From: Theristus sp. LFF4_11
Taxonomy: Eukaryota; Nematoda; Chromadorea; Monhysterida; Xyalidae
Assembly (NCBI GenBank): GCA_030248135.1
Contig: JASANC010001197.1
Span: 1-64,000 of the forward strand
Length of the DNA stretch: 64,000 bases
Reading direction: 5' to 3'
In this document: piece by piece, positions 1-64,000 of the stretch
Position numbering within the stretch: the first letter of the stretch is position 1
How the letters are laid out: each line of letters begins with the position of its first letter
Program-made: the position numbers and the translations under genes
Notes under the pieces: generated by a model
What the model was told of the DNA's origin: nothing
Seen by the model: only the letters and a program-made list of their open reading frames with translations
Databases searched by the model: none

Positions 1-1
1 A

Positions 2-622
2 AAAGCATCTTGTCAAGCAACTGGTTCAAGATATGTTGGAGGAAAAAAATGTTTTCAGTTGACAAACTGTGGCGAGCTTTCATACGACGAGTGCTATAAC
101 ATGTACAAGTAGGCTACAGCGTCATTGGTGCAGTCGTTGTTTTATATTTCACCTTGTATTCGAAATTCTAAAACCTAAAATTCTTTTGAAGGCAGCACGC
201 AGCAATGGTTGAGGTGTTCTTGGAAAAACTGTCTTTCGAGGATCTCAGGGAATATGAAGCTTACGGTGTTAGTGCCTGAATTAAAAAGAAACTTTGTTAT
301 TTTGTTTTGTAAAATGTCACAATTTTCTTTTGCTTGGTTTCAGTGGGTGAACGTTATTGCGGACTTCGGCGGACAAATTGGCCTTTGGATGGGCAAGTGT
401 CGTGGTTTTTTAATTGTTTGGCTGATTTACACAACCTACAACTTGGTTGATTTACATGAAGGCCAAAATTAGCCACCACAGAATTCAATCAGTTTTGTTT
501 CAGGCTTCAGCGTGATTACGTGCATGGAATTTCTGGTTCTCTTTTGGCACATGTGCCTGCAATACTGCTGCCCTCAACCAATCAGATCACTGCGTAACAG
601 ACGAAGTGCACTCGATTTGTAA
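2..622 (+). CDS. DEG/ENaC (degenerin/amiloride-sensitive) sodium channel, 3' end only
   Basis: C-terminal exons of a trimeric cation channel of the plasma membrane; the 5' part lies outside the window. Four exons are readable: 2-108, 192-267, 344-392 and 504-622. The third carries the family hallmark before the second membrane segment, read as ADFGGQIGLWMG (family consensus: GGQ-GL-G). The last gives the second membrane helix, beginning FSVITCMEFLVLFW, then a Cys-rich cytoplasmic end and a TAA stop at 620-622. The upstream exons show the late extracellular Cys-containing part (KCFQLTNCGELSYDECY). Reading phase fits at every junction only if the third intron (393-503) is a GC-AG intron with donor GCAAGT. 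Family assignment is strong; the subfamily cannot be told from the tail. The gene is convergent with the aminopeptidase gene, whose stop lies 167 bases further on. Confidence 0.87.
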
Positions 623-723
623 CCGTCTCCGTCTCGCTCGATTTGTTCGAACTTCTTTATGCAAACTTGTACAGCTGGAAATGTAAAAGCTATGGGTATC
701 CGCATGATCTCATAAATTATTGA

Positions 724-729
724 TTTATT
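724..729 (-). terminator. Poly(A) signal of the M1 aminopeptidase gene
   Basis: AATAAA on the minus strand, 60 bases past the stop codon at 789, in an AT-rich stretch with a second overlapping A-rich match. It supports the view that the gene really ends here and has no further 3' exons. Confidence 0.5.
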
Positions 730-788
730 TATTTTATCACATCTAATAAATAAAAAAAGAACAGCTAAACATTTCAACCTGCGTGAAA

Positions 789-3743
789 TCACCGTTGGTT
801 ACGGTTGTTTAATACAAACTCATAAGGCATTGCTCCCATGTGTTCATTGATGCCGGTAAGCACGTGTTGTCCGTGCGCAAGCAACCGGCTGACGTTCGCC
901 ACCAGTGTCTGATTCGGCAACAACCAAACGAGCCAGGCTTTCTCGTGTCTGCGTAGTTGTTTGTCAACAGACACCCACAGCGGCACTATCCAGTCGTCAG
1001 TCATCGTGTTCAGTGTTGCCACGCCACTCGCGTAGTCCACATCAACGAGCACTTTCGGGTGTCCGTCAGAGTGCAGAAAGCGACACCACGCGTCTACGAT
1101 GGTCGCACGATTGTGCACGGATCGAACGCGCAGTTCGTCGGCGACGATTCGCAGGAAGTCGTCGGTGGCGGCGGCGCGCATGCTGTACTGGCGGACGTAT
1201 CGCCCGAGCACGTGGCGCATGACGTCACCGCCGATGACTCTCGCGAACGTGCGCGTCACGACGGCGCCGTAGCCGTACGCCAAATAGGGCAGGCCCGCCT
1301 CGCTCCAGATCCACTCGGATGAGACAATTCGAGCGGAGTCCGTTGGAACGCCTCGTTTGTCTTTCGTTTGCGGCAGCGTTCTACTGCGCGGTTGATGGTG
1401 GAACAGATGCTCGAGCAGATACTGAACGATGCTCTCACTGAGCAAAATGTGCTTCCAGTGCGCAGGCGTCGCCAGGTTGCCGAACCAGTAGTGCAGCAGT
1501 TCGTGACGGACGAGTTTCAACACTGAAGGCATTTACGCCAAAAACAGTTTGCAACGCTCTTCATAATTCACTTCACTTCTTGATTCACTTCAGACACACA
1601 CGAAAACGCATGACAACTTGCAGCATGCAGCACAGCACAGAACAAGTGGGAGAGCAAGAGTGCAAGCATGTAATGCAACAAGTTTTATAATTGGAGTGGC
1701 GCAATGGTTACTGTTACTTCTATGCCTTTGATGCACACGTACAAAGCAATGCACAGGTTCAGATACCCCTATTCACCGCAGAGCAGAGTGCGTTTTCTCA
1801 AAACTTTGAAAGTGAAGTAAACTGTGAAGTGAACGTTGAAGTGTAATGACATGTGAAGCAAAATCAAGAAGTGAAGTGAATCGCGTGTTCTAAGTGGCCA
1901 GAGACTAGTTGTGTTCAGTGGAGCGGGAGAAGGGGGTCCAGTCCACGAATGTACAAAAGTAATGTGCAGTAAAACGGTACTAACACTTGTTTTCTGGTCG
2001 TAACAAATAGAACATCTGCAGCGACATCAACCCCCAATACTCCATGCCACCAGTTCGATGGTCCATTGGTGCAAACACGACATCAATTCGACCGGGCGGA
2101 CGTAAATCGTTCAAGTACCTAAAAATGACGGTTGATTCAACGTTAATTTTGAAACTGAAACTTTACAATCAACCGAAAATAAAAAAAGAAAATAAGAAGC
2201 CATAATTTTTGCTGGATGGTATGAAAACAGTGCTTTCCTGTTCCATGTTGCTGTCTGAGAAAAAATTCTGAATAAAGTTTCTGAACGGATAAACTAACGC
2301 TGAGACGGCACTGTAGGCATTCAACATTTCTCTGGCCAGCAGTCGCATCGTCTTTTGTCGATCAACAATCTCCGTTCGTATCGATCGTACCGATGCAAAC
2401 CAGACACACAACTCGTCTTGTTCAGGCGTCAGAGCATAGAGGTGATGGTCCGAAAATTGTATTCAGATGTTTTTGAATAGAAAACTGAGTTTTATGGTTT
2501 CAACTTCAGACTTCCAAACAACGAAAAACATGGGTGCACAATACCTTTTGGCTTGTGGAACGGTGTGCACAGTTTGTCATAAACGCCGATCGTCAATTGC
2601 AGCAGATAGGTAGCCATCGGCAGCGTCCTGTCAAATTGCCACGTGTGATTGCCAGCTTCGTGCGCTTTCCCGTTTGACAGCACCTATTATTGTGGATTTA
2701 GTCAAACGTGTCCGGGCTAAAATGACGTCATTTGCTTTAAAAACGCCCGTTTGTCAAAGTACACGCACTAAAATGTCGGTTTGGTGTGACTGATTTGACA
2801 TTCACCATTTGTTTACGGGAAGAAATCAGCTAAACGGAAAGACTGGTTTGCAGTGAACGGCAAGCGCATGCTTGGCGGCACATGACGTCATTTCAGTGGG
2901 ACACGTTTAAAAAATAGGTCATACCCTATTGTACCGCCACATACATGTATATAGAAATGACGACATTTTATTAAGAAAGAACATCAAATAAGATACCCGA
3001 TGTTAATGAGCATTATGTAAGTCAGCAACGACCAACCACAGCACGTTCATCAAAGCCAATCAGTTGCACGCTGAGCGTGAATATGCTGCGAAATCGCGGT
3101 TCGTCGAAGCACGGAAACAACGCGCGGGCTTTGATCGGCTGCGACAGAGTGGTCACGAACTGCGATCCGGCGAACCATGTTAAACCATCGATTTTGAAGC
3201 CCGCTCGCACAAGCACCTGGTGAAGAGAGATTTTATCGTTTAGCAATTGTCTCTTAAGAATAACGCTTGTACGTCCAGGTACGAATCTTCCATCATTACC
3301 TGGAACTCAATCTCAATGGTGTACGGCATCGCCACAGCGAACTGTTCCGGACGTGCCAATCGAAGTGTGATCGTTTGCTGGCGATGATTCGAATCAACGG
3401 CTGCCACCGTGAGCCGCCTGCGTCGTGGCGCCCACACGGTCACGTTGTCCACTTGAATGCGGTCGGTGCGCGCGTGCAGCGTCATCGAGTCGCTCGTTCG
3501 TTTGCAGTAGACGACCAGCGAAACGCTCGCTTGCTGCCAGCCGCCGCTCTCAGCGGTCACATTGAACTCGTTGAAGTCGATCGTGTAATGCAGATCGTAC
3601 GTCAATGGATCAAAGTTGCTCGGCAGTCGAAATGTTCTCATGATTTTGTCACTCTCACTCGTGTGAACCGCCGGTTGGCCGTGTGAAAGCAGTGTTGATA
3701 CAACGCTGAACATAACCACTGGTGGAATGTTTCGCACGCTCAT
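789..3743 (-). CDS. M1-family zinc metallopeptidase (aminopeptidase N-like), short form without ERAP1-type C-terminal domain
   Basis: Likely secreted or membrane-anchored: the N-terminus (MSVRNIPPVVMFSVVSTLL) looks like a signal or anchor segment. Six exons keep phase throughout: 3273-3743, 3040-3216, 2545-2683, 2299-2416, 1985-2118 and 789-1522, about 590 residues. Landmarks in order: LPSNFDPLTYDLHY near the N-terminus, ARALFPCFDEPRFRS, the exopeptidase motif read as GGMEYWGL instead of G-x-MEN, then the zinc site HELLH followed after 18 residues by Glu (LLSES), so all three zinc ligands and the catalytic Glu are present. Most family members run to 900 residues or more with a large C-terminal helical domain; here a stop and an AATAAA follow soon after the catalytic domain, and a channel gene occupies the DNA beyond. 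It may be an atypical peptidase, a binding-only homologue or a truncated copy. Confidence 0.85.
2700..2925. repeat. MITE-like inverted-repeat element in an aminopeptidase intron
   Basis: The two ends are imperfect inverted repeats. Each contains AAACGTGTCC close to AAATGACGTCAT, in opposite orientation (about 2707-2742 and 2880-2915). It lies inside the intron 2684-3039. The sequence AAAGCAAATGACGTCATTT occurs again near 57235 in a GPCR intron, which supports a dispersed family. Confidence 0.5.
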
Positions 3744-4390
3744 AACTTTTTATCGGTGTTACCAGTCAATTTGCCTGCTTACGCTGCAGAATACATGTGT
3801 TACCAAACAGTTTATGTAGCTGTAGAAAGTGTTGTTTTATAGCGTACTTTTTTTGTTGCATTTAGTTTCCGCTTTTTGTCGAGTGCATACGGCTTACCGT
3901 AAATCATCTGACTCATAAATAAGCGGATTACCGTATATACTTACGAAAAGTATGAAATTTCATGCCTTGATTTTGAAATGGATCAAGGTGGGCCGATATG
4001 ATATGGTATTTGCAGTGAAAACCTCAATAAAAAGTGGCTGCTCAAAAAAGTTAAAACGATTAAAACGACGTAGTTAGCGGATGTGAACTTTTTGCCACAA
4101 TACAGTAAAAGTGAGACTTTACGGTATTCTGTGTCAAAACTGATAACATTGGTGTGGTAGGTTTACAGATTTTCTGTTACCGACATGTTTACGTTACGCT
4201 GTGCCATCAACTACAAATATAGTGTTGAACCTGTTTTACATGATAATTGCACCATGGAACAGGTGAGCTTGAATAACTGAGCTGATAAAAAAAATAAAGA
4301 AAACACACAGTGTCAACAAAAACTGAAAATAAACAAAAACGAACAGGGATGAACTTGAATAATGAAGTTGAAAACAACAAAAAGTTTTTC
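3744..4390. other. Intergenic spacer
   Basis: AT-rich spacer between the start of the aminopeptidase gene and the stop of the LRR gene, both on the minus strand. I see no exon with usable splice signals and no RNA gene. It would contain the aminopeptidase promoter and the LRR gene's 3' UTR. Confidence 0.4.
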
Positions 4391-7300
4391 TCATCGGTAA
4401 TTTGGATGTTCCCAATGAGAATCGGTATCATTTCCTGGTTTCACTATTGCAGTTTCTAAGCGAAAACGGCGTCCTCGTGTCAAAGCAAATAGTTTATGTT
4501 TCCAACTTGACCGGGGTCCTAAAACCACAAAAATTGTTGAATTGACAAAACGCTAAAGATACAGAATACAAAAACGTCTACCTTTATAGTCGTAAATGTT
4601 GACTTCTTCAATTTCTGGACAAGCAGTAACCAAGTTGATCAAAAAAGAGTCCGACACCGATGGAACCATGGTCAGATTCAGATGCTTTAACGTACTGCCA
4701 TATTTTAAAATTGCTGACAACCCATCGTTGGTTAAATGGTGGCAGCCACACAGATTCAAACTTTTCAATTCTCGGACCCGCTGTGAAAAACGTTTTTCAG
4801 TACCGTATTATAGTTTTGGATCCAATTTTTGTGCCTGTACCAAATGCGACAAAACTTACTTTTAGAAAGTAAAAAAGAAGCTGATCATTTAACACATAGC
4901 CAGCGTCTCTGAAAATGACGGAACTCAGCTGTGGGCAATTTTGTCCAATTTGTCGAATAGTGCTTTCACTCAGATAGACACTCCTGGTAAAATTGAATTT
5001 TTATTTATTTACTTAAGAGTGCCTGTCCCGGAAAATCGAACTTTTCCAGGGGGGTCGTGGCAACGTTTTTTAAAAAGTGGGGAAATCGGGACTTTTGGGG
5101 TGCGTTGGGTAGGTTGGCAGGTAGTAACTTCGTGTATAAAATTTCAGGCCCCAACTCCACTCTGTCTGCGCGGTAGACTAAAAAAACCTCTGAAAAATGC
5201 TAAAATCGCGGATTTTTTGGAATTAAAAAATCGCCATTGCTTTTTGCTGAATCGTGCAAACCCAAAAATTGGCACAGTTGTTCACAAAAACATGGAGAAT
5301 ATTGTGTTAAAAAATCTCACCAATCGGATTAGGCGCAAATTGGTTTTGGGCCACTTTTTTGCCAGAAAAGGGCCAAAAACATCAAAAATCGCGGTTTTTT
5401 GGGCACCATTTCCACTTCGTGTAGAATACGAACTAGAAAATTTGCAAAAATAATTGCCAAGAGAAACTGAAAGCTGTGTTAAAATTTTAGGCCAATCGGC
5501 CCGTTTGTTTATTGCTTCTGGGCACCATCTTTGACCTCAAAAAAGGCCAAAATCATCAAAATCGGTAATGTTTAATGCGCCACCGCTATTTTAGGAATCG
5601 TGCAAGCTCAGAAATTGAACAGAGTATTTCTGCAGGTCTAGTTGACATTGTGTTAAAAAAACTCACCAATCGGATTAGGCGCAAATTGGTTTTGGGCCAC
5701 TTTTTTGCTAGAATAAAAGGGCCAAAAACATTAAAAATCGCGGTTTTTTGGGCACCATTGCCACTTCATGTAGAATACGAACTAGAAAATTTGCACAAAT
5801 AACTAGCCAATTGACCCGAGCGTATGGGGCTTAATCAATGCCAAGCCTTTTTGGTGAAGCGGCATTGACTTAGAAAGAAAAAACAGTAACGTTTACTGAA
5901 TAATAACCCTGAAGAAAATTTACCTTGTGCTGCCGTGAAGTCGCCTACAATACAATATTTTTGATGTATTTGAAAATAAATAAAAATGCGAAGTTTATGA
6001 TTTTGCTATTTTTACCCGTTTACCCTAACCGAAGGCAAGCCTTTTTGTAAGTGAAGTAAAATTGAATAAAAAATATAAAAACTAACGTTTTTTTCATTTA
6101 CCCGTTTTAAAAAGCTAATGCTTTTTTTACCCGTTTACCAAAGCCAAGCCTTTTTTGTAAAGTAAAAATGCGAAGTTTATGATTTTGCTATTTTTCCCCG
6201 TTCACCCTAACCTAAGTCAAGCCTTTTTTTGTATGTGAAGTAAGATTAAATAAAAAACATAAAAATTAACGTTTTTTTCAATTACCCGTTTTAAAAAGCT
6301 AATGCTTCTTTTACCCGTTTACCTAAGCCAAGCCTTTTTTGCAAAGTAAAAATGCGAAGTTTATGATTTTGCTATTTTCACCCGTTCACCCTAACCTAAG
6401 TCAAGCCTTTTTGTATGTGAAGTAAGATTGAATAAAAAAATATATAAATTAACGTTTTTTTCATTAAAAACAACCCGTTTTAAAAAGCTAATGCTTCTTT
6501 TACCCGGTTACCCTAACATAAGCCAAGCCTTTTTTCTAAAATGAAAATGAATTGAAGAAACAAAAAAGTGACGTTTATAATTTCGTTTTGCAGTCATTGC
6601 TTCTTTTTACCCGTTTACCCCAACATGACCCTAACATTTGGCAAAGTGAAAATGAATGGTAAATACCATTTCGACCTAATTAAAAAACTAACTTTTTTCA
6701 GAGACGGTTTTGTTACATCTTTCGCAGTCGCTCGTCAAGTTTTGAGCAGCAACAATTGCCAGTTGCCCATCGTGCGTTACGTTGAAATTATCGCGCATAA
6801 ACCATGGAGTATCAATTTGAAAATGAAACATGGAGTATCAATTTCAATGAAATTTACTTGTTTTGAATCCAAAGTGCAACTTGCAATGCCGATGTCGATG
6901 TGCGTTTTGCAACCCGATTTTTAAAACAAAAAAAGTTCAAACTTTTTTCAAAGACGGTTTTGTTACATCTTTCCCAGTCGATCATCAAGTTTTGATCAGC
7001 CACCGCTTTCATTTGCCTATGCTGCGCCGAACTGTCTCTGTTGACCAAAGAGTATCATGATGACTCCAGCTATGAAGAGCGACGTTTTGAGAAAACAATC
7101 TCAACTGGCATTAATAAAAAATAGGTAAAGGAAATTGAGATGGAGTTTTCTTAAGTAGCAAAAAAGGGCGCCAATTCAAATTGCAAAAAAGTGCCACGCA
7201 CAGAACACACAGACACGTAAATACCATTTCGACCTAATTAAAAAACTAACTTTTTTCAGAGACGGTTTTGTTACATCTTTCGCAGTCGCTCGTCAAGTTT

Positions 7301-10300
7301 TGAGCAGCAACAATTGCCAGTTGCCCATCGTGCGTTACGTTGAAATTATCGCGCATAAACCATGGAGTATCAATTTGAAAATGAAACATGGAGTATCAAT
7401 TTCAATGAAATTTACTTGTTTTGAATCCAAAGTGCAACTTGCAATGCCGATGTCGATGTGCGTTTTGCAACCCGATTTTTAAAACAAAAAAAGTTCAAAC
7501 TTTTTTCAAAGACGGTTTTGTTACATCTTTCCCAGTCGATCATCAAGTTTTGATCAGCCACCGCTTTCATTTGCCTATGCTGCGCCGAACTGTCTCTGTT
7601 GACCAAAGAGTATCATGATGACTCCAGCTATGAAGAGCGACGTTTTGAGAAAACAATCTCAACTGGCATTAATAAAAAATAGGTAAAGGAAATTGAGATG
7701 GAGTTTTCTTAAGTAGCAAAAAAGGGCGCCAATTCAAATTGCAAAAAAGTGCCACGCACAGACACACAGACACTTTGTAAATTTAATAATATAGACTAGC
7801 CTATTGACCCGAGCGTATGTGGCTTAATCAATGCCAAGCCTTTTTGGTGAAGTGGCATTGACTTAGAAAGAAAAAACAGTAACGTTTACTGAATAATAAC
7901 CCTGAAGAAAATTTACCTTGTGCTGCCGTGAAGTCGCCTACAATACAATATTTTTTAATGTATTTAAATAAATAAAAAAATGCGAAGTTTATGATTTTGC
8001 TATTTTTACCCGTTTACTCTAACCGAAGGCAAGCCTTTTTGTAAGTGAAGTAAAATTGAATAAAAAATAAAAAAACTAACGTTTTTTTCATTTACCCGTT
8101 TTAAAAAGCTAATGCTTTTTTACCCGTTTACCTAAGCCAAGCCTTTTTTGTAATGTGAAAATGCAAAGTTTATGATTTTGCTATTTTTATCCGTTCACCC
8201 TAACCTAAATCAATCTTTTTTGTAAGTGAACTAAAATTGAATAAAAAATATAAAAACTAACGTCTTTTTTATTTACCCGTTTTTAAAAGCTAATGTTTTT
8301 TTACCCGTTTACCTAAGCCAAGCCTTTTTTGTAAAGTGAAAATGCAAAGTTTATGATTTTGCTATTTTTACCCGTTTACTCTAACCGAAGGCAAGCCTTT
8401 TTGTAAATGAAGTAAAATTGAATAAAAAATATAAAAACTAACGTTTTTTTCATTTATCCGTTTTAAAAAGCTAATGCTTTTTACCCGTTTACCTAAGCCA
8501 AGCCTTTTTTGTAAAGTGAAAATGCGAAGTTTATGATTTTGCTATTTTTATCCGTTCACCCTAACCTAAATCAATCTTTTTTGTAAGTGAACTAAAATTG
8601 AATAAAAAATATAAAAACTAACGTTTTTTTTATTTAACCGTTTTAAAAAGCTAATGCTTTTTTACCCGTTTACCTAAGCCAAGCCTTTTTTTGTGAAGTG
8701 AAAATGCAAAGTTTATGATTTTGCTATTTTTACCCGTTCACCCTAACCTAAGTCAAGCCTTTTTGTAAGTTAAGTAAGATTGAATAAAAAATATAAAAAT
8801 TAACGTTTTTTTCATTAAAAAATACCCGTTTTAAAAAGTTAATGCTTCTTTTACCCGGTTACCCTAACATAAGCCAAACCTTTTTTCTAAAGTGAAAATG
8901 AATAGAAAAAACAAAAAAGTGACGTTTATAATTTCGTTTTGCAGTCATTGCTTCTTTTTACCCGTTTACCCGAACATGACCCAAACATTTTGCAAAGTGA
9001 AAATGGATGGTAAATACCATTTCGACCCAATTAAAAACAAACTTTTTTCAAAGACGGTTTTGTTACATCTTTCGCAGTCGCTCGTAAGTTTTGAGAGAAC
9101 AATTGCCAGTGCCCATGAGGTACGGTGAATTTGTATAAGCATGGAGTATAATTTGAAATGAAAATAGTATAATTTAATGATTTACTTGTTTTGAATCCAA
9201 AGTGAATTGAATGCCGATGTCGATGTGCGTTTTGCAACCCGATTTTTAAAAACAAAAAAGTTCAAACTTTTTTCAAAGACGGTTTTGTTACATCTTTCCC
9301 AGTCGATCATCAAGCTTTGATCAGCCACGCTTCCATTTGCCTATGCTGCGCTGAACTGTCTCTGTTGTCCAAAGAGTATCATGATGACTTCAGCTATATA
9401 AAGAGCGACGTTTTGAGAAAACAATCTCAACTGGCATTTACTAAAAAATAGGTTAAGGAACTTGAGATGGAGTTTTCTTAAGTAGCAAAAATGGGCGCCA
9501 ATTCAAATTGCAAAAAAGTGCCACAGACAGACACTTTGTAAATTTAATAATATAGATTGCCAAGAGAAACTGAATGCTGTGTTAAAATTTTAGGCCAATC
9601 GGCCTATTTGTTAATTGGTTCTGGGCACCATGTTTGACCTCAAAAAAGGACAAAATCATCAAAATCGGTACTGTTTAATGCGCCACCGCTATTTTAAGAA
9701 TCGTGCAAGCTCAGAAATTGAACAGAGTATTTCTGCAGGTCTAGTTGACATTGTGTTAAAAAATCTCACCAATCGGATTAGGCGCAAATTGGTTTTGGGC
9801 CACTTTTTTGCTAGAAAAGGGCCAAAAACATCAAAAATCGCGGTTTTTTGGGCACCATTTCCACTTCGTGTAGAATACAAACTAGAAAAGTAGTAAAAAT
9901 AATTGCCAAGAGAAACTAAAAACTGTGTTAAAATTTTAGGCCAATCGTCCCGTTCGTTTATTGCTTCTGGGGACCATCTTTGACCTCAAAAAAGGCCAAA
10001 ATCATTAAAATCGGTAATGTTTTCTGCGCCACCGCTGTTTTAGGAATCGTGCAAGCTCAGAAATTGAACAGAGTATTTCTGCAGGTCTAGTTGACATTGT
10101 GTTAAAAAATCTCACCAATCGGATTAGGCGCAAATTGGTTTGGGCCACTTTTTTGCCAGAAAAGGGCCAAAAACGTCAAAAATCGCGGTTTTTTGGGCAC
10201 CATTGCCACTTCGTGTGGAATACGAACTAGAAAATTTGCAAAAATAATTGCCAAGAGAAACTGAAAACTGTGTTAAAATTTTAGGCCAATCGGCCCGTTC

Positions 10301-11090
10301 GTTTATTGCTTCTGGGGACCATCTTTGACCTCAAAAAAGGCCAAAATCATCAAAATCGGTAATGTTTTCTGCGCCACCGCTGTTTTAGGAATCGTGCAAG
10401 CTCAGAAATTGAACAGAGTATTTCTGCAGGTCTAGTTGACATTGTGTTAAAAAATCTCACCAATCGGATTAGGCGCACGAAGCGTATAGGCGTATACACG
10501 AAGTTACTACCTGCCAACCTACCCAACGCACCCCAAAAGTCCCGATTTCCCCACATTTTAAAAAACGTTGCCACGGCAAGTTCGATTTTCCGGGACAGGC
10601 ACTCTTAAACAAAAGTTCTGTCTGAGAAAAAACGGATTTTTTATGCTTACCACAAATCTAAATGACGTAGCCCAGGCACAAAGAAGGAACGAATGGTTTT
10701 GTTTGTCAAAACACCTTGACGTTTCATGCGACGCAAAATGACGCTACAAAAGATATGAGATTGCGAAATAAATTGCAGTTTGATTGAACATACAGGTTTT
10801 GTTGTTGTTTTGTGTCAGAAACACATCATGAAAAGCATTACTTTGAAAGAAGATAAAATAAAACAAAGAAACACTAACTTGAGCAAATAATCATCTTCAA
10901 ACTCAGTGAAATCATATAAGTGGGTGTTGACGGCTGCTTTGTCAAGTGCAATGTCCATCAATCGACGAACCCGACAGTCCTCGTGGTAAGGAGTCTGAAA
11001 ATGTTAGAAAAAAGACGCGTTGGAAAAGTTAGATGCACCGGACTCACATTCAAAGGAATTTGACAAATCAATTCAACGTGGAGAAGAAAG
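4391..11090 (-). CDS. Leucine-rich-repeat protein (Cys-containing AMN1/FBXL type)
   Basis: Exons in transcript order: 11048-11090, 10879-10994, 4860-4983, 4582-4780 and 4391-4518, stop at 4391-4393. Phases match at each junction, including across the 5.9 kb intron (AA + G restores Lys). Readable repeats: STIRQIGQNCPQLSSVIF, then RELKSLNLCGCHHLTNDGL, STLKHLNLTMVPSVSDSFL and ACPEIEEVNIYDY, the pattern of Cys-containing LRRs used by F-box and AMN1-like adaptors for protein binding. The N-terminal part (FLLHVELICQIPL, then RLMDIALDKAAV) has no clear F-box. The C-terminal tail is basic then acidic (RGRRFRLETAIVKPGND). The first exon with the start codon is not resolved: exon 11048-11090 needs a phase-2 upstream exon, which the neighbouring Tpt1 exon (phase 0) does not supply. 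The large intron hosts the TTAA-flanked element. Confidence 0.7.
5290..5800. repeat. About 346-bp tandem repeat, left array of the TTAA element
   Basis: The sequence CTCACCAATCGGATTAGGCG recurs at about 5318 and 5665, and again at about 9768, 10112 and 10459, with a spacing close to 346 bases. Open reading frames here are periodic by-products of the repeat, not genes. The array is interrupted by foreign sequence at about 5803-9557. Confidence 0.75.
5980..6540. repeat. 181-bp minisatellite, first array
   Basis: The block AAGTTTATGATTTTGCTATT starts near 5991, 6172 and 6356, a period of about 181 bases. Each unit carries ACCCGTTTACC and CAAGCCTTTTT motifs. Related CAAGCCTTTTT units occur again near 60825 and 61065, so the family is dispersed. 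Confidence 0.8.
6659..7774. repeat. 558-bp direct tandem duplication
   Basis: 6659-7216 and 7217-7774 are nearly identical, starting GTAAATACCATTTCGACC in both. Short reading frames repeat with an exact 558-base offset. A third, more diverged copy of the same stretch lies near 9011-9540. The near-identity suggests a recent duplication, or an assembly artefact. Confidence 0.8.
7975..8890. repeat. 181-bp minisatellite, second array
   Basis: Same unit as the array near 5980: the AAGTTTATGATTTTGCTATT block recurs near 7985, 8167, 8347, 8527 and 8708. Some units have GCAAAG in place of GCGAAG just before it. The array lies at the same relative position in the second copy of the nested insertion. 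Confidence 0.8.
9558..10490. repeat. About 346-bp tandem repeat, right array of the TTAA element
   Basis: Three further units of the same repeat as the left array, joined directly to the right inverted repeat. The unit resumes at GCCAAGAGAAACTGAA right after the nested insertion, so that insertion split a once continuous array. Confidence 0.75.
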
Positions 11091-11247
11091 CTGAAAGCTG
11101 GATGGATGTGATGTGATAAAGCTCAGCTGCAGATGAATGAATGAATGACTGACTAAAAAGGTTGAAATAAAAAAGCGTTGAGGTAACCGACGTGATAAAT
11201 TCAACATAATGATTTCGGTAACTGAAGCATGGAAGTATGGAACTCAC

Positions 11248-11610
11248 CCTTTCCATTCGTCGTCCGTAGGTCGCCCGAGCAAACAGACGTCCATCGGATT
11301 CCGCCATTTTCAACTCAAATCGTTGAATTCCACGCGTAGAAATAGATTCGGTCAGTTCGCCAACAATTTCCGCCTCGTCAAATCCCGACAAAACAGGTGA
11401 TGCAAGCACATCAGCAAGCGGCACGTATCCATTTGAGCTGACCTAAATTTGCACTGAAAATAAGCAATGGGTCAGAGATCGATCAGAGTGGTGAACTGGT
11501 CGAACCTGTAATCCTTCTCGTTCGGCGCCGTAGCGCAACAGCCACGCCAATTTCTTGCTCAGACGCTCGCGTCTCGGGCTCTCTTGAGAACTTTTGCTAG
11601 ATTCTGCCAT
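11248..11610 (-). CDS. tRNA 2'-phosphotransferase (Tpt1/KptA family), N-terminal half only
   Basis: Tpt1 removes the 2'-phosphate left at the splice junction of tRNAs, using NAD+. Two exons: 11506-11610 (start ATG at 11608-11610 in a good AACATGG context) and 11248-11442. They join as RLSKKLAWLLRYGAEREGLQ then NGYVPLADVLASPVL, ending IQRFELKMAESDGRLFARA. These match the winged-helix N-terminal lobe of the family, where the last stretch would continue into the R-x-NQGHS catalytic core. That core and the later HGT and HIH motifs are missing: the exon ends in a proper GTGAGT donor at 11242-11247, and nothing Tpt1-like follows downstream on this strand. It is therefore a remnant, a gene with distant or lost exons, or an assembly problem. 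The downstream LRR exons are out of phase with this donor. Confidence 0.75.
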
Positions 11611-12675
11611 GTTTTTGGAAATTTTATGTGATCTTTGTTTTTTGGAACAGTGAAATACAAAACTCAATCTCTGAAGCAACAAATGTTATGGAAAAATCGG
11701 TCGATTGCGCAATTTTCATGCAATATCAAGACACAAACAGAACAAACAGCAACGACTGAAACATATTGGCTGCAAACCAAACCAAGCTCGTGCTGACTGT
11801 TGTTCACGTGCGTTTCTTGTTGCCACGGTTTTTTGGGCTGACGTGCAAAAAAGTTGGTGGAGGACCGGGACCGGGGACGTATTCATAAACGTGTTTTCCA
11901 CAATAATTTTTTAGTTTTTAAACCTTTTTTGGAATTGAAAGACACATAAAGGCTTAGCTTAGGTAGACGTGGAATGGGATAGAGATTTAGATCAAAGATT
12001 TTGGTTGGACGCGTGCGTGATTACATTTTGTTATTTTTTAAAAATAATTTATACTTTTCGTACGCATTTCTCAACTTTTTGTACGATAAAATCTTTCTTT
12101 ATCTTCATCATCGTATTTGGGTTGGACTTTTGGACCGGTTCGAACCTCGCTGTGGACAAGACATACTCGTGGAAAATTAGTGACCAACAAACATCTGATG
12201 GTCTATTCCCTCCTGAGCCGAGGGAAAAATTGGGCTCGGGGCAGTAATTGCCCGTCTCCGCCGGAGTTTGGTACCTTCGGGTTTCCGGAACCGGCGCGCG
12301 TATAATTAAAATAAATAAAATAAAAAAAAAATAAAGCGCTCTGATCTCTCGATGACGTCGACGGTGGACCGGTGGACGTGAGCTAATTTTAACTTTCACT
12401 CAATAAATCTTTGCAAAGTGGAAACTGGTTTGGGGAAGTGATTTATTACTCTTCTATTCTAAACGTAAATCGTAATCCTTTATTTGTTGCCAGCCATTGT
12501 CGCCGCCAGTAATAATTTTCTGAATAATTTTTTTACTGTGAGTTTTTAATGCTGTGCGGTCGCATTGTTAGTTTTGATCATTCATGAAATGAATGAATCA
12601 ACCTGAAATGAATGGACTGGAAAATACGGGACTGTTTTGAAGATTTTGACTTTTTGATTGAATGCAGGGGTCGAG

Positions 12676-12895
12676 ATGGGGGGGGGGGGGGGGGGGGGGG
12701 GGGCGCCCCCCCACCCAAGTCGCCACCCCCCCCCCCCCACCCGGGCAAACCCCCCCCCCAAATTTTGGTCAAAATACCCCCCCCCTCTCGAATTTGGGGG
12801 GGCCAGACCCCCCCTCCCAGATTTCGACCTTCCAAACCCCCCCCCCCCCCACCAAATCCTGACCGTCTGACCACCCCCCCCCCTTTGATTTTGAC
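12676..12895. repeat. G/C homopolymer-rich minisatellite (first block)
   Basis: A run of more than 20 G is followed by alternating C-runs and short spacers such as CAAGTCGCCA and GAATTTGGGG. Reading frames over it encode only Pro/Gly-rich strings and are not genes. Confidence 0.85.
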
Positions 12896-13221
12896 TTTCG
12901 ATGGAGACATTTTCTCTTGTATATCTCTATATTTCTCTCATTTGTAGGTATCTATATTATATGCATGTTTGTATCTCAATATATATTGTATGTTTTTTTG
13001 TATACGTACCACTTTGTTATACATTTACCACTTTGTACGTCAATTTTTTCAATACTGTACTTCAATATCAAGTCTCACCCGTGCAGCGTGTCTCGTTCGT
13101 GTAGCTTTCAGATGTCCCGACCCGAACGAAAATCAAAGCAAAACGTATGACTAGAGACTAGAGAGAGGCCTTGACTGGATGCTGTGGTTTCTAGCACTTT
13201 TATTCAACAACTTTCGGTCCG

Positions 13222-13475
13222 ACCCCCCCCCCCTAGAATTTTCGGTCTCTCTCGGGAACCCCCCCCCCCCCAACCAAATCGACCCCTACTAGCCATTTTT
13301 TGCCCAGACAATGTCATCGTCAAGAAAAATTTTGGTCCGACCCCCCTAGAATTTTGGGTCTCACTCGGACCCCCCCCCCTAGAATTTTCGGTCTCACTCG
13401 GGAGCCCCCCCCCCAACCAAGTCGACCCCCCCCCCACCCGGGACGACCCCCCCCCCAAATACCCCCCACTGATTG
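13222..13475. repeat. G/C homopolymer-rich minisatellite (second block)
   Basis: Tandem units of a C-run, CTAGAATTTTCGGTCTC, ACTCGG, a C-run, then CAACCAAGTCGACC. The unit resembles that of the block at 12676. Similar C/G runs recur near 61860, 62180 and 63850. Confidence 0.85.
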
Positions 13476-13681
13476 AATGGCGATTGCTCAACTCCGCCGT
13501 ACCGCCGATACAAGAAGAAAGGATATGATCGGATAAACAGAAGCGGAACATTTTTCGTAATTGTTTATATCAGGCCAAAACAGAACCAGACCATTATACA
13601 AAAAACAACTCGGTCACAATACCACGAAAGAAAAACCGCATCTGACCGTTTGTTTATTATATTATATTAACGCCGGTGAAA

Positions 13682-16600
13682 ATGCCGGGTGTCTTTCAAA
13701 GTGATGCCGCATTCAACAACAACAACAATGACATTTGGAGCAGCAGCCCTGAGCACTGGACGTGCGCACAAGTGGGCGACTGGCTGCGATCGGTCGGCTT
13801 CGAGAAATACGTGCGCACGTTCACCGTTGAACATCAGGCCAGTTGTTTTGTGTGTCAAACAACGCTTGTTCGTGTGGTTATCTTGTCGTTCCAGTTGGGC
13901 TCTTTGTTGGTGTTCCTTCGATTGAATAAGCTCAGCAACGGTTTCAGATTGACGGTCATGTTTTAATGTTGCTGTCGGAGACGGACCTGCGGCAGCCGCC
14001 GTTACAACTCACCTGTTTAGGTTTGTTTGTTTTTGTTGATTTTGATTCAAACGCGACTTTTGTCATCAACTTTCTCACTGATCCAGTCGACAGCAATCTT
14101 CAGGTGATATCAAGCTTCTGGGACGGTTGCTGACGCAGCTGCAGCAAACGTTTGCTGTGAACCAATCGCATCAAAGCTATCAGGGAATCAGCAATGGACA
14201 CACTGAGCATCAGACCACTCCTGATCATAGTCATCCAACGCAAAGCAATAACAGGTTGCGCTTGTTTTTGTAATTTTGGAAGCCCTTACAAAATTCATGT
14301 CCGTTCTTCATTTGAGAAAAAAAACTACAAACAATGCGCCATCAATACCAAGGTGGCAAAATTTTTGTTTGACAAAAAGAAGAGAAGCTACACAAACGAT
14401 CTTGTGGTCCTCGTTCAGTCGTTTATCGAGAGACCCATAATACTGGTTTAGTATGGTTATATAGGCACAGAACCCCAATTAACGCATTAATTATGACAGT
14501 AATCACTAATAATTACCTACTATTAGCTTCTTCCCCCTACAAACAGAAGAAAAAGTAGTGGAAAGCGTATCACATATCACGGTGGTAAAAGATCATTCTT
14601 GGCATAAATTTTATCACTTGGTGATCGAAATGCTGACGAACGCACACGTCGACCAAACATCATCATGTCGAGCCAGCATTGTGAGTGGCACACGATGGAC
14701 GACACTGAGGGAGAGCGGACGCCAGAACAGCGCACATGACGACCGAGCAACTGGTTGCGTAGACGCATTGGATCACCGCGCACTTCAACGTTTTGTGACA
14801 CCTTGGACGGAAGAACATCACGACAGCACAGCCCAATTGACCGGTAGGACAGTTGCTGCGGGTGTTGGTTCATCGACGTCATCGGCACGAACCCAACTGG
14901 GTAGAACACGCGACGTGTTGGTGCGACTTCGTCAACGACACGCGCCTTGAACTCGATGGCACTTGATGGCGCTGCTGCCTTGATTGGCACAACAACCTCT
15001 CGAATCGTTTCGGCTGCTGTTTTCGCTTCATAGTCGTGCATCGCGTCTTCCGTCTTCAAACGAATCACATGCTCTTCTTTTTGCAACACCGGCACTTCTT
15101 TGGTCGCTTCCTTTTTGAAATTCTTCAACATTTCGACGTTGCTCATCGGTGCTGCTTTCATTCTCCTTTTGCGCACTTTCTTGCACCGGACCGCTTTGAT
15201 TCGTTCAACTTTGCGTTTCTCAGCCGCTTCGACGGGGATCCCAACTGCCTGATGTTTCTCATGTGGTTCTTCAGCTGTCATCATCTTCGGTAAAAGCCAC
15301 ACGACGAGCTGCGGTAACGGAATGCTGAACAGACGACGCCTTTGCTTTTTTGAAATCGTCGGTCCGTAAAAGTAATGCGTCATGTAGCGGTCGGCGGCTC
15401 TGTGGACGGGCTCCGGACTTTGGAAGTAGTCGGAGAAATAAAACACGTCGTATCTGTCGAATTCTTCCTGTCGATAGACGATTTGCCTCTTTTGTTGATC
15501 TGGACGGCGAGCCATTGATAACTAATAGTCGCACCTCACGGGGCATAAAGCGACTATCAACAGACGAACAGCAACGTATCTGACTCCAACAGAGGTTGAC
15601 GATGATCGGGCTTGTCGACTCACCACAAACGATCTTGTGGTCCTCGTTCAGTCGTTTATCGAGAGACCCATAATACTGGTTTAGTATGGTTGTATAGGCA
15701 CAGAACCCCAATTAACGCATTAATTATGACAGTAATCACTAATAATTACCTACTATTAGCTCTACAGCGCCAAAGTTCATCAGACACAGTGTTTGCGGTT
15801 GCTGTTGTTTCAATTGATTTCAACAGTTCCAGTTGCCAAACGTGGCCGCATCGTTGCAGCAACGGTGCTGAGCAGCGTGCCTTGCAGCCGAGTGCGTGCG
15901 CGCAGTCGCCGCGACCGAGGCCGGCGTCTGCTGACTTCTCGCTCAACCTCCAAGGGCCAACTGAGCAACAGAGTGCTGCTCGCGAGCACGGCCTCAGCGA
16001 GAGCGTGCTGTGTGCGGCGGTGCCGCTGGCGAACGACGCTGGCACGCGGCTGCGTCTCTCGCACTCGGTCGCTGCGCGTCTGTACGCCTTGAACGCGCAG
16101 GTGCGCCGTTTTCCATTGTTCCTTTATGTATCGGTCTTTTCTTGTGGCTCGTTGACGCTGTTACCTGGTTCGTACCTGTTACCTATCACCAATACGCTGT
16201 CACAAAGCTGTTGCACCAGTTTGGCATCGCCCAGCTTGCACAATGTGACTATGTGAGCGTTAGTTTTTTGTTGCGATATCCACTGGTTATCGATCTGCCA
16301 GGTCAAGCGATCTTCATTGATTTTGCACAGTTGATGGATCAGTTAAGAGGAATGATTCACTGAAAAGTTGTGTATTTCAGGATTTGGTGCGCACCATCGA
16401 ATCTCCGGACACACCGCGCACAGCACTGATGAAAACGATGATTGCTGGTGTCTACTGCTGCCTCGCACTGTTGGTCACCTCATTCGCAATGGTGCTCGTG
16501 CATGATCGGTCCGTCGCGTTGTTGCACTTTTTCTAGTGTTTTGAAGTTCTTGTCTAAGAATAGATACACTCTGCATCTATAAGTAATGTTACACAGTTAA

Positions 16601-19475
16601 GACTCGCGCACAGCACACACGCCGCTGTGGTGCTGGTGACACATCGTGTGTTGTGTTTGTGACCGTGCAGTGTTAACACGTGCACTGCTGTGCCCAGACC
16701 AGGATGTTACCATACTGACATGCGGATTGACACACCACCCAACCCAAACGTGTCTCCGCTTGCCACGCAGCGTGCCAGACATGGACAAGTACCCGCCGCT
16801 GCCGGACCTGGTGCTCGACAACATCCCACTGATTCCGTGGGCGTTCGAGCTGTGCGAGGTGTTGGCCATCGTGCTCTCGGTCATCTGGGCCTGCGTGCTG
16901 TTCTTTCACAAGCAGAAGTTGGTGCACAATACGCTGTTGATTGATGCTCAGATCTGTTGTCGTGTGGAATTTTTGAAGTATAAGTTAATTGGTTGCCTGA
17001 ATCAGGTCAAAAAATGAAATTCGGTTTTTTCGAATTTTAGAAATTCGGTTGACAGAGACACACGTGACCAGTGTTGTTGTTGTTGTGTTTTCAGAGTGAT
17101 CATAATGCGTCGTATGTTTTCGCTGACGGGCACTGTGTTCCTGTTGCGCTGTGTGACCATGATGATCACATCACTCTCCGTGCCTGGTGTTCATCTCGCG
17201 TGCACTGCTCAGGTAGGTTTCATGATTTGTGGCTCGTGCACCGGTACTAGTAGAAATACAAATCTACTGAACAGCGGTGCTTTGTTTAGCAAGCTGTGAG
17301 GGCGGAGTTTGGTTTGCACAGAAAGCATGCATACTGTAATCCCAACCAATCCGCTGATTCCCCATAATTTATAGTTTGACTGTACAATACGTGCGCGATT
17401 GTTTTGTTCACTGGTCTTTTTGTGTTATTTCTTTAGAATTACGGCGATTTCTGGACGAAGCTGCGGCACGCTTTGCGCATTTGGTCCGGTCTCGGAATGT
17501 CGCTGCAGGTTGTGTGTGCTTTTTGATTGGTTCACGGTGTTTATTGGCCCTTTTTTCTTTGCATTCATAATGACGCAGTTGTTCAACTCTATCGAATTCA
17601 AATTCAAAACGTCAGGGCGTGCGAACGTGCGGCGACTACATGTTCAGTGGACACACGACCGCAGTGACGTTGCTCAATCATTTCATTACGGAGTGTGAGC
17701 GCCTTGCTTTGTTGTGCCGTGCAACTGACCACCTTTCTGTTGTCGTCGTGTGAAAGATTTCGTTAATCGTTTTCATCACTTTAACAATCAAATTACCACA
17801 AAATATGTGGTGTCCTAATCCCCCTGCCTTGTCGTTGAAACAGAATTCGACCAGAATTTTTGTGGTGTCAGTCAGATGATTGCTTTGTATCACGACCTAT
17901 TCAGTGACGGTGCATTTTGTCCCACGTTCTCATTTGGCTTTGGGCAACTCGATTGAGGGCGTGTGTTCAATTGTGGACCTGGACCGTTCGATTCCGACCC
18001 GAAGAATTCCGGCCGGCAAATTTTTCCCCAGCACGAGTAACAGTAAACTGCCTGTGGTGATTTTTCGTGATGACAACAACTGTGCCTAATTTTAGGATTA
18101 GATTTGGCTGAAGTTTTTGTCATTTTTGCAATCAATTTTATATCTGCGACTGAAATAACTAATTTGCGAAAAAAATCATTCCTCCCAGCAAGTTTACAGT
18201 TTGTGTTGGGGAACTCCGGCCCGGAATCCAACGGACCGCAACTCTTCGGGCCAACATAGTGCATCAATCCAAGCCAGAACCAATAATCAGATAGCACTGC
18301 AGACATTCGTGTTAGACTGTCGTTGTATCACGTGAACGTGTCTGAACTGCATTCAGTTTAGCATGAGCGACTGTTGCAGACACCCCGGATTCGTGGACTG
18401 GTCTGCACACGTCGACGTGGGTGATGAATCTGTTCGCAATCTTCTTCATTCTCGCCGCACACGAGCACTACAGCATCGACGTGTTCATTGCGTTCTACAT
18501 CAGCAGTCGACTGTTCCTCTATTATCATGCGATGGCGCAACAGGTAAGTGCAGACACGTTCTTTTCGTTGTTTTTCGTTCTCTTTTTATGAATTTCTCGA
18601 TGCTCAATTCTGAAGGACATTGGCAACCGCATGTGTGCTGAACAGCCAACTTTTGAATGGGAGCAGAAACTTTCTGAAAAATATCCTCCACAAAAACTGA
18701 TTGATTGATTGATTTTTTTGTTGAACTTGATTTGGCAGCAGCAATTTAAAATTTGTGACGCTTTTCACTGCAGATGGCGCACACGAGCTCGGCGGACACT
18801 CGCACGCGTGCCTGGTTTCCGTTCATGTGGTAAACTGAGCCACTTTGTGCTGCTAAATAGACTGCTGAAGGCCGATTTATGCATCATGAATAATTCACTG
18901 CATTTCACTTCATGTTTCTGAAGCAAATAACAACAATTCACACTCCTTTGAAGTGTTGGAGCATGTGCTCAATCATCAATGATGGTTGAAGCAAGATCCC
19001 GCTTCGACTGCGAAGCTTTTTCACCGGGCTCCAACAAGAATTGGGTCTGAATGGGTGTACTGTGCCATGCACTGTTGTTTCTGCAGCGGGCGACATCAGT
19101 TTTACTGTTTCTCCGTGGCACAGGTTCTTCGAGTCCGGCTGCCCCGGCCGCCTCCCGAACGAGTTTGAGTGGCCGCTGCCGTCTGTGTCGACGGTGGTGT
19201 CGAGCGCACGCTCGTTCGCTGATTGGCTGCTGTCACTGTGCGTCAATGCCCACTCTGCATCAGCGTCGTCGCCGTCGCTGACGTCGGCAAACGCAAAAAA
19301 TGCCACCAAGAAATTGAAGAAAACGAATTCAACGGACCAGACGGCCGGCCGAAAACAGGGCGACACCAACAAACACCCACAACAAAACAACAATGCAAAC
19401 AACCGACCTGGTAACGCTGTTGCAGGCGTGAAACAGAGGAAAACAGCAAATCGCAACAATCGAAGGGACGATTGA
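13682..19475 (+). CDS. SAMD8: Sphingomyelin synthase-related protein SMSr (SAM domain + ceramide phosphoethanolamine synthase)
   Basis: Multi-pass ER enzyme that makes ceramide phosphoethanolamine and controls ceramide. Twelve exons keep phase: 13682-13837, 13948-14020, 14104-14254, 15827-16100, 16381-16508, 16771-16917, 17095-17212, 17437-17508, 17616-17694, 18380-18543, 18774-18829 and 19124-19475. An N-terminal SAM domain ([20 protein letters not shown], then [14 protein letters not shown]) is followed by a linker and membrane segments with family motifs [35 protein letters not shown] and TSLSVPG. Catalytic residues are seen in [10 protein letters not shown] (His) and [14 protein letters not shown] (His and Asp). 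After PNEFEWP comes a hydrophilic low-complexity tail of about 110 residues rich in Asn, Lys and Gln. The first intron needs a GC donor (GCCAGT at 13838). Intron 3 holds a nested gene on the other strand. Confidence 0.93.
14391..14528. repeat. 138-bp direct repeat, copy 1
   Basis: Matches 15624-15761 at a constant offset of 1233 bases with a single difference (A/G near 14457). It lies downstream of the nested minus-strand gene and is a duplicate of that gene's own 5' end (exon 2, intron 1 and part of exon 1). The splice donor at its edge is lost in this copy. Confidence 0.9.
14577..15780 (-). CDS. Uncharacterised basic protein, gene nested in SMSr intron 3
   Basis: No family recognised. A long frame runs from 15515 to 14577 (312 codons from its own [13 protein letters not shown]). 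A better-phased model uses exon 15754-15780 (MNFGAVELI), exon 15624-15675 ([17 protein letters not shown]) and then joins the long frame at 15499. All junctions have GT-AG signals and matching phase, and the first intron is only 78 bases. The product has an aromatic/acidic N-terminal part ([12 protein letters not shown]), a hydrophobic patch ([11 protein letters not shown]), a Lys/Arg cluster ([11 protein letters not shown]) and a helical charged middle. The C-terminal third, beyond about residue 230, is less convincing and may hide an intron. It lies wholly inside SMSr intron 3 on the opposite strand, bracketed by the 138-bp repeats. Confidence 0.5.
15624..15761. repeat. 138-bp direct repeat, copy 2
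   Basis: Partner of 14391-14528. This copy covers exon 2 and most of intron 1 of the nested minus-strand gene and keeps an intact GTGAGT donor just outside its edge, so it is probably the original. Confidence 0.9.
17225..17394. repeat. MITE-like element, family B, degraded copy
   Basis: The right half (GGCGGAGTTTGGTTTGCAC, then GCTGATTCCCCATAATTTAT and GTTTGACTGTACA) matches the inverted-repeat elements at 30397-30580 and 39868-40035. The left end is eroded. It lies in an SMSr intron. Confidence 0.6.
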
Positions 19476-20946
19476 GAAGAATCTTTCGGCTGAATGAATC
19501 TTTTCCGGTGTGTTCTCCCGTTCTCGTGAAAGAGCATGTCATTGTGATAAACAGCTATAACTGCGAACAGTGCGATTCACAAATATGTCCAATTTCGATA
19601 TTGATTTGCAACTATTTTTGTGCAGCAATCTTTGCAAACAGCAAGCTATCCATCCCATTTTATGGTTTTATGGCCCTATGCGCGTAATATTTATTGCCGT
19701 TCTTCCCAATTCAAGTATTTATTCCCGATTTCAATTGGCCGTGATAGTGATCAGTTTTGTTGAGATCTGATGTGCATTGTCCATTTGGGTTTGTGTTTCG
19801 TTTTTTCTCATCTCACACCACGGACCGTTTGCTTTTCCGCATTCACCACCAACAGTGTCCCGTTGTCGTTGTTCGATACTCATTCATGTGATACTGATGA
19901 CTATGCTTTGTATCCGGTGGATTCCGATTACTTTTTTTGAACCAGCGTTTTTCAATTCTACAAAATCAATTAGTGTTGGTTGTGTATGCCCTATCTCTTT
20001 GCTGTTTCACTCCAGTCTCTCCTTTTCGGTTTCTGATTAATTGATACAATCATCCATCCATTCAATTTTTTCGAGTCGTCTGTCTGATTCATTTGGACTC
20101 CATTTATATTATTATCAGAATGCCACTTACTTGTCACACAAGTTTTTGAATAACATTTGGGGTAAAGGTATGAACGGAAACAATGTGCAATGTTCTGAGA
20201 ACAGAAACTGTTGGAACAATTGGACTGACAATAAGCTGTGATGTCACTGACATGTTTTCCAACTAAAGGGGCATTCATGAAGCAGTACTTAGTGACCGCG
20301 TAGCGATGTTTTAATACACAGCTACGCGTCACTAAATATTGCTTCATGAATGCGCCTTATGACCATTGTACAGACTGGCTTACTTTTACTCTGTTTTCAC
20401 AAAGTGATTTTGTTTCCATGAGACAAGTTTGAATTGTCATGTATACTAGTCTCTATCTCCATTGCTTCAATATGCGGTTACAATTTTTTTCTGTCGCACG
20501 ATATTTTGTGAAACAAAATGCACCGATCAATGGCAGGGATCAAACACACGAGCTATCTACGATTGATGTGTTTCTTTAGTTGCTGTGCTTTCAACTGATG
20601 ATAAATAAATACGGTGTCGTTATCGCTGATGCTGTAATTCGTTCACAACATATTATAGAAAGTGCAATTAGCTTGGAAGCGGGAAACAGAAACAATTATA
20701 ACTGAAAAAAACACTGTTTAGAACTTGCGCTCAGGCTGCAGGAAAGAAAGATTTTTCAGTGAGGTACACTTTTCACAATGGCAGGCAACAAGGAACAATT
20801 TGCAAGTAATCCATCAGTACAGTAATCGGATGCGTGCTCTGAATTACATGAATGCGCTCGCAGATAAACGAAACTTCGCACATTTTATCAGGGCTGTGCT
20901 ATCAATAAGATGAATTGGAATTTCGATGTTCAAAAACCGAGATCTG
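19476..20946. other. Intergenic region between SMSr and the LIM gene
   Basis: Two genes converge here: SMSr ends at 19475 and the LIM gene, on the minus strand, ends at 20947. Apart from a short inverted-repeat element at 20268-20357 I see no exon. A plus-strand AATAAA lies near 20603. Confidence 0.4.
20268..20357. mobile_element. MITE, family A, copy 1
   Basis: About 90 bases that fold on themselves: GGCATTCATGAAGCAGTACT on the left and GCTTCATGAATGC on the right are inverted, with GACCGCGTAGC and GCTACGCGTC further in. A second copy lies at 52079-52176 and shares the same ends and internal arms. Confidence 0.75.
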
Positions 20947-21870
20947 TCACAGCCGTTGTCCAGTGCTCAAATGTTTGTCCAAGCGTTTCGCCCAATGGCA
21001 ATCGAGATCGTACGGCTCACCGTCAACAACGTAAAACTCGCCTGCAATCGGACTCGTGTCTGATTTCTGCGATTTATTTGTTTCATTTTTGATTTTTTTC
21101 GTCTAGCATTGGGCTTCTCGAACTGGTGATTCCAACAGCAGAAGCTGACCAACCGGGCAGCAGCTGGCGGCACGCCGTGCACCGAAAGCACTGATTGTGC
21201 CAGTCCTCGTCCATGGCACGCATGCACGTGTCATCCACGATCGCCCGTTTGCAGCCGGCACACTTTGCACTGAACTTCTCCGTGTGACACGGCTGGCAGT
21301 ATGCCTCACCGTTGTGCTCCTCAAATCGAGAATTCTAGAAATTCCACCTGAGAACCACTCAAATGATAAAAGCATTCTTAAATCGGTGAAACTAGGGCTG
21401 TTAAAAACTGCCGAGATCGCAACAAATACATGTCCACCTTGTAGTTCTGATTGACCATGAAACGTATTGGCACTTCACATTTTGCGCAAATGAAGTGGTC
21501 CGGATGCCAGAGTCTGTTCATGGCAACGGTGGCGTCGCCAATGATGGCGCCATTGCACCCGGCGCAGCGGCCACGATCCTTGGCGCTACGTGGCGCCGCG
21601 GTGCTCGCTGTGATGTGCGTGATCGCATTTCAATCTTGAAACTTGTTGAGCTGATGAAAACTGTTGAAAAACACACTCCAGCGAGTTGGTGTATCCGTTT
21701 GCTGTGAGATCCCGTTCCCCACGAAGCAAGCAGGCAAGTTCCCAAAGCAACCATGTTTTACCGCGTTTTGTCGTTGGCCTCGGACTGTTGGTGGTGCTCT
21801 GTTTCGCGACCATCGGCTGCGCAACATCCGCTGACATTTGGTTGCTTTTCCCTTTCGTTGGCGCTGACAT
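20947..21870 (-). CDS. Two-LIM-domain protein
   Basis: Small adaptor of about 185 residues. Four exons keep phase: 21762-21870 (start MSAPTKGKSNQ), 21438-21607, 21154-21334 and 20947-21041 (stop at 20947-20949). LIM1 is read from CAGCNGAIIGD, WHPDHFICAKC and YCQPCH; LIM2 from CAGCKRAIVDD, WHNQCFRCTAC and PYDLDCH. The zinc-ligand spacing fits the family except that the seventh ligand of LIM2 is Asp where Cys is usual. The sequence resembles the tandem LIM modules of paxillin/PINCH-like proteins, which bind partners at actin and adhesion sites, but there is no leader domain to name it. The first 36 residues are Ser/Thr/Lys-rich and probably disordered. Confidence 0.87.
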
Positions 21871-23110
21871 GATCAAGAAATAATTAACAATCCACTTTCG
21901 AATGGGCGCAGAAATCTTCAGTACAACATCCCAGACAGGAATTGCTGTTGCGTTATTTCGGACTCCGCGTTTGCGAACAAATGCGTCCGAATATTTTGTT
22001 CATTACTGACAGGGACAGGACTGCAAATTGGCCGTTTTGCCCACGCAGACGTGCACATAAGCAACTGTTTGCCATGCAACCACCATTGTTGCTATGCGCT
22101 GCTACGCCAGTAACAGCAACACACATACGGAATGGCCGAGTAAACATGGCAGCTTTTTTCAGGGTGCAAGATGCGCGCAAAATTTGAGTGAAAGATACCG
22201 TAGATGAAAGTAAAACCGCTTCGGAAATCCAATTGTGTGCCAAATTCAACTTGTTTTTTTTAATCTAACTGATTATTCGTGCTATTCTGTCCATTGTTTC
22301 TCTTTTGCACACATGATTGGGAATTATGTTGGTATTTTTGAAAAAGACAACTCCTAGTCTGCGACTGATCCCGCCTTGACGGACTGCCTTATTTATTCGG
22401 CCCTACTGTATACTCATGCTGTATTCACTGAAATCCATTTCTAGTTTACTACTGATATTTTCTTCCACTCTCTTTCTGGTAAAATGTTTTAATTTTTCGG
22501 GTTTCGGACAAGATAACAGCGTTCGGTTTAGCCCAAGTTTGCTTTTATCAACACAGCTTGTAGACAAATTCAAACAACAACGGTGAACTTTTGACTCACC
22601 AACAATGTTTGAATTACATTTTAGTTGTACGTAAATTGAAACAGCGCGATTGGAGTGTGGTACCATGGTGGTGTTCATAACGTGGTTTTTTAACTTGATA
22701 TTTGAAGATTGCTTGTGATCATTTTTTCTTTAAGAGACGTTGCTATCGATATGTTTATTTAGGTTTAGGCTGCTTGCGGAATGCATATGTAGGTTGAAAT
22801 CTAAAAGCACTAAAGAAATACAACATTCTGAAAAACCGACCTTTTCACAAAAAAATCTAGTTTTTAAGACAGTAAAATGGTAAGCACAATTGGGACGGGT
22901 AGAACAGAAAATACGCAGATCAATAAATAGACGGCGGCACACATTTCAGTAGCGTCTGCCACGATTGTGCGATTCATCACTGCGCGACGTGCCTCTGCGG
23001 CGCAGCTGAGTTCGACTGGACGACTGAAAACACAGGAACTCTGCGAAGTGGATGGTTTTGAGCAATTGACAAATCCACTGCTAGCGTGTCTTCTGCATTA
23101 AGCGATTGTA
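21871..23110. other. Intergenic region between the LIM gene and the doublecortin gene
   Basis: Upstream of the LIM gene and downstream of the doublecortin gene, both on the minus strand. Scattered short frames without splice signals; no RNA gene or repeat recognised. Confidence 0.35.
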
Positions 23111-26100
23111 CTACCAATGAGTGCGTGAGCCCGTTCCGTTCATCAACTTAGCCAATCTACTGCTTGCACAGTTTGTGTCTTTGCTCTGTCTGCTTGCCTT
23201 CGAGTGGCGCGACGTGAAGTCGCTGCGAGCGCTGTGCTTGCTGTACAGGCGTCTCGTCCGCCTGGTCGCTTTCGTCCGATCGCTGTCCACCGTCGACCTT
23301 CGACTCTTTGGACTGCCCGTGCGGGCGCCCCTCGTGCTCTTGTAGCTCTGATTCCAGCTGCTCGGGTGATGCGAGTTGCTCTCGCTACTGACGCTGCGTC
23401 TACGGCGACTCCTGCGCGTTCAGCAGGTTTCTTGGCTAATTTCTGGAGTTTTTTTTCAGTTTATTATTTCAGTTTAATCAGTTCGTGTAAAACTGCAGCT
23501 GCAACGCTAAAGAAGACTGGCGCAAAAACCGGCACCAAGAACAAGATAAAACATTTTTGCATTTCTCACAGTTTGTTCAGTGTTTGTCACCAATTCGAAG
23601 AGCCCTGCGGACAGCGCTCCATTGGCCCGCTCACTAACCGTGTCGATTTTCGACTGCCCCGTGGCGTGCTGCTTCTGTTGCGCCGTCGACTGCCACTGCT
23701 GCTGCTGCGTGAGCTCGACTTTGAACTGCCACTGCCGCGACGCCAGAAGCGCCTGTGGTTTGTGAAGAACAATAGTAACAAGTAAACATTTTATTGACGA
23801 CTTTGCCTTGGGTTTTCTATCCATTACGAGGGTCAACAGTATCAGACTGCATGCACACCAGAAATTGCTGACGCATAAAAAGGCATTTAGCATTTACCAG
23901 CCACCGCCGCTGCTGCTTCGACTGCCACTGCGACTGGACGATTTGCTGCGGCGTGTGGACGCACTCGCCAAGTGCCTTCGACTTTGCCGTTTTCCAGTGT
24001 TTGATGGGCTGCAATGTGAACACACTGTTGATAGCTGGTCAACTGGCTGCATTTGTACCTGGGCGCCATGCAATCGTTGATACATTGGCCGACTGGGAAA
24101 GATGCGCAGCAAATCAGTGCTCGCTAAGTTTGACTGAGAAAACGTTTGCCACAAAAGTTGGAGAATCAATTTAAATGTAGCGGTTCTAGTAAACGCGTGT
24201 GCGACTAAAGTTTCTTACGTACGTCACGAACTCAATTTTAGTACCAACTTTAGTCGCACACGCTTCAGTTTTCAAGTTCGTTTCAGTGGCATAAGCAGCA
24301 ATGTTACGTGTATGTCACTCAAAAAAATCGGACAATCTGACCAAGTTGTAACTTTCTTGGTCAGTTGTTTTTCAGGAGTAATGTTTTTTAAAGAAATCGA
24401 TTTCTTGCACCTGCGCGTGCGCCGTGTGCCGGAGGACGCCCGACTGCTGCTGCCACGACTGAATCTGCGTGACGATCGCGACGGCGAACGGGAGCGGCGT
24501 GCCGGCGACGAATGGCGGCTGCTGCGCGACGTCTCCACACCGGAGTCGGAACGGTGGTGGTGGTGGTGGCGTGGTTGGCTGCAGCGCAAATCACATTCAA
24601 CTACGTCGTTTAGAAAAAAGGCATTACTCAGTGGAATTGGAATTTGTTGAAATTAGCAGTGTGACCTCCAGTGCATGGCTTTTACAGCCGGGTCGCACCT
24701 TGAGTTTGAGTGTTTGCTGTCGGCTGAGTGCGAACGCCGAACTTGCAGGTGCTGCTGCTGCTGGTGACTGCCAGCGGCTGGCGGCAGACCGCCTCCGGCA
24801 CCGCGGCTCGACCGAGCACTCGGTGGATTGTTGGCATTTTGGCTGGAAATTGGTGCGATTTGAATGGAGTTTGCACTCAACAAATCACTTGTAGATTTCA
24901 TTGTTTTCATTCAGCCACACTACATTGCAACTGACCTAGTGTCGAGCATTTCGTTTTTCAGAATGTACCAGGCAGGTTTGAATTTTTGTGTTGCCGGCAC
25001 GACCACGTACGAGCCGCGGTTGATCAACTCGGATGCGTGCATGATTTCATAGCCGTCCATTGTGGTCAACCTGATTAGCAAAAGCTTCTTTAAAGAAAGA
25101 AAAATCATAGTAATCGAATCGACTATTTTCATTTGGCTTTCTAAGTATTCAAAGCATAAACGACCGACTTTTGTCCGTTAACGCCGAATGGCTTTGACAT
25201 TTGCTCAACGATCCACGGCATGCCACGTTCCAGCTGTTTCGGGGCAAACGAAAACGTAGACGACTCCAGACCGTTCCCATTTTGGAAACCACTGCGAAAA
25301 AAGAAATCGAATGCAGATCTTTTTATCAAGCTCGATTTTTGATTGCAAAACTTAAAAAAGTGATTTACTAGACAATCATGTTGGTCATCGCGTATGAGCG
25401 CTGGTCAATCGGTGGCAGCCCGTCGGGGCGCGGGCTTCGCGGTGTGCGACTGCCGTGATTCTTCCTTTGACCGCGTTTCTTTGCCAAGCTGGAACAGAGC
25501 AACGCAACGGCTATTCATTGTTATATCTTGAACTTGATTTCGAGCACAAGACGTCATTTGTGTTTGACAGGTTCGAACAAATATGGCTATTACACCTTTG
25601 CGGTCCGTTCTTCCCCTCGTACATCGTCTCGCCAACGACTATGTACGTCTGCTCCGGTGAGAGATCGCGAAGGTCCTTGATGCGCTTCAGTCGTTTCTGC
25701 CGGTAGACCGCTTGAATCTCGCCGCCATCCAGCGGTTGCACGGTGTTGCGGAGATCTTTCAGGAACGCCTCCCACGTTTTCGTGATCCGATTGCGATAGA
25801 AATATTGCTTGGGGCTGCAAAATACGAATTGCTTGGCAAACAGGCTGGTATCAGAAACTAATTAATTGCGAAATCAATTAATCAGAAGTGAATTAAGAGA
25901 TCGCACATAGCAAGCCAAGAACAAAGAGTCGCATACAAAAGTCATACCGACTTCGGTCGGACAAATGGAATTCTTTGAAACTCGTTCTGTCTAATCGGGG
26001 GAGTCGCGCGAAATCTTCAGAACAACGTTTCAGGTGTTGAAATTGAGAAACCAAAAGACTGTCGGCGCGTACACAAACTCCGGGTCGCCGCTACGTGTCA

Positions 26101-26979
26101 CGTAAATCTTCTTCGCGTCGATCGTTGACTCCCAGTCTTTGTAGCGTGCACCGACTGACGCGTTGATGTCGCGATTCATGTCCAGATAACTGTAACGGTT
26201 GACGACAAAACATATGAACTGTTGGAAAAGAAGAAAAAAGTGTTGAGAAAAATTGTAGAACACGATCCGAAAACCTGGTATACGGTCGAATGCTCTCAGC
26301 ACTGCCTGCCCTCGAGGTGCGACTGGTGTCTGCCGAGCCGGCTGCACGGCGTGCGCGAGGCGACAAACGACTGCGGTTCTGTAATAAAACGATACAGCTT
26401 GACCATGGAACGCAATTCGCAGCAACGGCAGTGCAATTTGACGACGGGAAACACCACTGAAACAACAACTTTGTTCACTGACACACCACTACCCACTTTG
26501 CTGTTGTTTTCCACTCGCTTTGCGACTCGATTGTTGTCGCGTGCGGAGTCGTTGCGCGTGTGCTTCCGGCGTGGCTTGTTGTATTTGTCGTTGTCATTCT
26601 CGCCATAGTCACCTCTGCGGAACGCTTCGCGGCCGACGCAGACCAGTTCATTTTCGTCCAGTCTGCCGAGTTGATCGAGTGAATAGATCTTCTTGCCGTC
26701 CACCGTGTACAATGAGCGAACCTACAGACGGTTTGGAGAATGTTCAATATTTGGACAACATTATTCTGGTAAGCGTTTGATTTCCGTGTCTTTTTTGTTT
26801 TTCACGGTCAAGTAAACGTTCTATGTTCTAAGCGAGTCGACCTGTCCTCCGACGAGTCGTTCACAGTCCGCCAGCAGCTGCTCCATGCTTGTCACTCGGT
26901 TAGCGTTGTACGCGTAAGCAATCGGCCGCTTCGATGGTTCACCATTGCGATACAAACGCACACGTTTCACGGGCGCCAT
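23111..26979 (-). CDS. Doublecortin-family protein: three DCX modules plus a long Ser/Arg-rich tail
   Basis: DCX modules bind microtubules. Start at 26979 (MAPVKRVRLYRNG). Exons: 26842-26979, about 26497-26721, 26275-26378, 26073-26189, 25596-25814, 25369-25488, 25169-25291, 24936-25070, 24699-24887, 24411-24578, 23898-24009, 23639-23752 and 23111-23411; phases agree wherever both ends were set. Module 1: KRVRLYRNGEP, SMEQLLADCERLV, VRSLYTVDGKKIYSLDQL. Module 2: YRNRITKTWEAFL, LDGGEIQAVYRQK, LSPEQTYIVVGE. Module 3: MIVYGFQNGNGLES, then LTTMDGYEIMHASELINRG and SYVVVPATQKFKPAWYIL. Modules 2 and 3 are atypical at their edges. The last four exons (about 230 residues) encode an SR-protein-like tail with RRSRSPSRSSRRFSRG, a His run and many RS/SR pairs, ending at TAG 23111-23113. 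No kinase domain. The exon 2 donor is uncertain by a few codons. Confidence 0.8.
24195..24263. repeat. Perfect 18-bp inverted repeat (hairpin) in a doublecortin intron
   Basis: GCGTGTGCGACTAAAGTT at 24195-24212 and its exact complement at 24246-24263, separated by 33 bases. Probably a tiny MITE or a structured intronic element. No second copy was noticed. Confidence 0.8.
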
Positions 26980-27832
26980 TTTGGAATCTGTTCTCACTCG
27001 ATATTCACTTGGAATAAACTTTTTACACGATCTTCTTGTTTGGCTTTATGCAACAATGGCAGTTTGCAGTTTATGCTTGTTGCTTGATACAACTGGGTAG
27101 TACCAATGTTCATGTGCTGTTTGCTGTTCTCTGCATTGCGTGCATCAGATCAACTTTTGCAACGATTGCGATGCTAGGATACGCGTGTCAACAAACGCCC
27201 CGATCACATGCATATGCCCCTGGTGCTGGAAAACTTGTGCTTGCGTGTGCGTGTTTGCGGTTGCCAAGAGTGAAATAAACCAGCGTCAGCAGTGAGCCAT
27301 ATTATTTTTGCTGTTCATGTCATGGGGGCTTAGTTACAGCGCAGCCTGATTCGGCCAAATAAAGCGCATCCACGTGACAGAAATTCAAAAACAAAACTGG
27401 TCGCTGTTTTAGTCATCAGCATAATGCTCACATGCATGATGCGTGTCGTGGCGTGATGAACGTTCTGATGTCAAGTGGTTTTCACCGACTTGCCTGTTTT
27501 GTTTTTTTACAACAGCCAACAAAAAACGTTCTGTTGGCAGTTTATTTGCGTCATCTACTGACAAACACTAATACTGCAACTTTGTAAAAATGAAAGGGTT
27601 TACATCAAACAACAAATCAAAGCAAAAAACAGCAACCCGCTGATTTCAAAATCAACGCTTCCTACCAAAACACTGTTATAATCGTTGACTTTAGGCGAAT
27701 ACACAAGTAAATTTCACAATTTTCAACAAACGTTCTTGACTACATAAACTGGTTGTCGCGTCGAAACGATATTTTTGTACAACTGTTTGTTCCAAAAATC
27801 ATTTCAGTGTATAAGACTGTTACCAGTGAAAC
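26980..27832. other. Divergent promoter region between the doublecortin and four-TM genes
   Basis: The two genes start 853 bases apart and are transcribed away from each other. No exon or repeat is recognised. The DNA is AT-rich next to the four-TM start. Confidence 0.4.
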
Positions 27833-29199
27833 ATGCAAGCACCAGAGAGCGTCATGGAGCCTGATGACAGTGCGATCACCAGAGCGGCCGTGACCGACCA
27901 TGCAGAAGCACCAGCAACTCGGGCAACGTTCACCGGGCAGCGTGTTGATCTGCACCACCCGAAGTATCGTTGCTGCTGCGGCTGCTGTCACTGCACCACT
28001 GCTGTGCTCGTCATCGGTTGGATTTATGTATGTGCGTGCTTTTCTTTGTTCCGAAAATCAATTGTGTTTTTAACTTGTGTGTTGTTCTCAATTCAAAAAA
28101 CACATGTTTGTGTTCAGTGTTTTTAAGTTTTTTTTTCATGAAGTTTCTCCACTCAGAGTGTGCTGTTCATTTTCTCGGTTGGCTTCAGCTTGTGGACGTT
28201 CATTGCGGGCTGTCTGCAAGGTGCATGGTGCGCCATTGTTTATGGTAAATGCGAAAATTTTATAAAATTTTATAAAAAAATGCTTTCAACAGCTGCTGAT
28301 TACACCAGCAATCTTCAGGTCTAATCCAGACAGTGCTCAGTGCGTTTTGTCTATGGGCGAGCTACCAAGCGATTTGGGCGGCCAAAGAGCTGAAGCTGCC
28401 TAGCCAACTGAGCCCGTTCATGGCGGTGCTCGTGCTGGCGGCTGCCGTCACCGTTGTGTCCTACGTTCTGACGTGCTGGATCAAGTGGAATCCATTGAGT
28501 TATTTTTGTGGCGTTTCCGCCCCTCGCACGTCGCACGCAGATGAGGCGCAATCGAACGTTCAGATGCAAGTGAACATCGTGGCTGGACTGATTTGCGTGC
28601 TGATCGTTACTGTCAAGGTGAAGTTGCAATTCAATGAAAAATAGTATCAATTTTTTGGGCTCTGCAACTGGATGCGTTTGCAGACGTAGAAAGAAAAATC
28701 TATCTTCATGTGTCAATTCAAAATAGTCCAAGTGATCCGGCCGTATTTAGGGAATTCGGATCACTACTTTACCAAGTTTGTATTTCCGCGTCTTGCATGA
28801 AACGGTTATGCGCGCAATGAGTCTCGGAACCAAAATAAAAGAGACTAGTTGTTCAAACATTTTTCCAAGTTTCGATATTTTTGCATTTGATTTTGTTGCC
28901 GATTGAACAGTTATAATGCTATTATTTTCAGTTGTGGTTCATCAAAATCTGTCGAGCTTGTCAGCTGTACACCATTGAGCTGAAGAAGACGGCTGCGCTG
29001 CAGATGCACCAGACTGTGGCCGCCTACCAGAACGCTGGTGCGTTGCGTGTTTCTCAAATCGCTTAATTTTGAGCTGCATACACACATTGCGTTGAATTTG
29101 TTTTGATGTTTTTCAGTTTATTCAACCGACAACAGCTACACCGTGGTGTGGTCGCCATCTGCGGTTGTCACGTCGCCTGTTCCAAGTGAAAATGTTTAG
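27833..29199 (+). CDS. Small four-transmembrane protein, LAPTM-like
   Basis: Five exons: 27833-28027, 28157-28244, 28319-28617, 28932-29037 and 29117-29199, with matching phases and stop TAG. The N-terminus is hydrophilic; then the Cys-rich YRCCCGCCHCTTAVLVIGWI enters the first membrane segment, as in lysosomal LAPTM-type proteins (CCxCCHxxT before TM1). The second segment is VLFIFSVGFSLWTFIAG, the third includes TVLSAFCLWASYQAIW and MAVLVLAAAVTVVSYVLT, and the fourth is IVAGLICVLIVTV. The cytoplasmic tail ends SPVPSENV. An AATAAA lies at 29311-29316. Membership in LAPTM is a suggestion from layout and the Cys/His motif, not a firm identification; the gene could belong to another four-TM family found in invertebrates. 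Confidence 0.72.
28645..28845 (+). repeat. About 200-bp dispersed repeat, family D, copy 1
   Basis: Shares TATCAATTTTTT, CAGACGTAGAAAG, GTCAATTCAAA and CATGAAAC with 46880-47095 (same strand) and with 59695-59870 (opposite strand). This copy lies in an intron of the four-TM gene. Confidence 0.7.
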
Positions 29200-29284
29200 A
29201 GTGAAAACTGTTTGTTATCTCACTCAAAATTTCAAAACAAATCACCATGCAGTTTGTTTGTTTGTTTCAGTCAATGAAACCGTA

Positions 29285-29290
29285 TTTATT
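29285..29290 (-). terminator. Poly(A) signal of the minus-strand gene at 29330
   Basis: AATAAA on the minus strand 40 bases after the stop at 29330-29332. A plus-strand AATAAA for the four-TM gene lies 21 bases to the right (29311-29316), so the two transcripts overlap at their 3' ends. Confidence 0.5.
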
Positions 29291-29329
29291 TCAACGGCGA
29301 TGAAATTTTGAATAAAACCAAGCACAGCG

Positions 29330-31061
29330 TCACGTTGTAGTTTGCACGAGCACCATGCCTTTGCGTGCATTTCTATTACTGAACGCCGTTTTATCAGTGT
29401 CAAGCGCATGCAGCATTGTCTTGCCAGCCGGTACGCGTCCGTCCGTCCGCTGCAATGGAGGCTGGTCAGATGCGACATGCAACGTTTGTTGGAAATGTTG
29501 TTAAAATTTTGAAAGGGTAAAAGTAAACGCATGCAAAGACAACAGCCGCCCACCGTTGCACTTTTGCTGTTCTGCTGATTGAATTGTCTGTGAGCCTCTC
29601 GGTCACGGAGTGCCAAGACGTCCGTTGGTTGTTGTCGTTGCAGAATGCTGCTTCTGATGGCACTGACATGCGACTGCACCGTGCTTCCGCCACTCTCGCC
29701 AAACTGCAAATCGTTGTTCTCAAGTCATTGTGAAGTCATTATAATTGATTTGCAAAATGTTCTTCAAACAGGTTGCCAATAAAAATGATTTCGTCGTTCC
29801 ACAGACAGTAGAATGCCATTGTCCATGCCATTGCAAATGCCAAACCGCACACACAACATTCGCCGTGTGTCAAAATCTGAACCATACCATCTATTTTTTA
29901 AGCCAAAAAACTACAGTTGGTTTAAAAAACCCAAGCGTTGCACCACGCAAACCTGAAATGTCCCTGGATGCGTGTTCAAGCTGATAACAGCATCGCCGCC
30001 GTGACCGACCAGTGAACTACACGACGCATTGCACTGTACAATGCTGTCTTGGCGATGCTGCTATTGGCATGAAAACACATCCACGAGAAACTCAAGTGTG
30101 CGTGCGGTGGTGCAATTCTTTTCAACAACTTTTGTAACTGACACACAGAATGCTGGCACGTGCAACGGTATGAACAATGGTACATACATTTAAGTGTGTT
30201 CGCACCGCAATTTTCTGCCGTTGAATTTGCTCGAGCTCCCTGAAGAACTCTACCCAGGAAATGCGTTCCGTTGAGCGTTCACCATCGAACGCAGGCCTGA
30301 TGAGCACGTGGGGCACGCGCAGCGGTCGCTTGCTGCCTTGCATCGCTCAGGGTGGCCGAGCTCTGATGGAGATTGCGTTGTGGTCAAGAATAACACTGGT
30401 GTGTACAGCCGAACTCTAAATTATAGGGAATCAGCTGGTTGGTTGGTGGTCACGTGCATGCATGATGCTTTCTGTACAAACCAGAGTCCGCCCTCACAGC
30501 AATTTCTGGACAGAAAGCAAGCATCACGTGATCACCAACCAGTCAGCTGATTCCCCACAATTTAGAGTTCGACTGTATACGCACATTGTCAGCACAAATC
30601 GATGTTGACGCACAATGGCCGCTTTTCAGTACCGATATGCACATTTGTATGTCATTGAGATCGAGATAAATACATGCAAATGCTTTGCAGCTACGAGATT
30701 ACAATAAACCAAATGCACCTGCAAATTGTGTTTATTTTTAGCTCTTGATAGTTTTTGGTGTTGTCAGCCAGTGTTGGCTGCATGCGCGATTGCTGATTGC
30801 AACACGAGCAAAACGTGGGGCCTGTGTGCTGTGCGTCTTACATGTGTTGGCGTAGATTACCGCTTGCCTTTCATTGAGAACGCCTACTCAATAAACTGTT
30901 GCGGTTGTTGTTGTTTTGCAGCTGGTGAGTGTTGTAACCCATATCAGCTCGGTGCTGCACCGAGAGCTGCATGGGAGTCATATGGCTGCTTTTCCTGCGA
31001 GCTCCGCGAAAATGGTACGCGTTCAGCGCCGCTGTGACTGTGCGGGGATGCCACGGAGCAC
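29330..31061 (-). CDS. Uncharacterised protein, 5' end not resolved
   Basis: Exons in transcript order: 30939-31061, 30206-30336, 29554-29703 and 29330-29461, stop TGA. All three internal junctions have GT-AG signals and matching phase, which is the main support. Readable stretches: WHPRTVTAALNAYHFRGAR, then RPLRVPHVLIRPAFDGE, RISWVEFFRELEQIQRQKI, and QRQQPTDVLALRDREAH; the end is VPAGKTMLHALDTDKTAF. It is hydrophilic, without membrane segment or known domain. A family B MITE lies in its first visible intron. It could be a separate gene or the cytoplasmic end of the VWA/EGF gene upstream, but no membrane-spanning exon links them and the phases do not join directly (phase 0 against phase 1). 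Confidence 0.5.
30397..30580. mobile_element. MITE, family B, best-preserved copy
   Basis: About 180 bases with long inverted arms: left CGAACTCTAAATTATAGGGA, ATCAGCTGGTTGG and TCACGTG; right CACGTGATCACCAACC, GTCAGCTGATTCCCC and AATTTAGAGTTCGACTGTA. Related copies lie at 17225-17394 and 39868-40035. Confidence 0.8.
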
Positions 31062-31084
31062 CTGCCGGGGTACCAAGGAGCTCA

Positions 31085-31941
31085 GATTCCAACGGAGGCA
31101 AACAACATCCACCCCCATCGTGGATTTAGTTACACGGCTTTCAAACATGCAAAATTACATCTTGTATTTTTGTGCATCTAAGAAAGATTTTTTTAGTTTA
31201 CGCGATGACCGTCAATTCAACGTACATTTGTCTGTCAGTTTATGTATTTGTACCACTGAAATCATGTTAAAACGCAAACAAAGATTACAAAAATTGAAAG
31301 TAAAGCGAAAAATGGCAGAAAGAAAAAAAGGCTGAGAAAGTGCACCTCGAATGAGATTGAATGTTCTGTAGAGGGTTTGAAAAGAGATTAGATTCGAAAA
31401 GAAAAACTTTGTTCGCGCTCAATTCTGGCTTGGCAGTCTCACGCACAATACTCGTATTTGTGAAGCAAAGTAAATGATAAATAAGCAACCAGAATTAAAG
31501 AACAGACCAAAGATTGCACAACAGCAAAGATAACAACAATACAAAGGTTAAATAAAAACGAAGATGGCAGCATTGAATTTTATGAATGCCGTACATATTT
31601 TCTGTATAAAAGCAGATGAACTGCGGAGGTAAAAGGTGTTTTTAAATAAATTAAAATAGCTGATTATATTGATCGTACTGCATTCCGCATAGAAATTTTA
31701 TTCAGTACATTTATGCTGCACCATTGCGTCACCGATAGTGAGAGACTCACTGATTTCAACAGCTTTGCTCGCTAGCAAAATGTGTTGCTGAAAAGTTGAG
31801 AAGTTTTACATTTCGTTTTCTTGAAGTTTAATGAGCAAAGTCTCGATTGAGCAAAAAAAGTGGCTCAACAAAAACTTGGGAAGTTTCTTGTGTGTCCAAG
31901 AACCTCAACAAAACTGTTGAGTAACTCTCAATGGTGATTTC
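31085..31941. other. AT-rich spacer after the VWA/EGF gene
   Basis: Low-complexity, AT-rich, with no convincing exon. A minus-strand AATAAA at 31697-31702 is a plausible poly(A) signal for the VWA/EGF gene. Confidence 0.4.
31697..31702 (-). terminator. Candidate poly(A) signal of the VWA/EGF gene
   Basis: AATAAA on the minus strand about 240 bases after the TGA at 31942. It supports a gene end here rather than continuation into the unknown gene further left. Confidence 0.4.
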
Positions 31942-33640
31942 TCAAGTTTGTTGAGCAATTTTTCTCCGCGTATAACCCGGCAAGTTTACTGACGTGCATG
32001 ATTTGGCGAGAATTTGATTGACGACCAGCGGAATGTGCCCCGGCGTCCTCGCGTTCAACGAGCACGATTTGCCGCCGGAGATCTGTCGCATCTCCCATTG
32101 CACTGGTCGGTCACCGATGGCCACGGTCAGAATTGGCAGGCCGCTCGTGCGAAACTTCTCTGTCAACGCCACCACGGACGGCAACTCGCTGATGGATCTG
32201 CGAAAAATATGGCCGGGTCACTTTTGAGAGGTTTCAATTGTTTCTGCTTGGATTAAAGTGTGGCCATGTGAACTGTGAAGATGGCCAGCTTTCGGTTTAG
32301 TAGTCATCTTATTCGAGACCCAGAAGAGAAACACTAAACACACCCGCTGCCTGTAAAATAAACCATGAGATGTTTCGCTCCAGGTCGCCAACCGCTTGTT
32401 GTGTTGTTGAACAGCTGTGAATTCACGGTTTTCAGTGCTCTGAAAAAAGTTGTGTAGTGGATTCAGCTCAAATACGGGCGACCAATATAACTAACAGGGC
32501 ACAGCAATGGTCACATAATATCGAAGGGGCATCGATTTGTTGCAAAAACGCGATAAGCTCCGTTTTTTACCACCTGTTTTGTTTATTTTTCATTTCAACT
32601 CGTTTCAGTTCCCACAACTTTCTAATCAAAACGTTGGCGAAACATGTATACATTGTACATGAATCGACTCTGGTGTTTCATAAAATGGCAGCAAAAAAGC
32701 TGCAAAAAAAGTTATGAAGCAAAAAACGTTAAACAAAGGTGATTTTTCGCGCTTTACCAATTGCACGTGCGTCACCTCACCCGAGAAGATTCTGCGTCGG
32801 TGCGTCCACGAACATCACACTGCCAATCGAGTCGACCGTGCACGCGCTGCTGTTGCAGTGTTTGAAGCTGAAGTTGGGCACACCCACAGCAACGTCGATC
32901 ACGGAGACCAACGAGAACTGAGTGCGAGGCACCGTGTAGCGCAGCGACAACGCCTGCCCGATTTGCTTCACCTGGGTCGCACGAAAAACGGAAGAATTGC
33001 ACAACAGTTTGTTAAAGATTCAGCAGCCATGCTCGCATACAACACGGTACATTGCAGATATTGGCATTTGTTTGCAGTTTTGCAATTATCCGTTCAATTA
33101 TTGTTTCAAAGCAGACCCAATTGAAGTAGGTAGCCTTGCGCGCCTCATCGGCCATTCCATTGGACGAGTCCACCAGGAATATGATGTCGTACTCCAATGT
33201 GCTCGTGTCACACAGGGGCGCTGTTGTCGGTGGGGGGCCGGGCGGCGTTGTGCTGAATGCAAAGTGAAGTTATTTTTTATCTAACGTCGAAAAGTTTTCT
33301 GTCACACTGAAAATATCAATTTTGATACATACGACACGCACCTCTCTGATTCTTCTGCTGGTGCTGGCGTTACCATCGGAAAAAGGTCTGTGAAAACAGA
33401 AACAAAGTTTTCAGATAGATTGTGTGGGCGTTGTGTATGGTGTACGAATGGTGACAAAAGCAGCAACGAACGCGTTTCACAGTGGACGCCACTGGTGCCG
33501 TACGGACACGCGCATTCACCAGCAATCAACTCGCCACCATTCATGCAGACTGGTGTGTTGCAGTCAACGCCAGACCAGTTTAGCTCACATGTGCACTGGT
33601 TTCTTGTCGCATCAAAAGTGCCGTGAACACATTCTAAGAA
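31942..33640 (-). other. VWA/EGF gene, unit 5 (C-terminal)
   Basis: An EGF pair (about 33460-33636: CELNWSGVDC, CACPYGTSGVHC) is followed by a Pro/Thr linker and a VWA domain spread over about 33130-33245, 32785-32968 and 31990-32197. Its first strand reads YDIIFLVDSSNGM, so the metal motif D-x-S-x-S has Gly at the last position. The last strand and helix read LPILTVAIGDRPVQW. Confidence 0.75.
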
Positions 33641-36600
33641 ATCAATTTGAATGATAGACAGGGCGAGTGCCGTCCGTTACTCAGCTAAATATTTGAGTAA
33701 AGTGTGCAGGCCCGTTCGTACTGACGTATGCGAGTACGGCACGGTATGCGTTACCATAAAGTCACGTCACAGGGTTTGTGTTTCCGCATACTACCGTTCA
33801 TACAGACGCATGCATGTACGTCACGGCACGTTGCGTCCTCGTATACTACCGTCCATGGTGCAGTGCCTTTCACATGCGTCGACGTGCGTCAGCAAACGTC
33901 AGTACGAACCGGCTTCAAGGTGTAAACACGAATGGCGACTGACGCAACGACATGCAGCGTCCCGTGGTTACTCTGCTGAACGCGTAGCCCCGTTCATCGA
34001 CGCCGAGCAGGCGCGCACGGAACAGTCCGGTCGGCGGCAACAGCTGACTCTGCGGGGGGCACGTGAACGCTGCGATGTGCTCGTACGCGCACGACGATCG
34101 TTGCGTGACGTTCGACGAGCCGAACGAACTGGACGTCGCATCGGTCAGACTCGGCAGACTGTAGAGGACGCGTGTCGCAGCGGCTGCCCCCGACAGCGAA
34201 CTCAAGTGCGCCACCAGCTGCGGCGTCACCGTGCGCACTGCAACGCCGGCGATTCGTTGGTGCAACGTCAAACACTCAATCACGTTTTTGGGTAAATGTT
34301 TTAGAGGTGCCATCCAATGAAATCCTTGGCGAAATCGCAGACCGATTGGTGTTTCATAAGATGACAACAAAAGGCACAACATATGAACAGAATGTATTCG
34401 TCGTACACGTGTACATGCTTGGTATAACTTTTCAAAGGTGACTTATGGTTCTGTTCCAACTACATTCAAGCAATAAAACTGAATGTGCCAACCAATCCAA
34501 TTGCAATCTTCTCCAGCTGCAGTATCAATAGTGCGTTGCCACTGCTCTTAAAGGTTGTCAAATGTTCACCTGGCGGTGCGTTGAAGCCGAACGGCTGCGT
34601 GAATGGTTGATCGTTTAACGCGTCGATTGTGAACCCCTCGTAAAGGCTGATGTCCGAGCGAACGCGCACCGAAACGCGACACGCCCTCGAGCCGGCTGGG
34701 TCGACGCCGGTCGTCACGTTCACGCGCCAGAAACCCCAGAAGTCGGACGTGGCTGGAAACGTTTGTTCACCGTTTATTTGAATAGTTGCAGGACGAGCTG
34801 GCTGTTTCCACTGAGCGATCGATGTTGCACAGGTGACCACCAACTGTTTGTGGTGACGTGTGGCATGCGGTTGAGCACGTCCGGTATTGCCTGCTCCAAC
34901 AAGGCGGTGTCCGTCACGTTCAGCACGTTGTTTGCGTCGCCACTGATCTTCAGCAGTTCGCCGTAGTCGAACACGGTCGAGTTACCGTTGACACCCGGTA
35001 TTCCGACCGAAATGATCTCTGTGTTCAAACTGGCACGAATCACAGCCGCCACGGTCGCCGGGTCGCCACCACGCGTGTAACTGCAGACATTGTGCCACAT
35101 GAGCCAACAAGATCAGTGCTGCAACTGTTGTGCCATTGGTCACTGTGAGAGAACACTGCTGACCTGCCGTCACTGACGTATACGATGCTGTGACGCACGT
35201 TGGGACGCACGCCAAACGTTGCATCTGACAGGTAAACCTGCGCTTGCTGGAACGCACTGTAAGAAAATTCCACTTATAAAACAGTCCTCCGCCAAGTGCA
35301 GTTAAAAAAAGTTCAAAAACGATCGCAACGCGTTTGCACTCGCATTTCGGCGTTTGAGAGTCCCACGCTGTACGGGATCGCCTGGACAGCAGCGACGAAC
35401 GCAGCGTTCGTGGTGCACTGCGAGAAGGGCACCCTGGCGACGACGACGTCGTTGTAGACGATGATGCCTGCGCGCACTTGTGTCGGCGAGATCGTCAGCT
35501 TGCTCACAACGTCAATCACAAACTGCAACGTCTGCAACACACGTTCCCAGAGTTGGCTTCGATTCGTTTCGTTTTCACCGCTGATCCATTCACTATTGAA
35601 CGGTGTCTCATTTGTTTACCCTGTTATAGTTGGTGATCGGTGCAACGCTTTCGGAGCTGTCGATGATAAATAGCAGGTCAGTTTGAATTTCGCTCGCTGC
35701 AAAAATAGTAAGACCAACAGTAATAGTAAACAAACAAAAGACAAAGAAAAACAAAATGTAGTTGTTCAAACACTTTTTGTGTGATTACTGACCAATTGAT
35801 GACGCTCTGTTTTGTCCAACAATTGTTGTGTGTTGTGGATCAGAAAACAGTGAGTCTGGGGTGACTGGTGCGCCTGAAGCAAACACATGAGCATTGGAAA
35901 ATTTTGCATTTGAATTCAAAGAGAGGCAATTAGTGTATTTGTAAAAAAAATTTACGGTCTTTCACGCCCCATGTTATAAAAACTAAACCGAACAACACTC
36001 AAAGAAAATGAGAAAATGTCGCCATGTTTCCATTTGGGTATGCTGTTTTTGTTGCTTGGTTCTCATAAAAACACCACAAGATCTATGGCAAAAGGCTGAC
36101 AAGAGTCTAACGCGCTACCACCAGGCCACGCGGGTGACCATCGTTCATTATCATGCAAATAACTCAGTTCATCAATCTACTAAACTGATGAGCAAACGAC
36201 ACCACTGACCTTTCGGATCGTTCAGCGTCAGTCGTGCGTTCACTCCTTCGACGGCCACAGTGAACGCATCCGCGTGCGAGTCGATTGGCACGAGCACGCT
36301 GACTGCGTTCGTTGCCGTGCAGTCCAGGAAACCTTTCGTGTAGGCCAAGTTGCTGCCGTACAACGACAGTCCCCAGTTGAACAGGTACTGCAACCGAAGT
36401 TGAAAAGCAAAAACAAACATTCAAAGGTCGTTGATGTTTGAAACAAAAAAGATTTTTTTCAATTCGCAATAAAAGTGCGAGTGCACCTGTTGTAATGTGC
36501 TGAGTGTCGCTTGAGCAATCACCAGTTGTCCCGGGGCAAACTTGGCCAGGTTACGGTAGTCCTGCGGCACGCTGGACATTGCTGCGGTGGAGTTGATTTC

Positions 36601-39600
36601 GTAGAATATGTGCATCTGAACATGCAAGCACAAATTATGTTTTAAATTTTGCTACCGGCTCTGTTAAAAATTCTTTCAATAATTTTTTGTTCTTGATTCT
36701 TGTCCGAAAAATTGCGAGAACACAAGACACCTTTGCCCTCGTGCTTTCCAACTGCAGATACGGCGGGTGTGTGCCCAATTGGCCGGCTGAGTCACGATCG
36801 GTGAACAAGAACACGTAGCCGTGTGTGACGGTGTCCATGAGCTGCAGTGCCTCCCGTGTCGCATCGAACGATCTTCACAGTTAAAGTCAGTCTTTACTGC
36901 ACTCAACAGTATTAAAGCTACAGTGACACGCTGAAAGTCGAGTGGAGTCTGAGTCTGAGTTTGTGGTTGAGTGAGTCCGAGTCCGAATATCAAAAAATGA
37001 GTAACTGACCATCTCTAAACACAAAACCGCAAACAGCGAACTTCATGTATTGTATACGCTCGCAAAACACCGGGTCCCTTGTGGCTTTATAGCCCGGGGA
37101 TGGTTGATTTTGTGAGAATTTACTGCTTTTGTTCGCTGATGTTTTACCCAGACTATAAGATCTGTCTGTGGCAAAACACCTTCGGCAGTTCTGCCTGGTG
37201 TCCGTCGCACTGACGAGCCAGGGGACACCGCGGTATGCGTCTACCTGGCTAAACCGCAAACAGCGAACTTCATATATTGGACTAGGTAAATAATTTTTGT
37301 AGCGTGGAATCTTTTTTCAAAAAACCGTGAATCGATTTCAGTTTTCTACCTTGTCAGCGCGGTCGAATCGGACAGCAGTATTGTGTTTATTGATCGAATG
37401 GTGGCCGCAAACTGCAGTGCATCAGCGGTGTTCACTTCGCTGGCAACGTCTGCGAAAAATAGATCCTATCGGTCATTCTAGCTTCTTTATCCGTTCGGTT
37501 TTGGCCACTCACAAAAATATAGATACATGAACACTTTCCACAAGAATGATGCTGACTTTTTTCGTCGAATGTCACTAAAATGAACTGGCTGAACCAGCGG
37601 TCTGTCTGCGCCTTGACGGTGCGCAGCCAGAGGTCGATGTTTGCCTTCAGATAGAGGATCGTCGTTTTCATGCTCTGCGTCGTCTGCAACACGATCGCCA
37701 ATGGCCGGTTGGAAATGCCGAACTGAGGCAATGGATTCTTCGCTGCGCAGATTGCTGCAAAAAGTAAAAAAATTACAAGCATTTCACATGTACAATTTAG
37801 CAAAAAAAGACGCTAATTATTCGCAAGTTGTCTTTCAACAACACATCCAAACGTACAGACCTTGTTCACAATGGACGCCGGTGTAGGTGGCAGGGCAGTT
37901 GCACGTGAACAGTGGCGTCCAAGCGCCCCCGTGCTCGCACGTCGGTATTTCACAGCGCAGCCCTTCCCACAGCGGCTGGCAGTCGCATGCGCCCGTGGCA
38001 ACGCTTTAACAAATGACATTTTATGATTGCATTTGTACGTGTGTCTTACTGTGTTGCATCGATTGCCTTTAGCAAGCCAACACCAACTTGTAAGTCCCAT
38101 GTATCGAGCACTTCAAACGCGCATGCGCTGCATCGCCGCAGTACGTGACAGCCGCCCGTTGTAACGTGCCTGTTTCAAGTGTGTTCGCTACGCTTGTCTG
38201 GAATAAATCGTCACATTGGCTGCACACCATCTGAATGGTACAGTGTACAATGGTCAAAATACTGTAAGTGTGTCATTGGTTTTGTTTTTTTGAGCGTGGT
38301 ATTCAAGATTCTGTTCTGACAGTAACAGTACTCAGCAGATAAAGTCACTGAAAACTATTTTCAAACTTTTCCAAACATTTTATCGGTGGCTATCGGTGGC
38401 AGTCAAACAACATGGAGCGTTTAGTTTTCCAAGTTTAGCTACCATTTTTGGCAGCCAAACAAGATGAACCATTAAGTAAAATGTTTGGAAAAAAGTTTGG
38501 AAGCGGTTTTCAGTGAGTGGCGGCAAATAAAATCAGCAGCATATCTGCAATGACTTGTATCAACGGAAACAAAAACCATTTACCGAAACAACGAATGCTT
38601 GATAAGGATCGTTACAGTAGAACGCCTCTGTAGCGTAGTACTGAAACGCGCACTTATCACTCGATCGTGTGGTCAGCGTCGAGCTGAGCACGATGCTGGG
38701 TTGATCGAGAATGCTGGCTGTGGCGCCAGCCGCTTGCGCTACGCCACTGTTGCTCATCTCAGCCACCAAGTGCGACGACGAGCCTACAAGCACAACGTTG
38801 CAACATCAACCGCGATTAGCCAGTAAACCATGGACTGGCAGCAACGGATGCGCACGCATTGTAACACTGATTGTGAAGCAACCTTGCGGCGGCCTTGCGT
38901 ACAACGCGTCATTCGTAACATTGCTGGTGAACGCAGTCTGCAGCTCGTTGGTGCTCAGCTGGCGTGCGCGCATTGCGCATGGCATCGACTGGTCGCCGTT
39001 GCGAATGCTCGTTTCGAAATACGTCACTGGGCCAACAGCGGCCGCCGAGATGACGAAAAGCGTGAAGTCGCCGACGACCAGCGTGGCCGGCACTGCTTGG
39101 TTGCTCGGCCTTGCGGTCACTGTGGACACGGTGCTGTTGCCCGCTGCAACGTTCACATCTTGACGTTCGCTGATCCTCATTATTGTTGTTAATGAATGGG
39201 CACTCGCGCAAATATGTGGATAGTGCCAGGAGTTTGTCACAGAAAAAACATTTTCACTGAACCCAATAAAATGACGCACGTCCAACAGTTGTAATGACAA
39301 AGCTCGTGTATCCAGTGTCTGGGTACGCGCGCGTTGTGTCCGTGCTGAACTCCAAACATCGATCGAAGTCAGCCAGTTGTGTGCTGGCAAGTTGGTAGAA
39401 AGTTGGAACGTAGCCTAGTAAGACCTAAACAGAAAAACATAACATCACCGTTCAAATGCAATTCCTTGTTTTTAACCAATTTCTACGCTAGTGTTCCATT
39501 AGCATTACATACAAAACAAATTATTGCTACGTTATCTCAGACTGAGCGAGCTAAAGCAAGTCAGATTTCTGTTCTGGGAGTCTCTGAAACGAATCGAAAT

Positions 39601-42600
39601 GTGAGTGAACAAAATGGAAGCATGTTGACCATGTGGAGGTCAGTCTCTTGCACGCTGATCACATGGCCTTCAGTGAGTTGCGCCAGTTTCCAGTAGAGCG
39701 TGTAGGCGTCAGAGCCTGCGGTCGGCGTCACCGGCGCACACGGCGAGCCGGCGGTGGGCGGAGTGATCAGGAAGTGAAGCTGCAACACGCAACACACTGT
39801 GCGCTGGATGGGTGCGTGCATCGCGCCAATACGTCGATAACACCAATCGATTGTGGATCGTGGTAGTATACGGTCTACTTTATCACATACAATGTATCCA
39901 ACTAGCTGATTGGTTGGCGATCACGTGCGCAGGCATTACTGTGGGGACGGAGTTTGGTTTGCACCGAATGCGTGCATCACCTGACCACTAACCAATCAGC
40001 TAGTTGGACATGTTGTAGAGTTAGACTGTACACTACCAGTATGACTGAATGAGCAAATCACAAAAGGAAACTTTTTTTGGAATGAACACCTGAACGTTTG
40101 CTTTGTAGGCCAGGTCTGCGACGTCGTACATCAGGTCAGCATCCATGGCGGCGCTGTCCGTGAAGATGAACAACGGGGAACGGGGCAGCAGCTTCGGTGG
40201 GGCGGACGGCAACGGAGGGCACAGCTGTGGGTTGCCGTAGCATCGGTTTGTTATTGCTGCTGTGATCGCCTGCGCAAGTGTCACTCATGGACAGTTCAGA
40301 TTCAGACACTGCTGAGATAAAAGACAACAAGAATCCTACCATGATGACGCTGCCGTCTGCTTATTTTGGGAAAATCTTAATCGTCCCAAAATTATAATAC
40401 CAAGGTCGTAGGATTCTTGATGGTACGACTATATTCTCAGTTGAATATTTAACAAAATTCCATGGATTTTTCTTTCATAAGATGGCAACAACAAGGCTGC
40501 AGCGAATTGCCGCACGTTGAATTGAGAAAAATTAAAATTGAGATCGTCCAAACGGTACTGATCGGTTTGCACCAAAGCGACGTCGAAATACGCATTTCAG
40601 ATCAAAGACATCAAGTACTTGCAACACTGGCTGCTGGCAGAAATTGGTGGACGAAAGTCTGATCGTTGCGAGGGCCGAGAGAAACGCATCCGACGTCAGG
40701 AACTGCTGCGGCATCGCTTCGGAAACGTTCACTGGCTCTGAAAACTTTTAGATGCAGGTTCTCCACCACTGGATCAGGTTGACTTGAGTGCGCGTCCGCT
40801 ATATTTGTGATTGACACTGCGGTACACACTAAAAAATGTCCGAATTCGTGCCCGCTAACATGTCTCGCCGTGTGTCCACTAGCAGACACGAGTTCAGCAT
40901 GTGAAAGATCTCACTTCCGGGATCGCGTTGAGTGAACAGGAAATGCGTCAGTGAATAGTTGACATAGTAGTTAGGGTGATCGGCGTCCATCTGCTGCAGT
41001 GCTGTTTTCAATGCCGTGTACGCCTGGAAATAAAATTCAGTGCATCCGTGAACACTAGGAAAAAATAAAAATAGCATTGGTATAGAAAACAGACGCATGT
41101 ACCCGTCCAAGCTCAACGCCCATGCTGTTCGTTGACTGGAACACAACGCCGAACGAACGCTTAGCATCCTTGAAAGTGGTGCTGTTTGTTACACAGGAGG
41201 CTGCAAATGTTGACACATAAATGAATGTCAGTTTAAAAAAGCAAAAAAAAATGTGGTTTCAGCCACAAAACAGCTGACCGCTTTCGCAGTGCGCGCCAGA
41301 AAAGCCAGTCAAACACTGGCAAATCTCGGCCGTTTTGTTCCACGATCCAGCGTTTAGACAAATCGGGTATTGACAAATGTCGCCAGCAAACAGTGGCTGG
41401 CATCGACACGTGTGCGTTGCTGGATCGTATGAGCCGCCGTTCTGGCAATGCAGCGCTGGCACTTGGTCATGCTCGCAATACCCGGTGAGCACGCGTTGGA
41501 ACTGGCTGCTGCCGACAAAGAAACCGGTTAGCTGAAACACATGTTGAAGCTGAAGAAATCAAAATTATTGCGAGTAAAGTTGATGATAATTCAGTGTCAC
41601 ATGCATTTGTTTAGCCATTACAATCACCAGATTACAAGCAACATGGTCTTTTTGGTAAGCGGAGTCGACAGCAACCCAACCAAAACGTACAATGGCATGA
41701 AAAACGCCCTCTCCGGTGCAGGTGTACTGTCCAAAGAACCAATTGTAGTTGCAGTGTGCCCGGATTGCTCCTGTGGCGCTGTGCAGCGGTATGCCAGTGG
41801 ACGTCATCAGGCTCAACTGTGGCTCTGACGTCACGTAGCTGTGGTTGTTCACGTGCCCGACCAGGTAGAATGGAGTTCCTGGTTTTGAATTGGCGTTTCA
41901 GTTTATTCTTTGTCGCATATGAATTAAAGGATAAACGTAAACCTGCAATTCAGTGCGTGCTTTTGCTTGAATGACTTTAAGACGCTCATTAATAGTGCAA
42001 CGGTACGACAGAGCCAATCAATGGCGGACTGAACAACACGATGAATCCAGTGAAACCAACCGAATTTCATGATGGTCGTCTCTGCGTCCAGTGCCTCCAC
42101 GCGCGTGAATGCCAAATCCATATGCGTGTCGGACTGTGTGTAGACGCGCAGAGAGCACGCGGGCGCAGTGATCACCACGGTGCCCACTGTGATTGCGTAT
42201 TGGCCGGGTGTTGATGCCTGGTACGTCAGCAGAAGCAAACGACCCACTTGCACCTGAGAAGTTGGCGTCAACACGACGCCCGTGGGACTCGTGACCGTCA
42301 CCGCCAGTGTTGCTGCAGAGATACATTGTCCGTAGCCGTCATGGTCGACCAAGCACAATGAATCACACCCACTGTTTGCTCTCTTTTCCCACCTGAACTG
42401 GTCGCTGACACAGTGAATGTCGTCTCTTCAGGCGGACTGACGTAAAAGTGCGCTGTGAGTCCATTGCAGCTGTCTGCTTCGATTGTACTCACGAACGCAG
42501 CTTTGTATACGCTCACTAATAAATTGGCGACAGCCTAAAAAGCCTTGCAATGACGTTTTTGAAACCTTGAACATCGGAATAATAAAACACTGAACGCATG

Positions 42601-44087
42601 CTGACGACGTACGTCGATGTCTATAGTTAGCTAAAACACAAGTAGTCCTGATGTGATGTGCCATGTCGTATGCACGCGCACGTCAGTATGAACAGGTCTT
42701 AAAGCGCACAGTGCACTCACACTGCTCAAGTCCATCAGATTGGTGATGAAGTGATGGCCAAGCGAAAAGCGAGCGAGCTCGTCAAACACCAAACAGGTCG
42801 CGTTGTGCGGTTGCGTCGCGCAAAATCCGTTGTCGGATTCAAAGACATAAAACTGCAATGTGAACAAAACGTGCAAACTTGCAAACTTTCAGTGTTTTTA
42901 ATCGATACAACGTGTGTTGTCTGCAACACCAGTGCACACCTGAGTGCGGAAATTCGTGTGCAGGAATCGGATGCGCAACAGCTGTTTCGTGTCGTAGTCA
43001 CTGGTGGGTGCGTCCGTGAACACGAGCACGTGCGAGCGCGTGTGCACGCCCAGCGAGTAGGCCGCCTCGATGGCGTGCAGCGTCGGCTGCTCCTGCTGCT
43101 CGCTCACTTGCGTCTCAATCGCGCCGACCGCGTCCAGAAACTCGGATGCGTGCGGCCAGAACCACTTCTGCGAGCGGATTCGCATGTCGCTGCCTGCAAA
43201 CGAGAGATGGGAGTTATGAAACATTGGAAAAAATAGTCAGTGAGCACCTGTTCAGTTTTGATTGCAGACCAAGGTGGCACATGAATCCATTTACACCCAG
43301 ATTACACCCAATTCCAGAAAATTCAACCACAACAAAATAATTGAGCTGAAAATCACCATGCTGATTGTAGGTGGTCAAAATATACGAGTCAAAGTAATTT
43401 GGATCCTGCAGCGCGAACGTATTCAGCACTTGTCGGAGCCCGTCTCGTATGGCTGGTATACGTGCAGCCATGGAACTGCGTGTCAGCACCACCACCACCA
43501 ACGTGCGGGACGCCACTTCGAAACCAGCCGTCGTGTTGGGAGCGCACGAGCCTGCAGACGCAAGATGGACACCATAAAACAGTTTGATCAACGTGCGCGT
43601 GTGCTTTGAAAGATTGAAAACTCTATTGAAATGACCGATTGAACTTCAGCGGCACTGACTGGTTTCATGAGCACCGATGCAGCCAACCAGTGAACTGCGA
43701 ACGCATGTTCTGTTTCACTAACGTGCAGCGCAGTGCATCCCCTCGAATCCGGGCGCACAGTCGCATCCGGCGACATACTGCAGTTTAGTGCCGGCGTCAC
43801 TGCAGTTGTAGTACTCGCAGTAGCGGCCGGAGTAGTACGCGGGACAGTTGCAAATCGACGGCACACTTGGGTTGTCGCTGCCTTGGTTGATGCATTTGCC
43901 TGGGTTCCATTGCTCCGATGACTGCGCCGCTACACCGGAGTCAGATTTCGCTGTAAAGCGTGGCGTTGGTAAATTGTACTGGTCCGGTTCACGGATAATT
44001 TTTAACGAACATTTTTTACTCACATCTGACAGCTATTATCGACGGTGCCAGTGCTGCGAGTACAATCGCTGCTGTTACCGTGCGCAT
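31942..44087 (-). CDS. Large secreted modular protein with five EGF/VWA/beta-domain units
   Basis: One signal peptide at the 5' end (MRTVTAAIVLAALAPSIIA, start at 44087) and roughly 30 short exons on the minus strand, nearly all with clear GT-AG signals and matching phase, so this is read as one gene. The units are: EGF pair, VWA-like domain, then a beta-sandwich region (listed separately). The frame ends VNLPGYTRRKIAQQT and TGA at 31942. No membrane segment is seen, so secretion into body fluid or matrix is likely. Large VWA/EGF proteins of this plan are known in nematodes (C. elegans IRG-7, linked to immunity, is one candidate relative); that comparison is from memory and untested. The junction near 34820 could not be phased. 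The main alternative is two adjacent genes, but no second signal peptide was found. Confidence 0.75.
33705..33915. repeat. CG-rich inverted-repeat element in a VWA/EGF intron
   Basis: CCGTTCGTACTGACG near 33713 and CGTCAGTACGAACCGG near 33897 are inverted. The interior is rich in ACGTCAC, GCATGCATG and TATACTACCG repeats. A related stretch (CGACGTACGTCGATG to CGTCAGTATGAACAGG) lies near 42605-42690. Confidence 0.6.
33985..35701 (-). other. VWA/EGF gene, unit 4
   Basis: The VWA domain begins LLFIIDSSESVAPI (about 35618-35701), the only one with an intact D-x-S-x-S metal site. It continues VRAGIIVYNDVVVARVPF and VRHSIVYVSDGR, then EIISVGIPGVNG, the classic order of VWA strands. A beta-rich region follows (FWGFWRVNVTTGVDPAGSRA; CLTLHQRIAGVAVRTVT). 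This unit has no EGF of its own in front. Confidence 0.75.
35784..38257 (-). other. VWA/EGF gene, unit 3
   Basis: A Cys-containing exon (MVCSQCDDLF, CSIHG) is followed by EGF (CDCQPLWEGLRC, CNCPATYTGVHC at about 37860-38010), a VWA-like domain whose first strand reads LAIVLQTTQSMKT (metal Asp replaced by Gln) with YVFLFTDRDSAG later, and a beta-rich region (YLFNWGLSLYGSN, AVSVLVPIDSHADAFTV). Confidence 0.7.
38560..41540 (-). other. VWA/EGF gene, unit 2
   Basis: An EGF pair (about 41274-41536: CRCQPLFAGDIC, CQCLTGFSGAHC) is followed by a VWA-like domain starting FGVVFQSTNSMGVE (metal Asp replaced by Gln) with PLFIFTDSAAMDADLMYD later, and a beta-rich region (TLVVGDFTLFVISAAAVG, CFTISVTMRAHPL). 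A family B MITE sits in the intron at 39868-40035. Confidence 0.75.
39868..40035. mobile_element. MITE, family B, copy 3
   Basis: Inverted arms CTAGCTGATTGGTTGG and CCAATCAGCTAGTTGG with outer GTAGAGTTAGACTGTAC. The inner GGACGGAGTTTGGTTTGCAC matches the copy near 17300. It lies in a VWA/EGF intron. Confidence 0.75.
41640..44087 (-). other. VWA/EGF gene, unit 1 (N-terminal)
   Basis: The signal peptide exon (44024-44087) is followed by an EGF pair (43723-43950: CNCPAYYSGRYC, CDCAPGFEGMHC), a VWA-like domain starting TLVVVVLTRSSMAA (metal Asp replaced by Thr) with SHVLVFTDAPTSDYDT later, and a beta-rich region (LAVTVTSPTGVVL, QYAITVGTVVITAPAC, then PFYLVGHVNNHSYVT). Confidence 0.8.
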
Positions 44088-45411
44088 TATTTTCTTTTTA
44101 TGATTTTAAAACATTAAAAACTACAGTACGGCTTTAATTTCTTTACTGTTTGAACGATGAATGACCGAGGATCCAAAATTATATATTTGCGTTCGCGGTT
44201 TATTATTTAAAGTTACAAAAAAATCCCACCCGTCGGTGAGAAGCTTGAAGAACACGTAATACAAAGGTGTCGATGTAAGAATGCAGCAGAACGCGGTTGA
44301 CCTACTTATAAGTCATGTCTTTGTTAGCTAACACCATGCGGGGGCTAACTGTTGTTGTGACCATAAAAACGATAAAACGCTGATAACACACTGACCAATG
44401 GACACTGTCTGATGATTGTTCTGAGAAGAGAACGCGAATTGTACATAGTCTCTTTTACATTTCTGTGTTCTTTCTTCGTTTTCGGTTTTACGTTCAATTT
44501 ATTAGCGTGGCGTGGCGTCACAATGCAAAGGCTCCTTGTTATTTTCAAAAAGAAAGGGCTTTAAGCAAACAAATATTATTTCAACCAAACCTCTCAAACA
44601 TTTCAATGTGGTCTTTGCGGTTTGAAAACATGATTACCAGACAAGCGAAGAGGAACACGAACTCCACCATGCACTTAATTTTGCCTCACAGTTTTATCAG
44701 TGTTACCACGTGAGTGATGTTTATCTTCGTTTGACGTTTATTTCTGTCATTGACCATGCCTTAGTGCAATTCATGCTTGTTGATAACCGGATGTAGCTTA
44801 AAACATAAAACTTGAATATCAAACAACACAAAGCACTTCAATTGAATGTAAATTACCACAAGCAGCGTCGTCTGGGTGAAACGAAAAGCAGTTTTTGTTT
44901 TGACATCGTTCAACCAACGCGAATTGATCAACACCGTTTCCCTTCTGATCAGTCGCCTTTTGAATTTACGGACGCATCACTGCATTCACTACTCAGTACT
45001 TTTAAACCTCAAATTTACTCAAATGCCTTTTTTAATAACAGCACATCGCAAGGTCGAAACAGTCTCACGCAGCATGATGCCATGACCAGGCTCTCATTTT
45101 CAATACTCACACACGCTGCAAAATATTCAACCAGTAAGAAATAGGGCGCAGGACGAACTCATCAGGTGTGGTCATAGCAACAAAGTGACTCCATGGTTTA
45201 ATTTCGCTCACGCGAGAGCATTTATGTATGTTTCAGTTTATCGATCAGAGTTATAAAAAGTACATATAGGTTGACTCTACCAGGCAGCCTAATTGTGGTT
45301 TCAGACAAAAAATATCGTTCAATTACACTGTTCAAAAAAAATTTACGCTATTTAATTTTTTGCTTTCAACGGTATCGGTTTTTCCTGTGGACTAAATTTT
45401 CAAATGGTGAA
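44088..45411. other. Divergent intergenic region between the VWA/EGF and LGIC genes
   Basis: The two genes start 1.3 kb apart and are transcribed away from each other. AT-rich; no exon with good splice signals was recognised. Confidence 0.4.
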
Positions 45412-48252
45412 ATGGAAGCAAAAAACTCTTGGGCGATATTTGCAATGGCCGTCGTCTATGTTGGCTGGATGCCGAGCGCTTTTGGCATATTCGATTTGCT
45501 CGCCTGTAATGACAAGCACAAAATAAATGTCACCGGTACGTGCTAATTGGTTTCTGTGTAAAAACGATAAAAATTCTGTGAAAAAGATAAATTACGAAAC
45601 TTGTTTCAAAGAACTCGCCTCCACGGCAACGCCGTACGCGTATGAATCGTGTCTGTTTTACGTGCTGCTGGCAAAATACCTGAACAGCCGGGACAGTAAA
45701 AACACGGGCCTGAATCGGTTTTTCCATCGGTCATTCAAAACGACACCGCCCGTCGAAAAGACAGACCGCGACGGTGATGATGCCCGACTGAAATTGATTG
45801 TTGATCGGATCAACGTCGTTGCTGTGCAAGATGTCCGTTGGTTTGCGGTTTTCAAATTCAGAGCGATAATCTGGCACATGTAGACTGGCGGCTGCTGAAA
45901 CTGAAAAGAACTGAATCAAAAAAAAACGGTAGTGATAAAGTACCGAAAAAAACTAATTTAAAATCCAAAATATTTCATTGCAGGACAGCGGTGACCCGAA
46001 AGATCTGGAGATGAACTTAGAAATTGAATTGGTATGCGCGCGTCTGCCTATTTTTAGTTTTGGAAGCTGTTTTTCCAACTGGAAATAATTTAGGTCTGGA
46101 CCGACGGACGATTCGTTTGGAATCCATCAGAATGGGAGGCAAGAAAATATATGCTCGTTCATTCGCAGAACGTCTGGGTGCCACGGATGACACCAGCAAA
46201 GTAAACACAAAACACGGACATTTTGCGTTTCAGTGATTTTAAAATGCGTGCCCGCTGATTTTTCCAGTGATGCTGGCTATAAGTCAGCTTGACTTTGCAA
46301 AAGCATGCCGACTGCAGCCGTGTTCTTTATGAGAAACAATTTGGTAACTTTTCCGTTTTTGTGCTAATTTTCAGACAGTCGTTCAAAATCAGCGCCATCC
46401 TGTCGTCACTGAACGTGACACACATTGGATTGTTCAGGCACAAAGTCGCATTCAGGTACACGCTTTTATGTGCTTTGATTGATCGGTTGCGTTTCATTGA
46501 TTGATTTTGGTCACATGGGCTTGCGGCCATTTAGCGCGCTACTGACAACTGAACACGCGAGTAGGATAATGGTTTCATTTCTTTCTCAAGTGTTTTTGCA
46601 GGACATCGCTGGATTGTGATCTCGACTACTCGCGTTATCCACGCGACAGCCATCAGTGTTGCACACAGTTCATCTCACATCACAACGACGCTGAACTGGC
46701 TGTCAGTAAGAATATTGACCTGCACACTCGGTTGACACCAGACAGCAACATGATGGACACCGTGTGGAAGATTGTGGTCAGTGCCATGCTGGGGCAACCG
46801 TTTGATTCGTTGTGACACGCTGCAACAATGATCATGTTGATTGCGCTACTGCAGTTTTTAATTTGACAGAAAACCGTTTCCGACTATTATCAATTTTTTA
46901 AGTTCTGCGACTGAATGTGTGTGCAGAAGTAGAAAGGAAACTAGTTTCAATCTTTATGTGGCAATTCAAAGTCGCCTAAGTGACTCTTCCCTATGTAGGA
47001 AACTCGGATCCCTTTACCAATTTTGAATTCCCGCGCCCTGCATGAAACTGTTTTCCTGTCTATGCGCGCATTGAGTTGCAGGACCAAAATGAAAGATCAT
47101 ACTTGCAGGACTCGCACACCAGCGCGCAGCATTCGTCTGTCTTTGACGTGCGCGGCGAGTTGCATTTTTGCATCAAAATCGCCCGAGTTTCCGGCACGCT
47201 GAAGATCGAGCTGATGCTGCCGGTGCTGCTCACGATCATGGTCGTCCTGTTGGCACCGTTGTTCGGCAATCTCAAGTTGCAGGTGACATCTTTGCAAGCT
47301 GAAATTGGAAATGATAAATGAATGCAATGCGTTTTGTGTGCTTCAGAGTCTGGTGAAGCTGTTCGCAGCGTTGCTGCAGCTGCTGTGTCTGGACATGCTG
47401 TCCCGCATCGCACCGCGCGAGACATTTGCAGCACACACGCCGAACATATGTTGGTTTTTGACTTTTTTGTTGGTTCTCACGGACAGATTTGTCGAGTGCA
47501 AAACAAAAAAATTCTTTCAGACAAATTCTACGAGTTCAGCATGCTGATGACGATCTTCAGTCTGCTCGTCAGCGTGATGGCCGGTGCCTTCGCACGCATG
47601 CCACACAAGGTGAACACAACAGCAAACTGAACACATCTGTTGAGCTGGGATGCGTGCTGCGCGCAAATGAGATCAAGTCTGGGTGGAGTGGAGACGAGTA
47701 GAAAGTCAGAATCGCCAGCTCATTGGACCATGAGACTATCATGAGGCCATTGGCAGGCAACTGCGCTTTCGTAGATTTCGACAGAATGAGTTTGTTTGTT
47801 CACGTACTTCAAACTTGTGGACGTTTTTGTAATCGACTTTAGGCGCCCCCGTCTCACCAGACGTACTTGGCTGCGGTCATGATCAACAGTCGCCTGTGCT
47901 GCTCGGGAGAGGACGGACTCTCAGATCGGCCACGTCACTACCGTCAGCACATGTGCGTTGAGTTTGGTTGGAATTGAGACACTTGCACAAAAGTTTAATA
48001 AAAGTATGCTGAAAAAACTCTATGTCCTATAAACTCAAAAAGAACACATTGACGCTTTACAAAAATTTCAGAAACGCAAGCGAGCGCCCAGCGGGGTTGC
48101 CAACGGTTGACACGGAGGCAGCGAGAGTGATGCCGCCAACCGGCGACTATTCAGAGGACTGGCTGGCGGTCTGTGCCGCTGCGAACAGTTTCGTCTCGTT
48201 TCTCATGTGGCCCGTGTATTGTCTCGCATTTCTCATAATGAATTTCGCCTGA
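45412..48252 (+). CDS. Cys-loop ligand-gated ion channel subunit
   Basis: Pentameric neurotransmitter-gated channel of the plasma membrane. Exons: 45412-45535, 45612-45832, 45984-46031, 46094-46200, 46375-46455, 46602-46776, 47109-47282, 47347-47449, 47521-47609, 47843-47952 and 48072-48252, phases matching. The N-terminus is hydrophobic, then the ligand-binding domain: LEMNLEIELVWTDGR, NVWVPRMTPA, and a Cys-loop with two Cys 14 apart (CDLDYSRYPRDSHQC). Membrane segments: MLPVLLTIMVVLLAPLFG (M1), LVKLFAALLQLLCLDMLSRI (M2), SMLMTIFSLLVSVMAGA (M3) and VSFLMWPVYCLAFLIM (M4). The M3-M4 loop is short. I do not see the adjacent Cys pair of alpha-type nicotinic subunits, so this may be a non-alpha or divergent nematode-type LGC; ligand and ion choice cannot be told. 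The first intron acceptor at 45611 was chosen by phase. Confidence 0.83.
46880..47095 (+). repeat. About 200-bp dispersed repeat, family D, copy 2
   Basis: Matches 28645-28845 over nearly its full length and 59695-59870 in inverted orientation. Its right end lies immediately upstream of the acceptor of the M1-coding exon (47109) of the channel gene, and it contains a second usable TTGCAG at about 47076-47081. Confidence 0.7.
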
Positions 48253-49343
48253 GCTTGCTTTCGTTCACATTCCGTGATGTGATGCAGTGAATTCCAATTA
48301 TTGCAGTCGTTTTTATGGAAGAAAAAGCTTTTGATTTGTTTTGTGATGATTTACCAAAACACTTTGACGTTGGTGGTATCAGTTGCCTTAAAAGACTCAC
48401 ACTTTTTTGCAGGTTTTACTTTCTGCACTGTGATACATTGTACTGTTGTTGTGTACAATTTAGCTGGTCATCTTTCTTGCCAGTCAGTGGTATATTTGTT
48501 GTTGAACTTATGAGCGATTCACAGTTTTTGATTAAAAAACCACAAACTGTGGAAAGCTGCGCGTTCTTTTAAAGTTATAAATTGACGGTTGGTGTTGCCG
48601 CAACAAGTGGCGTGTGTTGTCAAATGATCGTTACCGTGTCTTATCTGTTTCCGTCAAAAGTCGAGTGCTCCCACATAAAAACAACAATCAATTTGCCACT
48701 GCACCACATGTGCAGCAACAGACGCACAGACACGCGCACGATGCGGAAAACTGTCGCTTTCTCAGGTGTCAAGATAGAAAAAACACTGAAGTGTGCCACA
48801 AACACGGCACCCTGGCGTCGCCATATCTATATCCTTATTTCCAAATGTCCTCCCGGCAGAGTCATAACAGAGGTGTTTAACTGCAAAATTAACGAGCACG
48901 CACTTCCCTGCTGGCGCCCTTTGCATTTCTCACATTTTACTTTGCCGTCTTTAGCTTTCAAAAAAGTTGCCCCGGGCAATTTATCAGTTTGCAGTAGTCA
49001 CAACTTCTTCTTAAAAAATTGATGAGTAGCGACGAGATTTCAAAGCGTACATTTTGTGTTGATGATGCACACAACCGCACAGACAATGCGCTGATGGCAC
49101 ACGCCACCACACCGATCATCAGTCAAGGCTGGTTCGTTTGATGGCCTGGCACCACCGAGCTCAGAGATGAAAGCAAAAGAAAACCGGTGTTTTTAAACTG
49201 CTGAGACGGGCATGCAAAATACAATGTACATCACACTTGCCTCTGGCCATGCTCTATGAAAATGAATATCTTGATGAACATTCAATCGGCTGGTTCCACC
49301 AGCGCATGCCAGATTCTGAATTATAAAAGAAAACGATAGCAAA

Positions 49344-51234
49344 ATGGCAGGCCAACGTTGGATACGCAAATCGCCGAGCGACGTGGAAACGTGAGTGCAG
49401 TAGTTTTCAGAGCCCATTTTCGTTGCTAGTACAGTTCAATTTTCCCCTATTCGGACACGCGATATTCTGCTCAAATAGAAATGCACGCCCGCATGTACCG
49501 GGGTACTTTTCGACGTGGTTTCGCTGAAACGATATCGTTCATGTTATGTTTCGCCAAAATGAAAGCATGCAAGCGAGCCATATGAACGTGTGCATATTTG
49601 TCAGCTGATAAAAGCGAGAATTTGCAAAATGCAACACGGTGCGCGCGCCGCAGATTAGATCAGTGGTCACATAGGCTGAAACGTTTTGGCCCGCGAATCA
49701 GAGGCAAGCAACAGAGAAGCAGACTGACATCGTTCAGTTCTATCCTTTGCCCACCCGTCCCATTTCCGCTTTTTTCGTCGTCCATGTTCATTTTCTTACT
49801 TTGCGAATTTTGTGGCGTGTGCGTGTTTTATGTGTTTTTAAAAGAAAAAAAAACAGCAAATCTCTCACCGCGGAACGCTACAGTTTTTGCATAATTGTCA
49901 CGGATCGTTCATCGCAAAGTTTTTTGTTCGCATAAAAACATCCTTTATGGTTGACCTGAAATGGCGTGGCTAAAATTTGGTTTCCTGGTTTTTACCATGA
50001 CGCCCGATTTGCTGCACGCGAAGTTTGTGCTGAGCTTGCGTGCAATCCGCGCTGCGATGTTGATTGTATGTGGTTGGCGTTCATCAAACAAACATGAAAA
50101 ATAGCCAAAACGCTAAAATAAGCATTGCATGTGAGGCAGTTTTCACCAACCATCCTCCATTGGCTTTTTCAGCTTGTAGTTTTATTGCCAAGTGTACCAA
50201 AAGCAAATTAAATGTCGAATTCTCCTTTTTTGTTCCAGCGCGACCATGGCTTTGATTGTTTGATTGGACAGTTCATAGAATTCAACGTTGAAAATTCACC
50301 ATAAAGAAACTAGGAAAAATTAGAAAACGAAATTGGAAAGATTGTGGCGACTATCTACTGCTGCAAAATGGCAAACCTGACAAATCGCAAAGTGGCACAC
50401 ACACGGACAAAAGGTACAGTTGTTGAGCGTGGAAATCGTAAAAAGTGGTGACGATGTGTGCTGCTGTTTTGGTTCTTCACCTTAAATCAGTTCTTTCTGA
50501 ACTGTGGCTTTAAATATGGATAACTGAGCTCTGCCAAAATTCAGAAAGTTAAAAATAATCATGCGCTAACAAACCAGTATCGTGTTTTCGGACAGCAGAG
50601 GGTTCAATGCTGTCGATTTTGCTTATTTGTCGCAATTTATCACCATTTTGGTGGATTTGGCTTCGCTGGAAAACTTATCCAGCGCAAAACAAGAGAAGCG
50701 CAAGAACAAGACTGCAATTTTAGTGCCCTTGTTTTGCATGTCGGTGCGGTGTCACGCAAACGCAGTTTCGGGCACTGTGGGGAGGGGGGGGGGCATTCTT
50801 TTGAAGCCGATGTCTGCAAATAAATAAAAACAGACACTGCCAACAATCGCGCACAAACAAACAGTCTTCTTATCAATTTGCTCTTTTACGACTGAGTGCG
50901 TCCCGGATACTTTTTTCATGAGCCACGACTCCTTGCTTCTATCCGTGTCTTGCATGCGCGCAAACTTTTGCCAAACGGAGTGGGCGAGGGGTCACTTGAG
51001 CTCCTGGTTCAGCTTCGGGCAATGCCATAAATTAAATCTCCATGTTTTTCTCTTTGCGCGCCACGATTCAATTGAGTTCGTTTTTGTTTGCGCATCTTCA
51101 GCCACTGTGACGCGGCTATTTTTATTGAAATCACGGACATAATTCAACTCGAGAGACAGTGTGTCGTTGTAGCAGTTGTATTGGCATGGTACATGGACTT
51201 GCAGCTGATGTTGCCGCCAGTGTATCGCTACAAG
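49344..51234 (+). CDS. Candidate two-exon fragment of a small membrane protein
   Basis: Exon 49344-49390 starts at ATG (AAAATGGC context, TATA-like TTATAAAAG 20 bases upstream) and ends in a GTGAGT donor. Exon 51102-51234 has a TCTTCAG acceptor and an AAG/GTATAT donor. Phase matches (AC + C). The second exon gives DIIQLERQCVVVAVVLAWYM, possibly a membrane helix. No family recognised and no later exon found; the match of phase alone has a one in three chance. Confidence 0.2.
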
Positions 51235-52078
51235 GTATATTTGAACTTTTTTTGTGTCGGTTTTATCAGTAAAATTTGGTTGGTGTGATAAGGCAACCGT
51301 AGCCAGAAGACCACTTGGCAACATCTTTAATTGCCCAGAACACTTTTTGCTGACTGTTTCAGCAACAATTTAGTTACGCTTTTTTCAAGGGAACCATTTC
51401 CTTTAGTTTTTGATTAATACAAAAGTAAACAGCTGTGATACGGCAGCGACACGCGATGTGACACAAGTTTCTGCTAGCAAATTGAATTTATCAATCAAGC
51501 ACAGTATAATGTGTACCGTGTGTCGTCGTCAGTGTCACGCTGTATCGTAGTTTCAATTTATTTATTTGTGTTGCCCTCATTCATGTAGCAGCGCACATTG
51601 TAGTTTCAGCACAAATACACAAATTTGACGTGGATTTTCAAAATTCTCTTGCTCATTCAGTTTCACGTGCCTACCAAAGTTCAAAAGTATCAGTGTATAC
51701 TTGCGCACTGTATACTTGGCTTCGATAAGTTATTATATTGCGCCGTTACAGATAAAATTTACAAAATGAAAGCAGCGGCTTACGCTTGATCATGGCCACT
51801 AAAGACAATGTTGCACTTGAATTACACGTAATGCGACAATGAGTGCCTCTGCTGTTAGACGAATTGCAGGGGCATATCAACAAGAAAGCTCAATTCCTAG
51901 AGCACCCGCGCCCTATTTATATCCACATTTTATTTCCCCTTGCTGATACATCCGTTGATATCATTTTTATCCTTTGGAGATTCTTCATTTGAGTACACAC
52001 GGTTTGCCAGGATGGCTTATTCGATGAGATGACACGTAAACTACCCACTATAATGATCTCAAACTACATCACCAAGTA

Positions 52079-52176
52079 AAGGCGCATGCGCATTCATGAA
52101 GCAGTATTTAGTGACGCGTAGCTGTGTTAAAACATAGCTGCGCGGTCACTAAGTACTGCTACATGAATGCCGCTTA
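52079..52176. mobile_element. MITE, family A, copy 2
   Basis: Ends GCATTCATGAAGCAGTAT and TACTGCTACATGAATGC are inverted, with inner arms TAGTGACGCGTAGCTGTG and CATAGCTGCGCGGTCACTA. Same design as 20268-20357. The left end carries an extra GCGCAT. Confidence 0.75.
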
Positions 52177-53036
52177 ATTTATGTCTGACGATGTTCGGTT
52201 TTGTAGAACAGACCAATGTTCTGATGTTTGATAACGTGCTTTAATTTATTGAAAACTGCATACAATGTGCTTATATGTATGTTCAAGAGCAACGAAAAGT
52301 GCACCCTGCAAGCACGGCTAATCAGCTACAGTTTGTACGGTTGGCTCATAATATTGTTATGACTTTTTACTCATCCGTAACAACCGATTTAAAAAAAAAG
52401 TGGAATTGACAGAGCTGCCGATATGCATTCTCGTTGTTTGAAAATCGTTTCTCAACTGTGCTTACAATGTATGTCCATTGTTGTGTTATGCATTCAATCT
52501 GCAATTGAAATTAGTCTACGGGGACGCGCGGAGGCTTCAGTTCGGCGACCCCAACGGGCACAGAGAACGAATACATTTTGATAAAAGTCAAGTCCATGTA
52601 AAGGCTGTCATGCGTGGTGCATCTCTGGAATCTGGATATGGCGCTGCACAATAGCGCCTGGACTCGCAAAAGCCGCGGCATATGGCCATTGTTCTCCGTT
52701 GCATTAGAGTGATACTCAGTGACATGACACAAGTCAGTCGCGCATTGATGCCACATACACTGAGTACATTCAACAAAACGGACTCGGCGGCAGCGCCGAA
52801 AACGAGCGCGTGCTTGGGTGAAGTTGCATGCGGACACAAACACACACGCGTGCAGCCATGTGCGTCACCGAAACGCAGGGCGTGTGCGTGCTGCTAAACG
52901 CTCATTGTGTTATCAGCCAAACGGCATCCGCATTCGAGCATGCACGCGACCACATCACCCTGTCTCGTTTTTGTATTCGTTCATTTTCAGAAGATGTCAT
53001 GGCTGGCTGTTCTCAAAATGTTTGTGATAGAGTTGA

Positions 53037-53062
53037 ACACACACACACACACACACACACAC
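53037..53062. repeat. (AC)13 microsatellite
   Basis: Thirteen perfect AC units in intergenic DNA. Confidence 0.95.
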
Positions 53063-56000
53063 AGAGAAGTTGTTTGTGTCGTTGAAAGAGACTGCGCATG
53101 TGACCGCTGCACTATAATGTCGAGACACATTTAGCATTTTATGCTCCATATGCTTCATATGTGTTGCGCCAGCGTGAATCCGGATTCTCTGGCCATTTTC
53201 GGCAGAATGGAAGCTTTCAAAAGCGTTTTTATGGGCAAGCAGAGCGCGCCATGAGGCCCGGATGTGCGAGCGCATGTGCACGCACGCCACGCTGCATTCC
53301 ACACTGGCACATCCATGCTTGCTCTCATGCAATGCTCTGCCCAATCGGATATCGTTGTTCGGCGGGCGCACATAAAGCGCCGCATCATGATCACCCATGG
53401 ATTCTGCGGTGTCCCCGCTTTTGCTTTCACGCGATCCAATGAGCCTTGCGTTCGTTACAGGCATCGTATTGACAACGAAGACAATGTTTACGGTCCGCAT
53501 GTCTCTGTGTCCACTTTAGCAGGCCCGCCACGTGCCTGCCTGTTTCACGTTACCAACGCAAGCCGTATTCTCTGTTTTCATCATAACTTCATGATTCGAT
53601 GATTTTTCAACACACGATTTTCAAACGTTATTTTACTGTGCAATGCATCTATGTTTTCCTTTTTTGACTTGGTTTTTATTCGAGCCCTGTCATTTTGACA
53701 GTAACTCGGTCGTCAAGTTGTCATAGTCTTTCGAATCCCATTCACTCCGGTTTAAAAATTTTCCCCGATGATGCGTGCGTCTCTTTCTGACACAAACAAA
53801 ACCGCCAGAAGCCGCTCCGATAAGAACAACTGTTAGTGGAACAAATGGCAGTGAGCAAAAAAAATGTTCTGAAATGGGCATTTTCAGCATGTAAGTGGCT
53901 AAATTATAAGCAGAAGAACGAGTGTGAGCTCAGTTCAAACAAGATACACACAACAGTCATACGTGTATAGTCGTGCTGCGGTGCATGAACGTGGCCCAGC
54001 AAATGTGCAGTCCGGCATAAAAAACGCCACCCAAAACAGTCGGCGCCTGCACATGCGCGATCCGTTTTAGGAGATTCATTTTCCGGCGCACTATATCCAT
54101 GTCTGCTCCATAAAATATTATCCCAAATTTTCGATGTTTGTTTGTGTCAACCGCGACACCCTTGGGTAGAGCCGATGCGTCTTGCCCATGGCAGTGCCAG
54201 AGCAAACAGTAACAACGATGCCGCGTCTAAATGTGACCATCTTCCTAGATAAGAACGGCACACACAATGCAGAAACCGCATATACTGACACACAACAGAT
54301 ATGCGCCAAAAAGTTTGTCACATCAGGCCTGTGCGCGCATGAGCAGAGCATACATCAACAGCAGGAAACATTGCTGCGGCCCAGCTCTCGCTGGACATCC
54401 ACACACGAACTCAGCATTCAACCCAAATCGAAGCGTCTTTCATAGAAGAAACATTGTTGTATTCGAGTCGCTAAGCTTCACAAACTTCTCAGCCCAAAAA
54501 TTCGTCTGCATCTTCTCCGAAGTTTGCAACAGACATGCTTTCTGTTGTTATGAATTCATTTGCCCACTTGTGCACATGCAGATCAGCGTGAACCTCAAGT
54601 AGATTGGAGATGCTGGTGTTGTGGAAACAGCGTTTCATTATGATCCATGTTCCCAAGTGTTTTTGTTTCAATAAATTGTTTTTTTTATATTAGATTTATT
54701 TATGTGAATTCCCTATAATCTTCTGCACATCAAGGTTTTGCAGTTGCAAATGGTGTTCTTTTTGTTGAACTTATGTTTTTTTCTGCTCAGAACAGCATTT
54801 GAACGCCTGGAACAGCTGTGTTACATGAAGATTGTACTGTGGAACTGAAAAACTGTAATCGTTGTGTACTGCATCGATGTAAATGTCAAAATACCGAGTG
54901 TTGACAAATGTAATTTCAGAGCCAATTGATGTCACCACAACACCTCAACAAGTGGCAATAGAGTGGCGCAGTTAAGTTCGGTTTGCGGCAAACAATAATG
55001 CCGGCTAATGAGCAACACAGTGCTATTTGTGCCGTTTGCGACCGGTTGCTGCGCGTAGCTTGAATTTGTTTGTTTTTTTTTGTGCCCACGCCACAGCAGC
55101 GTCCATGCGCGCCAGTTATAACAGTCTAAGCGCTTTCAAAATTCGAATACACACTGCGGCAGCATGTGTGTGTGTGTCTGTGGTGTGGTTGTTCTTCAAA
55201 GTGTTTAGAAAAATAAAAGAAACGATTCTGAACCGGTCCATAGCTACTCCGACAGAGACTTCACAGCATTGTACATGGATATGCTTGTGTGCATTTGACG
55301 CCCATATTCTTTTTGGAGAACATTAGACGCATTGAGTCGTCAACGTCAAAACAATCAGCTCAGGTTTCTGTGTCATTCTGTCAGCGCCGGCTCATTGCTT
55401 GCTACTAGTGTCTTACCGAACGTTGCGTCGAGCGTGTGTGTGCCACACATCAACACTCACCGTCGCATTTTTATTATTCTTCACTTGTACTTCCGCAGCT
55501 TTATCGCACTCCCATTTTGTCGAGATGTTTATTTATTTTCCGGTTCTTAACTGCACGGCGCGTCACTCAACAACAAGCAACGAGCAAGAACATGCGTCTG
55601 CCAATGTTTGCGGCACTTATGACGACAAAACTTCATTGTTTTTGATCGACACACAACTGTTCACTTTGTGCGTGTGGTATGACAGACAGAAATGAAAGGT
55701 GTCGGGTGCACGTTACTGACCGACCAGACACATCCGAACATCCATCGCACGTTTGCTGTTCCGTTTTGCCTTGCACTCTCGCCATCTTGCGCGTTTTTAT
55801 TCGATACGAAGGCCACTTAATTATGATGCGGCTCTTTCGTTATCGTTTGTCTTCACATATTTATCACCATTAGGATTTATCGACACGCGGCCATATTTAT
55901 GGCTTTGCGCTTGCAACAGTTATGGGGCGATGGCTCTGAATTGATGTTGCTATAAGCCCATCTGTTTGTGCGAGAAATATGCGTAACGTTCGTTACATGT

Positions 56001-56443
56001 GGTGCTCGCGTGTCCTGACCAGCGGCTCAAAGTGCTTTTGTGAATGGACGAACTCAATCACCCTTTTTGCTGAGCCCATCATGTGCTTGACAATAGTCAG
56101 CTTTCGCGGTTTTTATGCTTTAAAAATAGCCAATCCACCCCAACCATGCAGTTTTGCTGATTCCGCAGTTCTATTTTTGCTGTTAAACCAACAAGAACGA
56201 TTTTATTATTGGTTAGCACAGTCGACATGGTGCGGTTTTCTTGCATAGGAATTGTAACGGCGCTTTTTGTACATACACCCACCCCAACGGCATACAAGCT
56301 ACACAACGTCTTTTTAAGCGTCATATATTGACACTAGAATGATGAAGCCGAAGAAATATGTTCACAGTGTTCTGAGCATTTCACCAAAGAAATCGCAGAG
56401 AGCTGTTGCAGCGTTTTATTTTAGAACGATACATTCAATTCAG

Positions 56444-58812
56444 GTAAGCACGATGTGTGGCCGCAGCTTGATGCGGTGCAGTTGCTGTTGAACGACACGT
56501 GGCACTCCGATGGCAGCAGTGAATCCGATCAATTGGCAGAGCTGTTCGATGGGCGCAATACGTCTGCAGCAATAGACGATCTCAACATGACTTACAACGC
56601 ATCGTCGGCGATCACACAGCGGCCGAACGCATCGAGCACTGCCAGCGAACAGGCGCTGATTACAACTGTCGCCTACTGCGTCATTCTGCCGACCATATGT
56701 CTCGTTGGCATCATTGGCAACGTCGCCAACCTGATGACGCTCGCGAGTCCACGCCTGAGACAGGTCACTTGCAAACACGGCTTGCTTGCTTTGACTTATT
56801 GTTGTCTCTCATGAACGTTTCGTGCTTTTGCAGGTTTCATACATGTACCTGCGCGCGTTGGCGGTGGCTGACCTGGCGTGCATGCTGTTTGTGATGATGT
56901 TCTGCGTGATCGTGCTGGTCAAGGCCAGTGGCGCTGCAACGTTGACCGGTGCAGTTGCGATGTTCTATCAAACGTACCTGATGCTCACATTCATCAACTA
57001 TTCCGTCACGGCTGGCATTCTCATTGTTGTCGCATTAACCGTCGAACGGTCGGTTCCGTAACAAACGTTTTGACACTATCGCTGTTTTGTCGAACGTGTT
57101 GCACCGAGATGTCATTTGCACTCAAAAACATGCGCTTGACGTGCACAGGAAACGGAATTTTCTGCTTGGCTAATCGCGAAGATGCGAGCTAACTAAAAAT
57201 CTGGTGCCTGAACAAGACAAACGGCTGTTTCAAAAGCAAATGACGTCATTTCTATTCCACATGTTAGAATAAATTCACAATAGTATCGTATTGAGGATTA
57301 TTAGTCGTCGTATATTAGGCGCCGCCGTATTGAGGATTCGGATTATTAGTTGCACGGCTTTTCCCAGAACGTGAAACTTTTGTGTGTATATCCAGATAAA
57401 TGTTTCTTAAACAATAATACCTAACCCAAATTTTGAGCAGTGAGGAATGTGTTTGTGTTCACTGGTTGTTTTTTTTTAATTCAGGTACATATCCGTGTGC
57501 TTTCCCATCTACTTTCGCCAATGGAACTCTCCCCGGCGAGCGATCTCAACAATAGCAATAGCATACACGGTGCCACTGATCTTGTACATCCCGTACGGTC
57601 TGTTTCGCTACACCATGGTGGAAACAACGGAAGCAAGCGGTGTTTACATGAAGAAGGACACGTACTACAAGGTGTATTGGCAATGGCAAGCATACGAGTG
57701 GACGCGCGAGACTCTGCTGAAGCTGGTGCCCATCTTTGTGCTGATGGTGTTGAACATTCAAATCATAGTCGCATTTCGACGGCGAACAGCGAATCGGCAA
57801 CGCTTAAAAAACCGACAGCCGATCCCGTCCACAGCATCGTTAGCGAACAGCATGCCCAAAAGAGACACCAGTGTTTGTGCGACGACGACGTCAACGAACG
57901 CCACAACAACAAACACAAGCACGGGTGCAAACGCGACAGTAGCCACAGTGACAGCTGCAAATGCTAGCAGTGGTGCAGTTCATAGCGCGGCCGTCGCAAG
58001 CAGCAGCACTGGCAGCGGCTCATCAGCGGTGCTCGCGAGCATGCGCAAGGCTACAAGCGGTGCATCGCGCAGTGACAGCGCCGTCAAGGAGAAGGACAAG
58101 CAGCAGAGTCGTGACGACGCACTGTTGTTCCTGTTGGCCGGCATCGTCGTCATGTTCTTCATATGCAACATTCCTGCAGCAATAAACCTGATTTTGATCA
58201 CCGAAGAGCACAAGAAGAACACAGCGTACGCCATATTTCGCGCGTGCGCCAATCTGCTCGAAATCGCCAATCACGCATCCAACTTTTACGTGTTCTGCAT
58301 GTGCAGCAGTGAGTATCGAGCGACGTTCATCGAGAAGTTCCCAATTGTAAGGCGCATCAATCAACAGTGGAAACGAATGAAGCGACGCCTGCTAGAGCGA
58401 CTGCGGAGGCCAGCCGCTGACATCATTCATCACACATCCGGCCGGACACTGATGCACGCGACGTCCGACGAAATCAGCACCGAGACGGCGCTCAAGTCGG
58501 TCGCTCCGTCGACGCCGTCCAAGCGCACCAACGTGCAGCACAGTTTCACGCAGGACTCTTTGAAGGTTGCTTGAGTCATTGTTTCATTGCTGTTTTACTT
58601 ATTGCTACCACCAGCATTCAATGTTTATGCTTTCATCAGAAATCTGAATTGTTTGACCCATTGCACCTGTGAAAACGTGCTTACAAACTGTGTTCCAGGA
58701 AGACATTGAGCCAACAGAAGCGGACGAACTGCTCGGCTGCTCCTGCGATTCGTTCGCACCAAATGGTGATATTAAATTCATGGGCGATTCTGACGATGAC
58801 ACGATTCTATGA
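56444..58812 (+). CDS. Rhodopsin-class GPCR, FMRFamide-receptor-like
   Basis: Peptide-type receptor of the plasma membrane. Exons: 56444-56763, 56834-57048, 57485-58565 and 58699-58812; phases match and the stop is TGA at 58810-58812. The extracellular N-terminus has several N-glycosylation sites (NDT, NTS, NMT, NAS). TM1 includes IGNVANLMTLASPRLRQ; TM2 is YLRALAVADLACMLF; TM3 ends in ERY restored across the splice (VER then YISVCFP); TM6 holds FFICNIPAAINLIL; TM7 is ANHASNFYVFCMCSSEYR, in place of NPxxY, as in FMRFamide-receptor relatives. The third intracellular loop is very long (about 140 residues) and Ser/Thr/Ala-rich. The C-tail is basic then acidic (DSDDDTIL). The first coding exon is not resolved: 56444 follows an acceptor, and the in-frame ATG upstream at 56339 would need the acceptor to be read through in another frame. 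AATAAA lies at 58940-58945. Confidence 0.85.
57185..57300. repeat. Fragment related to the aminopeptidase-intron MITE
   Basis: AAAGCAAATGACGTCATTT here is the exact inverse of a stretch near 2733-2751. It lies in the GPCR intron 57049-57484. Only one end is recognisable. Confidence 0.4.
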
Positions 58813-59694
58813 CGTTTACGGTGGACGTGTAGTTTATGATAAGAAGTATATTTGCAGCTAAAATTATTTGCTTTAAAATACTGCTTTATTAATCCAACAC
58901 AAATGTTGTTGATTTGCCAGAACTTTTTTCAGTGATGAGAATAAAAATATAAGAGCTATCCAAAACAAGTTGGGTTACGTATTTTTGGTTATCACGCTAA
59001 ACAAATTGTCTGAACGTAAGAAAAGTGCAATGTAAAAAAATTCACCAGCGGATCGTGACCGGTGACGTGTGCCGACTCGTGTCCCGCGTCGTGTCCTGCC
59101 CCAGAAAATGAGTTACCGTAAAAATTGATTTTTGAGACAACGCGCGGGAATCGCGCGGAACCGGACGCGACAGGGGACACGCGGTGGGAGAGGACACGCC
59201 GCGGGACACGTCAACGGAAACGAATTCGGATCTGTTTTTAGCGCGATTGGTTTTACTTTTTTACAGAGAACAACCACTGACAAATCGAACAAATGACGTC
59301 GTAACATAAACACGACGACGTGTGGATTTGTTAGGCTGGGGTCGACCCCAGGACTGCCCTTCTTTTCCAAAATCCGACACGCTCGTTGTCGGACATTGCT
59401 CAAACGGAATTAATTTTAATCCTAATCCTAAATCCTGATCCTAAGCCTAAATTAGAACAATTGCGTATTGAACAAGTTTTTGTTGAAGACGGAGCGTGTG
59501 TACACGCGCGCCAGTGGATGATGAGCATGAACATGCCGATGCCACGTGCGCGTGGGTTTTGAAAAAGAAGCGCCAGGCGTCGAGACGAGATGGGGGGGGG
59601 GGCTGCATCCGCTCAAACAAGATCAACACTCACATCCACATCTAGAAACTACCACTCCTAACCCAACTCCCCTTCTCCACCTCAGTAGACTTCA

Positions 59695-59870
59695 TGCATG
59701 ACGCGGCAATTCAGAATTGGTAATCCAATCCGACTCCCCGAAGTGGGACCGGGTCACCTGGCTATTTTGAATTGCCACACACAGATTGAAACTAGTTTCC
59801 TTTCCACATCTGCAAACGCATTGAGTCACAGAGCAGAACCCAAAAAAAACTGATGAGCAAAGATCTATAC
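59695..59870 (-). repeat. About 200-bp dispersed repeat, family D, copy 3 (inverted)
   Basis: Read on the minus strand it shares AGGAAACTAGTTTCAATCT, GTGGCAATTCAAA and CATGCATG-type ends with 46880-47095. This is the only intergenic copy. Confidence 0.7.
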
Positions 59871-60697
59871 TCACCCTTAAAACCACTGTCCACCGTTCAT
59901 CATTCAAAACGCATTGCAAACAATTGTTTGTAAAAATAAATCTCAGATTCAGACTCAGCCAGCAACCTCGGTTTGCATCTATGGCACAATTTTCAGATAT
60001 TTTCGGCATTTTTTTTCACGTATCACTGTTAGTGTTATTTCCGTGGACACCAGTGCGAAGGGTAAACCGTTCGCAAAGACAAATCTAAGCATCAAATTCA
60101 GACTTAGCGATATGGATTTGCATCAATGCACTGTTGTCAGATTTTCTGACATTTTTTTGAATTTTTTTAAATTGTAGTAAAAATTTTTCTTTCTTGTCTC
60201 AAATCAAAATCAAATAGCATATGCGTTTAGGGTGCAATAGAAAGCTTGGGTAAAGGTTCTGAGCAAGATTTTTGAACTCAGAGGGCAATTGATCCTTCCC
60301 TCGCCCCGCAATTGTTTCGGTCGCTGATGCATGGGCCGCTAAGCTGACGGAACACGGCGCAGTTTATCGCTCAGTCCATATACGGCGCTCACTGCAGCAT
60401 GTCACATGTGTTCAGTTTCAGCTCAGTTTGCCATTGCCATTCACATGCACGGTTGACCCAACATTTATTTATCTGAACAAACATGTCCACTGCACAAGCA
60501 TAGCTATTGTCATACATGACAGGACTCTGCGGCGAGCAAACAAAACAAAATTTTTTCGTTGCCAAATCAAAATGCACACCATTGAAGTGAACAGTTACAA
60601 CACGCATTGTAGACGAGTATGAAATGGTTCTACCGTAGTACCACCACCCTGGCAAGCCGGAGGTTAACCCCATGACAGAAATACAGAATGTAATACC

Positions 60698-61180
60698 GCA
60701 GTTTGATTAGTTAGGAATAGGATTTGTAAATTTAAAAGTGATTTTTTTGATTTTTGCTCTGAGGTTGCTTGTTGCAATGAGTCGTTGTAGGTTCCTAAAC
60801 CTAATCCTACCTAATCCTAAGCCAAGCCTTTTTGATAAGGTGAAAATGATCAATTTAGTTTTTGCATTTTTTTCTTTCGTGTGTTATGGAGGAGGAGCAC
60901 CGGAACTGCAGATGCAGCTGTTTTAATAATGATGCATTGCGCAGTTTGATTAGGTAGGAATAGGATTTGTAAATTTAAAAGTGATTTTTTTTGATTTTTG
61001 ATCAGAGGTTGTTTGCAATGACTCGTTGTAGGTTCCTAATCCTAAATCTAATCCTAATCCTAAGCCAAGCCTTTTTGTTACGGTGAAAATCGTCAATTTA
61101 TTTTTTGCATTTTTTTCCTGTGTTAATGAGGGAGGAGCACCGGAATTGCAGATGCAGCTGTTTTAATAATGATGCATCAC
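60698..61180. repeat. About 237-bp tandem duplication with CCTAATCCTAA motifs
   Basis: Two units starting near GCAGTTTGATTAG (60699 and 60938), each with TCGTTGTAGGTTCCTAA, degenerate CCTAATCCTAA repeats, CAAGCCTTTTT and GGAGGAGCACCGGAA. CTTAGGATTAGGAACCTAC near 62505-62590 is the inverted partner of the middle part, so 60698-62590 may be one decayed inverted element. The CAAGCCTTTTT block is shared with the 181-bp minisatellite near 6000. Confidence 0.65.
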
Positions 61181-61852
61181 GGCTTGTTTGATAAGGTAGG
61201 GTGTAGAGAGGGACGTAGGCTTTAGTTAGGTCTTGAGGTTAGAAGAGCAGGGTTGTTAAACAAAAATCAAAATAAAATAAAAACAAAAAAAATAAAAATG
61301 CCGATTTGGAAAAAAATCGATTTTTTCTCATTTGCATTACGTTGTAAAACCGTAAGTAGGTCCAGCACTGTTTTACCGATTGATTTTAGGCTTGAACAAC
61401 TTTAGGAAAACTTTTTATTTAACTGTTACCAGTGGTCAGTTCTATAAAAGTGATTAGCGTTTGAAAAGTGAACAGTTTTACTCCGGAGTGTTCCAAAAGT
61501 TAATCCTTGAAAAATTCTGAAAAAAATAATCGAGACGTGAACTTTCCAGACAGACAGTTCTGTGCCGAAAATAGAAATATCAATCAGTAAATGTGAAGCT
61601 TCGGTCAAAGATGAACTTTCGGTTCAAGTATTCAATGGAAATTTGTTAAGATCTAAATTTATGAACACCCTTGAGTTAGAACTTTTCAATTTTAAACACT
61701 ATTCACTTTTACAGAATAGAACTGACCCAGGGGTCAGTTTTATAAAACTTAGAAGTCCAATAATTCGAAAAAAATCCCAATTTTTTTTAAATTTTAATTA
61801 ATCAAGTTTTTCAAAAGTGCCGGAGAAAAATTTGATGCCGGTCATAGTTGTT

Positions 61853-62300
61853 CTAGGGGGGGGGCCTGGGGGGGGGGCCCCCCCCCCCCCAAAAAATTTT
61901 CGAATCTATCTCTATCAGAAAGGTTTTTTCGGCTCAGCTATTATCTATCTAAAAAAAATTTTCAGCCAGCTATCTATCTGAAAATGTCTGTCTTCGAAGA
62001 CATAAAGTGAGTCAATTTTTGACCAAAATTGACCATTTTTGCTCGAAATTCTTAAAAATTTCGCTAATTTTAGTTAAAATATGCGTTTATACTTGATTTT
62101 TTGCATGTTTTAAGCATTATTTAGCTGTTTTTATAGCTTTTTAGCGTTTTAGCTATCTATCTATCTAATTTCAAAATTTTGACCGCCCCCCCCCCCAAAG
62201 TCACCTGGCCCCCCCGCGGCCCCCCCAAAATTTTCCAGCTATCTATCTATCTGGAAAATTTGCTCCAGCTGTCTATATCGCCCCCCCCCAAACCCCCGGC
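61853..62300. repeat. G/C homopolymer tracts with CTATCTAT microsatellite
   Basis: Long G then C runs (about 61855-61890), further C-runs near 62185-62225 and 62280-62290, and repeats of GCTATCTATCT between them. TAGTTGTTC near 61845 and GAACAACTATGATGCCGGTCG near 62305 are inverted, as if the block were one insertion with terminal inverted repeats (GCCGGTCATAGTTGTTC on the left). Confidence 0.6.
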
Positions 62301-62675
62301 TCTGGAACAACTATGATGCCGGTCGACAAAAATAGGTGAATTCGAACGGCCCTGACGCGCTAAGTTCGAATATTGCACTTTTAGAACTGAATTAAAGCGT
62401 AAAACTACAAAGCTAAACCGGAGCTGGAGCTGATCCCTGATCCCAATGTTTCACCCCTTCAACAAAGCTGTCAATCAAGGCACTTTCACTTTGTTAAAAA
62501 GGCTTCACTTAGGATTAGGATTAGGAACCTACAACGACTTCATTAGGATTAGGATTGGGCTTAGGATTAGGAACCTACAACGACTTCATTGAAACCGAAC
62601 TAAACAACAAAACAGACTGTAAACTTGGCTTTGGTTTTGTAATGTAGGCAAAGCAAAATTATGGGCTTTAAAAGT

Positions 62676-63420
62676 GGCATGCGGTCGATCCGGTACCGGT
62701 CGATCCGGTACGGTCGATCCGGTACCGGTCGATCCGGTACCGGTCGATCCGGTACCTGGCAATTTTCTAGGGCGGTCGATCCGGTACCGGTCGATCCGGT
62801 GCTCGGTCGATCCGGTACCAATTGAAATTTTCAGCTGTTTTAGCATTCAATTCAATTTGTTTCTGATTTGTTTTCCATTTTTCTTCGTTTCTCTCATTTT
62901 ATCTGATGTCTGAAACATTTTACCGCAGGTTTTTTCGCGGGAAATATGAAAATAAAAACAACAGACATTTTTCCTCAACTCCAAAAGAGAACCGAATCAG
63001 TCTTCATATTTTTATTTTGTTCTCCTTTTCTTGCTGAGCTGGTAATTTTGCAAATTTTCACCGTCTTGGAGCTTTATTCTTCTGGAAAATAGTTCAGAAA
63101 ATAAAAAAAACATATGGTACACTTGTTTTGCTTTTTTCAGAATCAGATTACGATTACCAAAACCAACAAAGTGTCGCAAGTCGTCGTCGTCCAACAATCG
63201 TGTTCGGTTTCATGTCTTTCCGTGCTGCATAAATGTTTCGCAATCACCGAAACCAAAGAAAAATCGAAAACACAACGAATTGAACGCTAAAAACCCGTAA
63301 AACAGCTGAAAATTTCAATTGGTACCGGATCGACCGAGTACCGGATCGACCGGTACCGGATCGACCGCCCTAGAAAATTGCCAGGTACCGGATCGACCGG
63401 TACCGGATCGACCTACAGCC
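62676..63420. mobile_element. 745-bp foldback-like element with tandem-repeat termini and 9-bp target duplication
   Basis: Flanked on both sides by TTTAAAAGT (62667-62675 and 63421-63429). Each terminus starts GGC, then four variable bases, then tandem copies of GGTCGATCCGGTACC: eight units on the left and five on the right, interrupted at the same place by TGGCAATTTTCTAGGGC, then AATTGAAATTTTCAGCTG. The interior (about 62870-63270) encodes nothing evident. Tandem-repeat inverted termini and a 9-bp duplication are typical of foldback elements and of Mutator-like elements. Confidence 0.88.
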
Positions 63421-63429
63421 TTTAAAAGT

Positions 63430-64000
63430 AACAAAAACTTTCATGAAAATTATCCTCCGAGGCTCCGACGTCAATTTGGGTTGGGGGGGGGGAGACCTAC
63501 CTTTTGCATCGGTATCTGGACTTTGCTCGTCGATCCTTGATCTGAAAATAGAAATTGTCAAAAAATTCTGCCAAAAACACGCGAAATTCTGGGCAAAAAA
63601 GCACAATGTTTCTTTCTGTGGAAAGTGTCTTGAACGCATTTTCAGAAAAAAGTACAATTTTGATAGCCAAAATTCGTGTTTTTATTTTAGTAAAAAATCC
63701 CAATTTTTTAAAAAACAAAAAAGAATTTTTTTAAAGTTAAAAAAATTCGAATTCTGCCACTGAGTCCCTGAACAAAATCATGAACAGTCAGTTCCGTTTT
63801 TTCAAGACTCGCGAACAGCAACCAGTACCGAAGGCGAAAGCAAATTTTCGAGGGGGGGCGGGGGGGTGGTGTCGTCACGTGGGGCCGGGGGCTGGGGGGG
63901 GGTGCCGAAAATTTTTCAGTGGGGGGGGGGTGTCAGTCATGGTACAGTGACACCCCCGCCCCGATGAAAACAAAGAGGCGATACAAAATCAAACCGAACA
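63430..64000. other. Repeat-rich edge with G homopolymer runs
   Basis: A G-run near 63484-63492 and a dense cluster of G-runs at about 63850-63945. No exon recognised. Sequence quality over the homopolymers may be poor. Confidence 0.5.

What the first reader, a model, noticed from the sequence alone, without database searches (positions are those of the whole stretch)
23111..26979. Doublecortin modules fused to an SR-protein-like tail
Seen: three DCX-type modules followed, through phase-matched exons, by about 230 residues of RS/SR-rich sequence with a His run. Known: DCX proteins bind microtubules, while RS tails are phosphorylated by SRPK/CLK kinases and typical of splicing factors. Inference: a microtubule binder controlled by RS-domain phosphorylation. 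I know of no standard DCX protein with this layout.
Basis: partly seen in the sequence, partly recalled or inferred. Interest (0 to 1): 0.75.

Follow-up and report, generated by a model that had tools for sequence, protein, structure and literature searches.

The report
Nematode doublecortin protein with serine-arginine tail
A roundworm gene appears to encode a microtubule-binding doublecortin protein that ends in a long, strongly basic serine- and arginine-rich tail; this may let kinases that phosphorylate such tails switch its grip on microtubules, but no transcript or experiment has yet tested it.

Summary
A 13-exon minus-strand model (26979-23111, all 12 introns GT-AG) reads open for 672 residues: two clear DCX modules, a third divergent one, then a 279-residue tail (82 Ser, 55 Arg, net charge +59). 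Module 3 alone scores below Pfam's cut-off but is conserved in two three-module paralogs and aligns to the other modules by profile. The genome is a nematode's, with DCX matches on 12 contigs. Serine/arginine-rich sequence also accompanies DCX modules at C56 (tail with SRSRSRSRS) and C3271 (upstream, same open frame). The tail is RS-domain-like in composition, but RS/SR pairs are no commoner than composition predicts, there is one RSRS run and no RRM. The genome encodes an SRPK. Best reading: a microtubule-associated protein whose basic tail adds phosphorylation-tunable affinity, an arginine-rich counterpart of doublecortin's Ser/Pro-rich tail. Not shown: one transcript, microtubule binding, or the kinase. 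Internal starts and ends remain possible. New variant of a known kind.

The parts
26842..26979 (-). exon 1, start codon and first half of DCX module 1
26497..26721 (-). exon 2, second half of DCX module 1 and basic linker
26275..26378 (-). exon 3, Arg/Ser-rich linker between modules 1 and 2
26073..26189 (-). exon 4, linker and first strand of DCX module 2
25596..25814 (-). exon 5, body of DCX module 2
25369..25488 (-). exon 6, basic linker and start of divergent DCX module 3
25169..25291 (-). exon 7, DCX module 3, first half
24936..25070 (-). exon 8, DCX module 3, second half
24699..24842 (-). exon 9, start of tail (NNPP also follows module 3 in paralog C117), Gln run
24411..24578 (-). exon 10, His run and the densest Arg/Ser stretch
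23898..24008 (-). exon 11, Arg/Ser-rich (acceptor may instead be 24092, in frame)
23639..23752 (-). exon 12, Arg/Ser-rich
23111..23411 (-). exon 13, Arg/Ser-rich C-terminus and stop codon
22949..23023 (-). possible alternative last exon with an RS-like peptide, joinable in frame; weak
22754..22759 (-). AATAAA downstream of the stop codon

Best explanation
The gene encodes a microtubule-associated protein of a three-DCX-module family found in this nematode. Modules 1 and 2 (and probably 3) dock on the microtubule wall; the presumably disordered, strongly basic Arg/Ser-rich tail adds electrostatic affinity for acidic tubulin and perhaps bundling or self-association; phosphorylation of its many serines, by SRPK/CLK or other basophilic kinases, lowers the charge and loosens the hold. 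Shown here: the open spliced frame, two significant DCX modules, the composition and charge of the tail, three-module paralogs, other DCX genes with Arg/Ser-rich sequence, and an SRPK gene in the genome. Inferred: single transcript, microtubule binding, disorder, phosphorylation and its effect.
For: Open 672-residue frame over 12 GT-AG introns with matching phases. DCX matches; module 1 resembles human DCX/DCLK domains of known structure. Tail charge +59, net charge per residue 0.21. NNPP follows module 3 also in paralog C117 (a four-residue match). No AATAAA/ATTAAA between exon 8 and exon 11. Similar pairing elsewhere: C56 tail with SRSRSRSRS, C3271 with RS sequence in the same open frame as the start of its DCX module. 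SRPK exons on C2492, three stretches 55-69% identical to the SRPK1 query; best PDB relatives of one of them are SRPK2 and SRPK1. Published: DCX has a disordered C-terminal Ser/Pro-rich domain, and constructs of its second module stimulated microtubule growth only with that domain (PMC7726794, passages); hyperphosphorylation within the DC domains abolishes microtubule binding of a DCLK1 form (PMC8352597, passages; this is not a tail effect); dephosphorylated SRSF2 associates with microtubules (PMC8569591, passages).
Against: No RNA evidence. The tail finds no relative elsewhere in the genome at E 0.01 (low-complexity sequence is hard to find), so it is not shown to be conserved. RS/SR pairs are at composition level. 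In-frame ATGs exist in intron 8 (24910) and intron 10 (24085, seven bases after acceptor 24092), so internal starts are possible. AATAAA at 23795 and 23465 and ATTAAA at 23478 lie in introns 11 and 12, and the variant AATGAA at 24911 and 24902 in intron 8, so earlier ends are possible.
Confidence: 0.55

Rival explanations
1. The tail is an ordinary low-complexity basic tail, one of many forms of the variable disordered regions of DCX proteins; it adds non-specific charge and is not a regulated RS domain.
For: RS/SR pairs not above composition; no detectable relative in the genome; paralog models carry other tails: C2506 has an IQ-like segment, C117 ends without an RS stretch as far as modelled.
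Against: R+S reaches 70% over 50-60 residues across several exons with varied codons; similar sequence accompanies two other DCX genes.
Confidence: 0.25
2. The RS exons form a separate or overlapping transcript with its own start, for example from ATG 24910 in intron 8, or from ATG 24085 in intron 10 behind an acceptor (24092) that could serve trans-splicing.
For: In-frame ATGs at those places; acceptor 24092 ranks first for intron 10; variant polyadenylation hexamers AATGAA at 24911 and 24902 just after exon 8.
Against: Acceptor 24092 also joins exon 10 in frame; exons 9-13 hold a single Met, residue 270 of 279; no AATAAA/ATTAAA between exon 8 and exon 11, which is weak, since about 68% of 2000 shuffles of 24936-23111 have no AATAAA at all.
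Confidence: 0.12
3. The tail works in the nucleus or on RNA (speckle targeting, binding to SR proteins), so the protein links splicing factors and microtubules.
For: Composition of RS-domain proteins, R+S over 40% in 50 or more residues.
Against: No RRM or other RNA-binding family in the Pfam scan; few consecutive RS repeats.
Confidence: 0.08

Closest known systems
Doublecortin (DCX) and doublecortin-like kinases
   Same: Tandem DCX modules, flexible linkers, serine-rich C-terminal region; module 1 matches the solved human domains.
   Different: A third module, an Arg/Ser-rich rather than Ser/Pro-rich tail, no kinase domain in the model.
Three-module DCX paralogs C117 and C2506 (C701 matched in module 2 only) of the same genome
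   Same: Same module order; module 3 39 and 42% identical.
   Different: Other tails: IQ-like in C2506, none RS-rich in the C117 model.
SR and RS-domain proteins (SRSF family)
   Same: Arg/Ser-rich tail, candidate SRPK substrate.
   Different: No RRM; RS/SR pairs not enriched over composition.
Single-DCX genes C56 and C3271 of the same genome
   Same: DCX module (36.1 and 32.1 bits) with Arg/Ser-rich sequence.
   Different: One module in the model; in C3271 the RS part lies upstream of the module.
DCDC1-type proteins with several DCX-like domains (recalled)
   Same: More than two DCX-like domains; weak sub-threshold matches to Pfam DCDC1 models.
   Different: Matches below the curated cut-off, so membership is not supported.

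Membership tests
DCX domain family (PF03607) | At least one DCX module above the curated cut-off | tested here: met
   Modules 1 and 2 at 40.0 and 34.5 bits, cut-off 22
DCX domain family (PF03607) | Third module is a DCX domain | tested here: inconclusive
   15.3 bits, below cut-off; conserved in two paralogs, profile match probability 84%
DCX domain family (PF03607) | Binds microtubules | not testable with these tools
   needs experiment
SR proteins (definition quoted in PMC9456285) | One or two N-terminal RRMs | tested here: not met
   No RRM in the Pfam scan
SR proteins (definition quoted in PMC9456285) | RS domain of at least 50 residues with over 40% RS content | tested here: met
   R+S 63-70% in the best windows of 50-150 residues; counting only residues inside RS/SR pairs, 44% in the best 50, 42% in 60, 40% in 80, 35% in 100
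SR proteins (definition quoted in PMC9456285) | Consecutive RS or SR repeats | tested here: inconclusive
   One RSRS run only; pairs at composition level
Doublecortin-like kinases | Protein kinase domain after the DCX modules | tested here: not met
   No kinase in the Pfam scan of the model

The most novel reading that the evidence does not exclude
In this nematode lineage, Arg/Ser-rich regions have become attached to DCX modules more than once (window gene, C56, C3271), making a class of microtubule proteins whose grip is set directly by SRPK/CLK kinases: an RS domain used as a cytoskeletal switch rather than a splicing one.
Probability: 0.2. Interest if true: 0.7.

Novelty: new variant of a known kind. 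Interest (0 to 1): 0.42.

Why it matters
The 2006 survey of human and mouse found DCX proteins with one or two repeats, some with kinase domains (PMC1550402, passages). A three-module form with an Arg/Ser-rich tail would give SR-protein kinases a direct microtubule substrate. It also shows a nematode with DCX matches on 12 contigs, while a 2026 paper calls ZYG-8 the sole Doublecortin-family member when describing the C. elegans zygote (PMC13340844, passages) and the 2006 survey says single-repeat DCX proteins are expanded in nematodes.

Tried and rejected
Tail search of the own genome: only five places, all in this gene. PDB profile search with module 3: nothing significant. Paper searches: (20 of 56 papers listed; 5 of 5; 14 of 14; 18 of 18; 12 of 42) showed no title or abstract start naming a DCX protein with an RS tail; I read only listings and the passages cited, and most subscription papers are not held. 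Artefact by a simple DNA repeat was rejected. Control loci: six loci around cuticle-collagen hits (69,026 strand-bases) gave 3 segments at the looser limit, the best with 7 RS/SR pairs in 40 residues; the window gene reaches 12, C56 11, C3271 8. That control is small, and three segments outside the DCX reading frames also reach 8. Structure prediction was not tried, because a spliced protein is not contiguous in the DNA.

Full report
What is there. On the minus strand, 26979 to 23111, thirteen exons join into one open frame of 672 residues; introns 1-2 are phase 0 and introns 3-12 phase 2; all twelve are GT-AG. A splice search anchored on peptides of this model ranked the same junctions first for 11 of 12 introns; for intron 10 an acceptor at 24092 came first instead of 24008, and it too stays in frame.

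DCX modules. Pfam DCX matches at E 2.8e-22. Alone, modules 1 and 2 pass the cut-off of 22 bits (40.0 and 34.5); module 3 does not (15.3). Module 3 is nevertheless conserved: 39 and 42% identical to the matching stretch of paralogs C117 and C2506, and its profile aligns to the profile of the other modules with probability 84%, E 7.5e-6 for that one comparison. A PDB search with that profile gave nothing significant. Module 1 matches human DCX and DCLK structures. So: two certain modules, one probable divergent one.

The tail. After exon 8 come 279 residues, 82 Ser and 55 Arg, with 17 RS and 20 SR. In exons 10 to 13 the reading frame has 60, 56, 68 and 42% R+S, the other frames 8 to 24%; all six Arg codons and five of six Ser codons occur. 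The only tandem repeat found at 22900-27000 is the GGT run behind the His stretch. So the composition is kept at protein level and is not a DNA repeat. But the RS/SR pairs (37) match what the composition gives (shuffled mean 32.3, sd 4.5; 843 of 5000 shuffles at or above 37), and there is one RSRS run. Pair coverage reaches 44% in the best 50 residues and 35% in the best 100; 86 of 1000 shuffles reach 44% in 50. With charge +59 it is an RS-domain-like basic tail without the long alternating runs of textbook RS domains. No RRM was found, so by the definition quoted in PMC9456285 (passage) it is not an SR protein.

Is it one gene? Phases match throughout. Exons 9 to 13 contain one Met, residue 270 of the 279-residue tail. 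NNPP in exon 9 also follows module 3 in C117, a short match. Between exon 8 and exon 11 there is no AATAAA or ATTAAA, though the variant AATGAA occurs at 24911 and 24902; AATAAA occurs at 23795 and 23465 and ATTAAA at 23478, inside introns 11 and 12, and AATAAA at 22759 after the stop, so shorter-tailed isoforms are possible. In-frame ATGs in intron 8 (24910) and intron 10 (24085) keep an internal start possible. A further RS-like exon at 23023-22949 can be joined in frame. No RNA data were available.

The genome. 84 matches to the nematode cuticle collagen N-terminal family point to a nematode (the link of that family to nematodes is recalled); the species is not known. DCX matches: 14, on 12 contigs including this one. 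The DCX part finds relatives on C117, C2506 and C701. I fetched DNA around the matches on all 11 other contigs and tried models for five: C56, C117 and C2506 joined, C3271 and C568 only over their first two exons. The other six were scanned for RS-rich frames but not modelled. Arg/Ser-rich sequence on the strand of the DCX module appears in C56, where the last exon holds SRSRSRSRS (its last junction scores 8.9, lower than any first-ranked junction of the window gene); in C3271, where RS sequence and the DCX start share one open frame (the first Met of that frame lies after the RS part, so translation of that part is not proven); and in C568, downstream with IQ-like motifs, linkage not shown. 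In a scan of 417,910 strand-bases (this window and 17 fetched loci, mostly DCX loci) the densest 40-residue segment was this gene's (12 pairs), the second C56's (11), the third C3271's (8); four further segments also had 8 pairs, one of them C3271's own and three outside the DCX reading frames. Six collagen-locus controls (69,026 strand-bases) gave a best of 7. The control is small.

How it may work. DCX modules dock on microtubules; PMC7726794 (passages) reports a disordered C-terminal Ser/Pro-rich domain in DCX, needed for the second module to stimulate growth in their constructs. PMC8352597 (passages) reports that hyperphosphorylation within the DC domains abolishes microtubule binding of a DCLK1 form. 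PMC8569591 (passages) reports that dephosphorylated SRSF2 associates with microtubules and that SRPK inhibition raises its tubule-like structures. An SRPK gene is present on C2492, three stretches 55-69% identical to the SRPK1 query, best PDB relatives SRPK2 and SRPK1. PMC10952393 (passages) gives precedents of SRPK acting on a non-splicing protein, Bruchpilot. I therefore read the tail as a phosphorylation-tunable electrostatic anchor. The kinase could as well be another basophilic one: the tail holds 20 RxxS sites. All of this step is inference.

Verdict. Observation confirmed, interpretation partly supported. A new variant of a known kind, with moderate interest, raised by its recurrence in other DCX genes of the same genome and lowered by the lack of transcripts, orthologs and long RS repeats.

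Noticed in passing
G000 C2506 and C568 (L030, L042): DCX genes of this genome with IQ-like motifs (label recalled, not tested by a family scan): AATRIQAGARGYLQRKRIRD in the C2506 model, AATKIQAHYRGYATRK downstream of the C568 module; suggests calmodulin-type regulation in other DCX members.
   Followed up: partly
window 24195-24263: Perfect 18-base inverted repeat with a 33-base loop inside intron 10, the longest intron of the gene; perhaps a small mobile-element remnant.
   Followed up: no
window 20266-20358: 31-base inverted repeat, 90% complementary, 31 bases between the arms, perhaps a small mobile element.
   Followed up: no
window 21378-21629: LIM-domain exon of the neighbouring gene on the same strand (Pfam LIM, 39.6 bits).
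   Followed up: partly
L030, C2506 about 27360-26440: Long tandem array of a short unit, open in two frames, reading as repeated PIGEMPIAEL-like peptides between exons of the C2506 DCX gene.
   Followed up: no
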